Shown: piece after piece, positions 1-44,505 of the stretch | Position numbering within the stretch: position 1 is the first letter of the stretch | Layout: each line of letters opens with the position of its first letter | Assembly: GCA_003696975.1 (NCBI GenBank) | Contig: RFGT01000084.1 | Span: forward strand, 1 to 44,505 | Direction of reading: 5' to 3' | Origin: Nitrospirota bacterium | GTDB taxonomy: Bacteria > Nitrospirota > Nitrospiria > Nitrospirales > UBA8639 | Length of the DNA stretch: 44,505 bases | The notes under the pieces: generated by a model | What the model was told of the DNA's origin: nothing | Seen by the model: the letters and a program-made list of their open reading frames with translations, nothing else | Databases searched by the model: none | Position numbers and translations under genes: made by a program

Positions 1-490
1 CCCCCTCGATCTCTGCTCGGGGAACTAACGCCGCTACCGAATCCACCACGATAAGGTCAACGGCACCACTCCGAACCAAGGTTTCGGCGATCTCCAAGGC
101 CTGCTCGCCGGTATCGGGTTGGGATACGAGCAACTCGTCCGTGTTAACCCCCAATTTTTTGGCGTAAGCGGTATCCAATGCATGCTCGGCATCGATGAAG
201 GCAGCCGTGCCCCCACTCTTTTGGGCTTCGGCAATCGCATGGAGGCATAAAGTTGTTTTCCCTGAGGCCTCAGGACCAAAAATTTCTACCACCCGTCCAC
301 GCGGAAACCCTCCCACGCCCAATGCTAAGTCCAATGACAACGAGCCAGTCGAAATGGTGGGAACGTCAGCTAAGACTTCGGCTGCTCCCAACTTCATAAT
401 TGCGCCCTTGCCATATTGTTTTTCAATCTGCGTCAGGGCTAACTCCAAGGCTCGCTTTTTCCCTTCCCGTTCATCAAGTCGTTCGTTCAT
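1..490 (-). CDS. recA: RecA recombinase, N-terminal part (runs off the window)
   Basis: This is the first 163 residues of RecA, the ATP-dependent strand-exchange protein of homologous recombination that also activates LexA cleavage in the SOS response. The Walker A loop GPEASGKT, the following [12 protein letters not shown] helix and the Walker B-like stretch [12 protein letters not shown] are all readable. The N-terminal helix, with an [13 protein letters not shown] segment, is typical. The ATG at 490 has a GGAGG ribosome site nine bases upstream. The gene continues beyond base 1, so the L1/L2 loops and the C-terminus are not seen. It lies downstream of cinA and thpR on the same strand, an association also known from other phyla. 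The 138-base gap before it contains a promoter-like sequence. Identity is certain. Confidence 0.97.
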
Positions 491-549
491 GCCGTGCTGC
501 CTCCTCAATTCACTGATGGGTATCCCCTGAACTGATTCCTTCGTTGAGT

Positions 550-579
550 ATCATAACGAGATTGGAAACCCAACGCCAA
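550..579 (-). promoter_or_regulatory. Possible sigma-70-type promoter for recA
   Basis: On the minus strand a TTGGCG box (574-579) and a TATGAT box (550-555) are separated by 18 bases and lie about 60 bases before the recA start. I saw no clear LexA operator next to it. This is a by-eye match only. Confidence 0.35.
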
Positions 580-628
580 TTGTTTCTTCAGTGTGTTGGT
601 TGCTATCCCATGGGCCTTCCGCCTTGAG

Positions 629-1219
629 TTACTCCCTGTTCCTGACTTGCGGTGTCAACGGGATCGACCACAGTTCTGTATAGAGAGAGCCTTGGGGTGT
701 CAGGTCGCTTTTGAATAGGGTTATCTTGGTAATAGGCAGCTCACCAAACAGGCGCATACTCGGGACCACGCCAGCCCGAGTGAGCGCTTCTCCAATTTCC
801 TGCGAATTTCGCTTGATGCGTGCCAAGGTCAGATGGGGTTGGTATGGTTTGTCTTCTTCGGGAAATCCCAAAGCCTTGACCTGTTGTTCGATCCAACGTA
901 CGAGCTCCCGAAGCTTTCCTTCTGGATCAGCCACACCAATCCATAATGTGCGAGGAGCCCGATTATGAGGGAAAACGCCCACTCCCGTCACCTGAACGAT
1001 AAAGCTCATAGGTCGCTGATCGGCTTGGCTGAGGGCCGTATAAAGGGTTTCAACTTGAGGTACAGGAATTTCCCCCAAAAATTTCAACGTGAGGTGAAGC
1101 GCATGGGGTTGAACCCACGTAAGACCTGAAAACTCAGCCTTTAATTGGCGCTGATAGGCAACCACGGCTTCACGAAGCGGCAAAGGAAGCGAGACAGCTA
1201 GAAACGTACGCACGTCCAT
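629..1219 (-). CDS. thpR: RNA 2',3'-cyclic phosphodiesterase (2'-5' RNA ligase family)
   Basis: A 196-residue protein of the 2H phosphoesterase superfamily. Family members open 2',3'-cyclic phosphates on RNA to 2'-phosphates and can join 2'-5' ends in reverse. The two defining HxTx motifs are present: HLTLKFLG near residue 62 and HLTLARI near residue 129. The N-terminal RTFLAVSLP strand is also typical of bacterial ThpR/LigT, and the length matches the family. It starts seven bases after the cinA stop codon, so the two are very likely co-transcribed and perhaps translationally coupled. recA follows. Its physiological substrate in bacteria is not settled, and the link to recA is conserved context only. 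Confidence 0.9.
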   Translation of the reverse strand: MDVRTFLAVSLPLPLREAVVAYQRQLKAEFSGLTWVQPHALHLTLKFLGEIPVPQVETLYTALSQADQRPMSFIVQVTGVGVFPHNRAPRTLWIGVADPEGKLRELVRWIEQQVKALGFPEEDKPYQPHLTLARIKRNSQEIGEALTRAGVVPSMRLFGELPITKITLFKSDLTPQGSLYTELWSIPLTPQVRNRE

Positions 1220-1226
1220 ATGGCTC

Positions 1227-2492
1227 TCAGTCTTCTAATGGGAGCCCGTGAAGCCATCGACGCAGGATATCCAAAGCGCCTTGAGACGCCCGAAGTTTGA
1301 TGGCATTGCGATCACCATGAAAACGAAATTCTTTTACGACCGTCCTGTTGTGCGGCGTGGCAAGCCCAACATAGACCAATCCAATCGGTTTATGTGCTGA
1401 CCCCCCAGTCGGACCGGCAATACCGGTAATGCTGAGCCCAAGATCAACCTGGCTGCGCGATCGAATCCCTTGGGCCATGGCTTTAGCTACCACTGGGCTT
1501 ACCGCTCCATAAGTTCGAAGGATTGAGGGAGAGACCCCTAACAATTCTGTTTTAGCACGATTACTATAGCAGATGACCCCGCGATCGAAATACGCCGAAC
1601 TTCCAGGAATCTGTGTTAGTCGATGTCCCAGAAGCCCACCCGTACACGATTCGGCAATGGCCAGGGTGAGCTGTCGGGATTGCAACGCCGCACCAACGAT
1701 TTCTTCCATGTGCTGGTTGTCTTCGGCATAGAGCGACGCCGCGAAGCGAGAGCGAATTTTCTCGGAAAAAATTTCAAGTTGTACTTGAAATTTTTTCAGA
1801 TCGTGAACCCTAGAAAGATGCGGAGTTAAGGAAATGGTCACCCCTAATGGCGAGGCTTGGAGCCCAATGCGGATAGAAGGAGACGGACGAAGAGATCGTA
1901 TGATCGCATCCACATGCGACTCAGTTATCCCAAATGTGTGAAAGTGTTTGGATGGAATTTCCTGGCCTTGTGGGAGACCGTAGTGTTGGAGCACCCACTC
2001 CAAAGAGGTCTGAAACATCGTATGAGCTTCATGAGGAACGCCGGGAAGGGCGATGATGAGCCGGCTTTTCCACCAGGTACAAAAACCTGGTGCAATACCT
2101 TGAGGGTTTTCTAAAAGCTGTGCTCCTATTGGTACTAGAGCTTGTCGCAGCAAAGGCGGAGTGAGCGGACGAGTCGTGGTTTTCTTTTCAATCAAGCGAA
2201 TAGCTTGGTTTCGCCGTCTCAACGGCTGTCCAATAACTGATGCAATGGCTTCTCTCGTGACGTCGTCCTGGGTAGGGCCTAACCCGCCGGTGAGCACGAT
2301 TAGCGTGGCTCGTCGAATGGCCTGCTTGATCGCCGAAGCAATGTCGTTGATTTGGTCGCCGACAACGCCTTTAAAGCGAACATCAATGCCGTGTTCCCGC
2401 AAACATTTTCCAAGAAAGATGGAGTTGGTCTCGACCTGTTCTCCCCATAGGAGTTCACTCCCAATGGCAATGAGTTCGGCAGTAATCGGCAC
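1227..2492 (-). CDS. cinA: CinA family protein (ADP-ribose pyrophosphatase / NMN deamidase)
   Basis: A full-length 421-residue two-domain CinA. The N-terminal MoaB/MogA-like COG1058 domain shows ELIAIGSELLWGE and the LTGGLGPTQDDVT motif. The C-terminal CinA/PncC domain shows LTLAIAESCTGGLLG and GLSITGIAGPTGG, the signature of nicotinamide mononucleotide deamidase. CinA proteins recycle pyridine nucleotide by-products. The old competence/damage-inducible name comes from an operon with recA, and that neighbourhood is kept here. The start is a GTG, chosen because it places the conserved ELIAIGSELL strand at residue 6, as usual in the family. A purine-rich GGGTTAG stretch lies upstream. It heads the cinA-thpR-recA group. 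Confidence 0.93.
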   Translation of the reverse strand: MPITAELIAIGSELLWGEQVETNSIFLGKCLREHGIDVRFKGVVGDQINDIASAIKQAIRRATLIVLTGGLGPTQDDVTREAIASVIGQPLRRRNQAIRLIEKKTTTRPLTPPLLRQALVPIGAQLLENPQGIAPGFCTWWKSRLIIALPGVPHEAHTMFQTSLEWVLQHYGLPQGQEIPSKHFHTFGITESHVDAIIRSLRPSPSIRIGLQASPLGVTISLTPHLSRVHDLKKFQVQLEIFSEKIRSRFAASLYAEDNQHMEEIVGAALQSRQLTLAIAESCTGGLLGHRLTQIPGSSAYFDRGVICYSNRAKTELLGVSPSILRTYGAVSPVVAKAMAQGIRSRSQVDLGLSITGIAGPTGGSAHKPIGLVYVGLATPHNRTVVKEFRFHGDRNAIKLRASQGALDILRRWLHGLPLED

Positions 2493-2569
2493 AAGAACTA
2501 ACCCTAACGTTTCTGTTGAGAGAGATCAAGAGACAGGAAGGATTCTCGCAGAAACGTGACGACAGAGAA

Positions 2570-3172
2570 TCACGGGATTTGAGAGAAATCCAGCTTGAAA
2601 GCCTGTTCACCACCTTGACCTGGAAAGACGAGCAAGGTAGTCATGGCATGAGGATCAAAATCTTCATAGCGAAACGCGGCGATTACCTTGGCTTGATACC
2701 GCGGTGAATTGGGCCAGATTGACGTCCGATGAGCCACCCCGTCGAATCGGACCTTAACCGGCTTAATCAGGCGATCCCCCTGTTTCAAAATCATGTAACT
2801 ATCTTTCGCAAAGGTTGGAGTCTCTCCGAATAAGGTCACACTGACCAGCATAGTCTCTTCCTGAAGAATTCGCTCAGTTTCTGCGAGAGACGGCACTTTC
2901 CCTCTCAAGGCAAAATGGGCAGCCATAACCGTTAAGCCATTCATCTTGGTCATAAGGAAACCCTTGGGCTTCAGTTCCTCTTCTGATCCAAACCAGGCGT
3001 ACAATCGATTTGGAGGAAGTCGTTGCTCCGCGGCTCGAACGCCACGTGCAAGCGCTTGTTCAACTTGAAGCGGGGTGAGAGTCACTTCGATTGCCCAAGA
3101 ACTGCTGGAAAAAATACTTTCCCCCAGTGCGAGGATTGTCGCAAGCCAGCTTGCGCTTTTCCGCAACCTCAT
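2570..3172 (-). CDS. Exported protein of unknown function
   Basis: I do not recognise a family. From the ATG at 3172 the product is about 200 residues. It begins with a basic stretch (MRLRKSA) and a hydrophobic segment ending at SSSSWA, which reads as a Sec signal peptide cleaved before IEVTLTP. The mature part is mixed alpha/beta with no cysteine and no obvious catalytic motif. A longer reading frame opens at 3250, but its extra 26 residues look non-coding and would bury the signal peptide. The chosen start has GGAG very close to the ATG (about two bases), so initiation is not certain. It precedes cinA by 77 bases and may share its transcript. A periplasmic or outer-membrane-associated location is inferred. 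Confidence 0.6.
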   Translation of the reverse strand: MRLRKSASWLATILALGESIFSSSSWAIEVTLTPLQVEQALARGVRAAEQRLPPNRLYAWFGSEEELKPKGFLMTKMNGLTVMAAHFALRGKVPSLAETERILQEETMLVSVTLFGETPTFAKDSYMILKQGDRLIKPVKVRFDGVAHRTSIWPNSPRYQAKVIAAFRYEDFDPHAMTTLLVFPGQGGEQAFKLDFSQIP

Positions 3173-3483
3173 CTCTCCATGCTTTCCCCTCTTATTTACG
3201 TCACCGGTAAGTCTGATTATCTTGTTCTCTCGTGGATCACAACCAACCATTGCTTTTCACGTGTTCACTAGAAAGAATCAAATCGACTTGCAAATTGCCT
3301 CATGGCAAATCTGAGCACACATGTCAAGTGAGCCAAAGCCGGTGCCCGGGTTTCACCCTAGGCTGGCGAACTCCTGTAGCCAAACCAGACCTCCGCATGT
3401 ATGCCGGTATGGGTGTTCTTTAGCAGCCTTTGTACCGCCACACCAGGGCAGAGAGTACTTCCCTACTATCTCCCCAATTTTCG

Positions 3484-3513
3484 TTGACAAGACCAGGGGA
3501 AACTTGGTACATA
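3484..3513 (+). promoter_or_regulatory. Promoter upstream of the HemQ-like gene
   Basis: A perfect TTGACA hexamer (3484-3489) is followed after 18 bases by TACATA (3508-3513), which carries an extended -10 TGG just before it. It lies in a 414-base intergenic region and would give an untranslated leader of about 65 bases before the gene at 3587. I found no recognisable riboswitch in the rest of that gap (3173-3586). Confidence 0.45.
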
Positions 3514-3586
3514 CGCTCCGATTTGTTTTATTCAGACTATATTTTGGAGCGGAGCTTCAGCATCATTCTCAGTGAGGGAGGTCCAT

Positions 3587-4294
3587 ATGGCTGAGACTCG
3601 AGAACCAGCCAAGCGGCAGTTTGTCAATTTTAGCTTCTTCAAAGTCGATCCAGTATGGCGGCGTCTCCCTCACGAAGAGCGACAGGCTGGCAAACAAGAG
3701 TTTATTCGTGCCATTGAAGAGTTCTCAGGAAAAGTTATCGTAGTGTCCTATAGCACTATAGGAATCCGCGGAGATTGCGATTTTATGCTCTGGCGAATAG
3801 CGTATGAGCTGGAGCTGTTCCAAGAGCAGATGTCCAAAGCTCTGGCTTCTGGGCTTGGAAAATATTTAACGATTCCTTATTCATATCTCTCCATGACCAA
3901 ACGCTCCATTTATGTGGATCACCATATTCATGAAGGCCAGGATAGCCGGCGCCTGCAGATCAATCCAGGAAAAAGTAAGTATATCTTTGTTTATCCCTTT
4001 GAGAAAACCCGCGAATGGTATCTCCTCACAAAGGCTGCCCGTCAAGGCATGATGGATGAACACATCGAAATCGGGCACAAATATCCCTCGGTCAAGCTGA
4101 ATACCACCTACTCCTTTGGGCTTGACGATCAGGAGTTTGTGGTAGCGTTTGAAACGGACTATCCCCAAGATTTTTTAGATTTGGTTATGCACCTGCGGGA
4201 GGCAGAAGGCAGTCGCTATACCAAACGCGATACGCCTATTTTTACCTGTATCATGAAAAGCTTGAAAGAAACGCTTGATACCTTAGGAGGGTAG
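3587..4294 (+). CDS. HemQ/ChdC-like coproheme decarboxylase (chlorite dismutase superfamily)
   Basis: A 235-residue member of the Cld/HemQ superfamily. In Gram-positive HemQ a catalytic tyrosine sits in a YPMSK loop and a histidine ligates heme. Here the equivalents are Y136 in VYPFEKT and H159 in MMDEHIEIG. The block PYSYLSMTKRSIY also aligns with the HemQ YSYISVVELSNY block. True chlorite dismutases have a distal arginine in a KR segment before GLDD, but here that region reads VKLNTTYSFGLDD, without arginine. I therefore prefer coproheme decarboxylase over chlorite dismutase. There is no signal peptide, so it is cytoplasmic. The ATG at 3587 is preferred over 3572 because GGGAGG sits five bases upstream. 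hemE and a PPOX-type oxidase lie about 8 kb away on the other strand. Confidence 0.82.
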   Translation: MAETREPAKRQFVNFSFFKVDPVWRRLPHEERQAGKQEFIRAIEEFSGKVIVVSYSTIGIRGDCDFMLWRIAYELELFQEQMSKALASGLGKYLTIPYSYLSMTKRSIYVDHHIHEGQDSRRLQINPGKSKYIFVYPFEKTREWYLLTKAARQGMMDEHIEIGHKYPSVKLNTTYSFGLDDQEFVVAFETDYPQDFLDLVMHLREAEGSRYTKRDTPIFTCIMKSLKETLDTLGG

Positions 4295-4329
4295 CCGCTG
4301 GCATTCCTCTTCAACTCCGCTGTCAGCAG

Positions 4330-5067
4330 GTGAAAAAATTGAGGCAGGATTCTCATCACCTGCTTTCCACTCCTGAACCCTACCTTTCCTCGACTTGTCC
4401 GCATCGGGCTCTATTGGCTGCTGTACTTTCGTTGTGTATTCCTGGACTGGGGTTTTTGTATCATGGCCAGTTTCGACATGCCTTGACCACCGGTTTTGTT
4501 GGGGTAGGACTCGTAGGTTTTTGCTGGATTTTAGGTCTCACGCTTGGAACAGGAGCAGCGGTCTTTGCAGGCCTTTTAGTTGTGCTTCCCTGGTGGTGTC
4601 TTCAAGTGTATGCCTCAACATTCTACCCTACTTCGGGTTTTTGGGACACATGTCGCCGAGTTTGGCGAGAAGCTCATGATATTCGATATCTTGGCGGTCT
4701 ATTTTTTCTAACAGGGTTTATGGATCTGTACATCATTATGGCAAATCCCGAATACGCTCTTACCCTCTTTTGCACAAAACCCGCAGGATTAGCTGGCATC
4801 TTGGCTAAAGCGCAATCCCCTACCCTCCATCTGGCCATTGGCTACGGATTTTTGCGACTACGCCTTTGGGCCTTGTGGCTCTATTTAGTCTATGCCGGGT
4901 TTGGCCTCATCAATGCCACGGTTAATTTCGCTTGTTTGGGATATGGCCGCATTCGGACCGTTTTTCTTGTCACGCTTCTGGCATTTACCGCGTATGTCAT
5001 ATGGAGGCGCCGATGTTTTTACCAGATCTCCCATCCTCCACCTCGTCACGGGCTTAAGTTTAGTTAA
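4330..5067 (+). CDS. Polytopic membrane protein with a PGLGFLYHGQ motif
   Basis: A 245-residue integral membrane protein. After a polar N-terminus there are about five or six hydrophobic segments, beginning with ALLAAVLSLCIPGLGFLYHG. The PGLGxLYxGQ turn followed by a second helix is common in small TM2-like and DUF5683-like membrane proteins of unknown role. I cannot name a specific family. The only usable start near the expected N-terminus is a GTG at 4330 with a weak upstream AGCAG. The gene follows the HemQ-like gene by 35 bases on the same strand, so they probably share a transcript. Whether it helps heme metabolism, for example by binding or moving a tetrapyrrole, is not shown by the sequence. 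Confidence 0.7.
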   Translation: MKKLRQDSHHLLSTPEPYLSSTCPHRALLAAVLSLCIPGLGFLYHGQFRHALTTGFVGVGLVGFCWILGLTLGTGAAVFAGLLVVLPWWCLQVYASTFYPTSGFWDTCRRVWREAHDIRYLGGLFFLTGFMDLYIIMANPEYALTLFCTKPAGLAGILAKAQSPTLHLAIGYGFLRLRLWALWLYLVYAGFGLINATVNFACLGYGRIRTVFLVTLLAFTAYVIWRRRCFYQISHPPPRHGLKFS

Positions 5068-5135
5068 CCACCCGAGCTTTGACAGACTCGGCTTTCGTGT
5101 GCTATGCCAACAAGAAAAAGAGGAGAGGCGAAACC

Positions 5136-5360
5136 ATGTCAGGCGAAGAAGAGAAAGATATCCTCTATGTTCTACGACACGCCGATGGAGCAGTCAGTCT
5201 GTACGCCGATGAAGAATGGGCGATTGAACGGGGCGTTGATCCTTCACAATTGGTGGTGGTAGAAATTCCCCGGGAGCTTTATTCGAAAGGGACGGTTCAG
5301 GAATTACGCGAATATGTCGCGACCTACTTAGAGGCCCAAGAAGAAGCAAGAAATGCATGA
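5136..5360 (+). CDS. Small acidic protein of unknown function
   Basis: A 74-residue, strongly acidic soluble protein starting MSGEEEKDILYVLRHADG. I recognise no domain. An upstream in-frame ATG (5079) exists, but the one at 5136 has GAGAGG upstream and gives a compact protein without a basic lysine-arginine tail. It is followed after 24 bases by the next gene, so the two are likely expressed together. The hydrophobic-acidic alternation in its second half (QLVVVEIPRELY, then a helical KGTVQELREYVATYL) suggests a small beta-alpha fold. Its role is unknown. Confidence 0.6.
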   Translation: MSGEEEKDILYVLRHADGAVSLYADEEWAIERGVDPSQLVVVEIPRELYSKGTVQELREYVATYLEAQEEARNA

Positions 5361-5384
5361 CTGAGTCGGTTAAGGTGATTGAAC

Positions 5385-6572
5385 ATGGCACCGCTTCTCT
5401 CTTATGAACACATCGAGACAGCGATTAGCGCTTTGTCGGTTCAACACCGGACGATGATTCGCCTGCTGTTGCTGCAATATCTGGATCTGACCGATGATGA
5501 GATCCGATATATGGCAGAAGATCAACCTGATTGTCGGTTCTTGGCAGGGAACCAACCTGCACAAAAAGCCTCTATTGAGGAGGCTGCTCGGGAGATTACA
5601 GCTCGAGTCGCGCAATATCGAGGATTTCTGCGACAAAAGCGTGAACGGCCCTGGCTGCAGATTCAATGTCTGAAGCAACAACTGGCCTTGAGTGACAGAA
5701 TCGTGGCAGCCGCGGAACATCTTCTGTCCTCGACGTTTGAGGTTGACACGGAAACCCTTGCCGAACGGAGGCGCACAGCCCTATCGGCTGTCCCTAAACC
5801 AGAAATCCGGCGACTGGAAAAAGCATGGTCACAAGATGAAATTACTGAAAAAGATTACCAAAAAGCCCGACTTCTCATTGAATACCAGACGATAGTCCGG
5901 CGACGCGAGCGCCAACGCCGACGCTTACTCAATGCCGAGCGAGAATTTGCCTCTTCTGGCATTTCGCCTCTCCAAGATCATGAGATTGCCCACATTTGGG
6001 GTATCCCTCTCAGTAGTCTGGCTGCCCGCAAGGTGAAGGCCTTGCATCTCTATCTCTCGAATCTCCAAGCGATCCTTGAACGGGAGAACCGCATGCCGGA
6101 TTCCTCCCAAGGGAGGCCTGATTTATGGAAAGAAACCTTTGCCGTATTGACTCAAAAACCCGTGGAGCGTTCGATCGTCAGTTTTATCGGGGGTATTGAA
6201 CGAACAGAAGAGGCCCTGTTGGAAAAACTTACAGCCTTTGCCCAAGGTACGCTTCCTGAGGAAGCGGAATCAGCATTTTGGACAGCTATTACCAAGATCC
6301 ATGACAGCGAACACAGTGGGCCATGGCTCAACCATGCACGAGCTATTTTCGCGTTACAGCGCCTTTCCGCTATCCTCTCAGAGATAGACCCATCGCCAGA
6401 AGAGCTTGAGCAAGATCTCCTCGCTCGCGTGACTCCGAAACCTAAGACAGAAATGCTTTCCTCTCCTGCCATCTCCGGCGAAGGCCACGAACCCTCTCCC
6501 GAGCTGAGCGAGGCAGCATTAGGAGTTTTACAAGCTTTTACTGGTGAAATTGATGACAAGCGTACTCGCTAG
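5385..6572 (+). CDS. Helical cytoplasmic protein of unknown function (395 aa)
   Basis: A 395-residue soluble protein rich in charged and leucine-containing helices. It has no signal peptide or membrane segment. Around residues 145-190 a highly basic helix (IVRRRERQRRRLLNAEREF) is followed by DHEIAHIWGIPLSSLAARKVKALH. That looks like a helix-turn-helix-like or coiled segment, but I cannot assign a family. The C-terminal 50 residues are proline- and glutamate-rich and probably disordered. A TTG at 5379 also opens the frame, but AAGGTG seven bases before the ATG at 5385 favours the ATG. The gene ends 47 bases before the convergent EAL-HDOD gene. DNA or RNA binding through the basic helix is possible but only inferred. 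Confidence 0.65.
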   Translation: MAPLLSYEHIETAISALSVQHRTMIRLLLLQYLDLTDDEIRYMAEDQPDCRFLAGNQPAQKASIEEAAREITARVAQYRGFLRQKRERPWLQIQCLKQQLALSDRIVAAAEHLLSSTFEVDTETLAERRRTALSAVPKPEIRRLEKAWSQDEITEKDYQKARLLIEYQTIVRRRERQRRRLLNAEREFASSGISPLQDHEIAHIWGIPLSSLAARKVKALHLYLSNLQAILERENRMPDSSQGRPDLWKETFAVLTQKPVERSIVSFIGGIERTEEALLEKLTAFAQGTLPEEAESAFWTAITKIHDSEHSGPWLNHARAIFALQRLSAILSEIDPSPEELEQDLLARVTPKPKTEMLSSPAISGEGHEPSPELSEAALGVLQAFTGEIDDKRTR

Positions 6573-6619
6573 AGATTCATTGCAACAAATGAGTTTCAAC
6601 TGACTCTTCAAGAAAGCTA

Positions 6620-7861
6620 TCACTTCTCTAAGAGTGGTAATAACGTGGTTGTCCAGGTAACGGCTTCAAGAAATGCTTTTTTTACAACATCTAAGGGCAC
6701 ACCATACCGAGTGACCACCTCCCAGTCTCCTTGTTCATAAGCCACCACACATGCGAGCGTCTCTCCCAAGAGACCTTCTCGGTGGAGTAAGGCTTGCACA
6801 ATTTCCGTAGCCAGGGGTAACGAGGCGACCAGTTCTTCCATGGACTGATCGAAGAGGCCGTCGAGCACTGATAACAATCCCACCGTGAAATATTGGTCGG
6901 TTCGTGGCTCTCGCTGGGCAAGTGCTAACTGTTCACACATTTTGGCTCGGGTAACGGCTAGCATAAGCAGGAGAAGCGGTTTTTCCTCAATTTTGGATAA
7001 GAGCAGCAGACTCGTCCATATCTTCAACCGCTCCAACCCCACCATACAGACTGCTTGATTGATCGAGTCGACTTTTCTCGGGAGAGAAAAAAATGCCGAA
7101 TTTACATACTTGAGAATCTTATAACTCAGCGAAAGATCTTGCTTGATGATTTCCTGGATTCTTTGGATCCTTACATCGGGATCTTGCAGTTCAGCTAACA
7201 ATGTCAAGACGGCCAGGCGACTGCCTGGAATTCGGTGAGCGCGAACAATATTGGGTTTACAAAAGAAATATCCTTGGAAATAGTCAAATCCCATATCCCG
7301 GCAAAACCGAAAATCCTCATGGGTTTCCACCTTTTCTGCGAGGAGTTTCACGGGATATTGTCGAAGGGTTTGTACATGTACCTGAATTGCTTCGCGAGAT
7401 AAGGCCAAGACATCCACTTTGATGATCTTTGCAAGGTCCACTAAGCTCTGTAATGATGTCTGGTAGACAAAATCATCAAGCGCAATCTGATAACCAGTAT
7501 GGACTAAATTCGTCAAAGCGGTCACAACTTCCCGGTCCGGAGCAATCGTTTCGAGGACTTCAAGCACCACTCGTTCCTTCGGCAAGGATAAACAGTGTCC
7601 CTCCACAAGAAAACTCCGTGTGATATTTACAAAAGCTAAGTAGCCATTGACAATCTGATCAAGCCCAATCTCGGAAAACGCATTCAGTACGACTTGGGCC
7701 GTGGCATGATCTCCATCTAGAATTGTCGCCTGATTGGTCTCATCTCCGCGAAAGAGCAGTTCATAAGCGAAGAGTTCCATGTTCCGTCCATAAATGGGCT
7801 GACGGCCTACTAGCACCGTGGTGGCGGGACATGAGGTAAGCTTCATCGAGGGTTCATTCAT
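6620..7861 (-). CDS. EAL-HDOD signalling protein (YuxH/CdgJ-like)
   Basis: A 413-residue two-domain protein. Residues about 15-200 form an EAL-type phosphodiesterase-like domain with YELLFR, FVNITRSFL, ALDDF, AEKVETHEDF and QGYFFCKP. Residues about 205-400 form an HDOD domain with the core NSAFFSLPRKVDSINQAV and a VGLERLK helix. This architecture is that of YuxH of Bacillus and CdgJ of Vibrio, which act in c-di-GMP-related control of motility or surface behaviour. Members are often catalytically inactive and work through protein contacts. Replacement of the usual AEGVE by AEKVE is typical of this subgroup. The gene stands alone, convergent with the 395-residue protein, with 810 bases of non-coding DNA upstream. 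A regulatory role in the cell envelope or pilus system nearby is speculative. Confidence 0.88.
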   Translation of the reverse strand: MNEPSMKLTSCPATTVLVGRQPIYGRNMELFAYELLFRGDETNQATILDGDHATAQVVLNAFSEIGLDQIVNGYLAFVNITRSFLVEGHCLSLPKERVVLEVLETIAPDREVVTALTNLVHTGYQIALDDFVYQTSLQSLVDLAKIIKVDVLALSREAIQVHVQTLRQYPVKLLAEKVETHEDFRFCRDMGFDYFQGYFFCKPNIVRAHRIPGSRLAVLTLLAELQDPDVRIQRIQEIIKQDLSLSYKILKYVNSAFFSLPRKVDSINQAVCMVGLERLKIWTSLLLLSKIEEKPLLLLMLAVTRAKMCEQLALAQREPRTDQYFTVGLLSVLDGLFDQSMEELVASLPLATEIVQALLHREGLLGETLACVVAYEQGDWEVVTRYGVPLDVVKKAFLEAVTWTTTLLPLLEK

Positions 7862-8199
7862 ACAGAAACAAGGCGTTCTAATGAGAAAAGAGCAGAGATG
7901 GAAGGCATAGGAGATGCGCTTGCGCTTCTTCTTATTTTCTCGATTATGAGCTCATCGGTGCCTAGATAGCCTTCTGGTTCCTAACTTAACCAAGTGTTAG
8001 ATCGGCAGATATGGGGTAAAAGTTTAACCGTTCCTGGAACACTTTCTCATGATTGGGACAGGTTCATATATCTTTATCTTTGTTTCATGACACGCAATGT
8101 GAAGCTGTAAGCCTCTGTTCGGACCTATACTTTCCCCTAAAGCTTGGGAACGAGAAAATCCCAGCAAACGAGCGAACAAGGAGTCAAGAAGGCTTTTAT

Positions 8200-8217
8200 C
8201 CTAGTGTAAAAACTAGG
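8200..8217. repeat. Small inverted repeat (hairpin)
   Basis: CCTAGT and ACTAGG are exact reverse complements separated by the six bases GTAAAA. It could fold as a weak hairpin. There is no clear T-run after it on the plus strand, so I do not call it a terminator. Confidence 0.45.
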
Positions 8218-8327
8218 GTTTCAGTTGGCAGAGAGTATTAGAGTCAATCGGGAGTTGATATTGTCAAGGCGACACCCTGAGGTCAGGTCTGCAGTCGTCG
8301 GGAGGCAGAACATTTCGCATCGGTTGG

Positions 8328-8347
8328 ATTCCCGCCTGCGCGGGAAT
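8328..8347. repeat. Perfect palindromic repeat of dRS3/REP type
   Basis: ATTCCCGC (8328-8335) and GCGGGAAT (8340-8347) form a perfect eight-base stem around CTGC. This fits the ATTCCC-N8-GGGAAT pattern known as dRS3 in Neisseria, and similar GATTCCCGC...GCGGGAATGAC elements are scattered in many genomes. Such elements are intergenic and can be targets of insertion sequences or filamentous phage. I found no second copy in this window. Confidence 0.65.
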
Positions 8348-8671
8348 GACGCAATCTCAAGACCCCTTTCTGTTCTGGTTTCTTCTCGTCAAGACGCGTT
8401 CACGCATTGTCTGAGCGGCGAATCATAGTTTCTACATCCAAAGTGAATAACGCTCTACATCTATGCCTAATACAAAGGCACATCATAGATGCAAATTACT
8501 TGAGAAAGTTATTCTAACTCATTGTACCTTGCTTGCAGTTGTGCAGGTCTATGATTTTCGTCGCAACCGTGAGGAGAGTTAGATTGAGAGAAGACATCAC
8601 CGAATATCCTCGGTCTGCTGTAAAACGAGGCTCGCTCCTGCGTCTCCAAGACTTTTTTGGGTTCTATGGCC

Positions 8672-8959
8672 TTACCCTTCGATTTTGCTGCTTGGCCTGC
8701 CACGACGTTTCTGCTCTCCCTTTGGCGGGCGACCTACTCTCTGTGCAACAGTTGAGAGCAATGAAGTTTTTCTCGATCTTCCCCTTCCCTTTCTTCCGCG
8801 CTGAGGTTGACCGCTCAGTTTGACCACTTCGTATCCCATCTTCTTAAGGACTCTATTAAGTTGACGTATCAACATGCGTTCTCGGGAGGCCAAAACTTTT
8901 TTTTCCTTTAATACATTAGAAACGGCTGCTAATACATTGTCTGAGTTTAAACGTGCCAT
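8672..8959 (-). CDS. Small AT-hook DNA-binding protein
   Basis: A 95-residue, very basic protein. The N-terminal half (residues 1-55) is a leucine/valine-rich helical region with RERMLIRQLNRVLKKMGYEVV, which may dimerise. The C-terminal half is disordered and carries two AT-hook-like cores, RVGRPPKGE near residue 75 and KRRGRPSSK near residue 85. AT-hooks bind the minor groove of AT-rich DNA, so a nucleoid-associated or regulatory role is likely. A GGAGGG ribosome site precedes the ATG by about ten bases. It stands alone in a gene-poor stretch, with AT-rich DNA just upstream (9040-9130) that could itself be a binding target. I do not know a named family for it. Confidence 0.65.
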   Translation of the reverse strand: MARLNSDNVLAAVSNVLKEKKVLASRERMLIRQLNRVLKKMGYEVVKLSGQPQRGRKGRGRSRKTSLLSTVAQRVGRPPKGEQKRRGRPSSKIEG

Positions 8960-9757
8960 TGATTCTATTCCCTCCTTCCAACATAATGAAAGAACATATT
9001 CCTCATTCCTCGTGAGTTCGACTTCATCTCTTCTTGCAAACTTCTTTTTGCAAATTTGTAATAAAAATATCTGTGAAAGTAAAGAAAAATTTTTATGATT
9101 TGGAAATCAATTCTTTCCGAAAAAGAAAAACTCGTTATATCGCCACCACAGAGAGGCAACCTCTCACTTCACTAACAGGGATAGTCCGTCTTTCTCCAAG
9201 CTTTCAACAAGACGGTTGAAGTTCTCTATCTTTTTCACAATTCATTCTACTGTTACACCTACCGTTTGGGAACGCTTTTGGTGCTGACGCTGTATTAGCG
9301 ATATCCACAAGAGGCATTGGCTTTCGTGCTGAAGCATTTAACTTGACTTGCTCAAGAGGATATAAAAGCCCTGTGGGAGCTACTCTGTTCCTTAGGATGG
9401 ATATTTGCGGAGAGGCAGTTTACTGAGGTTCGAGCAAATCGAGACACTGGGTAGGGCCCTTGAAGCCACACTGACATAATGGTAGTTATTTTAGGTAGCT
9501 GCTTGCTGTTTCTCGAAAAACAAGGGGTTAAATATCCCTTCCGGCTGCTTGATTTACAGAGGGAGGGTGCGTTAGCCTTACACGCTTGCAATTTCATCTA
9601 CCAAAGGTAGGTTAGCGGATAAGATGAGAAGGCATAATGCTTCAACCTCTAGACGTCGCCTAAGAGACAGAGGTCATCCAGAACTGAAGACCAGGGCAGC
9701 GGTTTCTACTGTTGACAATGTTCAGAACCACACGATCTATTGCAGAGAGGTTTATCG
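8960..9757. other. Intergenic region, partly AT-rich
   Basis: No convincing gene is seen. Bases 9040-9130 are strongly AT-rich. A six-base-stem hairpin GAGAGG-CAA-CCTCTC lies at 9151-9165. The last 50 bases contain the promoter of the AsnC-like gene. I recognise no tRNA or known ncRNA in either strand. Confidence 0.55.
9712..9741 (+). promoter_or_regulatory. Sigma-70-type promoter of the AsnC-like gene
   Basis: A perfect TTGACA (9712-9717) and a TCTATT (9736-9741) are separated by 18 bases and lie 16 bases before the start codon at 9758. The GAGAGG ribosome site follows at once, so the transcript leader would be very short. Confidence 0.5.
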
Positions 9758-10000
9758 ATGCCGGAATATGCGTATGTTCTGATTAATGTCCTTCCTGGAC
9801 AAACCGCAAATGTCAAAAAATTGCTTGAGGAAATTGAAGAAATCAAAACAATCGATGCCTGTTGGGGAAAACCGGACATCTTTGCACGGGTAGAAGTCCC
9901 CAATCAGGAAGCCCTCACAAAACTCGTCTTGACGAGAATCCATGCCATTGAGGGGGTTGCCCAAACTGACACACATCTTGTCTATAACTTGCAGGACTAG
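9758..10000 (+). CDS. Stand-alone Lrp/AsnC ligand-binding (RAM) domain protein
   Basis: An 80-residue protein that is only the alpha/beta RAM domain of Lrp/AsnC regulators: MPEYAYVLINVLPGQ, KPDIFARVEVPN, then IEGVAQTDTHLVY. There is no helix-turn-helix. Such stand-alone domains form decameric or octameric rings that bind amino acids or other small ligands, and they may hetero-assemble with full regulators. The ATG at 9758 has GAGAGG seven bases upstream; the frame's earlier opening at 9740 has no site. It is monocistronic, flanked by non-coding DNA on both sides. The ligand cannot be read from the sequence. It could modulate amino-acid metabolism, but no such genes adjoin it. Confidence 0.85.
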   Translation: MPEYAYVLINVLPGQTANVKKLLEEIEEIKTIDACWGKPDIFARVEVPNQEALTKLVLTRIHAIEGVAQTDTHLVYNLQD

Positions 10001-10336
10001 CCGTTTGTTCGCTTGGTGCAACCATATGTAAGGGGGCTATTAAAATAATCCCGGGCTGGCATTGAAGCTCGCGACTAGAACGAACGATAGCCTGGATCTC
10101 GTCGCGGGGGATGCCTTTGATCGTAGACATGTTTCCAAAATTCCAAGGATGGGCTCGTACCCTTGGTGATCGGCTCGAAAAAAATTTCGTCTATATGGTG
10201 AGCAGATTCGTAAATCGCAGTAGCGGGGGAAGGCTTAGCGGCTGTCTGGCTGTGCCCCTCTTCAGCGTGGGAACACCTAACTAGGCCCCCATCACAGTTT
10301 GCTTGATAGTATCTCTGCTCCCGCTTATGCTGTCTG
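10001..10336. other. Intergenic region between convergent genes
   Basis: The 336 bases between the AsnC-like gene and the end of queC show no gene with support. A short minus-strand frame opening near 10130 has no good ribosome site and runs into the AsnC-like gene. I see no clear terminator hairpin. Confidence 0.5.
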
Positions 10337-11017
10337 CTAGATGGCGTAAGGAATGGGATCCGTTAGTCCAGCTTCCTTAAACCCAGCTTTACGAATGAGG
10401 CAACTATCGCATCGTCCACATGCCACACCTGTGGATGTGGGATCATAACAACTATGGGTCAATTCGAAGGGCACATTAAGACTCTGACCTTTTTGAATGA
10501 TTTCTCCCTTTGTCATAAAGAGAAGTGGGGCTCGAATTGTCACATTCTCTCCCTCAACACCCATCTTCGTGCCCAATTGAGCCATTGCCGTGAAGGCTTG
10601 AAGAAACTCGGGACGACAGTCAGGGTACCCAGAATAGTCTCGAATGTTAGCACCGAAAAAAATCGCTGATGCCTCACGGACCTCTGCATACGCTAAGGCT
10701 AATGAGAGAAAAATGATATTTCTCGCTGGGACATAGGTTACAGGAATCTCCTTTTCGCGTTCAGTTACTGAACGATCTTTGGGGACAGGTATATTCCCTG
10801 TCAAAGCTGACCCGCCGATCGCCTGCAAATCAAGAGGGAGTACAAGATGTTCATGGGCATTCAGCCAGCGGCCGATCTGTCTGGCGCGCTCTACTTCCAG
10901 CGCATGCCGTTGCCCATAGTGAAGAGTCAAGAGGTATAACGCAAATCCTTCTGCTCGGGCGAGTGCAGCTGTAACTGTGGAATCAAGTCCCCCACTAGCC
11001 AGAACAACAGCTTTCAT
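10337..11017 (-). CDS. queC: 7-cyano-7-deazaguanine (preQ0) synthase QueC
   Basis: QueC, 226 residues, converts 7-carboxy-7-deazaguanine to preQ0 using ATP and ammonia, a cytoplasmic step in queuosine synthesis. The N-terminal PP-loop ASGGLDSTV binds ATP. The conserved YVPARNIIFLSLALAYAE and GANIRDYSGYPDCRPEF blocks are present. The C-terminal zinc site is complete: HSCYDP followed by ACGRCDSCLIRK. Length and motifs are standard. It lies 63 bases downstream of the DksA/TraR-type gene and may be the last gene of that group. queD, queE and queF are not in the window. Confidence 0.95.
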   Translation of the reverse strand: MKAVVLASGGLDSTVTAALARAEGFALYLLTLHYGQRHALEVERARQIGRWLNAHEHLVLPLDLQAIGGSALTGNIPVPKDRSVTEREKEIPVTYVPARNIIFLSLALAYAEVREASAIFFGANIRDYSGYPDCRPEFLQAFTAMAQLGTKMGVEGENVTIRAPLLFMTKGEIIQKGQSLNVPFELTHSCYDPTSTGVACGRCDSCLIRKAGFKEAGLTDPIPYAI

Positions 11018-11080
11018 AGCCTAGCGGTTCAACAATTAAAATACCAAGGACACCCCACTAAGGAGCTCTTTTTTTAGGGA

Positions 11081-11605
11081 TTAGGCCCGTTGTTCGCTCT
11101 TTTCGATTTTCTCCAATAACTCCAGCCGAGTTTGACACTCGATACAATACTTGGCGAACGGAAGCGCTTCCAACCGTTTTTCACTGATCTCTGCATCGCA
11201 TTCTGCGCAGCGCCCGTAGGTTCCTTCTTCGAGGCTAGCCAGGGCCTCTTCGATGAGGAGTCGCTCCTTGTTGCGCATTTCTTGAAGAGAAATGCCCATC
11301 TCTTGTTCAAGATCAACTAAGGCTTGATCTCCACTGTCCATGGCGGATTCCAACCGACGTTGTTGTTCGGCGGTCAAGGATTGGCCTAGTTGTGTTTGCA
11401 TGGTTTGCATTAAAGCATCCCGCTTGGCTAGCAAGATTTGACGTAACCTTGCACGCCGTGCCTCTTGGCTGAGCTCTTCTTTTGATTCTTTGATGGTCTC
11501 GTCCGTCGGGTGAGACGTTCGGGCTGCTGGCCCCTTGGCATCTTTGATTTTGTCTGACTTTGCAGATGGGCCAAGAGATTTCTTGTGGCTTGTTTTGCCG
11601 CTCAT
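11081..11605 (-). CDS. DksA/TraR-type C4 zinc-finger protein
   Basis: A 174-residue protein ending in the DksA/TraR zinc-finger module: CAECDAEISEKRLEALPFA followed by CIEC (C-x2-C-x17-C-x2-C). Before it are the coiled-coil helices of DksA-like proteins, including ALVDLEQEMGISLQEMRNKE. The first 60 residues are basic, low in complexity and probably disordered. Family members bind the secondary channel of RNA polymerase and adjust transcription with ppGpp. Others act only as zinc-finger adaptors, and the acidic tip needed for polymerase action is not obvious here. The ATG at 11605 has GGAG seven bases upstream and is preferred to the frame opening at 11632. It lies between apt and queC on one strand. 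Confidence 0.88.
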   Translation of the reverse strand: MSGKTSHKKSLGPSAKSDKIKDAKGPAARTSHPTDETIKESKEELSQEARRARLRQILLAKRDALMQTMQTQLGQSLTAEQQRRLESAMDSGDQALVDLEQEMGISLQEMRNKERLLIEEALASLEEGTYGRCAECDAEISEKRLEALPFAKYCIECQTRLELLEKIEKSEQRA

Positions 11606-11709
11606 GTGCACACTCCTTTGTGACAGAGGCACTCTCCGAATGCTACTAACCGCTAGACGTTCAGATCAAGCGGATGTCTGACTTAAAAGGGAGAAAGTTA
11701 TATCATACC

Positions 11710-12225
11710 TCAGGGATATTCCATCAAGGAATAAACTGGACATCCATCTAATTTTTGTCGCCCCCCAAGAGAGAGCAACTCCACCAAAAACGCGCATCCC
11801 ACAATCTCTCCCCCCAATTGACGAATTAAATGAATCGTTGCCGATGCAGTGCCGCCCGTAGCCAAGAGATCGTCGATAATCAGGACGCGCTCTCCTCGTT
11901 CAATCGCATCTCGATGAATAGTCAAACAATTTGCTCCATATTCTAATGAATATTTGACCTCAAACACATCGGCAGGCAACTTTCCCGGTCGCCGGACGGG
12001 AACAAATCCCGCATGTAACTGAAATGCTAAGGGACACCCTAAGATAAACCCGCGAGATTCGATTCCAACAACTTTCGTGATGCGTTTATGTCGGAATCGC
12101 TCAGTGAATTCCTGAATGATGGACCGAAAGCCATCAGGATCTTTGAGTAAGGGGGTAATATCGTAGAATAAAATGCCGGGTTTGGGAAAATCGGGAATTT
12201 CTCGAATTAATGATTTGTAATCCAT
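11710..12225 (-). CDS. apt: Adenine phosphoribosyltransferase
   Basis: A complete 171-residue Apt, which makes AMP from adenine and PRPP in cytoplasmic purine salvage. The PRPP-binding motif VLIIDDLLATGGT is intact, as are the N-terminal IPDFPKPGILFYDITPLL block and the ESRGFILG loop typical of Apt. The length is standard for the family. It lies 71 bases after the acylphosphatase gene and 104 bases before the DksA-like gene, all on the minus strand, so a loose operon is possible. No regulatory element stands out in the gaps. Confidence 0.96.
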   Translation of the reverse strand: MDYKSLIREIPDFPKPGILFYDITPLLKDPDGFRSIIQEFTERFRHKRITKVVGIESRGFILGCPLAFQLHAGFVPVRRPGKLPADVFEVKYSLEYGANCLTIHRDAIERGERVLIIDDLLATGGTASATIHLIRQLGGEIVGCAFLVELLSLGGRQKLDGCPVYSLMEYP

Positions 12226-12296
12226 AGCTTTTACAACCCCGGTTAGTGGCTAACGTGAGTTAAAGAGAGCGTACCTCTTAATCCTCCTATAGTATG

Positions 12297-12581
12297 TTAT
12301 CGAAGAATCTCGAAGAACTTGTCTTGTCCTGTAGGGCTTAGCCATCGAACATCAACCATTTCAACGCAGGCCAGCGGCGGCCCTTCAGATAAAAGTTTGA
12401 GAAAGGCTTCCACCTTCTGGGGTGTTCCCTCAACCTCACATTCTACCCGTCCATCGGGCAGATTTCGGACCCACCCAACAAGATGATGGCGTGCTGCTTC
12501 TCGGCGGACAAACGCCCGATATCCGACCCCCTGTACCACCCCAGTGATCATCGCATGAGCCCGAACTCGTTGAGTCTCCAT
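12297..12581 (-). CDS. acyP: Acylphosphatase
   Basis: A 94-residue acylphosphatase, which hydrolyses acyl phosphates such as carbamoyl phosphate. The signature GVVQGVGYRAFVRREA holds the catalytic arginine, and the second block GWVRNLPDGRVECEVEG holds the catalytic asparagine. The fold length is normal. I chose the ATG at 12581 because it comes two bases after the TGA of the preceding oxidase gene with AAAGGG upstream. The frame itself is open further back, inside that gene. The close spacing implies translational coupling to the heme-pathway oxidase, although no functional link between the two is known. Confidence 0.93.
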   Translation of the reverse strand: METQRVRAHAMITGVVQGVGYRAFVRREAARHHLVGWVRNLPDGRVECEVEGTPQKVEAFLKLLSEGPPLACVEMVDVRWLSPTGQDKFFEILR

Positions 12582-12583
12582 TA

Positions 12584-14083
12584 TCAACCCTTTGGAAACT
12601 TCTCTAGGCCTCCTTGTGCCTGCCACACATAGCGAAACACACATTGAGCTGTTTCATAGGCATGACGAATACAGTCTGGAATGCCAACCCCCTCATATGC
12701 CGCACCTGTAAGAAACACGCCTGGATATTCACCAAGATATTTCTGGATACGAGCAAGCCGGTCGTTGTGCCCAATCGTATATTGGGGCATTGCCGCATGC
12801 CAGCGGAAAATTTCCTGGGCCTGTGGGCGAAAGGGAACTCCGACTATTTCGGACAGTTCCTCAGATGCAAGGCGCATGAGAGCCTGATCGTCTTCATGGA
12901 GAAGCGCTTCCTTTCCCCTCCCTCCTAGATAACATCGGACCAAGAGTTCTCCTTGTTTGGCACGGTCCGGCCATTTCAGCGAGGTCCAAGTGGCAGCCAG
13001 AAGAGATTTATGTTCGACTCTTGGGACCACAAATCCATATCCTTGAAGCCGGTTACGAACTTCTCCTTCGGAGATAACAAAAGAGAGCGTAATGGTTGAA
13101 GTATAAGGAATTTCATCAAGACATGCGGCAAGAGAGCCATAATTATCTCGAAGGAGCTTAGCAGAGATAAATGCTGGGGTCGCCAGAACCACGGCATCGG
13201 CATGGAGAATGAGGTGGTGATCACAGACGACCCGATACAGCGATGACCGTAAGGGAGACCGAACCTGTTCAATGCATTCAACAGACTGTCCTGCTAGCAA
13301 TCGGATCCCTCGCCGGCGAAGGATGTCGGTTAATTGGGTAACAAGGCTGGATAACCCCTCACGCAGCGTGACGAACATCGTGGAGGGGGGCATATTCCGG
13401 CGTGAAGGTGTTGCCCTGCGTTCCGAGAGTATCCCCTTAATCAAGCCCCCGTACTGCTGCTCCAATTGTACAAAACGAGGACAGATCGCCCGAGCGCTCA
13501 GTTCGTTTGCATCGCCAGCATAAATACCTGCAACCAACGGTTCAATTAAGCGGTCAAAGGCTTCGTTTCCTAGTCGACGGCTAAAAAAAGTGGCAAGTGA
13601 TTCATCCTCATTCGAGCTGCTGGGTGGAAGCACCCAATCGCCAAGCATGCGAAGAACCCCTTTCCAAGAGATCAGTCCGTTGAGTAGCAACGGTGTGAGT
13701 CTCGTAGGAACAAAGGCGATAAGACCCGGGGGAAATTCACGCAAGCGCCCGCGAGAGTACACAAACGTTCGATTGTGGAGCGGATTGGGATACCGGAGTG
13801 CAGACTCTAATCCTAACTTCTTACACAAGTCGAGAGCCCAAGGTTTCGTCGTTAGAAATGAATCGGGGCCGAGTTCAAGAATCCGGTCAGCTACCGATTT
13901 GGTGAGAATTTTTCCTCCCCAGCGAGGTTGGGCCTCAAGCACGGTACAGGTTATCGCCATGTTGGAAGAAGCATTAGCTTGCTCGGTAAGAGCAAATGCC
14001 GTGGTGAGTCCAGCAATCCCACCCCCCACAACAACTATATGCGGCCGTCGGCCACAGGTTTTTTGCCATACCGCACTATCCAT
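12584..14083 (-). CDS. Protoporphyrinogen/coproporphyrinogen oxidase (HemY/CgoX type)
   Basis: A 499-residue FAD-dependent oxidase of the oxygen-dependent PPOX family. The Rossmann motif VVVGGGIAGLTTAFAL lies near residue 17, then PRWGGKILT and LELGPDSFLTTKPWAL, and the C-terminal FAD motif VFLTGAAYEGVGIPDCI. This family oxidises protoporphyrinogen IX, or coproporphyrinogen III in the coproporphyrin-dependent pathway. The HemQ-like protein at 3587 argues for the second role (CgoX), but the substrate cannot be read directly. It follows hemE by 59 bases and is tightly coupled to the acylphosphatase gene. No signal peptide is present; family members bind the inner face of the membrane. Confidence 0.92.
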   Translation of the reverse strand: MDSAVWQKTCGRRPHIVVVGGGIAGLTTAFALTEQANASSNMAITCTVLEAQPRWGGKILTKSVADRILELGPDSFLTTKPWALDLCKKLGLESALRYPNPLHNRTFVYSRGRLREFPPGLIAFVPTRLTPLLLNGLISWKGVLRMLGDWVLPPSSSNEDESLATFFSRRLGNEAFDRLIEPLVAGIYAGDANELSARAICPRFVQLEQQYGGLIKGILSERRATPSRRNMPPSTMFVTLREGLSSLVTQLTDILRRRGIRLLAGQSVECIEQVRSPLRSSLYRVVCDHHLILHADAVVLATPAFISAKLLRDNYGSLAACLDEIPYTSTITLSFVISEGEVRNRLQGYGFVVPRVEHKSLLAATWTSLKWPDRAKQGELLVRCYLGGRGKEALLHEDDQALMRLASEELSEIVGVPFRPQAQEIFRWHAAMPQYTIGHNDRLARIQKYLGEYPGVFLTGAAYEGVGIPDCIRHAYETAQCVFRYVWQAQGGLEKFPKG

Positions 14084-14142
14084 ATCTATGAAGGCACGCT
14101 CCGTTCACAGAAGTTGTTTGTCACCGATATCCAGCACTCGTT

Positions 14143-15183
14143 CTAGCGCCTGATATGGCTATGCTGGCTATGCTTATGAACGTATTCAATTGTAGCAGCT
14201 ACATGGTCAACAGGGGTACCTGGCAAAATCCCGTGTCCTAGATTAAAAATATGTCCAGGTCGCTGCCCGGCCCGAACCAAGATATCATGCACGCGACGTT
14301 CAATCTCTACCAGAGGGGCAAATAAGACGACGGGGTCGAGATTGCCTTGCACTGCCACCTCATGACCCAATACTGCCCATGCCTCGTCGAGTGGGACACG
14401 CCAGTCCAATCCGATAACATCACTGCCGACTCGACGCATCAACGGCAACAAGGTCGCAGTTCCAGTACCAAAGTAAATCACGGGAACTCCCTCCGCACGA
14501 ATCGCCTCAATCATAGCTTGGACATGAGGAAACACATACTCTTCGTAATCTCCCGGTGCCAAACAGCCCACCCAACTGTCAAAGATCTGAATAGCTTGGG
14601 CTCCAGCACAAATCTGGACCTGCAGGTAGGTGATAATCGTGTGCACCAATTTTTGCATGAGTTGATGCCATGCGCGCGGCTGTGCATACATGAAGGTTTT
14701 TGTTGTGACATACGATCGAGAGCTTCCTCCTTCAATCGCATAACTTGCCAGGGTGAAAGGCGCCCCAGCGAATCCTATAAGCGGGACACGATCGGCTAAC
14801 ATCGCTCGGGTTCGTCTGATTGCCTCACCTGAAAACCTGAATGCCTCATGGTTCACAGGACGAAGGGAATTCACCGCTTGAGCCTGACGAAGGGGATTGC
14901 GAATAACAGGCCCTTCCCCTTCCAAGAAAGCCACGTCCAAGCCCATCGGCTCTAAGGGCAAGAGAATATCGGCAAAAATGATAGCCGCGTCTACGGCAAA
15001 TCGCTCAATAGGTTGTAGGGTCACTTGTGCAGCCAAATCAGGGGTCTTACAAACATCAAGAATCCCATGTCGGGCGCGAATGAGTTGATATTCCTTCATA
15101 TATCGACCAGCTTGCCGCATAAACCACACAGGAGTCCGATCCACGGGTTCACGACGACAGGCTCGCAGAAAACGATCATTCAT
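14143..15183 (-). CDS. hemE: Uroporphyrinogen decarboxylase
   Basis: A complete 346-residue HemE. It removes four carboxyl groups from uroporphyrinogen III to give coproporphyrinogen III in the cytoplasm. The N-terminal signature PVWFMRQAGRYMKEYQ, which holds catalytic arginines, is intact. So are the FADILLPLEPMG segment with the catalytic aspartate, the GFAGAPFTLASY block and the C-terminal FNLGHGILPGTPVDHV. Length and motifs are standard. The oxidase gene follows at 59 bases. Upstream there are two adjacent tandem duplications (15212-15253) that may affect its transcription. It probably starts a hemE-oxidase-acylphosphatase transcript. Confidence 0.97.
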   Translation of the reverse strand: MNDRFLRACRREPVDRTPVWFMRQAGRYMKEYQLIRARHGILDVCKTPDLAAQVTLQPIERFAVDAAIIFADILLPLEPMGLDVAFLEGEGPVIRNPLRQAQAVNSLRPVNHEAFRFSGEAIRRTRAMLADRVPLIGFAGAPFTLASYAIEGGSSRSYVTTKTFMYAQPRAWHQLMQKLVHTIITYLQVQICAGAQAIQIFDSWVGCLAPGDYEEYVFPHVQAMIEAIRAEGVPVIYFGTGTATLLPLMRRVGSDVIGLDWRVPLDEAWAVLGHEVAVQGNLDPVVLFAPLVEIERRVHDILVRAGQRPGHIFNLGHGILPGTPVDHVAATIEYVHKHSQHSHIRR

Positions 15184-15211
15184 TATTGAGGAGTAGTGAC
15201 TAGCTTTCCCC

Positions 15212-15253
15212 AGGTTATTCGTAAGGTTATTCGTATCGTATATCTCGTATATC
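15212..15253. repeat. Two adjacent tandem duplications upstream of hemE
   Basis: The 12-base unit AGGTTATTCGTA occurs twice in tandem (15212-15223, 15224-15235). It is directly followed by the 9-base unit TCGTATATC, also twice (15236-15244, 15245-15253). Copies are exact. The array lies 29 bases before the hemE start codon, where its promoter or operator would be expected. Confidence 0.8.
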
Positions 15254-15282
15254 TTTGGGAGAAAGCATTCTATGGGTGGCCC

Positions 15283-15801
15283 TTAAGGGGTGTCAATGAA
15301 GTCCGAATGGTGGGTTCCCTGTGGAGTCGAGTCTCGATTATGAGTTGGGGGTAACATGGCTCGTAACCGCATACTTTCTTCCTCGAAATGCTGGAGCTCC
15401 TCGGGGGTCAAAATCCAGGCATCACAAGGGGCGAGCTCAATACGGTAGTGGTGTTCCTCCAAAGAAAACCATTCAATATAGGGATGCGGGGGTACCAAGG
15501 GATGAGGGTCGAAGGAGATAAGACTGACTGTACCAAAATGGGGAACCGGAAAATCCGCGAGACGTTCCAAAGCCCGCTCATCATCTAGAAACCGTGAATT
15601 GCGAAATGAGAAAGCGCGCCCGTAGAGATCCAGGCCAAAATTACCCTTCAGGTAAAACTCCACAGACCCAATAGCAGCAAAGACAATATGTCCGACAACG
15701 ATCCCTTCTGTTCGATTATCAAGGTACCCTTCCTTTACCCACCGAAAGTTCCCGAATTTCTCTGCCATCGTATACGCTAAGTGGTTGCCGGGAGTTCCCA
15801 A
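15283..15801 (-). CDS. Protein of unknown function (about 172 aa)
   Basis: A soluble-looking protein with no family I recognise. Readable stretches include EGIVVGHIVFAAIGSVEFYL, a run of aromatic and proline residues (HPLVPPHPYIEWFSLEEHHY) and DAWILTPEELQHFEEE near the end. The last 25 residues are polar and probably disordered. The start is uncertain. The frame is open back to the stop codon of the preceding gene, and I give the TTG at 15801. Residues encoded before it (FFILRRGASFLF) look conserved-protein-like, and an ATT or CTG start further upstream or the ATG at 15768 are alternatives. It lies between a CxxC protein and hemE on the minus strand. Confidence 0.55.
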   Translation of the reverse strand: MGTPGNHLAYTMAEKFGNFRWVKEGYLDNRTEGIVVGHIVFAAIGSVEFYLKGNFGLDLYGRAFSFRNSRFLDDERALERLADFPVPHFGTVSLISFDPHPLVPPHPYIEWFSLEEHHYRIELAPCDAWILTPEELQHFEEESMRLRAMLPPTHNRDSTPQGTHHSDFIDTP

Positions 15802-15846
15802 AAAAAGAAAACTCGCTCCCCGCCGAAGAATAAAAAATTGCAGGGA

Positions 15847-16050
15847 TTAAGGCTTACACAGTGGGCATTTCAACTGTTTGCTGGTTCCAGCTTGTTCGAG
15901 AGCGTCCAGAGCCGTTTCCTTATCGGGATACTGGAACCACCCGCCCTCCCAAAAGTCTGAAGATGTAGGACCAGAAGGCACCTGCAAACATCGATCGCGA
16001 TGGAGCACGGCTTGATCCAACGCTCGTGCAATATGAACCCAGTGGACCAT
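15847..16050 (-). CDS. Small protein with a C-terminal CPLC motif
   Basis: A 67-residue protein of unknown function ending KQLKCPLCKP. A single CxxC at the extreme C-terminus could bind metal in a dimer or act as a redox pair. The rest contains tryptophan- and aspartate-rich stretches (SSDFWEGGWFQYPDKE). A GAGG ribosome site seven bases before the ATG supports the start. It is 50 bases after the 60-residue protein gene, and its stop codon abuts the frame of the next unknown gene, so the three form a small operon. I cannot assign a role. Confidence 0.6.
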   Translation of the reverse strand: MVHWVHIARALDQAVLHRDRCLQVPSGPTSSDFWEGGWFQYPDKETALDALEQAGTSKQLKCPLCKP

Positions 16051-16100
16051 CGTACAGCCTCTATCCCACCTTCTCTGACGTATAAAGCTTGTACGATCTC

Positions 16101-16283
16101 CTAGTTCGCGTCAATAAGTTGCCACTCATCTTTCTCAATAACCACTCGTTGCCCCGCTTGGATTTTTTTGAGATCTTCTCGATCAAAAATTTTCATATAA
16201 CGTTCAATTCGTTCAGGATCATCGATCCGCTCTTCTTGCACCAACCCACTTGGTAATTTATACTTACGAATTAGGATAGACAT
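16101..16283 (-). CDS. Small protein of unknown function (60 aa)
   Basis: A 60-residue hydrophilic protein starting MSILIRKYKLPSGLVQEE. It has short beta-strand-like segments at both ends and a charged middle (DDPERIERYMKIFDREDLKK). No known motif is seen. A strong AGGGAGGGG ribosome site precedes the ATG, and a promoter-like pair lies about 50 bases upstream (16332-16361), so expression seems real. It is the first gene of the small minus-strand group leading towards hemE. Confidence 0.6.
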   Translation of the reverse strand: MSILIRKYKLPSGLVQEERIDDPERIERYMKIFDREDLKKIQAGQRVVIEKDEWQLIDAN

Positions 16284-16331
16284 ATCCCCTCCCTTCCTAG
16301 TTTGGCTTTGAGTCTATTTCTAAAGAAGACT

Positions 16332-16361
16332 AAAATACAGAAGTGGGGAATAGACCGTCAA
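16332..16361 (-). promoter_or_regulatory. Promoter of the small minus-strand operon
   Basis: On the minus strand TTGACG (16356-16361) and TATTTT (16332-16337) are 18 bases apart and lie 49 bases before the start codon at 16283. It is divergent from the plus-strand promoters at 16419-16460. Confidence 0.45.
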
Positions 16362-16370
16362 GAGAAAGAA

Positions 16371-16390
16371 GCCTCTTTCACAACAGAGGC
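16371..16390. repeat. Inverted repeat between divergent promoters
   Basis: GCCTCT and AGAGGC are exact reverse complements around TTCACAAC. It sits between divergent genes, so it is more likely an operator-like site than a terminator. Confidence 0.45.
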
Positions 16391-16418
16391 CGGCGACTTC
16401 TGAAAAGTGGAGGATCAG

Positions 16419-16460
16419 TATAATTGAGAATTTCAAGGAATTTCAAGAATTTGATATAAT
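16419..16460 (+). promoter_or_regulatory. Promoter region of the FmdB-type gene with two TATAAT boxes
   Basis: Two consensus TATAAT hexamers occur at 16419-16424 and 16455-16460. The second is preceded by TGA, giving a perfect extended -10 (TGnTATAAT). The -35 matches are poor, as is common with extended -10 promoters. The leader to the start codon would be about 57 bases. Confidence 0.5.
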
Positions 16461-16523
16461 AAAAACTTATGTTTTGCCACCAGTGGGTAACTCCGGTTCT
16501 GACGGAGAAAAAGGGGGATTTCA

Positions 16524-16835
16524 ATGCCATTGTATGAATACCAATGCCAAACATGTGACCACAAATTCGAGCGTATGCAATCGCTGAGCGCCCTAGATGA
16601 AGCAACACCATGCCCACGTTGCCATGGAGAGAAGACTAAACGGCTTATGTCTTCATTTGCCTCACATGTTAAAGGAACTCGTAAGCCAGGTTTTTCAGAA
16701 ATGAAAGCGTACCAAATGTATCATGAACGAATGGACAAATTTTCCAAGCTTCCCCCGATTGTTGGAGCCAGAGCCATGCCAGGACCGCCGAATATGACTC
16801 AACCCACTGATTCTGGGACGAGTCCGGACTCATAA
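16524..16835 (+). CDS. FmdB-type zinc-ribbon protein
   Basis: A 103-residue protein whose first 45 residues are the FmdB/CxxC zinc ribbon: MPLYEYQCQTCDHKFE, then ATPCPRCHG. The four cysteines should bind one zinc. The rest is low in complexity and probably disordered. The family takes its name from FmdB, a proposed regulator of formamidase/amidase genes in Methylophilus, but most members have no known role. GGGG upstream of the ATG gives a good ribosome site. It is transcribed away from the small minus-strand genes. Confidence 0.88.
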   Translation: MPLYEYQCQTCDHKFERMQSLSALDEATPCPRCHGEKTKRLMSSFASHVKGTRKPGFSEMKAYQMYHERMDKFSKLPPIVGARAMPGPPNMTQPTDSGTSPDS

Positions 16836-17056
16836 CCTCCGAAACCCCAACTGTGGAGACGAACAGGATTGGCTGTTTTTGTTATAGACGGGCGCGATAT
16901 CTCGAGATATAGACTTGACTTTTCATTTTCTAACAAGAAATGATGCACCTCCCTTTGAGGGGGATCGGCTTTTTCTCTCGCTTTTTTATGCAAGTGGAGG
17001 CACACAAGCGAGTTTCTTTGCCTAAGCATACCGCCAGAAAGCCCGTTTGGAAGATA

Positions 17057-17941
17057 ATGCAGGCGCTCAAGACAATTTTCTTTGCCATTGGATTCGTTTT
17101 GGTAATAGGATGGTTTTTCCCCGCTGATGCGACCACGGATTCGAAAAATCCTCCTGAACTAGCTGGCTCCTGCCTTGTCATTGGCAATGGTCCCGAACGA
17201 TACGCGATTGAGTCATTAGCTCGGGAGTTTGAAGCCATAAATCCTAAGGTCTCGATCGATTTCTTTTGGCATCCTAATGCGAAGCCAGTGAAGGCTGTGC
17301 GTTCTCACCAGGCAGATATTGCCGTGACGGGCATCGTCGAAGATGATCTTCCTTCCACGATTATTGCCTGGGATGGGATCGCCGTCATCACAAATTTCGC
17401 AAATCCAATTGAAGCGGTCACGACCGAGCAACTGGCGGCGATTTTTTCAGGAAAAGTGAGGTTGTGGTCGCAAGTCTATGAAGAAGGCCCCGAAGCTCGC
17501 ATCAAACTGATCAACCGAGCATGGAACCAAAACATCCGTCAGGGATTTGAAAAGCTCCTGGGTATTACAGGAAAAACCCCTAGACGGACACGTGTTGTGG
17601 GGAGTGAATTGGAGGCATTTCACGCCGTAACTGGAGATATTTATGCCATCTCCTACGTTTCAATGGGACCGGCATTGCAAGCGCATAAAGATGGATATGG
17701 CATAACCCTGTTGTTTATTGACGGAATTGAGCCTGAATACCAAACCGTCTTGGACGGATCGTACCCGCTGCGTCGACCTGTGGTCTTTGTAATGAACGAG
17801 AACGCTTCTCCAATCGCCCTCGCCTTTCGTGATTTTGTGCTCTCTCCTGCTGGACAGCGACTGATCAAAATTGGAGCAAGCGGCTTGTACCAAGACAAAA
17901 CTCGTTCCGTCATCAAATACTACCCTCTCCGTCCTGACTGA
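17057..17941 (+). CDS. PstS-like periplasmic substrate-binding protein
   Basis: A 294-residue exported protein of the phosphate-type periplasmic binding superfamily. A signal peptide (TIFFAIGFVLVIGWFFPADA) is followed by GSCLVIGNGPERYAIESLAREFE, then the typical DIAVTGI, WDGIAVITNFANPIEAVTTEQLAAIFSGKV and SLELPAGQRLI-like end (FRDFVLSPAGQRLIKIGASG). The IFSGKVRLWSQV segment is characteristic of PstS relatives. No pstC, pstA or pstB is near, so it may act in sensing or work with a distant transporter; phosphate is not proven as ligand. The frame opens at 16940, but the ATG at 17057 starts the signal peptide cleanly and has GGAAG just upstream, with short spacing. The start is therefore moderately sure. 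Confidence 0.82.
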   Translation: MQALKTIFFAIGFVLVIGWFFPADATTDSKNPPELAGSCLVIGNGPERYAIESLAREFEAINPKVSIDFFWHPNAKPVKAVRSHQADIAVTGIVEDDLPSTIIAWDGIAVITNFANPIEAVTTEQLAAIFSGKVRLWSQVYEEGPEARIKLINRAWNQNIRQGFEKLLGITGKTPRRTRVVGSELEAFHAVTGDIYAISYVSMGPALQAHKDGYGITLLFIDGIEPEYQTVLDGSYPLRRPVVFVMNENASPIALAFRDFVLSPAGQRLIKIGASGLYQDKTRSVIKYYPLRPD

Positions 17942-18014
17942 TTCCCCACAACTAAGAAGCGGGAACGACTCCGGTGACCACGAACCACAAATCCTTGATT
18001 AGCGAAAAAAGATG

Positions 18015-18034
18015 AGGTGTTGTGCGAGACACCT
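18015..18034. repeat. Hairpin upstream of pyruvate carboxylase subunit A
   Basis: AGGTGT and ACACCT pair exactly around TGTGCGAG. It lies between the PstS-like gene and the next gene. There is no T-run behind it, so its role as a terminator or leader structure is open. Confidence 0.4.
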
Positions 18035-18087
18035 GATATTCTGAAGGACGACTGTAGAGGACCATACACTCATCAGCAGGCAGCAGC

Positions 18088-19506
18088 ATGTTTAGAAAGA
18101 TTCTCGTCGCAAATCGGGGAGAAATCGCCATGCGTGTCATTCGCGCCTGCCGGGAACTTAATATCGCGACCGCTGCAATCTATGCCGAATGTGACGCTAC
18201 GGCGATTTACGTCAAAAAAGCCAATGAAGCGTATTTGGTCGGCCCTGGTCCTCTACAAGGATTTTTAGATGCCGAGCAGATTGTCGGACTTGCCAAACGC
18301 ATTGGAGCCGATGCCATTCACCCCGGATATGGATTTTTATCGGAGCAAGCTCCATTTGCTGAACTCTGCCAACAAGCTGGTATCACCTTCATTGGTCCAT
18401 TTCCTCATACTCTCGCCTTATTGGGAGATAAAGTGAAGGCTCGTGAGCTGGCCAAAAAGATTGGAGTTCCCGTTGTGCCGGGTACTGATGGCCCAGTCCG
18501 GAGCGTTGAAGAGGCCCTTGCCTTTTGCCGGTCTGTGGGATATCCCGTAATGGTCAAAGCAAGTGCTGGTGGCGGTGGACGCGGGCTACGGGTTGCCCGA
18601 TCCGATGAAGAGCTTGTCGCCGCTATGGAATCGGGCGCGCGAGAAGCGCAAGCTGCGTTTGGCAATGCAGAGCTCTTTATCGAGAAATTCATTGAACGGC
18701 CTCATCATATTGAGTTTCAACTCTTGGCTGATCTCGATGGGTATGTGGTGCATTTGGGGGAGCGAGATTGCTCGATTCAGCGGCGGCACCAAAAACTGAT
18801 TGAAATCGCACCCTCTCTCGTTCTCACCCCACGACTTCGCGCGGAAATGGGAGAAGCCGCCATTGCCCTAGCTAGAGCCGCTCATTTTCACAACGCAGGC
18901 ACAGTGGAGTTTTTACTAGACCAAGACGGGCGGTACTATTTCATTGAAATGAATCCTCGCATTCAGGTAGAGCACACCGTGACGGAACAGATCACGGCAG
19001 TCGACATTGTTCAGTCACAGATCTGGATTGCAGCCGGCCGGCCCTTGATGTTTGGGCAGCATGAAGTCAGTCTCCAAGGGTACGCAATTCAATGCCGGAT
19101 CAATGCAGAAGATCCACAAAATGGATTTCGTCCGTCCTCGGGGAAAATTACCGCTTATCTTTCACCGGGAGGCATTGGGGTCCGTATCGACGGGGCTGTA
19201 TATAAGGATTATACGGTGCCTCCCTATTATGATGCCCTGCTTGCCAAACTGACGGTTCGAGGCCGAACATGGAACGAAACCGTTCGGCGGACTCACCGGT
19301 CTCTTGAAGAATTCGTCCTCCGTGGAGTAAAAACCACCATTCCGTTTATGATGAAAATCATGGAGGAACCGGATTTTCGCGCAGGACGATTCGATACCTC
19401 CTATCTCGATACCCATCCAGAGTTATACAACTATGAACATGTTCGTGAACCCGAGGATCTGGTGGCAGCGCTGTCTGCAGCTATTGCCGCATATGAAGGA
19501 TTGTAG
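18088..19506 (+). CDS. pycA: Pyruvate carboxylase subunit A (biotin carboxylase)
   Basis: A 472-residue biotin carboxylase, which uses ATP and bicarbonate to carboxylate biotin. The N-terminal domain begins FRKILVANRGEIAMRVIRA. The ATP-grasp glycine-rich loop VKASAGGGGRGLRVA, the LGERDCSIQRRHQKLIE block and the catalytic EMNPRIQVEHTVTE follow. The C-terminal domain has AIQCRINAEDPQNGF. This type serves both acetyl-CoA carboxylase and two-subunit pyruvate carboxylase; the adjacent oxaloacetate-decarboxylase-type subunit decides for pyruvate carboxylase. The gap to pycB is 106 bases. The ATG has only a weak purine stretch upstream. The enzyme feeds oxaloacetate into the TCA cycle, reductive in Nitrospira if that placement is right. 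Confidence 0.93.
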   Translation: MFRKILVANRGEIAMRVIRACRELNIATAAIYAECDATAIYVKKANEAYLVGPGPLQGFLDAEQIVGLAKRIGADAIHPGYGFLSEQAPFAELCQQAGITFIGPFPHTLALLGDKVKARELAKKIGVPVVPGTDGPVRSVEEALAFCRSVGYPVMVKASAGGGGRGLRVARSDEELVAAMESGAREAQAAFGNAELFIEKFIERPHHIEFQLLADLDGYVVHLGERDCSIQRRHQKLIEIAPSLVLTPRLRAEMGEAAIALARAAHFHNAGTVEFLLDQDGRYYFIEMNPRIQVEHTVTEQITAVDIVQSQIWIAAGRPLMFGQHEVSLQGYAIQCRINAEDPQNGFRPSSGKITAYLSPGGIGVRIDGAVYKDYTVPPYYDALLAKLTVRGRTWNETVRRTHRSLEEFVLRGVKTTIPFMMKIMEEPDFRAGRFDTSYLDTHPELYNYEHVREPEDLVAALSAAIAAYEGL

Positions 19507-19612
19507 AGCGTCGTCGCTGTTGTGACTCTCTTCGCTCTCAGGGGAAAGCGCTTCACGGAGACGGAGGATTTCCTGTTCTTTTGAAGAAGACGCCCCTTTA
19601 AGGAACCTGTCT

Positions 19613-21541
19613 ATGGCTATAAAACGATCGCGCCGGCAAGCTCGACCGTCTTACACGAAACGGGCACAAAAATCAGCGCCAGCGTTTGAGCTGGAACCAT
19701 CTCCCGCTCGGCAGCTTTACCTGACGGATGTGGCGTTGCGGGACGGACATCAATCACTATTGGCAACACGTATGCGCACAGAGGACCTTCTGCCGGCAGC
19801 CGAGCAATTGGATCGAGTTGGATTCTGGTCGCTGGAAGTTTGGGGAGGGGCGACATACGATACGTGTCTTCGATTTCTTAAGGAAGATCCCTGGGAACGG
19901 CTCCGTGCTTTTCGGGCTGCGGCCCCAAATACTCGCCTGCAAATGCTTCTGCGCGGACAGAATCTCGTGGGATACCGCCATTATGCCGATGATGTCTTGG
20001 AACGGTTTATTGAGCGTTCCGCGGAAAACGGAATCGATGTCTTCCGCATCTTTGATGCCCTCAATGATATTCGAAACCTCAAACATGCCATGCACATCGT
20101 TAAGCAATGTGGCAAGCATGTGGAGGCTGCGATTTGTTATACGGTGAGTCCGGTCCATAGCCTGCATCACTTTGTCGAGCTCGCTAAACAGCTCGAGGAT
20201 CTGGGCACCGACACTATTTGTATCAAGGACATGGCAGGCTTGCTCCCCCCGTTCGAAGCCTATGAGTTAGTACGGCGCCTCAAGGCAGCAGTCCATGTGC
20301 CCTTGCATTTGCATACGCATTATACTTCTGGCATGGCTTCGATGTCTGCTTTGATGGCCGTATTGGGTGGGTTGGATATCTTGGACACCGCTATGTCGCC
20401 ATTGTCTGGGGGAACGTCTCATCCTCCAACGGAATCGTTGATTGCCGCCTTGCGACACACACCCTACGACACCAAATTGGATCTCAACCAGTTGACACCG
20501 GTGGCGGAACATCTCCGGGCTGCCCGGAAAAAGTATCACCAATTCGAAAGCGATTTTACCGGTGTTGATACGGATATTCTCCTCTCTCAAGTGCCAGGTG
20601 GCATGTTGTCCAACTTAGCCGCTCAACTCGCGGAACAACAAGCTATCGACAAAATGAAAGCCGTACTGGAAGAAATTCCTCGAGTTCGAAAGGATATGGG
20701 GTATCCTCCGCTGGTGACTCCGACGAGTCAAATTGTGGGGACCCAAGCCACATTGAACGTCCTGACCGGAGAACGCTACAAAGTCATGACTAATGAGACC
20801 AAGAACTACTTCCGGGGGCTCTATGGCAAACCTCCAGGGTCCGTGAACTCCAAAATTCGCGCGCAAGCCTTAGAGGGGGAGTCCCCTATTAGTGGCAGGC
20901 CGGCTGATAGTTTGGAGCCCGAATTAGAGCAGGCCAAGGCTGAAGTGGCGGACAAAAATCTTTCAGAAGAAGATCTTCTCTCTTATGCGCTGTTTCCCTC
21001 CATCGCGTTGCAATATTTTGATGAGCGTGAACGAGGGGAACTCAAGCCAGAAACCCTCGAGCCCGCTCCTAAGAGCGGACCAGCCGTTGCGCACGAGCTC
21101 CATCTCGCCCCCATCGAGTTCAAGGTTATGCTTCATGGGGAATCGTATCATGTTCGTATTTCTGGATCGGGCCAAACTGTGGATGGCCGGAAACCCTATT
21201 ACATCAAAATCGACGACCGACTCGAGGAAGTGTATCTTGAACCCATTCAGGAAGTACTTGCTGGGGAACCTGACACGCATCTCGCCTCCAGCAATGTCAA
21301 ACCCGGCAAACGTCCTAAGCCGGCAACTCCTGGGGACGTCACCACTCCCATGCCGGGTCGACTCGTCAAAATTCTTGTGGCCAAGGGAGACCATGTAGCG
21401 ACAGGTGATCCTCTTCTCGTCGTTGAAGCCATGAAAATGGAAAACCGTGTCACTGCTCCCATCGAAGGAGAAGTCAAAGCAATTTATGTGCAAGAGGGAG
21501 ATCAGGTCACCCCTGAGGAAACACTGATTCACCTTGAATAG
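19613..21541 (+). CDS. pycB: Pyruvate carboxylase subunit B (carboxyltransferase with biotinyl domain)
   Basis: A 642-residue carboxyltransferase-biotin carrier. After a basic 30-residue start comes the HMGL-like barrel: TDVALRDGHQSLLATRMRT, FRIFDALND, the lysine-containing IKDMAGLL (the lysine is carbamylated in relatives) and the metal-binding HLHTHYTSG. The PYC/OADA domain follows, and the last 80 residues are a biotinyl domain with EAMKMEN, the biotin being attached to about K608. The linker before the biotinyl domain (residues about 545-570) is proline- and lysine-rich. AAGGA lies eight bases before the ATG. No membrane beta subunit of a decarboxylase sodium pump is near, so pyruvate carboxylase is favoured over oxaloacetate decarboxylase. 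Confidence 0.93.
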   Translation: MAIKRSRRQARPSYTKRAQKSAPAFELEPSPARQLYLTDVALRDGHQSLLATRMRTEDLLPAAEQLDRVGFWSLEVWGGATYDTCLRFLKEDPWERLRAFRAAAPNTRLQMLLRGQNLVGYRHYADDVLERFIERSAENGIDVFRIFDALNDIRNLKHAMHIVKQCGKHVEAAICYTVSPVHSLHHFVELAKQLEDLGTDTICIKDMAGLLPPFEAYELVRRLKAAVHVPLHLHTHYTSGMASMSALMAVLGGLDILDTAMSPLSGGTSHPPTESLIAALRHTPYDTKLDLNQLTPVAEHLRAARKKYHQFESDFTGVDTDILLSQVPGGMLSNLAAQLAEQQAIDKMKAVLEEIPRVRKDMGYPPLVTPTSQIVGTQATLNVLTGERYKVMTNETKNYFRGLYGKPPGSVNSKIRAQALEGESPISGRPADSLEPELEQAKAEVADKNLSEEDLLSYALFPSIALQYFDERERGELKPETLEPAPKSGPAVAHELHLAPIEFKVMLHGESYHVRISGSGQTVDGRKPYYIKIDDRLEEVYLEPIQEVLAGEPDTHLASSNVKPGKRPKPATPGDVTTPMPGRLVKILVAKGDHVATGDPLLVVEAMKMENRVTAPIEGEVKAIYVQEGDQVTPEETLIHLE

Positions 21542-21595
21542 CTACCTTGGCAAGGTGGCAACAAGCAGGATCTATTCCTATGTGCTCCCTCGCCT

Positions 21596-22492
21596 ATGCT
21601 TTTTCGCGATGCTATCACATCGTTGTTTCCCTCTGACATCACCTTGTTTCAGCGATGGCCTGTATCCTATACCCAGGTCGAACACTGTCGGTTAGCCTAC
21701 CTCGATCACGGCGTGGGAACACCCCTCGTACTCTTACACGGATTCGGGGGAAGCATGTGGCAATGGGAGCATCAACAACACTCCTTATCCAGGCATTGCC
21801 GCATCCTTACCCCAGATCTCCCTGGCTCAGGTCTGTCTGAGAAACCAAGGATTGCTTATTCTCCAGAGTATCTGGTCCGTGCCATGCAAACATTCATACA
21901 TTACCTTAATCTCCATCCGGTGACCCTTATTGGCCATTCCATGGGTGCGGGTTTGGCACTTGCCTTGGCATTGACTGAACCCGGCCGGATCGCCAGACTC
22001 GTGCTCATTGCCGGCTTTCCCCCTCGACTGTTGAACAGTATCGCCTCTCCCCTATATGCCGCCTTTCTCCGGACTTCTCCCCCGCTTTGGTTGGCTCGAT
22101 TGGGAAATCGGATCGCCGGGCGCTGGTTGGCCCGACGCGTCTTGCAGGAAATCATTCACCAAGATCGTCTCATTACCCCCCTAGTTGTCGAGCGTTCGTA
22201 TCGGGCCCGTGTTGATCCAGGGTTTCTTCCTCCTCTGTATTCTCTGATGCGACATCTCGAGGAATGGGACACAACCTATGGATTACGTTTAGCCGAGATT
22301 CAGATCCCTACGCTCATCATCTGGGGAACACACGACCGTATCTTTCCACTCGAGGTGGGGAAAGACCTTCATGCCTTACTTTCCCGTTCCTCCTTCCTTG
22401 TTATCCCAGAGACCGGCCATATGCCGCAATGGGAGTCGCCCGATCAGGTTAACGCGGCCATTTTGGAATTTCTCCAAATCCGCGAGGGGTAA
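21596..22492 (+). CDS. Alpha/beta hydrolase
   Basis: A 298-residue alpha/beta-hydrolase-fold protein. The oxyanion-hole motif LLHGFGGSMWQWE, the nucleophile elbow GHSMGAG, the acid in IWGTHDRIFP and the histidine in TGHMPQWE are all present, so the triad Ser-Asp-His is complete. The pattern is that of the MhpC/BphD-like group that cleaves esters, C-C bonds or haloalkanes, but the substrate cannot be named. Between elbow and acid is a helical cap (SIASPLYAAFLRTSPPLWLARL) typical of lipid-facing members. It has no clear ribosome site. It stands 54 bases after pycB and 87 bases before the peroxidase-like gene, so co-transcription is likely. Confidence 0.85.
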   Translation: MLFRDAITSLFPSDITLFQRWPVSYTQVEHCRLAYLDHGVGTPLVLLHGFGGSMWQWEHQQHSLSRHCRILTPDLPGSGLSEKPRIAYSPEYLVRAMQTFIHYLNLHPVTLIGHSMGAGLALALALTEPGRIARLVLIAGFPPRLLNSIASPLYAAFLRTSPPLWLARLGNRIAGRWLARRVLQEIIHQDRLITPLVVERSYRARVDPGFLPPLYSLMRHLEEWDTTYGLRLAEIQIPTLIIWGTHDRIFPLEVGKDLHALLSRSSFLVIPETGHMPQWESPDQVNAAILEFLQIREG

Positions 22493-22579
22493 AAGCAGAG
22501 AAATCTTGGCGGCAGCCGCCTGAAATACCCCCTTGAAGAATCTGCTGGTCTTGCTGGATACTGCTTGAAAGAGCGGCAT

Positions 22580-23347
22580 ATGATGAACAACATCACCATG
22601 GATGGTCTCATGACAACATGGCGGCTGTGGATTTCCTGCTGTCTCATTATCCTTGGGGGATGGACTGGGTGTACGATGGTGTCCCCACCAGACGGTTCCG
22701 GTTTTACCTATCAAGCCATTCCTGTAGCCACAGGGACGGTCCCTACTGGAGATGGCTCTTCTGTGACATTTCGAGGGAAAGCCATCGCCTTAAGCGGCAC
22801 TGGCATCCAAGCGGGAGAACGACTGCGTCCCGCTATTGTCACCAGACCAGATCTGTCTCTCATGGATTTGACAGAAACGAGTGGTACGATCCGGATTATC
22901 AGTGTGGTGCCTTCCTTGGATACCAGAGTGTGTGAACAACAAACGCATTACCTCAGTGAAAAAAACCAGGGGCTCGACAACCTGGTCTCCCTGTACACTG
23001 TCAGCGTGGACACTCCTTTCGCTCAGGCTCGTTTCGCCAGAGAGGCTGGTATCCGCAATGTCTCCTTTTTCTCAGATTATCGAGGAGCGAGATTTGGACG
23101 AGCTCATGGATTGTTTATCGAGGATCTCCATATTTTGGCTCGGGCCATCATGGTTGTCGATCAGTATAATGTCGTCCGCTATCTTCAGGTAACACCAGAT
23201 CTTGCTTCTATGCCGGATATGGAGGCTGCGTTTAAGGCAGCTCGGGCCCTTATCTCACAAGAGTCAGCCACAAGTCGGATTGCCTCCAACTTCCCACCGG
23301 GTGATGCACCATCTCGGAATCCAGCCGAACGGTTATTCACCCCTTGA
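22580..23347 (+). CDS. Membrane-anchored thiol-peroxidase (Tpx)-like protein
   Basis: A 255-residue protein of the Tpx/peroxiredoxin family with an added N-terminal membrane segment (WISCCLIILGGWTGC), which may be a lipoprotein signal; its lipobox is weak because tryptophan is at -3. The Tpx core begins with VTFRGKAIALSG. The catalytic motif PSLDTRVCEQQ keeps the peroxidatic cysteine (about C118). The resolving cysteine of E. coli Tpx, in its PFAQSRFC segment, is replaced: here PFAQARFA. No other cysteine follows, so this would be a one-cysteine enzyme. Several ATGs (22580, 22583, 22598, 22610) could start it and the upstream GAGCGG is weak. It likely reduces peroxides in the periplasm. The TenA gene follows eight bases after its stop. 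Confidence 0.82.
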   Translation: MMNNITMDGLMTTWRLWISCCLIILGGWTGCTMVSPPDGSGFTYQAIPVATGTVPTGDGSSVTFRGKAIALSGTGIQAGERLRPAIVTRPDLSLMDLTETSGTIRIISVVPSLDTRVCEQQTHYLSEKNQGLDNLVSLYTVSVDTPFAQARFAREAGIRNVSFFSDYRGARFGRAHGLFIEDLHILARAIMVVDQYNVVRYLQVTPDLASMPDMEAAFKAARALISQESATSRIASNFPPGDAPSRNPAERLFTP

Positions 23348-23355
23348 GGCCTTTG

Positions 23356-24024
23356 ATGAGTTTTACAGAAAAGTTACGGAGGCAAGCTCGTCAGATTTGG
23401 GAAGCACAAATTGAACATCCCTTCGTTATCTCCCTCGGAAAGGGGACGCTCCCTCAACGAAAATTTCGGTTTTATATCCTGCAGGATGCCCGATTTCTCG
23501 AGGAACTTGCCAAAGTCTTTGCGTTAGGCGTGCACCGGGCTCCTGATCCAGACACCGCCTTGTCCTTTGCAAAACTTGTCGATGAGACAATCCGTGTAGA
23601 GCGCGGGCTTCACGAACAGTATGGAAAGCGATGGAAGCTTTCCCGTACGGCCATGCAACGAACACCTATGGCCCCCACTACCTATGCCTACACTCGACAT
23701 ATGTTGACCGTTGCTCAACAAGGTACATTAGGGGAATTGACAGCAGTTACACTTCCCTGTGCCTGGATTTACTGCCTGATTGGCCAGCATCTCTTGAGAA
23801 ATGGGCCGCCCGATCCGAAGCATCCGTATAGGGAGTGGTTACAACTCTATGGCGCCCCGGAGTTTGCCCGTGTGACTCACTGGATGCGAACACTTGTCGA
23901 TCGAGAAGCCAAGACCGCAAGTCAAAGGGAGAAAACCCGAATGGCAGACGCATTCTTGACAAGCTCCCGCTATGAGTGGATGTTCTGGGACATGGCTTGG
24001 CGTGAGGAACACTGGCCAATCTGA
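23356..24024 (+). CDS. TenA family aminopyrimidine aminohydrolase
   Basis: A 222-residue TenA-family protein. TenA hydrolyses the amino group of aminopyrimidines for thiamine salvage, and some members cleave thiamine. The residues known in Bacillus TenA sit at nearly the same numbers: D44 in ILQDARF, Y112, C135 and Y139 in TLPCAWIY, a tyrosine at 165 and E207 in SRYEWMFW. Only the tyrosine at 47 is changed, to phenylalanine. The catalytic cysteine and glutamate are therefore kept, which argues for an active TenA_C-type enzyme. The ATG at 23356 has GAGG six bases upstream, overlapping the end of the Tpx-like gene. No other thiamine genes adjoin it, although thiI lies 14 kb downstream. Confidence 0.88.
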   Translation: MSFTEKLRRQARQIWEAQIEHPFVISLGKGTLPQRKFRFYILQDARFLEELAKVFALGVHRAPDPDTALSFAKLVDETIRVERGLHEQYGKRWKLSRTAMQRTPMAPTTYAYTRHMLTVAQQGTLGELTAVTLPCAWIYCLIGQHLLRNGPPDPKHPYREWLQLYGAPEFARVTHWMRTLVDREAKTASQREKTRMADAFLTSSRYEWMFWDMAWREEHWPI

Positions 24025-24125
24025 TCCTCACATTCCCTACAGGAGAATGAGTGACATCAATGTGACAACAACCCGAGTGTGTGTTCTAAAGGCTTACTTT
24101 CCTCAGTAGAATCTGGCAGGGAAGC

Positions 24126-24650
24126 ATGTACCTCGCTGTGATGTTTTTTTTCACGATTCTCGGTATCTCGCTCATGGCCATTGGGCAACAGTGGTCCGTG
24201 ATCACCAAGCGAGATCGCGAGGCCGAGTTGGCGTTTCGGGGTTTTCGGATCCAAGAAGCCATTGCACGTTATGCGGCGGATTATGAAGTCTTCAAGGCCT
24301 CACGAGCGACTCGCTATCCACTGACACTCGAAGCGTTGACGAAAAAACCGAGGCGGTATTTACCCGTAGTCTATAAGGATCCTATCACTGGAGAAGACTT
24401 TGAACTCATCACCGTTGGCAAGGAAATCCGCGGTGTACGGAGTCGGAGTTTGGAAAAACCGCTAGACCGGGTGACTTTCAAGGGAGCGCCAACCTATCAT
24501 GCCTTCAAATTTGAGGCTTCTGATCGTACGCCGTGCAGGATGAGTGCCCTCAATTCTCCCATGTTTACTCCCTGTCCTCCCACTTCCATTCAGCGTAGCC
24601 CACAGAGTACCAAAAATTCCAAAGCCTCCAACAAAGAGGGACCTGCTTAA
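24126..24650 (+). CDS. Pseudopilin-like protein lacking a standard leader
   Basis: A 174-residue protein that starts directly with a hydrophobic helix (MYLAVMFFFTILGISLMAIG). A charged stretch (KRDREAELAFRG) and a globular part with YPLTLEALT, RYLPVVYKDPITGEDFELI and GVRSRS follow. This is the layout of a pseudopilin family seen in type II secretion and MSHA-like clusters, where the helix follows a short RGFTYLA leader. Here no ATG, GTG or TTG exists between the upstream stop (24087-24089) and 24126. The codons just before the ATG read IWQGS, so either an unusual start codon restores a leader or the protein is not processed. The tail is polar and disordered. It is the first gene of the secretion/pilus-like cluster. 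Confidence 0.65.
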   Translation: MYLAVMFFFTILGISLMAIGQQWSVITKRDREAELAFRGFRIQEAIARYAADYEVFKASRATRYPLTLEALTKKPRRYLPVVYKDPITGEDFELITVGKEIRGVRSRSLEKPLDRVTFKGAPTYHAFKFEASDRTPCRMSALNSPMFTPCPPTSIQRSPQSTKNSKASNKEGPA

Positions 24651-24706
24651 AGAACCCCCAACAAAGGCCTTAACCACCAGGGCTTCCTAACCGATAAACA
24701 CGGTAA

Positions 24707-24724
24707 CCCCTCGCTCGCGAGGGG
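24707..24724. repeat. GC-rich inverted repeat before the secretin gene
   Basis: CCCCTCG and CGAGGGG form a seven-base stem around CTCG, 84 bases before the secretin start codon. No T-run follows on either strand. It could attenuate or insulate the secretin message, or be an operator. Confidence 0.5.
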
Positions 24725-24807
24725 ATAACATGGTGTCACAAAGCCAATCTTTTTCCCTTTCCTGACGCTACCACAAATTCCATGCCAGGAAGTTCATTGA
24801 AGAAACA

Positions 24808-27165
24808 ATGAGAACCCTCAGAATTCACCTTCTTATAGGAATGCTTGCGGTTATCTCATGTACCGCGGCGAATCCGGACCTGCGCCTTGCAGAAGAACTC
24901 GCACAGCAGAAAAATTGGGACGCGGCCGTTACAGCCTATCGAGACGCACTCCGCCGAGACCCCTTCAACCGAACTCTTCAAAAGGCTCTGTCCCATGCCA
25001 AGCGCCAGGCGGCTCGCGAACATTACCAGCAAGGGCGCCAATTGCTCAAAAAAAAGCGGCTGACTGAAGCGGTCAATGAGTTCCAACTTGCTCTTGGGCT
25101 TGACCCGGCGGCCCCAGAACATCATGCGGCATTAGGGGAAGCCATCCGTTTGAAGAAGGCCCGTCGTGCCCTTCATGATGCCCAGAAACTTCAGGCGCTT
25201 GGGCGTCTAGACGAAGCCATGGCCGCCTATGAACGAGCCCTGGAGCTCGATCCCCATCTCACTCAAGCTTTAGAGGGTATTACGGCCATTGCCCAAGCTC
25301 AGCAGGAGCAAAGCGCATTAGGCGGGACTTCTGAACCAGTTACCTTGCGATTTCAAAATGCACGTCTGAAACAGGTCTTTGAAATTCTGGCGCGCACCGC
25401 TCACATCAACATCATTTTCGAAAAAGACGTACGGGATGATCTTATTACGATTTTCACCAAGGATACGCCTTTTGAGGAAGCTCTCAATCTGATTTTAGCC
25501 ACCAATCATTTGTTTGCCAAACGGGTCAGGCCCGATACTTTATTGATTATTCCCGACACCAAACAGAAACGACAACAGTATGAAGATCTTATGATTCGAA
25601 CATTTTATCTTTCGAATGCCAAAGCCAAAGATATGGCGAACTTACTCCGAACCGTGCTGGAGACTAAGCGTGTGTATGTGAACGAGCCCTTGAACGCCGT
25701 CGTGGTTCGTGATTTTCCGGCTAAGCTGCAATTGGCTGAGCACATTCTGCTCGCAAATGACCGCCGTGATGCCGAAGTGGAGTTCAAAGTTGAAGTGCTG
25801 GAAGTCAACCGCAACAAAACTCAGCGGCTAGGCGCCACCTTTGCCAAGCAACTTGGGGCCGGCATCTTTCCTCCCAATACCACTACATTCAGCACAACGG
25901 GCCAGGTGTTTACCTATCGCCAGTTGACGGATCTTGGCCCGAATTCTTATTTGTTTACCTTTCCCTCTAGCGTGCTCCTCGAGTTTTTCAAGACGGAATC
26001 TGATGCCAAAACCCTGGCTTCTCCCAAACTTCGGGTTCTCAACAACCAAAAGGCTTCCATCAATATCGGAGATAAACAGCCGATTCTTCTCTCCACGACG
26101 AATGTCTTGCCGGGCCAGGCCGCTACGGGCGCGGTACCGACAACCTCGACAGTCACGTCCATTGAGTTCAAGGATACTGGAATCAAGCTGAGTGTCGAAC
26201 CCATTATTCATTTAACAGGAGAAATTACGATCAAGCTCAAAATTGAAGTGACACGTCTAGGCGACTTGGTGACACTTCAAGACCAACCGAAAATCACGCA
26301 ATTTCGGTTTGGCACCAGAATGGCAGAGACCACGTTGAATCTTCGAGATGGAGAAACCGTGATCTTAGCAGGGTTACTCCAAGAGGAAGATCGAAAAACC
26401 CGAGATTCGGTGCCGGGGTTGGATGATGTTCCTGTTTTGAAAGATCTTTTCTTCACAAAAAAAGAGAAGGTTACCACCGAGGTCATTTTGGCGATCACTC
26501 CACGATTGATTCGGAACGTCATCCCTCCCAGTCTTGTGAAGCAAACGCTGTGGTCTGGGACCGCAAACCAGTATGCGACGCGTCCTTTGTTTGCTTCTCC
26601 TGCACCGACGCCGCTCCCTGCACAACCTGAGACCCTACTGCTGCCACAGAATGCGCCTTTGGCGGAAGAACCTGTAGCGGAAGCAAAAGAAGGCGTACAC
26701 GATCAAACAGCGACTGCCCATAAACCAGCACCGGCTTCGGCAAAACACGCACGGATTAGTCTTATCCCCTCTGAAGTCAGCACACGAACAGGGGAACGCG
26801 TGCAGATTCGCCTCCACGCCCACGCGCTTCCTGGGGTTCAAACTCTTCGTCTCCGGATCACTTATGACCCGCAGATTGTGGAATTTCATGAAGCCTTCCC
26901 GGGCACGTTCTTCCCTCAGAGTGACCCGGATAAAAGCTTAAGGGTTTCGGCTGCTCCAGAATCAGGCACAATTGTGTTAGAAATTGGAGGAACCGGAGAA
27001 ATTGCCCAAGGCGACGGTACACTTGCCACCTTAGAATTTACCGCCAAGGATCGAGGGACATCGGTCATGCGCCTACATACCCCCACCTTGCAGGTGGCCA
27101 AACCCGATGCAGGAGCGAACTCCTTTGCTGTGACGGTCCAACATGGGAAAATTCGAGTTCTCTAA
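24808..27165 (+). CDS. Secretin with N-terminal TPR and C-terminal cohesin-like domain
   Basis: A 785-residue outer-membrane secretin of unusual build. A lipoprotein signal ends at VISC (C18). Residues about 24-170 are TPR repeats, e.g. RLDEAMAAYERALELDP. A short STN-type domain (about 178-250) starts VTLRFQNARLKQVFEIL, and a NolW-like domain (about 262-325) follows with RTFYLSNAKAKDMANLL. The secretin core runs to about 575 with DAKTLASPKLRVLNNQKA, GETVILAGLLQEEDRKT and VPGLDDVPVLKDLF. After a proline/alanine linker, residues about 645-785 look like a cohesin domain (GVQTLRLRITYDPQIVEF). It should form the outer-membrane gate of the machine encoded downstream. The last 23 bases overlap the next pseudopilin gene. 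Confidence 0.9.
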   Translation: MRTLRIHLLIGMLAVISCTAANPDLRLAEELAQQKNWDAAVTAYRDALRRDPFNRTLQKALSHAKRQAAREHYQQGRQLLKKKRLTEAVNEFQLALGLDPAAPEHHAALGEAIRLKKARRALHDAQKLQALGRLDEAMAAYERALELDPHLTQALEGITAIAQAQQEQSALGGTSEPVTLRFQNARLKQVFEILARTAHINIIFEKDVRDDLITIFTKDTPFEEALNLILATNHLFAKRVRPDTLLIIPDTKQKRQQYEDLMIRTFYLSNAKAKDMANLLRTVLETKRVYVNEPLNAVVVRDFPAKLQLAEHILLANDRRDAEVEFKVEVLEVNRNKTQRLGATFAKQLGAGIFPPNTTTFSTTGQVFTYRQLTDLGPNSYLFTFPSSVLLEFFKTESDAKTLASPKLRVLNNQKASINIGDKQPILLSTTNVLPGQAATGAVPTTSTVTSIEFKDTGIKLSVEPIIHLTGEITIKLKIEVTRLGDLVTLQDQPKITQFRFGTRMAETTLNLRDGETVILAGLLQEEDRKTRDSVPGLDDVPVLKDLFFTKKEKVTTEVILAITPRLIRNVIPPSLVKQTLWSGTANQYATRPLFASPAPTPLPAQPETLLLPQNAPLAEEPVAEAKEGVHDQTATAHKPAPASAKHARISLIPSEVSTRTGERVQIRLHAHALPGVQTLRLRITYDPQIVEFHEAFPGTFFPQSDPDKSLRVSAAPESGTIVLEIGGTGEIAQGDGTLATLEFTAKDRGTSVMRLHTPTLQVAKPDAGANSFAVTVQHGKIRVL

Positions 27166-27685
27166 ACGACAGCTATTCGACAAGCAGGGCATCACGCTTC
27201 TCGAAATATTGATCACGCTTGCTCTGTTGCTCATTCTGGCCTCTGTTGCCCTTCCGCTTTCAAAGTTGAGCGGAAAGCGGGCAAAGGAATTGGAGCTTCG
27301 GCAGACTCTGCGCATGATACGAACAGCAATCGACAATTTTCGGCGAGATTGGGCTCGTGATGGGAATACACTGTTGGGTCCACTCTGTGTCAAGAATCAG
27401 ACCGCATGCAAGGAACATACAGGAGTGACAGGCTATCCCAAATCGCTAGAGACTCTCCTAGGCATTGAATTGACGGGAGCAGAGGCCGCACTTCACGAAA
27501 AGCATCCCGTGCGGCGATACCTGAGGCGAATTCCGGTGGATCCTATGACCAACTCGACTGAGTGGGGACTACGGTGCTATCAGGATGAAGCTGATGTCGA
27601 TACGTGGTGCGGGGAGGATGTGTTCGATGTGTATACCAAAAGCCCTAAGACAGCAATTGATGGGACGAAATATCGCGAGTGGTAA
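27143..27685 (+). CDS. Type II/IV pseudopilin
   Basis: A 180-residue prepilin. The class III leader ends KQG before ITLLEILITLALLLILAS, giving cleavage after G16 and the glutamate at position +5 of the mature helix. The globular part has YPKSLETLL and RYLRRIPVDPMTNSTEWGL, the latter typical of GspG major pseudopilins, plus four cysteines (CVKNQTAC and two later) that could form disulfides. The insertion between helix and DPMT segment makes it longer than standard GspG. It overlaps the secretin gene by 23 bases and ends in TAATG shared with the next gene, so translation is coupled. A separate prepilin peptidase is needed and is not in this window. Confidence 0.88.
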   Translation: MGKFEFSKRQLFDKQGITLLEILITLALLLILASVALPLSKLSGKRAKELELRQTLRMIRTAIDNFRRDWARDGNTLLGPLCVKNQTACKEHTGVTGYPKSLETLLGIELTGAEAALHEKHPVRRYLRRIPVDPMTNSTEWGLRCYQDEADVDTWCGEDVFDVYTKSPKTAIDGTKYREW

Positions 27686-28089
27686 TGTGTAGCTGGCATC
27701 AACAAATCGATCAACGGCAAGGATACACGTTACTCGAACTCATGATCGTGGTGGCCATCGCGGGGATTCTCATCACACTTGCCGTGCCATCATTTCAGCG
27801 CGCTGCCGTGAAAGCTAGAGAGGCTGCTCTCAAACAAAATTTGTTTACGTTACGGTCGGTCATTGATCAGTATTATGCAGACACTGGCGAATATCCCAAA
27901 AGCTTAGAATCCCTTGTAAAAGCTGGATATCTACGGGCCATTCCGCTTGATCCGTTTACCAAATCCGCCGACACGTGGCAACTTATTTTCGAAGCAGAAC
28001 CTGAAGAGGGGGAAATTCCCGGCATTTTCGATGTCCATAGCGGAAGCGATCTCATTGCCTTGAACGGAACACCATATAATGAGTGGTGA
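27685..28089 (+). CDS. GspG-like major pseudopilin
   Basis: A 134-residue pseudopilin. The leader ends QRQG before YTLLELMIVVAIAGILITLA, with the conserved glutamate at +5 and cleavage after G13. The body has ADTGEYPKSLESL and LRAIPLDPFTKSADTWQL, the GspG signature with its calcium-loop region, and ends YNEW. The ATG overlaps the stop of the preceding gene by one base (TAATG). A GTG at 27679 also opens the frame but is less likely. GspG proteins polymerise into the periplasmic pseudopilus that pushes substrates through the secretin. With the longer sister gene before it, one may be the major and the other a minor subunit. Confidence 0.92.
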   Translation: MCSWHQQIDQRQGYTLLELMIVVAIAGILITLAVPSFQRAAVKAREAALKQNLFTLRSVIDQYYADTGEYPKSLESLVKAGYLRAIPLDPFTKSADTWQLIFEAEPEEGEIPGIFDVHSGSDLIALNGTPYNEW

Positions 28090-28888
28090 TCGGATAAGTC
28101 AACGTTCTCCTTCCTGCTTCACACAGTTCCTTGGAAGGACACGGGGAAAGAGATGGGGATGGGCTTTCTGTCTCCTGCTTGGCGGGTGTGCTCAATCCGT
28201 TCCGCCCCCTTCTGTCGTGCCGCCTTCTCCACCGCCTCAGGCACATATGACTTTGGTTCGGGAGGCTAAAGCCGAAGCGCAAGAGCTGCGATCTGCCTTG
28301 GCCGCTCAACGAATCCAAGCGGCCAAACAAGCCGCTGAACTTCATGCGGCGCGGCAACAAGCCGCGGCCCTCCGTGAGCGAGAAGCGGAATATCTCCAAC
28401 GCATCGCAAGTTTGGAAGCTGACCTGGCCTCGCTCAAAGCCGAGCGCGAGCAATTACACCAAACCGCGAAAGAGCTCGAGCTGAAGGTGAAAAACCTCCC
28501 AGCCCTTTTGCAAGTGATCCAAGAGCTCAGGACGATCCAGGCCACCGTCCAGGACCTGATGACATCTCTCAAAACAGTGACGACCGATTTGGCTGACATC
28601 AAGCAGACGATTCGCACGAACCAGACCGCTCTCCTCCGGTTGACTGGATCCTCTTCCGCTGATTTGAAATCTCCCCCCCTACCTCCCGCCTCTGGCCAGA
28701 CAATCACCGTTCGTCCCGGGGATTCCCTTTGGCGCCTTGCTAGGGCACATGGAACCACGGTTGCCATACTCAAACAATTGAATGGGTTGTCAGGTGATCA
28801 AATTATCGTCGGGCAGATATTGAAACTCCCTGGGCGCTCCAAGAGTGTCTTGGGACCATCCAAGACTTCGTTGTCCGCAACTCCTTGA
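28079..28888 (+). CDS. Lipoprotein with coiled coil and LysM domain
   Basis: A 269-residue predicted lipoprotein. A basic N-terminus and hydrophobic core end at LLLGGC (C37), then a proline-rich linker. Residues about 58-190 are a long alanine/glutamine-rich coiled coil (AAKQAAELHAARQQAAAL). Residues about 207-252 are a LysM peptidoglycan-binding domain (TVRPGDSLWRLARAHGTT, QIIVGQILKLPG). It probably anchors the machine to peptidoglycan, a role played by other LysM proteins in pilus systems such as FimV, though it is not FimV. The ATG overlaps the preceding gene by 11 bases and the next gene begins seven bases after its stop, so it is an integral operon member. Confidence 0.85.
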   Translation: MSGDRISQRSPSCFTQFLGRTRGKRWGWAFCLLLGGCAQSVPPPSVVPPSPPPQAHMTLVREAKAEAQELRSALAAQRIQAAKQAAELHAARQQAAALREREAEYLQRIASLEADLASLKAEREQLHQTAKELELKVKNLPALLQVIQELRTIQATVQDLMTSLKTVTTDLADIKQTIRTNQTALLRLTGSSSADLKSPPLPPASGQTITVRPGDSLWRLARAHGTTVAILKQLNGLSGDQIIVGQILKLPGRSKSVLGPSKTSLSATP

Positions 28889-28895
28889 GTGTGAT

Positions 28896-30104
28896 ATGGC
28901 CCGCTTTCGCTATCGTGCAGCACGCCAGGATGGTACCATCATCGAAGCCTCCGCCACAGGACCTAGTGAAATGGCCGTCCGGTCGCAACTAGAAACAGAT
29001 GGATTGCTGATTCTCGAGTTGAAAGGAGAATCATCCTGGAATGTAAACTGGCATTTCATACCACAACGAAAGCGGCTCTCACTTCGAGATTTTCTTGTTT
29101 TCAACCAGCAATTCTTGGCGTTGGTGAAATCAGGGTTGCCCATTCTGAAAACCTTCGACATTCTAACCGAGCGTGCTACCTATGGTCCCTTTCAACAGGC
29201 CTTATACCATGTTCGCGAAAAGATCCGCGGAGGCGCCGCTATTTCCCAAGCCATGGCCGCCGAACCACGCTTCTTTCCCGAGCTTTACCAGGCGTCGATT
29301 CAGGCCGGCGAACAAACCGGCAATTTGATCGAGGTTCTCCAGCGCTACATCGCCTATTTGAAATTGGTCATCAGTGTTCGAGAAAAGATTGTCAAAGCTC
29401 TGGCCTATCCGGCCTTTCTCATAGTAGTGGGGGCAGCAGTTGTGTCATTTCTCGTAATGTACGTCATCCCAACATTTGCCGAAGTGTACGAACAGAACCA
29501 AACCGCTCTTCCCCTGCCGACACAAATACTTCTCGACCTCCTTAACTCGGCGAATATGTGGGGACCGTTGGTTGGAGGGGGTCTGCTTGTTACCGGGGCC
29601 GGAGTCTATTGGTGGGCTAAAACTCCCGCAGGACAATTCTCTCTCCATGCCCTGCTGCTCAAGGCGCCGGTGGTTGGTACAGTCATCCAAAAAAGTCAGA
29701 TCATCAGATTGACGAGAACGCTTTCGACTATCCTTGCCGGAGGGATTCCACTGCTTTCCGCGTTAACGATCACCGCTCACGCTACGACCAACAAAGTGAT
29801 CGCGCAGGCACTTCTCCAGGTAACCGATCGAGTGCGAGACGGCGCGAGTTTAGCTACGTCGTTGAAAGAAGCTGCCTTCCTCCCACGGCTGGCTGTCGAA
29901 ATGATTGAAGTGGGCGAAACGACAGGCTCATTGGAAACCATGCTCCTTGAGGTTGCCGAATTCCATGAGGGTGAATTGGATCTGTTGCTTGGACAACTGA
30001 CCACATGGATCGAACCGGTACTTCTTTTGATCATGGGAGTCATTATTGGTGGGATTGTTATTATAATGTATCTCCCCATTTTTCAACTGGCAGGGACCGT
30101 GTGA
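28896..30104 (+). CDS. GspF/PilC-type inner-membrane platform protein
   Basis: A 402-residue protein with two GspF domains. The first has FNQQFLALVKSGLPILKTFDIL and RGGAAISQAMAAEP, and the second has TRTLSTILAGGIPLLSALTI, VEMIEVGETTGSLETML and the terminal membrane helix PVLLLIMGVIIGGIVIIMYLPIF. The N-terminal about 60 residues hold the usual small beta segment RYRAARQDGTIIEA. This protein forms the inner-membrane platform that couples the ATPase to pseudopilus growth. The ATG at 28896 is preferred to the frame opening at 28845, which lies inside the lipoprotein gene. GspE follows after 27 bases. Confidence 0.93.
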   Translation: MARFRYRAARQDGTIIEASATGPSEMAVRSQLETDGLLILELKGESSWNVNWHFIPQRKRLSLRDFLVFNQQFLALVKSGLPILKTFDILTERATYGPFQQALYHVREKIRGGAAISQAMAAEPRFFPELYQASIQAGEQTGNLIEVLQRYIAYLKLVISVREKIVKALAYPAFLIVVGAAVVSFLVMYVIPTFAEVYEQNQTALPLPTQILLDLLNSANMWGPLVGGGLLVTGAGVYWWAKTPAGQFSLHALLLKAPVVGTVIQKSQIIRLTRTLSTILAGGIPLLSALTITAHATTNKVIAQALLQVTDRVRDGASLATSLKEAAFLPRLAVEMIEVGETTGSLETMLLEVAEFHEGELDLLLGQLTTWIEPVLLLIMGVIIGGIVIIMYLPIFQLAGTV

Positions 30105-30131
30105 ACATCCTGACAGAAAGGAGTCACACCT

Positions 30132-31865
30132 ATGGCGTCACCCGTCAAACAGGCTTCACTTGAAGATATTCTGCTCCAAAGAGGCGATCTTTCGCCGGAA
30201 CAACTGCGGGACTACACTCAACGCGCTGTGGCCACCCAACGCTCGCTCAAGACACTCCTGCTAGAGGAAGGTCTTCTTCCAGAAGAGACGATCGCCCGCG
30301 CGCTCGCAGAGCAGTTCGCCCTTCCTTATGATCCGCTTCATGATTTCCGCATCAATCCGGAGTTTTTTGCCACGATTCCCCTGGAGTGGATGCACCGCCA
30401 CCCATTTATCCCCCTTGCCGATCACAGTGGAGTACTCACGATCGCCGTCGCTGATCCGCAGGATCTGAGGGCTATCGATGAGTTGGAAGTCCTTCTCGGC
30501 CGTGAAGTGCAACTCGTAGTCTCCACGCGAACGGCCATTCACAACAGTCTCATGGCCAGCGAAGGTAACCAGCAGGTGTTGACCCGTATTCAAGAAGAAT
30601 TGCATCCCGTGCTCGTGAAAGAGGACGAGAAGGGCGAGGAAGTGCTCTCGGTTGAGAGCATTACCCGCGATCAGAGCCCTGTGGTCAAATTGGTAGATAC
30701 TATCATTTTGACCGCATTGCAGAGGCATGCTAGTGACATCCATATCGAAGTCACAGATCGGGACGTGGAGGTGAAATTTCGCATCGATGGAGTGCTGTAC
30801 CGAGCCATGGAACCCTTGTCTCGCTCCGTACATGCTTCTCTGATTTCCCGATTAAAGATCATGTCAGAGCTGGATATTTCTGAACGGCGCATCCCACAGG
30901 ACGGGCGTTTCAAATTGCATGTCGAAAAACGGACTGTGGATTTTCGAGTCTCCATCTTGCCAAGTGTCTATGGAGAATCAGTTGTTATTCGTGTCCTGGA
31001 CAAACACGCCATCGCCTCGGGCATCGGAGGACTGCGCCTTGATGTCCTTGGATACAACCCGGAAGATCTTCAGCGCTTCCGGAGAGCAATTACACGTCCC
31101 TATGGGATGATCTTGGTCACTGGGCCAACGGGAAGCGGAAAGACCACGACGCTGTACGGAGCGTTGAATGAAGTCCATACTCCTGAGGACAAGATTATTA
31201 CTATCGAAGATCCCGTCGAATACCAACTTGATGGAATCGTGCAAATTCCCGTGAACGAAAAAAAAGGGCTCACCTTTGCACGCGGGCTTCGCTCTATTCT
31301 GCGGCATGATCCTGACAAGATCATGGTAGGGGAAATCCGGGATGCGGAAACCGCACAAATCGCCATTCAATCCGCCTTGACCGGTCACCTAGTGTTTACC
31401 ACTGTCCACGCCAATAATGCCTTTGATGTCATTACACGGTTCGTCAATATGGGAATCGAACGATACAATTTCGTCACCTCGTTAAGCTGTATTCTTGCAC
31501 AGCGACTCGTCCGTGCGATTTGCCCATCTTGTAAAGTCCCTGTTTCTGTTACTCCGGAACTCTGTCGAGATTCAGGATTGGACTATGAACGAGCCAAACA
31601 TCTCACGTTTTACGAGGGCAAAGGGTGCCCTGAATGTCATGGATTAGGATATCGAGGAAGGCGAGCAATCACCGAGTTTCTCGACATGACGGACTCGATC
31701 AAAGAAATGATTCTGGCTGGACGACCTTCTTCGGAAATCCGAAATGCGGCATTCTCTCAAGGCATGACAACTCTGCGACAGAATGCACTTCAAAAGGTCT
31801 TACGCGGAGAAACCACGTTACGCGAAATCAATCGGGTCACTCCTGTAGAGGAACAGGTCCTTTAA
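30132..31865 (+). CDS. GspE/PilB-type assembly ATPase
   Basis: A 577-residue type II secretion/type IV pilus ATPase. Residues about 5-150 are a MshEN-type N-terminal domain (EEGLLPEETIARALAEQF), which binds c-di-GMP in some pilus ATPases. The Walker A motif GPTGSGKTTT is at 331-340, then the Asp box IITIEDPVEYQLDGI, the Walker B region DKIMVGEIRDAETA and the His box TVHANNAFDVITRF. A four-cysteine zinc module (CPSC, then CPEC) is present, as in extension ATPases. It powers pseudopilus assembly from the cytoplasm. AAGGAG sits eight bases before the ATG. The EAL-HDOD protein 22 kb upstream is a possible but unproven c-di-GMP link. Confidence 0.95.
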   Translation: MASPVKQASLEDILLQRGDLSPEQLRDYTQRAVATQRSLKTLLLEEGLLPEETIARALAEQFALPYDPLHDFRINPEFFATIPLEWMHRHPFIPLADHSGVLTIAVADPQDLRAIDELEVLLGREVQLVVSTRTAIHNSLMASEGNQQVLTRIQEELHPVLVKEDEKGEEVLSVESITRDQSPVVKLVDTIILTALQRHASDIHIEVTDRDVEVKFRIDGVLYRAMEPLSRSVHASLISRLKIMSELDISERRIPQDGRFKLHVEKRTVDFRVSILPSVYGESVVIRVLDKHAIASGIGGLRLDVLGYNPEDLQRFRRAITRPYGMILVTGPTGSGKTTTLYGALNEVHTPEDKIITIEDPVEYQLDGIVQIPVNEKKGLTFARGLRSILRHDPDKIMVGEIRDAETAQIAIQSALTGHLVFTTVHANNAFDVITRFVNMGIERYNFVTSLSCILAQRLVRAICPSCKVPVSVTPELCRDSGLDYERAKHLTFYEGKGCPECHGLGYRGRRAITEFLDMTDSIKEMILAGRPSSEIRNAAFSQGMTTLRQNALQKVLRGETTLREINRVTPVEEQVL

Positions 31866-31869
31866 CACC

Positions 31870-32976
31870 ATGTTGCCCTTCAGTCGCCCACGTTACGGCC
31901 TTTCCATCACGGCGAATACCCTTTGCTGGGTGGAAGTGAGCTCTGGAATACGAAAAAGCGGAATTCACCGGATCGAAGAGCATCCCCTCCCATCTGGCCT
32001 TATCCACCCTTCTCCGCTTGCACCAAATGTCGCAAAAGTCGATGAATTGGCGAAAATTTTCAAGACTTCCTTGCCACAGCGAAAGCACCCGTGCTCCATT
32101 GCAGTAAGCCTTCCGGATCTGTGTGCTCGGACCCTAGTGTTCGAACTGGCCCAATTACCTGCTTCCTCTCGGGAACGAGATGCCCTGCTGCGATGGAAAT
32201 TCAAACAAGACTGCCATCTCCATGCCGATCAGATTCGGGTAACAAGTCAGCGGTACACGCCGAGTCGAGTTCCTGCACCTCACACTCACCAGGCTCACCA
32301 ACCCGTTCATCTCCTGGCTACAGCCCTTTCACATGCCGTGGTTGAACCGTATGAGCAAGCCTGTTTAGCGGCAGGACTGATTCCCATGACTGTAGGGATC
32401 GCCAGTTTCTTAGTGTTCGATTTCTGCCGGCCAGTCATGATCCAAGCCATGGCCACTCTCAAACAGGATCACACTCGCGGTTACCATCTGGTGTTTTTCT
32501 ATGTCGCCGACTGGGGATGCACGACGGTGATCATTCACGACAATGTTCCTGTCTTTGTTCGAATCAAACCCCTCCGACCCGTTCCCCTATCGTGTAGCTC
32601 TTCCACTGGTTCTCCGTCTCCAGCGATCTCGGCAAACTCCCTGGATCCTGAAGAGTCCAACAAGTACATTGCGAGGCTAACCAACGAATTGATCGCTACG
32701 TTGCAGTATTATTTTGAGCTCCATCAATCCCTCGACCAGTTCATCCATCCTCTTCCACTGTTTCTGGCGGGGAGTTTGGATCCCGCCACAATTTTTCCTC
32801 AGGTTAAGCAGCGAGTCGAAACTGCCTTTACGGATGAATCACGCAATGCTCCGAGGATCCAGGCTATCCCCTTGCAGGCTGGTCTTCCCTATCTTTCTGG
32901 TAAGATTGGAGCCGATCCCACATGTTGGACTGGCACCACCTTGGCGGCATTGGCTAGTACAAGGATCACCCCATGA
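31870..32976 (+). CDS. PilM/GspL-cytoplasmic-like protein
   Basis: A 368-residue protein with the actin-like layout of PilM and the cytoplasmic part of GspL. Recognisable pieces are YGLSITANTLCWVEVSSG at the start, AVSLPDLCARTLVFELAQLP (the strand pattern of PilM), ALLRWKFKQD, VHLLATALSHAVVEPYEQAC and the late TNELIATLQYYFELHQSLDQ. PilM links the ATPase side to PilN. The family assignment rests on this pattern and on the position just before a PilN-like gene. Nucleotide-binding loops are not sharp. The gene begins four bases after the gspE stop and its end overlaps the next start by four bases. Confidence 0.75.
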   Translation: MLPFSRPRYGLSITANTLCWVEVSSGIRKSGIHRIEEHPLPSGLIHPSPLAPNVAKVDELAKIFKTSLPQRKHPCSIAVSLPDLCARTLVFELAQLPASSRERDALLRWKFKQDCHLHADQIRVTSQRYTPSRVPAPHTHQAHQPVHLLATALSHAVVEPYEQACLAAGLIPMTVGIASFLVFDFCRPVMIQAMATLKQDHTRGYHLVFFYVADWGCTTVIIHDNVPVFVRIKPLRPVPLSCSSSTGSPSPAISANSLDPEESNKYIARLTNELIATLQYYFELHQSLDQFIHPLPLFLAGSLDPATIFPQVKQRVETAFTDESRNAPRIQAIPLQAGLPYLSGKIGADPTCWTGTTLAALASTRITP

Positions 32977-33557
32977 CCCTTCTTTCCTTGCATCCGCATT
33001 CTCTTGCTGCGCCAGGTCTTCTACTCTTGCGAATTGCCCAATGGGGGCTGATCGGCTTGAGTGCGGGTTTTCTTGGTGCTTCGTTTTGGATCTGGCAAGA
33101 AACTCGGCAACTTACTGAAGCAGTCCAGATCCAGCAAGAGGCTGTGACGCGCGCCGAGCACTTGCAGCAGCAATTTCTGGAACAGGCAAGAAAACAGGGA
33201 TTTGATCTGTCCGATACCCGTATTCAACAACTCGCTCAAGAAGTAAGCTTTGCCCAACAACTTTCAATGCGCCGGAGATTTTCTTGGACTCGGTTTCTCA
33301 GCGACTTGGAAGCCGCAGTACCTCCTCACGTTGCAATGGAATCTATTGTCTTGAATTTTCCGAAGACCTCGCTTGTTTTAAATGGAATGGCTCGAGAGTT
33401 ATCTGATCTTTCATCCTTTGTGGAACGGCTCGAACGCCATCCAGCTTTCAACCACGTGGTGGTATCGAGTCATAAGCTCAAACAGCCGAAAGAAAAACGT
33501 CAGGCAAAGAACCCAGTCGTCACGTTCAGTATGAAAGTGACCTACACTCCAAATTGA
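32973..33557 (+). CDS. PilN-like protein
   Basis: A 194-residue bitopic membrane protein. A short cytoplasmic N-terminus (MTLLSLHPH) is followed by one membrane helix (WGLIGLSAGFLGASFWIW), a coiled-coil stretch rich in glutamine, and a ferredoxin-like domain with WTRFLSDLEAAVPPHVAMESI, LVLNGMARELSDLSSFVERL and FNHVVVSSHK. This is the PilN/GspL C-terminal pattern. PilN binds PilM through its N-terminus and PilO through its periplasmic part. The usual INLLP motif is only loosely kept (LLSLHP). The start overlaps the PilM-like gene by four bases. Confidence 0.78.
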   Translation: MTLLSLHPHSLAAPGLLLLRIAQWGLIGLSAGFLGASFWIWQETRQLTEAVQIQQEAVTRAEHLQQQFLEQARKQGFDLSDTRIQQLAQEVSFAQQLSMRRRFSWTRFLSDLEAAVPPHVAMESIVLNFPKTSLVLNGMARELSDLSSFVERLERHPAFNHVVVSSHKLKQPKEKRQAKNPVVTFSMKVTYTPN

Positions 33558-33585
33558 CTGAAGCAGCGTGTCAACGAGGATCACG

Positions 33586-34158
33586 ATGGAACAGTCGGTT
33601 TCCCTGACACTTTCACCCACCGCACTCGCTGCCGTTCGATTTCTAAAACCCTTCATCTTTATGGCAATAGGAGCGATTGGGCTGTTCTGCACCTCCTATG
33701 TGGTCTTACTCAATCCGGTCCAGGAACGCTTTTCACGCCTTACAATCACTTACAAGACCGTTCGACAGCAGTATGTCAACCAGCAAGTCGCTCGACAGAC
33801 CCAAGAAACGTTGCAGGCTGTTTGGGCTCAACTTCCCCGCTCAACCCAGTTCACAGCTTTAGGGGTGACCATCGTGCAGTTAGCCCAGCGCAATCATGTT
33901 CAGATTCCGGGCATGCGTTATCGTCTCGAGCCAACGGCCGATGGGTTTACCACAAGGGGAACAATCGCGTTCCAAGCTTCTGGCGACTATGAAGCCATTC
34001 GGCGGTTCATTTTTGAACTGGAAACAAAAAACCCGTTCCTCTTTATTGAAAAACTTTCAGTAGAACGGACCAAGCGCCCGGGTTATGTTTCGTTTACCAT
34101 GCAAGTCAGCACATTCTTTCAACCGGGATCATCACCCAATCGAGCAAATTCCACATGA
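33586..34158 (+). CDS. PilO/GspM-like protein
   Basis: A 190-residue bitopic protein with one membrane helix (FIFMAIGAIGLFCTSYVVLL), a helical coiled segment and a ferredoxin-like domain (FQASGDYEAIRRFIFELETKNPFLFIEKLSVE), as in PilO and GspM. In PilO this partner pairs with PilN and controls pilus dynamics. A GTG at 33568 also opens the frame, but GAGG six bases before the ATG at 33586 supports the latter. It overlaps the next gene by four bases. The family call comes from fold pattern and position; sequence identity to named PilO proteins is not judged here. Confidence 0.75.
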   Translation: MEQSVSLTLSPTALAAVRFLKPFIFMAIGAIGLFCTSYVVLLNPVQERFSRLTITYKTVRQQYVNQQVARQTQETLQAVWAQLPRSTQFTALGVTIVQLAQRNHVQIPGMRYRLEPTADGFTTRGTIAFQASGDYEAIRRFIFELETKNPFLFIEKLSVERTKRPGYVSFTMQVSTFFQPGSSPNRANST

Positions 34159-34778
34159 CAACGCGGATAAAATGGCTCATCTGCGGGGGATTGTTTGTTC
34201 TCTGGGGGACGTTGTTGATGGAGCATTTTCTCGATCCCTATACCCCCATCCGAAGACCCTTACGGTATAAGACCGGACAAACTGCAAGTCAGGCGGTCCA
34301 GCCGCAGGACTTGCCGCAGGCGCCTACTATCCTTCACCACCCTCAATCCACCCCTGTGCGATTCCAGAAACCGCGTAACATCTTTGCTCCGTTGTTTGGA
34401 CGCCCTTCAGGTCCTCCACAACCACGTAATCGTACATCTCGGAAATCCTCAGTAATTCGAACTCAGAAGTCCTCTCCCGGAGGCCTCTCTTCCAGCGCTT
34501 CGAACTCCTCTGGCTCCTCACCGGCTCAGATTGCCATCGAACGGGCCCGCCGCCAATTGAAACAATTTCGCTTTTTGGGATACCTAACTCAGCATGGTAG
34601 TCAACAGGTCTTTCTTAGTAACGGGCAGGCTATTTATATCGTTAGACAAGGAGAGCTCGTCGAAGGCACTATCCAAGTTGACGCCATCCACCCTAAAACC
34701 GTCGTGCTCTCGACCTTTGTTCCAGAAACGGGGAAGCGGGTTCAGGCCACGCTTTCCTTAACCAAAGAGGCATCCTGA
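34155..34778 (+). CDS. GspC/PilP-like periplasmic connector
   Basis: A 207-residue protein with one N-terminal membrane helix (WLICGGLFVLWGTLLM), a long proline/serine-rich linker (about residues 40-125) and a C-terminal beta domain: FRFLGYLTQHGSQQVFLSNGQAIYIVRQGELVEG, then VVLSTFVPETGKRVQATLSL. This matches the homology-region domain shared by GspC and PilP, which contacts the secretin periplasmic domains. It is therefore the likely link between the inner-membrane PilMNO platform and the secretin. The gene overlaps the PilO-like gene by four bases. The secretin here has TPRs instead of classical N0-N2 domains, so the contact surface may differ. Confidence 0.78.
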   Translation: MTTRIKWLICGGLFVLWGTLLMEHFLDPYTPIRRPLRYKTGQTASQAVQPQDLPQAPTILHHPQSTPVRFQKPRNIFAPLFGRPSGPPQPRNRTSRKSSVIRTQKSSPGGLSSSASNSSGSSPAQIAIERARRQLKQFRFLGYLTQHGSQQVFLSNGQAIYIVRQGELVEGTIQVDAIHPKTVVLSTFVPETGKRVQATLSLTKEAS

Positions 34779-34780
34779 TC

Positions 34781-34807
34781 CGTATCATTTGATACGTCTG
34801 ATACGTC
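34781..34807. repeat. Palindrome with tandem repeat, operator-like
   Basis: CGTATCA (34781-34787) and TGATACG (34790-34796) form a 16-base near-perfect palindrome with a TT centre. The unit TGATACGTC is then repeated exactly in tandem (34790-34798, 34799-34807). It lies 11 bases before the protease start codon. Confidence 0.65.
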
Positions 34808-34817
34808 AATCCCAGTT

Positions 34818-35597
34818 ATGTCCACTTTTATCACCTTGGTTCATTTCCAAGTTTCCAGTTTGGTCAAAAGGATGCCAATCGCTTGCGTGGCGTATGTGCT
34901 CTTGAGCAATAGCTTTATTGATTGGGGATGGAACTCGTTTGCCCGGGCAGCACTATATCGCTGTCATGAGACATCAGGAGCTGTCGTATTCACCGATAGT
35001 CCTGCTCAGCTTCACCAATGTACGAGGCTGACCCCCAGTCAGTTGAATGACTCGCCAAGTCCAGGGTCCCCTCAACAAGGCTCTTTTCCCGCAAGTTCTT
35101 ACAGTCCTTCCTCCCCTTCACAGGTTCCATTCCCACAAGGGAAGAATACACCTCGTGGCCCCGGTTCTCAGGACGCAGCTTCTCGTAACCCAACATCGGC
35201 TTTTTCAATTCCACTGACCAAAATTGGAGATTCGTTAATCGTCTCCGCTCGGTTGAATGAGACGCTAGATGTACAGTTAGTCGTCGATACCGGCGCGACG
35301 ATGACGGTCCTCTCACATGAGGTGGCAATGAAACTAGGATTGTTGGCGCATGCCAATACCAGCGTGAAGACCGTTCAGACAGCAGGGGGATCCATCCAGG
35401 TCCCTATGACAACCGTGGCAGAAGTACGTATCGGATCGGCAGTGGCACATAATGTCGATGTCGCCATCCATGATCTTCCCCAGGGGCCACGCGGGGTATC
35501 CGGACTTTTGGGCATGTCGTTCCTTCGACATTTTTTGGTAACGGTCGATTCCAATCGAGGAGTTTTGCATCTCCAGCCACATCGCGAGACAAAGTGA
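34818..35597 (+). CDS. Retropepsin-like aspartic protease with DUF4124-like N-terminus
   Basis: A 259-residue exported protein. A hydrophobic N-terminal segment (CVAYVLLSNSFIDWGW) is followed by a DUF4124-like stretch (LYRCHETSGAVVFTDSP), a serine/proline-rich linker and a retroviral-type aspartic protease domain (about 130-255). The domain has the active site VVDTGATMTVLS and the late GLLGMSFLRHFLVTVD. Such clan AA proteases are dimeric and periplasmic or membrane bound. It is the last gene of the secretion cluster, 39 bases after the GspC/PilP-like gene, and could process a substrate or subunit. No ribosome site precedes the ATG at 34818; the ATG at 34872 has AAAGG too close, so the start is uncertain. 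Confidence 0.85.
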   Translation: MSTFITLVHFQVSSLVKRMPIACVAYVLLSNSFIDWGWNSFARAALYRCHETSGAVVFTDSPAQLHQCTRLTPSQLNDSPSPGSPQQGSFPASSYSPSSPSQVPFPQGKNTPRGPGSQDAASRNPTSAFSIPLTKIGDSLIVSARLNETLDVQLVVDTGATMTVLSHEVAMKLGLLAHANTSVKTVQTAGGSIQVPMTTVAEVRIGSAVAHNVDVAIHDLPQGPRGVSGLLGMSFLRHFLVTVDSNRGVLHLQPHRETK

Positions 35598-35688
35598 TCC
35601 CTTAAGAAACGTGGAATTCCTACCCAAGGCCGGAACCAATACGCTGATTCCTTGTCTATCTTTGGAAAACCGAGAGGTCGGGAGGAGG

Positions 35689-36780
35689 TTATTCTTCGAT
35701 AGGGGGCAATGCCCCTAGATACGCGTAGTCCCCGACCCCGATCAACGGAGAATCAGGCTTCAGACGGTAATCGCCATGTTGGGGATCAACAAATCGCGGG
35801 AATCGATGGACCATAGTGTGGAGCATCCCCGATTCTGGAGCGGAGGACGCGATATGGTAATCTCGGACATTGTCAAACACCGCATTATAGGCCCCAATCA
35901 CCTTGACGTTTGAGGCAATCTTAATTCCCACCTGCGTATTACCAATAATATTGCCATACAATTCTCCTGTCGTCCCCTCTTGAAAGGAGACCCCACCGCC
36001 ATTGTTTACCAGAGTATTCTGCCGCAGCACGGCATGTGCCCGATCGCTGACGAGCACGGCTTCGAACAAATTTCGGGTTACTACATTACGCTCCAGCACC
36101 ACACGCGAACGTCCGGCAATGGAGACGCCGTGATCATTGTCATGAACAAATGATCCGATCACTGTAGCCGTCGAATCGGCGAAGGCAACGCCCGTGGTTT
36201 CACTCTCCCCAATAACACAGGATTCAAGGCGAACATGCTGGACCTGCTGTGCGAACAACATGCCCTGAACGCGCACCTGTTTCAACACAATGTTGCCCCC
36301 ATTGAAAATTCCCAGCCCTAAACCTCCATGTTGCTGGATTGTCATACCATGGATTTCGATCCGCGTAACCCCATATGGCCACTTTCCAATATGCAGGGTT
36401 CCAACTCGACGCTGTCCAACGACAATGACCCGATCCATGCCTTCGCCGATGATCTTCAAGCGTTCTTTCCCATGGATAGTGATGTCTTCGGGGTACCGAC
36501 CAGCCTTCACGACTATCGTATCCCCGGCTTGCGCATAGTTGACCGCTTCTTGGATAGACTGAAACTGACCACTTCCATCTGAGGCTACGGTCCATGTCAT
36601 ACCTGAGGACACCGAAGATGGAGATTCCTGCGGTTCGGCCCCTATTCCCAAAGGGATATTGCCGAACCACAGGCCAAGAGACAGAATGATCAGCCAGCCA
36701 TACCAGGTGTTCCCCGCCCAATGTGCCAGGTTGGGGCTCCAGGATAACCGAAGAAGAGAAAGACATGAGCGTTTCATCAT
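35689..36780 (-). CDS. Secreted right-handed beta-helix protein
   Basis: A 363-residue protein with an N-terminal membrane/signal segment (WLIILSLGLWFGNIPLGIGA) and a parallel beta-helix typical of the NosD/pectate-lyase-like group. It shows GSGQFQSIQEAVNYAQAGDTI, GRYPEDITIHG, then repeated coils such as HDNDHGVSIAGRSRVVLERN and NTLVNNGGGVSFQEG. Near the end it has DYRLKPDSPLIGVGD, a common closing motif of these proteins. Members are carbohydrate-active or adhesive, and no catalytic residues can be named. It is convergent with the protease gene, 91 bases apart, and divergent from coaE. Being exported beside a secretion cluster, it is a candidate substrate, but that is inference. Confidence 0.85.
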   Translation of the reverse strand: MMKRSCLSLLRLSWSPNLAHWAGNTWYGWLIILSLGLWFGNIPLGIGAEPQESPSSVSSGMTWTVASDGSGQFQSIQEAVNYAQAGDTIVVKAGRYPEDITIHGKERLKIIGEGMDRVIVVGQRRVGTLHIGKWPYGVTRIEIHGMTIQQHGGLGLGIFNGGNIVLKQVRVQGMLFAQQVQHVRLESCVIGESETTGVAFADSTATVIGSFVHDNDHGVSIAGRSRVVLERNVVTRNLFEAVLVSDRAHAVLRQNTLVNNGGGVSFQEGTTGELYGNIIGNTQVGIKIASNVKVIGAYNAVFDNVRDYHIASSAPESGMLHTMVHRFPRFVDPQHGDYRLKPDSPLIGVGDYAYLGALPPIEE

Positions 36781-36870
36781 TTCACCTGGTCATACAGGAA
36801 GCTTTCTGCCAGGTCAAGCCATTCACCCCCAATGAGGCCCCTGAACCTTTTCTGCATGAGAAAAACCGCG

Positions 36871-36876
36871 TATACT
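36871..36876 (+). promoter_or_regulatory. Possible -10 box for coaE with very short leader
   Basis: TATACT ends 11 bases before the coaE start codon, and no ribosome site is visible between them. Transcription would begin about four to six bases before the ATG. The -35 match is poor, so this is tentative. Confidence 0.3.
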
Positions 36877-36887
36877 ACGTTCCCTGC

Positions 36888-37622
36888 ATGCTGGTCGTTG
36901 GCCTAACAGGAGGTCTTGCCTCAGGGAAAAGCACTGTCGCCAAACTCTTTGAGGAATGCGGGGCTATTGTCATTGATGCGGACCAATTAGCACGGCAGGT
37001 TGTACAGCCAGGCCGCGCGGCCTGGAAAGACATTATCCGAGAGTTTGGACCGTCGATCCTTCAAGCGGATCGAACTATCAACCGAAAGGCTTTAGCCGAT
37101 TTGGTGTTTCGAGATCCCCAAAAACTTGCAGCCCTCAATCGTATTGTCCATCCTCGGGTGGCGAGAGAACAGGTGCGCCTCGTCAACACCCTGGCCAAAC
37201 GGGACCCTCATGCAGTGGTTATCTACGACGCTGCTCTTTTGATCGAGGCCGGAGCTCATACCCGGATGGATGTGATCATTGTCGTAACTGCCAACCAGGA
37301 GGTCCAACTCCGCCGTGCTCAACAGCGAGATGGCATTTCCCGGGCTGAAGCCAGGCGACGAATTCGCGGACAACTTCCGTTACGAGTCAAACGGCAGTAT
37401 GCCGATTATCTCCTGGATGGCACATTGCCGCCGGCCAAGCTACGTTCGTTGGTCCGGCGCTTATATCAGCAGTTGAAACAGCGCGCGCTCGCTATGGATC
37501 ATCGACACCAATTGGGCAAGCGACGTTTCCCTCGACGCCAACCTCTATGTCAAACTACGTCTCATACATCGCTTCTCTCCCGTTCATTCTTGCTGACCAG
37601 AAGGAGTATCCTCTATGCATAA
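36888..37622 (+). CDS. coaE: Dephospho-CoA kinase with extended C-terminus
   Basis: A 244-residue dephospho-CoA kinase, the last enzyme of coenzyme A synthesis. The P-loop GLTGGLASGKST is at residues 5-16, then VIDADQLARQVV with the catalytic aspartate, a NRIVHPRV block, and the lid and base region QRDGISRAEARRRI. The frame is open 55 codons further upstream, but those residues belong to the divergent gene region and the family starts at MLVVGLTGG. No ribosome site is visible before the ATG. The last about 45 residues are very basic, extend past the usual end near residue 200, and overlap the trxB start by eight bases. Confidence 0.92.
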   Translation: MLVVGLTGGLASGKSTVAKLFEECGAIVIDADQLARQVVQPGRAAWKDIIREFGPSILQADRTINRKALADLVFRDPQKLAALNRIVHPRVAREQVRLVNTLAKRDPHAVVIYDAALLIEAGAHTRMDVIIVVTANQEVQLRRAQQRDGISRAEARRRIRGQLPLRVKRQYADYLLDGTLPPAKLRSLVRRLYQQLKQRALAMDHRHQLGKRRFPRRQPLCQTTSHTSLLSRSFLLTRRSILYA

Positions 37623-38535
37623 GGTTGTCATTATTGGATCAGGACCTGCGGGACTAACGGCTGCCATCTATACGGCTCGAGCCAACCTCTCACCGTTACT
37701 TATTGAGGGTTCGCAAGCAGGCGGGCAATTAACACTCACTACGGAGGTAGAGAACTACCCTGGATTTCCCAAAGGAATTTTAGGACCTCAGTTGATTCAG
37801 GACATGCATGCACAAGCCGCGAGGTTCGGCACAACGTTTTGGCAGGCAGATGTCACGCAGGTTGATCTCGGCACGCGGCCGTTTCGTCTTGTCGTCAATG
37901 ACGATCAGGTCGTCGAAACTCGGACCCTCATCATCGCGACAGGTGCCTCGGCCAATCTCCTCGGATTACCTGCTGAGAGTCGCCTAATGGGACATGGAGT
38001 CTCCACGTGTGCTACCTGCGATGGCTATTTTTTCCGGGGCAAACCGCTCGTTGTCGTGGGAGGTGGCGACAGTGCGCTCGAAGAAGCCATATTTTTAACC
38101 AAGTTCGCCACACAGGTTACCATTCTCCATCGGCGCGACAAGCTCCGCGCTTCAAAAATTCTGCAAGACCGCGAACGAAACAATGAAAAGATCACGATTC
38201 GGTGGAACACAGTGGTGGATGACATTCTCGGCGAAGATGTGGTCACTGGCGTGCGCGTCCGCAATGTTCTCACCGATGAACGGACCGTCATCCCCTGTGC
38301 TGGTGTGTTCATCGCCATTGGCCACAGTCCCAACACCCACCTGTTCAAAGGGCAACTTGCCATGGACGAAAAGGGCTATATTCTCACACAACGCGGCACA
38401 GCCACGAGCGTTCCCGGTGTGTTCGCGGCTGGAGATGTCCAAGATCCCTATTATCGTCAAGCCGTGACAGCGGCTGGCTCAGGTTGCATGGCGGCCATCG
38501 ATGCGGAGCGATTTTTGGAGGCTAACATTTCGTGA
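37615..38535 (+). CDS. trxB: Thioredoxin reductase
   Basis: A 306-residue thioredoxin reductase that passes electrons from NADPH through FAD to thioredoxin. The FAD motif VIIGSGPAGLTAAIYTARAN, the redox-active CATC in VSTCATCDGYFFRG, the NADPH motif VVVGGGDSALEEAIFL and the closing VFAAGDVQD are all present. Length is standard. AAGGAG lies eight bases before the ATG, inside the end of coaE, and the stop TGA overlaps the thiI start GTG by four bases. coaE, trxB and thiI thus form a coupled operon. Sulfur and redox chemistry may join trxB and thiI, since ThiI uses thiol reductants. Confidence 0.96.
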   Translation: MHKVVIIGSGPAGLTAAIYTARANLSPLLIEGSQAGGQLTLTTEVENYPGFPKGILGPQLIQDMHAQAARFGTTFWQADVTQVDLGTRPFRLVVNDDQVVETRTLIIATGASANLLGLPAESRLMGHGVSTCATCDGYFFRGKPLVVVGGGDSALEEAIFLTKFATQVTILHRRDKLRASKILQDRERNNEKITIRWNTVVDDILGEDVVTGVRVRNVLTDERTVIPCAGVFIAIGHSPNTHLFKGQLAMDEKGYILTQRGTATSVPGVFAAGDVQDPYYRQAVTAAGSGCMAAIDAERFLEANIS

Positions 38536-39704
38536 TTGCTGTGTTCGTGCATTACCATGAGCTAGCTTTGAAAGGTCGCAACCGCGGCTACTTCGAACGT
38601 CGACTGCTGCATCATCTCCAAACAGCGTTGAGACATCTCAACATTGCCCAGGCTGAGGCACTTCCCGGCCGCATTCTCATTGTCTTTGCCGGTCACCCTC
38701 AACGGGAACTCATACAGGAACGGATCCAACACACCTTCGGGGTTGCAAATTTCGCGTTTGTTCAAGATATTCCTGTGGATTACACCTCTCCTGATTTGAC
38801 TCCGCTCTGCAAGGCTATTGAGCATGAAGTCCGCTCGCTTTCCTTTGAAACCTTTCGTATTACTACAAAACGAGCAGATAAACGGTTTCCGCTTCCTTCC
38901 ATCGAGGTCAATCGCGTGGTCGGCGCCTATATTTGCCAACAAACAGGCAAGCGTGTCAGCTTGACCGACCCGGACATGAATATCGTGATCGAGATTGTAA
39001 ACCGTCATGCGTATTTCTCATTGAATCGTCTGCCGGGCCCTGGAGGACTCCCCACAGGTACGAGTGGTCGTGTGGCGTGCCTTCTCTCAGGTGGTATTGA
39101 TTCGCCGGTCGCTGCATACCGAATGATGAAGCGGGGCTGTAGAGTTGTATTCGTCCATTTTCATGGGCGCCCGTACCTGACGCGAGCCTCAGAAGAGAAA
39201 GTCCGCGATCTCGTTGAGCATTTGACCCGTTACCAACTGACATCTCGATTGTATCTGATCCCGTTCGGAGAGACACAGCGGCAGATTGTTTTGGGAAGCC
39301 CTGCCTCGCTTCGAATCGTCCTCTATCGACGCATGATGATGCGTATTGCAGAAACCTTAGCTACACGTGAAAGGTGTTGGGCATTGGTGACAGGCGAGAG
39401 CCTGGGGCAGGTGGCCTCACAAACCCCGGAAAATCTTCGAGTCATCGATGAAGTTCCGCACATTCCCGTCCTTCGCCCTTTAATCGGGATGGATAAGCAG
39501 GAAATCGTGAGTGAAGCCCAGCGGATCGGGAGCTTCGAAATCTCTATTGAACCTGATCAAGACTGCTGTACACTTTTCGTCCCACCTCATCCCAACACAA
39601 AATGCCAACGGAATGAGATCCAAGCGGTCGAGCAGCGCTTAAATATCTCCCTCTTACTTCAGGAATGTGTGGAGAAGGCGGAAGTTGTTGAGTATTCGCT
39701 CTGA
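38532..39704 (+). CDS. thiI: tRNA 4-thiouridine synthetase ThiI (no rhodanese domain)
   Basis: A 390-residue ThiI, which adenylates U8 of tRNA and adds sulfur to make 4-thiouridine. A THUMP domain covers about residues 55-165 (ERIQHTFGVANFAFVQDIP, then FRITTKRADKRFPLPSIEVN), followed by the PP-loop LLSGGIDSPVAAYRMMKRG. CTLFVPPHPNTK near residue 350 is a conserved end. The C-terminal rhodanese domain of E. coli ThiI is absent, as in Bacillus, so sulfur must come from a dedicated desulfurase. The start GTG overlaps the trxB stop by four bases. No thiazole genes adjoin it, so tRNA modification is the safer role. Confidence 0.93.
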   Translation: MIAVFVHYHELALKGRNRGYFERRLLHHLQTALRHLNIAQAEALPGRILIVFAGHPQRELIQERIQHTFGVANFAFVQDIPVDYTSPDLTPLCKAIEHEVRSLSFETFRITTKRADKRFPLPSIEVNRVVGAYICQQTGKRVSLTDPDMNIVIEIVNRHAYFSLNRLPGPGGLPTGTSGRVACLLSGGIDSPVAAYRMMKRGCRVVFVHFHGRPYLTRASEEKVRDLVEHLTRYQLTSRLYLIPFGETQRQIVLGSPASLRIVLYRRMMMRIAETLATRERCWALVTGESLGQVASQTPENLRVIDEVPHIPVLRPLIGMDKQEIVSEAQRIGSFEISIEPDQDCCTLFVPPHPNTKCQRNEIQAVEQRLNISLLLQECVEKAEVVEYSL

Positions 39705-39793
39705 ACCTATCAGCAGAAGAAATGTCCCTGACGGGAAGCGCTCTACCCCATCTTCTCTAGCTTGTCCAAAGAGCAGGATTCCAGGAGATCACG

Positions 39794-42091
39794 TCAGAGC
39801 TCTTTCAAAATTTGTCTCGTTTCGTCCGCCTCTGGAAATGAATCACTAAGTTGTAACGCGGCCTTCAACGTCTGTTTGGCTTGCTCAGTCTCACCTTTCT
39901 TCAACTGAGCCATACCTAAATGATAGAGAACCATGGGATTGTTCTTGAGTTTATCAGCCGCTTCTCGCAACAGCGCTGCCGCCTTGAGGTAAGCGCCCTT
40001 TTTGTAATAAATCCACCCCAACGTGTCCGCAATATGCGGATCCTGTGGCTGCTGTTCCCGCGCCTGCTGGGCATAGGAAAGTGCCACATCAAGATTTCCG
40101 CCCTCTTCTAAAAGAATCCATGCCAAATTATTGGCGGCTGGCGCGAATGTGGGATTAATCTCAAGAGTGGCTTTGTAATGGTGTTTTGCGATCTCATACT
40201 CTTTTCGTTGTTCGGCAATCATTCCCAACATCATATGGGCAGAAATAAGTTTAGGATTTTTCTCAAGAGCTTTTTGATATTCAGCTATGGCCTCGTCAAT
40301 TCGATTAGTTCGCCGATATAATTCCGCCAAATTCATGTACGAGACCTGCACCGCTTCATTCAAGGCGATAGCCTTCTTGAAGGCTTGTTCAGCCTTGTCG
40401 GCTTGCTGAGCTTGCATCCACAATCCCCCTAGGAGATTGTAGAGATATGGATTGGCGGGAACGCGATTGATTTGTTGGAGCACCCGTTCACGAGCCTCGG
40501 TGGCTTTTCCTTGGGCCAAATAGATGCTGGCTAGCTGCGAGAGAGCTTGAACAAAGTTCGGATTGCTTGAAAGGGCTTGTTCGAAATGTTTGATCGCCGT
40601 GTCGTACCGCTTGTCCCGCTGTGCGATCAACCCTAGCCGGTAGTGGCTTGGCGCATCGTTAGGCAGTTGTTTCACGATTGCCTCGTAGATTTGTTTAGCT
40701 TTTCCGATTTCGCCCTTCTGGGCATAGGCTTCTGCCAAGATCCGGACAGCTTGAAGATTCCGAGGGTTGAGCTGAAAGGCTATTTGCGCTTGCTCAATGG
40801 CCAGATCTGGTGAACCTTCTGCCAATCGGACCATGGCGAGAACGTTTCTCGCTTCGATCAGATTTGGTGCTAGTTGAATGGCCTGAGTTAACTCTTGGGC
40901 TGCCTGCTTCAGATCTTGTCGGGCGGCAAAGGCAACCCCAAGGTAGTGGTGGGCCAGAGCCAAACGGGGTTCTTCCTTGAGAACACGTTGCAGAAGCAGG
41001 ATCCCTGTATCAATGTCCCCCTTCATCACATGGACACGGGCTTGCAAGGTTTGTCCCATAAGGTCGTTCTTGTCCTTATCAAGAATTGCCTGAATACGAG
41101 ATTCAGCTTCCGCGAGATTGCCGGCATCCAAATAAAAGATAATAAGCTTCTCCTGGGCAGTTGACGAATGAGGATCCAGTTGAACCGCCTTCTGGTAACT
41201 CGCGAGGGCTTTGTCCCGCTGGCCGGTCAACTTGTAGAAGTCTCCAAGCCACACATGGGCCATTGCGTCGTGGGGTTTCTGTTGGACAAGTTGGCGGTAT
41301 GTATCCTCTGCCTTTTTCCACTGGCGCAACGCTTGATAAAAGCCTGCTAATTTCATGTAGAGTGCTTCATTCGCAGGATCGATCGTCACGGCCTTTTTGT
41401 ACGTGGCTTCCGCCTGTTCATACTGGCGGGTTAAAACTTTCAAATCGCCTAAGGCTATCAACACCTCAACGGCACGGGGATTACGAGAAAGGGCTTTTTG
41501 TAAGGCCGCTTCCGCTTGATCGGGTTTCTTCAATCCCAAATAAGCTCTGGCGAGATCGATATAGACCTGCAGATTATCAGGATCCAATTCAATAGCGGTT
41601 TTCAATTCCTGGATGCCTTTCTCGAACTCTTTCTCAATCACCAAACTGCGGCCGCGAAGAAGGTGCCCCTGCGGATCATGGGGGGTTGAAGCCAAAACAA
41701 TTTCGGCATGTTTCCTGGCTTTCTCCGGATTCCGAGCCAAGAGATAAAATTCGCTTAATTTCAATTGTGCCTCATGGAGCGATGGATCAAGTTCGACTGT
41801 TTTGGCCAGCTCGCCAAATGCCGCCTGAAGGTCAGACACTCCTCCCAACTTCATATGAATCAACGCTAATTGGTAATGAGCTTGGGCATCTTTGGGGTCA
41901 AGTTGGACCACGTTTTTATACTCGATCAGCGCTTCTCGATACTTGCCTTCTGCCAAATACGCTTGCCCTCTCTTGACATGCTCGGCCTTCTTCGCTTCAG
42001 CGGACAGTTGAGTACAGGCAGGAGCAATCATCCACATCCAGGTGCACACAACAATGAGGAGACATTTCCAAGGATCAGCTTGCATTTTCAT
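39794..42091 (-). CDS. TPR-repeat lipoprotein (about 765 aa)
   Basis: A 765-residue protein made almost entirely of tetratricopeptide repeats, about twenty of them, such as GKYREALIEYKNVVQLDPKD. They resemble the PrsT-type TPR proteins of PEP-CTERM systems, but no exosortase genes are nearby. The N-terminus has a basic, hydrophobic signal (KCLLIVVCTWMWMIAPAC) with a lipobox-like APAC, so it is probably anchored in the outer membrane facing the periplasm. It would act as a scaffold for other envelope proteins. AAGGA seven bases before the ATG at 42091 supports this start over the one at 42112. It is convergent with thiI, with no clear terminator between. Confidence 0.88.
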   Translation of the reverse strand: MKMQADPWKCLLIVVCTWMWMIAPACTQLSAEAKKAEHVKRGQAYLAEGKYREALIEYKNVVQLDPKDAQAHYQLALIHMKLGGVSDLQAAFGELAKTVELDPSLHEAQLKLSEFYLLARNPEKARKHAEIVLASTPHDPQGHLLRGRSLVIEKEFEKGIQELKTAIELDPDNLQVYIDLARAYLGLKKPDQAEAALQKALSRNPRAVEVLIALGDLKVLTRQYEQAEATYKKAVTIDPANEALYMKLAGFYQALRQWKKAEDTYRQLVQQKPHDAMAHVWLGDFYKLTGQRDKALASYQKAVQLDPHSSTAQEKLIIFYLDAGNLAEAESRIQAILDKDKNDLMGQTLQARVHVMKGDIDTGILLLQRVLKEEPRLALAHHYLGVAFAARQDLKQAAQELTQAIQLAPNLIEARNVLAMVRLAEGSPDLAIEQAQIAFQLNPRNLQAVRILAEAYAQKGEIGKAKQIYEAIVKQLPNDAPSHYRLGLIAQRDKRYDTAIKHFEQALSSNPNFVQALSQLASIYLAQGKATEARERVLQQINRVPANPYLYNLLGGLWMQAQQADKAEQAFKKAIALNEAVQVSYMNLAELYRRTNRIDEAIAEYQKALEKNPKLISAHMMLGMIAEQRKEYEIAKHHYKATLEINPTFAPAANNLAWILLEEGGNLDVALSYAQQAREQQPQDPHIADTLGWIYYKKGAYLKAAALLREAADKLKNNPMVLYHLGMAQLKKGETEQAKQTLKAALQLSDSFPEADETRQILKEL

Positions 42092-42311
42092 ATGCCTATC
42101 CTTTGGTGACAATTGTGGGTCATCTCGTTCATCATCTTGCTTTGGAGCTCAGGAAAGATCCATCGGGGACATTTTGCAGTTTCTTGAGCAGACGAATACC
42201 TTCGCCTCCCATCTTCGTTGACAAGCCTTTTCCCTGCTCGATATAGTACTCCTCGGTCCTTTGGAAAGCTCTCTTAACACTCTGTAACCGACTGTAAGGA
42301 AGAGCAGCGCA

Positions 42312-43112
42312 ATGCCGGTATTTTCGCCAGATCAAATCGGTTCAAGTCCTGTTCGCTTCTCAAGCAAAGGCGTGTTTGAAACCCATAAGGACCGGATGGT
42401 GAATCCCTATGCCGAGACCCTTATCCCCAAGGAGGCCCAAGTCGAAGGTATACAGTTTTGGCCGCAGGCCAAGGGGAAATACCCTTGTCTTGTCCTTCTT
42501 CATGACCAATGGGGGTTGACTTTTCATATCAATGAGTTGGCGAGACGATTTGCCTGTGAGGGATATGTGGTTCTCGCCCCCAACTTGTATGGACGCCAAG
42601 GAGGCATGATCACGGCCAATGCCGAGGTCGCTCAGGCGCTCATGGAGCGTATGAATGAAGAGTTGGTTCTTCAAGATATTCACGCTTCGTGCGAATTCCT
42701 GAATGCCAATCTTCCGGAAGACCCGAATCTGGAATTTACCAAGCGCAACATCCACGGCATTGTGGGATGGGGAATGGGAGGAACCCTGGCCATCCGCTTC
42801 GCGTTGAAACGCAAACGGCTGCGCGCCGTGGTCTCCTTTTATGGGCGATTGCCTGAACCACTTGAATCCATTCAACAGCTCTCTTGTCCGCTGCTGTACC
42901 ATGCTGCGGAAAAGAATGAAGCTGCTGACGACCAAGCCCTCGAGCAACTGTGTCGATATGCGAATGAAGCAGGCAAGTCAGTTGAAATTCGCCGCTATCC
43001 TGGTACGTGCTCCGGGTTTAGCGATCCCATGCGGTCAGACGTCTACGATGAGAGCCAGACCCACCTCGCATGGGAGGAAACCCTTGCATTCCTGCGCAAA
43101 CAACTCGTCTAG
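42312..43112 (+). CDS. Dienelactone-hydrolase-fold protein lacking the catalytic triad
   Basis: A 266-residue protein of the dienelactone hydrolase family. Structural landmarks are clear: PCLVLLHDQWGLTFHINELARR, YVVLAPNLYGRQGG and the elbow strand HGIVGWGMGGTLAIRF. The nucleophile position, Cys in GYCLGG of true DLHs, is a glycine (G154 in GWGMGG). The acid loop reads AAEKNEAADD, without the usual GENDxF aspartate, and the histidine of YPGAGHAF is serine in YPGTCSGF. All three triad positions thus appear changed, so hydrolysis is unlikely and a binding role is possible. An alternative ATG at 42396 has AAGGA four bases upstream and may be the true start, as the first 28 residues look unlike the family. 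Confidence 0.75.
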   Translation: MPVFSPDQIGSSPVRFSSKGVFETHKDRMVNPYAETLIPKEAQVEGIQFWPQAKGKYPCLVLLHDQWGLTFHINELARRFACEGYVVLAPNLYGRQGGMITANAEVAQALMERMNEELVLQDIHASCEFLNANLPEDPNLEFTKRNIHGIVGWGMGGTLAIRFALKRKRLRAVVSFYGRLPEPLESIQQLSCPLLYHAAEKNEAADDQALEQLCRYANEAGKSVEIRRYPGTCSGFSDPMRSDVYDESQTHLAWEETLAFLRKQLV

Positions 43113-43149
43113 GTGTCTCTGCTCTGGGTTTTGGCCATATTCTACCACC

Positions 43150-44301
43150 ATGCTCAGTCAAGGCTCCACGCGGTTTCCTTTAGGCCTGGGGCTGCTCCTA
43201 GGCGTGTTGCTCCTCCAGCCGTTTTCGCTTGCATATGCTCAATCAACAATTCAATTCTCTCAGCTCTCGCGAGAATACTCTCGAGAACTGTCGGTTATTG
43301 CCTCTGATAAAGCGGCCAAGACGTTTTTCCTCAATAGCCTGGGACCTCAAGTCGATCTGACTCCCCAAGCCCGGTTGCGCGCACGGCTTGAAAAGAAAGC
43401 CTTTCCACATCCGCAGATGGCCCGACTGATTTCCCGGTTCACAGCCGCCCTGGTTCTTTGGCAGTTTGCCAAGGAGTTGGATGAACACTTCGCAACGGTT
43501 CGCCTGAATTCCTTCTTAACCGGCCGAGAGAAACAAATTAAATGGGTGTTGCACACGCTCCCAGATACCAAGATTGATCAATTACTCGCGCTCGCACAGG
43601 TCCTCGCACAGGTCCATCCTTCAGAACCTCCTCCACAAGTGGCGCTACCGTTGTACGCTGACTATGTTCAATATCTTCTTACGCGCTATCCAGATTGGAT
43701 CGATTCAGAAGCTGCTTGGATTACAATAGCGGCACGTGACGATGGAGCCCAAGTAATCCTGGCTCGCCTCTCCGAATATTGGACCTCACATCTTTTGACT
43801 GCAAAGCGCCCGGGAAAGGATGAACAGCAGGCATATGAGGCCCGATTTCTTCTGGACTACTTCATCCCCATGGTGACCGCTTACTTTCGAGCTGATGTCC
43901 TTCAAGTTCAGGCATGGAGCGAACAACAGGGGTTGGCATACTGGCAGGCTTTACTTCACTGGAAGGAGCACCAGCGATACCGGCATAGCCTTTCCCGTCT
44001 GTGTGGGACATGGCAATGGTTAATCCATAACCATCAAGATCACCAGGACCACAAGATCGTGATGATGTTTCCGCCTCCTGATGAATTCGCACGCATGGAC
44101 CCCCAGCCAGCTCGGCTTCTCGTCAACGGGAATACAGTTTATATCCGATGGGAATTCCCCAATGGAATCATTCAAGAAGAAAGCCTGCTGCTGAGTCACG
44201 ACGACAAGAGATTGGAAGGAAGCTTTGTCAATTCTGTCGGTCCTTACGGCAACATTACTGCTCGGCGCCTCGCTCCCTGTCCTCCCCGCAGCGCGGATTA
44301 A
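43150..44301 (+). CDS. Exported protein of unknown function (383 aa)
   Basis: A 383-residue protein with a clean signal peptide (FPLGLGLLLGVLLLQPFSLAYA, then QSTIQFS). The mature part is mostly helical and has no cofactor or catalytic motif that I know. The C-terminal 90 residues form a beta-rich piece (RLLVNGNTVYIRWEFPNGII) that resembles small lipocalin-like or DUF-type folds, ending GSFVNSVGPYGNITARRL. The reading frame is open back to 42841, but that part overlaps the preceding gene and is not coding in this frame. The ATG at 43150 lies 37 bases after the previous stop, with only weak purines upstream. A periplasmic location is likely. Confidence 0.65.
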   Translation: MLSQGSTRFPLGLGLLLGVLLLQPFSLAYAQSTIQFSQLSREYSRELSVIASDKAAKTFFLNSLGPQVDLTPQARLRARLEKKAFPHPQMARLISRFTAALVLWQFAKELDEHFATVRLNSFLTGREKQIKWVLHTLPDTKIDQLLALAQVLAQVHPSEPPPQVALPLYADYVQYLLTRYPDWIDSEAAWITIAARDDGAQVILARLSEYWTSHLLTAKRPGKDEQQAYEARFLLDYFIPMVTAYFRADVLQVQAWSEQQGLAYWQALLHWKEHQRYRHSLSRLCGTWQWLIHNHQDHQDHKIVMMFPPPDEFARMDPQPARLLVNGNTVYIRWEFPNGIIQEESLLLSHDDKRLEGSFVNSVGPYGNITARRLAPCPPRSAD

Positions 44302-44382
44302 ATCTAAGGTTCCCTAAGTTCTGCGTGAATGCTCTGCGTGAGCCTCTCTGTTCCAAATATTTCGGTCGACCCGTCTTCGCGA

Positions 44383-44388
44383 TATAAT
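44383..44388 (+). promoter_or_regulatory. Consensus -10 box very close to a start codon
   Basis: A perfect TATAAT ends seven bases before the ATG at 44396. Transcription would start at or next to the start codon, which suggests a leaderless message. The -35 region is not well matched. Confidence 0.45.
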
Positions 44389-44395
44389 GGGAACC

Positions 44396-44505
44396 ATGAT
44401 GACACAGCCAGAACTCTTAGAACCAGCGATTCAGCGAATTGGACAAACATTAGCTGCGCATTGCCGAGCCAGTACCCCTTCTGTCTTCACCCAGCGATGG
44501 TGGAA
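44396..44505 (+). CDS. 5' end of a gene, possibly proline dehydrogenase/PutA-like (runs off the window)
   Basis: Only the first 36 codons are visible. The start reads MMTQPELLEPAIQRIGQ and continues to TPSVFTQRWW. A PSxFxxxWW segment after an IG-containing helix is how the bifunctional proline dehydrogenase/glutamate-semialdehyde dehydrogenase group begins, but this is too short for a firm call. Two ATG codons in tandem (44396, 44399) could serve; GGGA lies just before them and a TATAAT box immediately upstream. Confidence 0.35.
   Translation, partial: MMTQPELLEPAIQRIGQTLAAHCRASTPSVFTQRWW

Follow-up and report, generated by a model that had tools for sequence, protein, structure and literature searches.

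A run of genes in a Nitrospirota genome (2.77 Mb, 273 contigs) combines parts of the type II secretion system (T2SS) with parts of the type IV pilus (T4P), and this raises the question of what the encoded machine does. The window, that is, the whole stretch of 44,505 nucleotides analysed here, is contig C168 of this genome. The initial annotation described eleven consecutive genes; all 11 open frames were confirmed in the window sequence, consecutive on the plus strand from 24126 to 34778, and their families were confirmed with Pfam and PDB profiles. The cluster is best filed as a T2SS-like secretion variant with a T4P scaffold, which occurs in several phyla and has partly been noticed before under other names. 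Its genes, and the gene that follows them, are as follows.

24126..24650, + strand: G1, pilin-like protein with the motif G^FTYL (family alignment)
24808..27165, + strand: D, lipoprotein secretin (Pfam: N-terminal TPR, Secretin_N/N0-like region, secretin core, C-terminal cohesin-like domain)
27143..27685, + strand: G2, pseudopilin with the prepilin motif G^ITLLE and a GspG-like C-terminal Y.EW (N_methyl 2.8e-5, GspG model 6e-7)
27679..28089, + strand: G3, GspG-like pseudopilin with the motif G^YTLLE (GspG model 1.2e-12, under cut-off)
28079..28888, + strand: LysM lipoprotein with coiled coil (LysM 1.6e-15; lipobox LLLGGC)
28896..30104, + strand: F, inner-membrane platform protein of the GspF/PilC family (T2SSF 6e-54)
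30132..31865, + strand: E, assembly ATPase with MshEN N-domain and C..C zinc-type motifs (T2SSE 1.5e-135, MshEN 9e-17)
31870..32976, + strand: M, PilM-like cytoplasmic actin-fold protein, 368 aa (PDB profile match PilM 3e-25)
32973..33557, + strand: N, PilN-like inner-membrane protein (PilN 5.2e-9)
33568..34158, + strand: O, PilO/GspM-like inner-membrane protein (T2SSM_b 7e-7, PilO 2.7e-5)
34155..34778, + strand: P, PilP-like connector, 207 aa, with N-terminal membrane helix and proline-rich linker (Neisseria PilP 3.8e-7; alignment)
34818..35597, + strand: retropepsin-like aspartic protease with DUF4124-like N-terminal part (gag-asp_proteas 3e-20)

The start of F is probably 28896 rather than 28845. 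Several features had been missed before: the LysM lipoprotein, the TPR and cohesin-like domains of the secretin, and the conserved aspartic protease downstream. The LysM lipoprotein is found mainly in Nitrospirales-type loci, where its position is kept, and the LysM domain on a lipoprotein suggests a candidate peptidoglycan anchor. The aspartic-protease gene begins 40 bases 3' of P and also adjoins P in many other Nitrospirales-type loci (L041, L082, L083, L091, L094-L098, L101, L111, L118 and L128); it is a possible accessory or processing gene of the cluster. Promoter and terminator scans of the cluster gave no excess over shuffled sequence.

The nature of the inner-membrane scaffold depended on M and P, which on their own gave no Pfam match. 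When profiles built from their homologues were compared with solved structures, M matched PilM (3e-25) and not GspL, and P matched PilP (3.8e-7) and not GspC. The scaffold is therefore of the T4P kind: the complete PilM-N-O-P set that marks type IVa pili is present in the cluster, and the places that GspL and GspC hold in the T2SS are occupied by other proteins.

Three of the genes encode pilin-like proteins, and Pfam recognised N_methyl in the two short ones. G2 and G3 have GspG-like ends, and G3 was aligned with E. coli GspG. In motif scoring of homologues both mostly carried Glu5, and some of the rows scored without it are motif picks misplaced by the script. G2 is kept in the same cluster position across loci, and G3 is the candidate for the major pseudopilin. 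The G1 family has a prepilin-type glycine and a hydrophobic helix in the alignment, and its profile matches geopilin (1.5e-4), but Glu5 is absent in all 46 of the 46 homologues scored. The predicted model of G1 is confident over the first 130 residues, yet no significant fold match was found in the PDB. In the T2SS it is GspK, the pseudopilin at the tip, that lacks Glu5. Since G1 lacks Glu5 as GspK does, we propose by analogy that G1 may be the tip pseudopilin, and perhaps it partly replaces the minor pseudopilins that are absent here. As assembled, G1 of the window is without a prepilin leader: the first ATG falls at about residue +2 of the mature protein, and ahead of the conserved Gly there is an in-frame stop (positions 24087-24126). 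Real decay, an unusual start and an assembly error would look the same in this sequence. Proteobacterial members add an annotated GspG, and an extra GspG-like gene in variable places was seen in proteobacterial and FCPU426 loci (L114, L117, L119, L142, L155-L159 and L162).

Secretin D matched PF00263 (8e-35) together with the TPR, Secretin_N and C-terminal cohesin-like domains in Pfam. A lipobox, scored with a loose pattern, was found in 65 of 77 near-complete D homologues, and several of the other 12 look like start-site errors. Lipoprotein secretins and TPR pilotins are known in other systems. Because D is a lipoprotein with an N-terminal TPR region, this analogy suggests that D may carry its own pilotin function. 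The cohesin-like domain of D is the only cohesin domain in the genome. Dockerin was searched genome-wide and none was found, so a cohesin-dockerin tag on substrates is unlikely in this genome.

How far E, F and D differ from known systems was assessed by the profile search and the GspE/GspF phylogeny that the initial annotation had proposed. All three proteins scored below the cut-offs of the curated models: E reached 579.7 bits with PilB (cut-off 675.65) and 549.7 bits with GspE (cut-off 630), F reached 326.6 bits with GspF (cut-off 424), and D reached 140 bits with GspD (cut-off 351) and 130.9 bits with PilQ (cut-off 284.35). The trees included canonical T2SS, T4aP, MSHA and further T4P systems as references, along with the other systems of this genome, drawn from E. 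coli K-12 and plasmids among other sources. The 26 members formed one clade in the E tree (100/100), the F tree (99/98) and the secretin tree (97/95), and E, F and D all fell outside the canonical reference clades; with so small a set of references (10 T2SS rows, few T4P rows, a single MSHA row and no T4aP secretin), these trees show distinctness from the references and not a deep position. E, F and D of the members each share common descent, and sub-clades that recur across the three trees point to inheritance of the cluster as a unit. In the plasmid collection, the best E matches were mostly these operons (44-55% identity), and annotated canonical gspE genes scored lower (mostly 39-48%, over shorter stretches). 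Several records in that collection, NZ_AP026896.1 and NZ_CP077849.1 among them, are 3.6-4.9 Mb long and resemble mislabelled chromosomes.

The gene order is unlike that of any standard T2SS, T4P or MSHA locus, as had been claimed. Outside the Nitrospirales, the ten-gene class is ordered F-E-M-N-O-P-D-G2-G3-G1, which was found in Acidobacteriota, FCPU426, one gammaproteobacterial MAG, Burkholderiales and Rhodobacterales. The Nitrospirales order, (G1)-D-G2-G3-LysM-F-E-M-N-O-P-(G1), is a rotation of it, and the window cluster has all ten genes in this order up to rotation. The carriers include replicons from Paraburkholderia, Caballeronia, Eleftheria, Burkholderia ambifaria, Aquabacterium, Janthinobacterium, Cupriavidus metallidurans CH34 and Aliiroseovarius, in some of which M, N or P is too diverged for the profiles and a gene is present in its place. 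Thus, of the earlier idea of a distinct machine of the Nitrospirota, the distinctness stands, with separate clades for E, F and D, and the confinement to Nitrospirota does not, because the same cluster is found in several phyla.

Within the Nitrospirota, a secretin search of 148 genomes gave about 50 with scores over 240 bits and 2 partial matches; nearly all of the rest were below 100 bits and were remote secretins, so that the scores formed two humps. Other cluster genes adjoin the strong secretin matches. With about 50 carriers among the 148 genomes, the distribution of the cluster in the phylum is patchy. One locus with the window-type order (L059, in genome G108) has E, F and D that group with betaproteobacterial members (100/100 in three trees), which suggests that this whole cluster may have been laterally transferred. 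Another contig, bearing L111, is labelled Nitrospinota; its E is 81% identical to that of the window, and TenA-like, peroxiredoxin-like and hydrolase genes lie upstream in both, so it may be a Nitrospirota contig that was binned wrongly, or the result of a recent transfer. In Nitrospira and relatives there is also a paralogous operon, D-G3-LysM-E-M-N-O-P (L044, L086, L088, L090, L092, L100, L102, L103 and L113), where no F or G1, and in most cases no G2, was found. One clade (SH-aLRT 99) holds ten ATPases from this platform-less paralogue, and they have intact Walker motifs. Since genome G094 holds the platform-less L044 and the complete copy L045, the platform may be shared.

Whether parts that the locus lacks are encoded elsewhere bears on its origin. 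GspH, GspI and GspJ are absent from the locus, as is GspK, in agreement with the initial annotation; GspK (PF03934) had no match anywhere in the genome, and no GspF or GspG scored over the curated cut-off. On the grounds of these genome-wide searches for GspK, GspF and GspG, a hidden canonical T2SS that completes the set was rejected, and since neither canonical GspF nor GspK was found, no T2SS-like system other than the cluster is recognised in this genome. No prepilin peptidase lies in the locus, as noted earlier; the N-terminal family of prepilin peptidases has a single match in the genome, on another contig, C72. The genome also has PilB-PilT-PilC on contig C16, with PilT beside PilB, another locus with ATPase, platform and pilin genes on C256, and two Tad loci, all named from their frames. 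These absences from locus and genome would suit a decayed canonical T2SS that has lost GspC, H, I, J, K and L. However, one set of parts is kept across phyla in a clade of its own. By hand count, a canonical GspF over the cut-off accompanies the cluster in about 30 of the 50 Nitrospirota genomes that carry it and is missing from about 20; in about 21 genomes there is the canonical GspF and no cluster. Because many genomes carry both systems or only one of them, the cluster does not appear to be a remnant of the canonical system, and we regard decay as very unlikely.

The reading that we prefer is a reduced type II-like exporter with a T4P-type PilMNOP scaffold; judged from the sequences, secretion is its probable function. 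The ten-gene order in several phyla, the E, F and D clades, the GspG-like pseudopilins and the lack of PilT in the cluster argue for it. Inspection of a few loci, with no background count, pointed to these candidate exoproteins: a multicopper oxidase and a 2,528-aa Ig/cadherin-like protein beside L159, an M4 metallopeptidase 131 bp upstream of L158, RHS, TIG and FN3 proteins beside L155 and L156, and long exported-looking frames that follow L057 and L114. The window itself has no exoprotein neighbour of the kind seen at L155, L156, L158 and L159.

The missing leader of G1 as assembled and the lack of a significant fold match for its model speak against the exporter, and so does the scaffold, since one with PilM and PilP also suits a pilus. 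The cluster might then build a thin surface or adhesion pilus, T4P-like or MSHA-like, instead of secreting proteins; the MshEN domain of E and its PilB score, which slightly exceeds its GspE score, fit this, and the MSHA locus, like this one, has no peptidase (PMC6668835). On the other hand, the pilins resemble GspG, no retraction ATPase is encoded in the locus, the genome has the separate PilB-PilT-PilC locus, and MshE and MshG of Aeromonas, the single MSHA reference, fall outside the E and F clades. We therefore think a pilus rather unlikely. A machine for DNA uptake (competence) belongs to the same superfamily, and in PMC3543383 the pul genes of Geobacteraceae are said to be located near DNA-uptake genes; among the frames read next to the cluster of the window, no such gene was recognised, and exoenzyme genes are found beside the cluster at other loci, so that a role in competence seems barely credible.

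As an exporter, the cluster may work in the following way. Substrates would enter the periplasm by Sec or Tat. The ATPase E, coupled through PilM-N-O-P and the platform F, would drive G3 and G2, processed by the separate prepilin peptidase of the genome, into a short pseudopilus capped by G1 as its tip. The pseudopilus would push substrates through the lipoprotein secretin, which has its own pilotin-like TPR and a cohesin-like domain, and the LysM lipoprotein would tie the assembly to peptidoglycan. This leads to a prediction for the smallest working pseudopilus: two subunits with Glu5 and one without.

A further reading, possible though not the one we favour, is that the cluster represents a separate secretin-dependent type IV filament lineage between T4aP and T2SS, present in several phyla and dedicated to large exoproteins and multicopper oxidases. 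It would combine pseudopilin export on an intact PilMNOP scaffold with a minimal pseudopilus of three parts and a TPR-bearing lipoprotein secretin. If true, this lineage would preserve an intermediate of the transition from T4P to T2SS.

The cross-phylum definition of the class, the clade evidence, the assignment of PilM and PilP, the consistent absence of Glu5 from G1 and the platform-less Nitrospira paralogue appear to be new. They provide a testable definition for a recurrent unnamed class of exporters, whose E, F, D and GspG-like pseudopilins are missed by curated models.

Among named systems, the cluster shares GspE, GspF, a secretin and GspG-like pseudopilins with the canonical T2SS (Gsp) but differs in gene order, in the lack of recognised GspC, GspK and GspL and of GspH, I and J in the locus, and in having PilM and PilN for GspL and PilP for GspC. 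With the type IVa pilus (PilMNOPQ with PilB and PilC) it shares the PilM, N, O, P scaffold and a PilB-like ATPase, whereas it has no PilT, its pseudopilins are GspG-like, its secretin carries TPR and cohesin-like domains, and it forms its own clade. The likeness to the MSHA pilus lies in the MshEN domain of E and the lack of a peptidase in the locus; besides the position of Aeromonas MshE and MshG outside the clade, no MshM-type AAA ATPase was seen in the cluster.

One member of the class is already annotated as type II secretion. The second chromosome (CHR2) of C. metallidurans CH34 has a small cluster with gspD, gspEFG, two more gspG and four hypothetical genes (PMC2864759). This second gsp cluster, Rmet_4704-4713, corresponds to L159, matched to the published tags by gene content and replicon only. 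It has the same genes in the order F-E-(M)-N-O-P-D-G2-G3-G1, and its E, F and D lie inside the clade. It differs from the window cluster in the extra GspG, the lack of LysM and aspartic-protease genes, and the multicopper-oxidase neighbour.

The gene order of Geobacter Pul presumably resembles that of the class as well. The Pul system of Geobacteraceae is reported to be required to secrete the multicopper oxidase OmpB (Mehta 2006, cited in PMC3543383) and has two or three pseudopilins, PulG, OxpG and TklG (PMC3543383). As an "atypical type II secretion system", Pul/Oxp is set apart from the canonical Gsp that the same organisms carry (PMC3543383, PMC8557921); PulE is GSU1783 (PMC8557921). The number of pseudopilins and the multicopper-oxidase substrate, compared through papers and not through sequence, make Pul/Oxp a strong lead and a very probable further member of the class. 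This may link the Geobacter exporter of metal-active multicopper oxidases with the clusters of many environmental bacteria.
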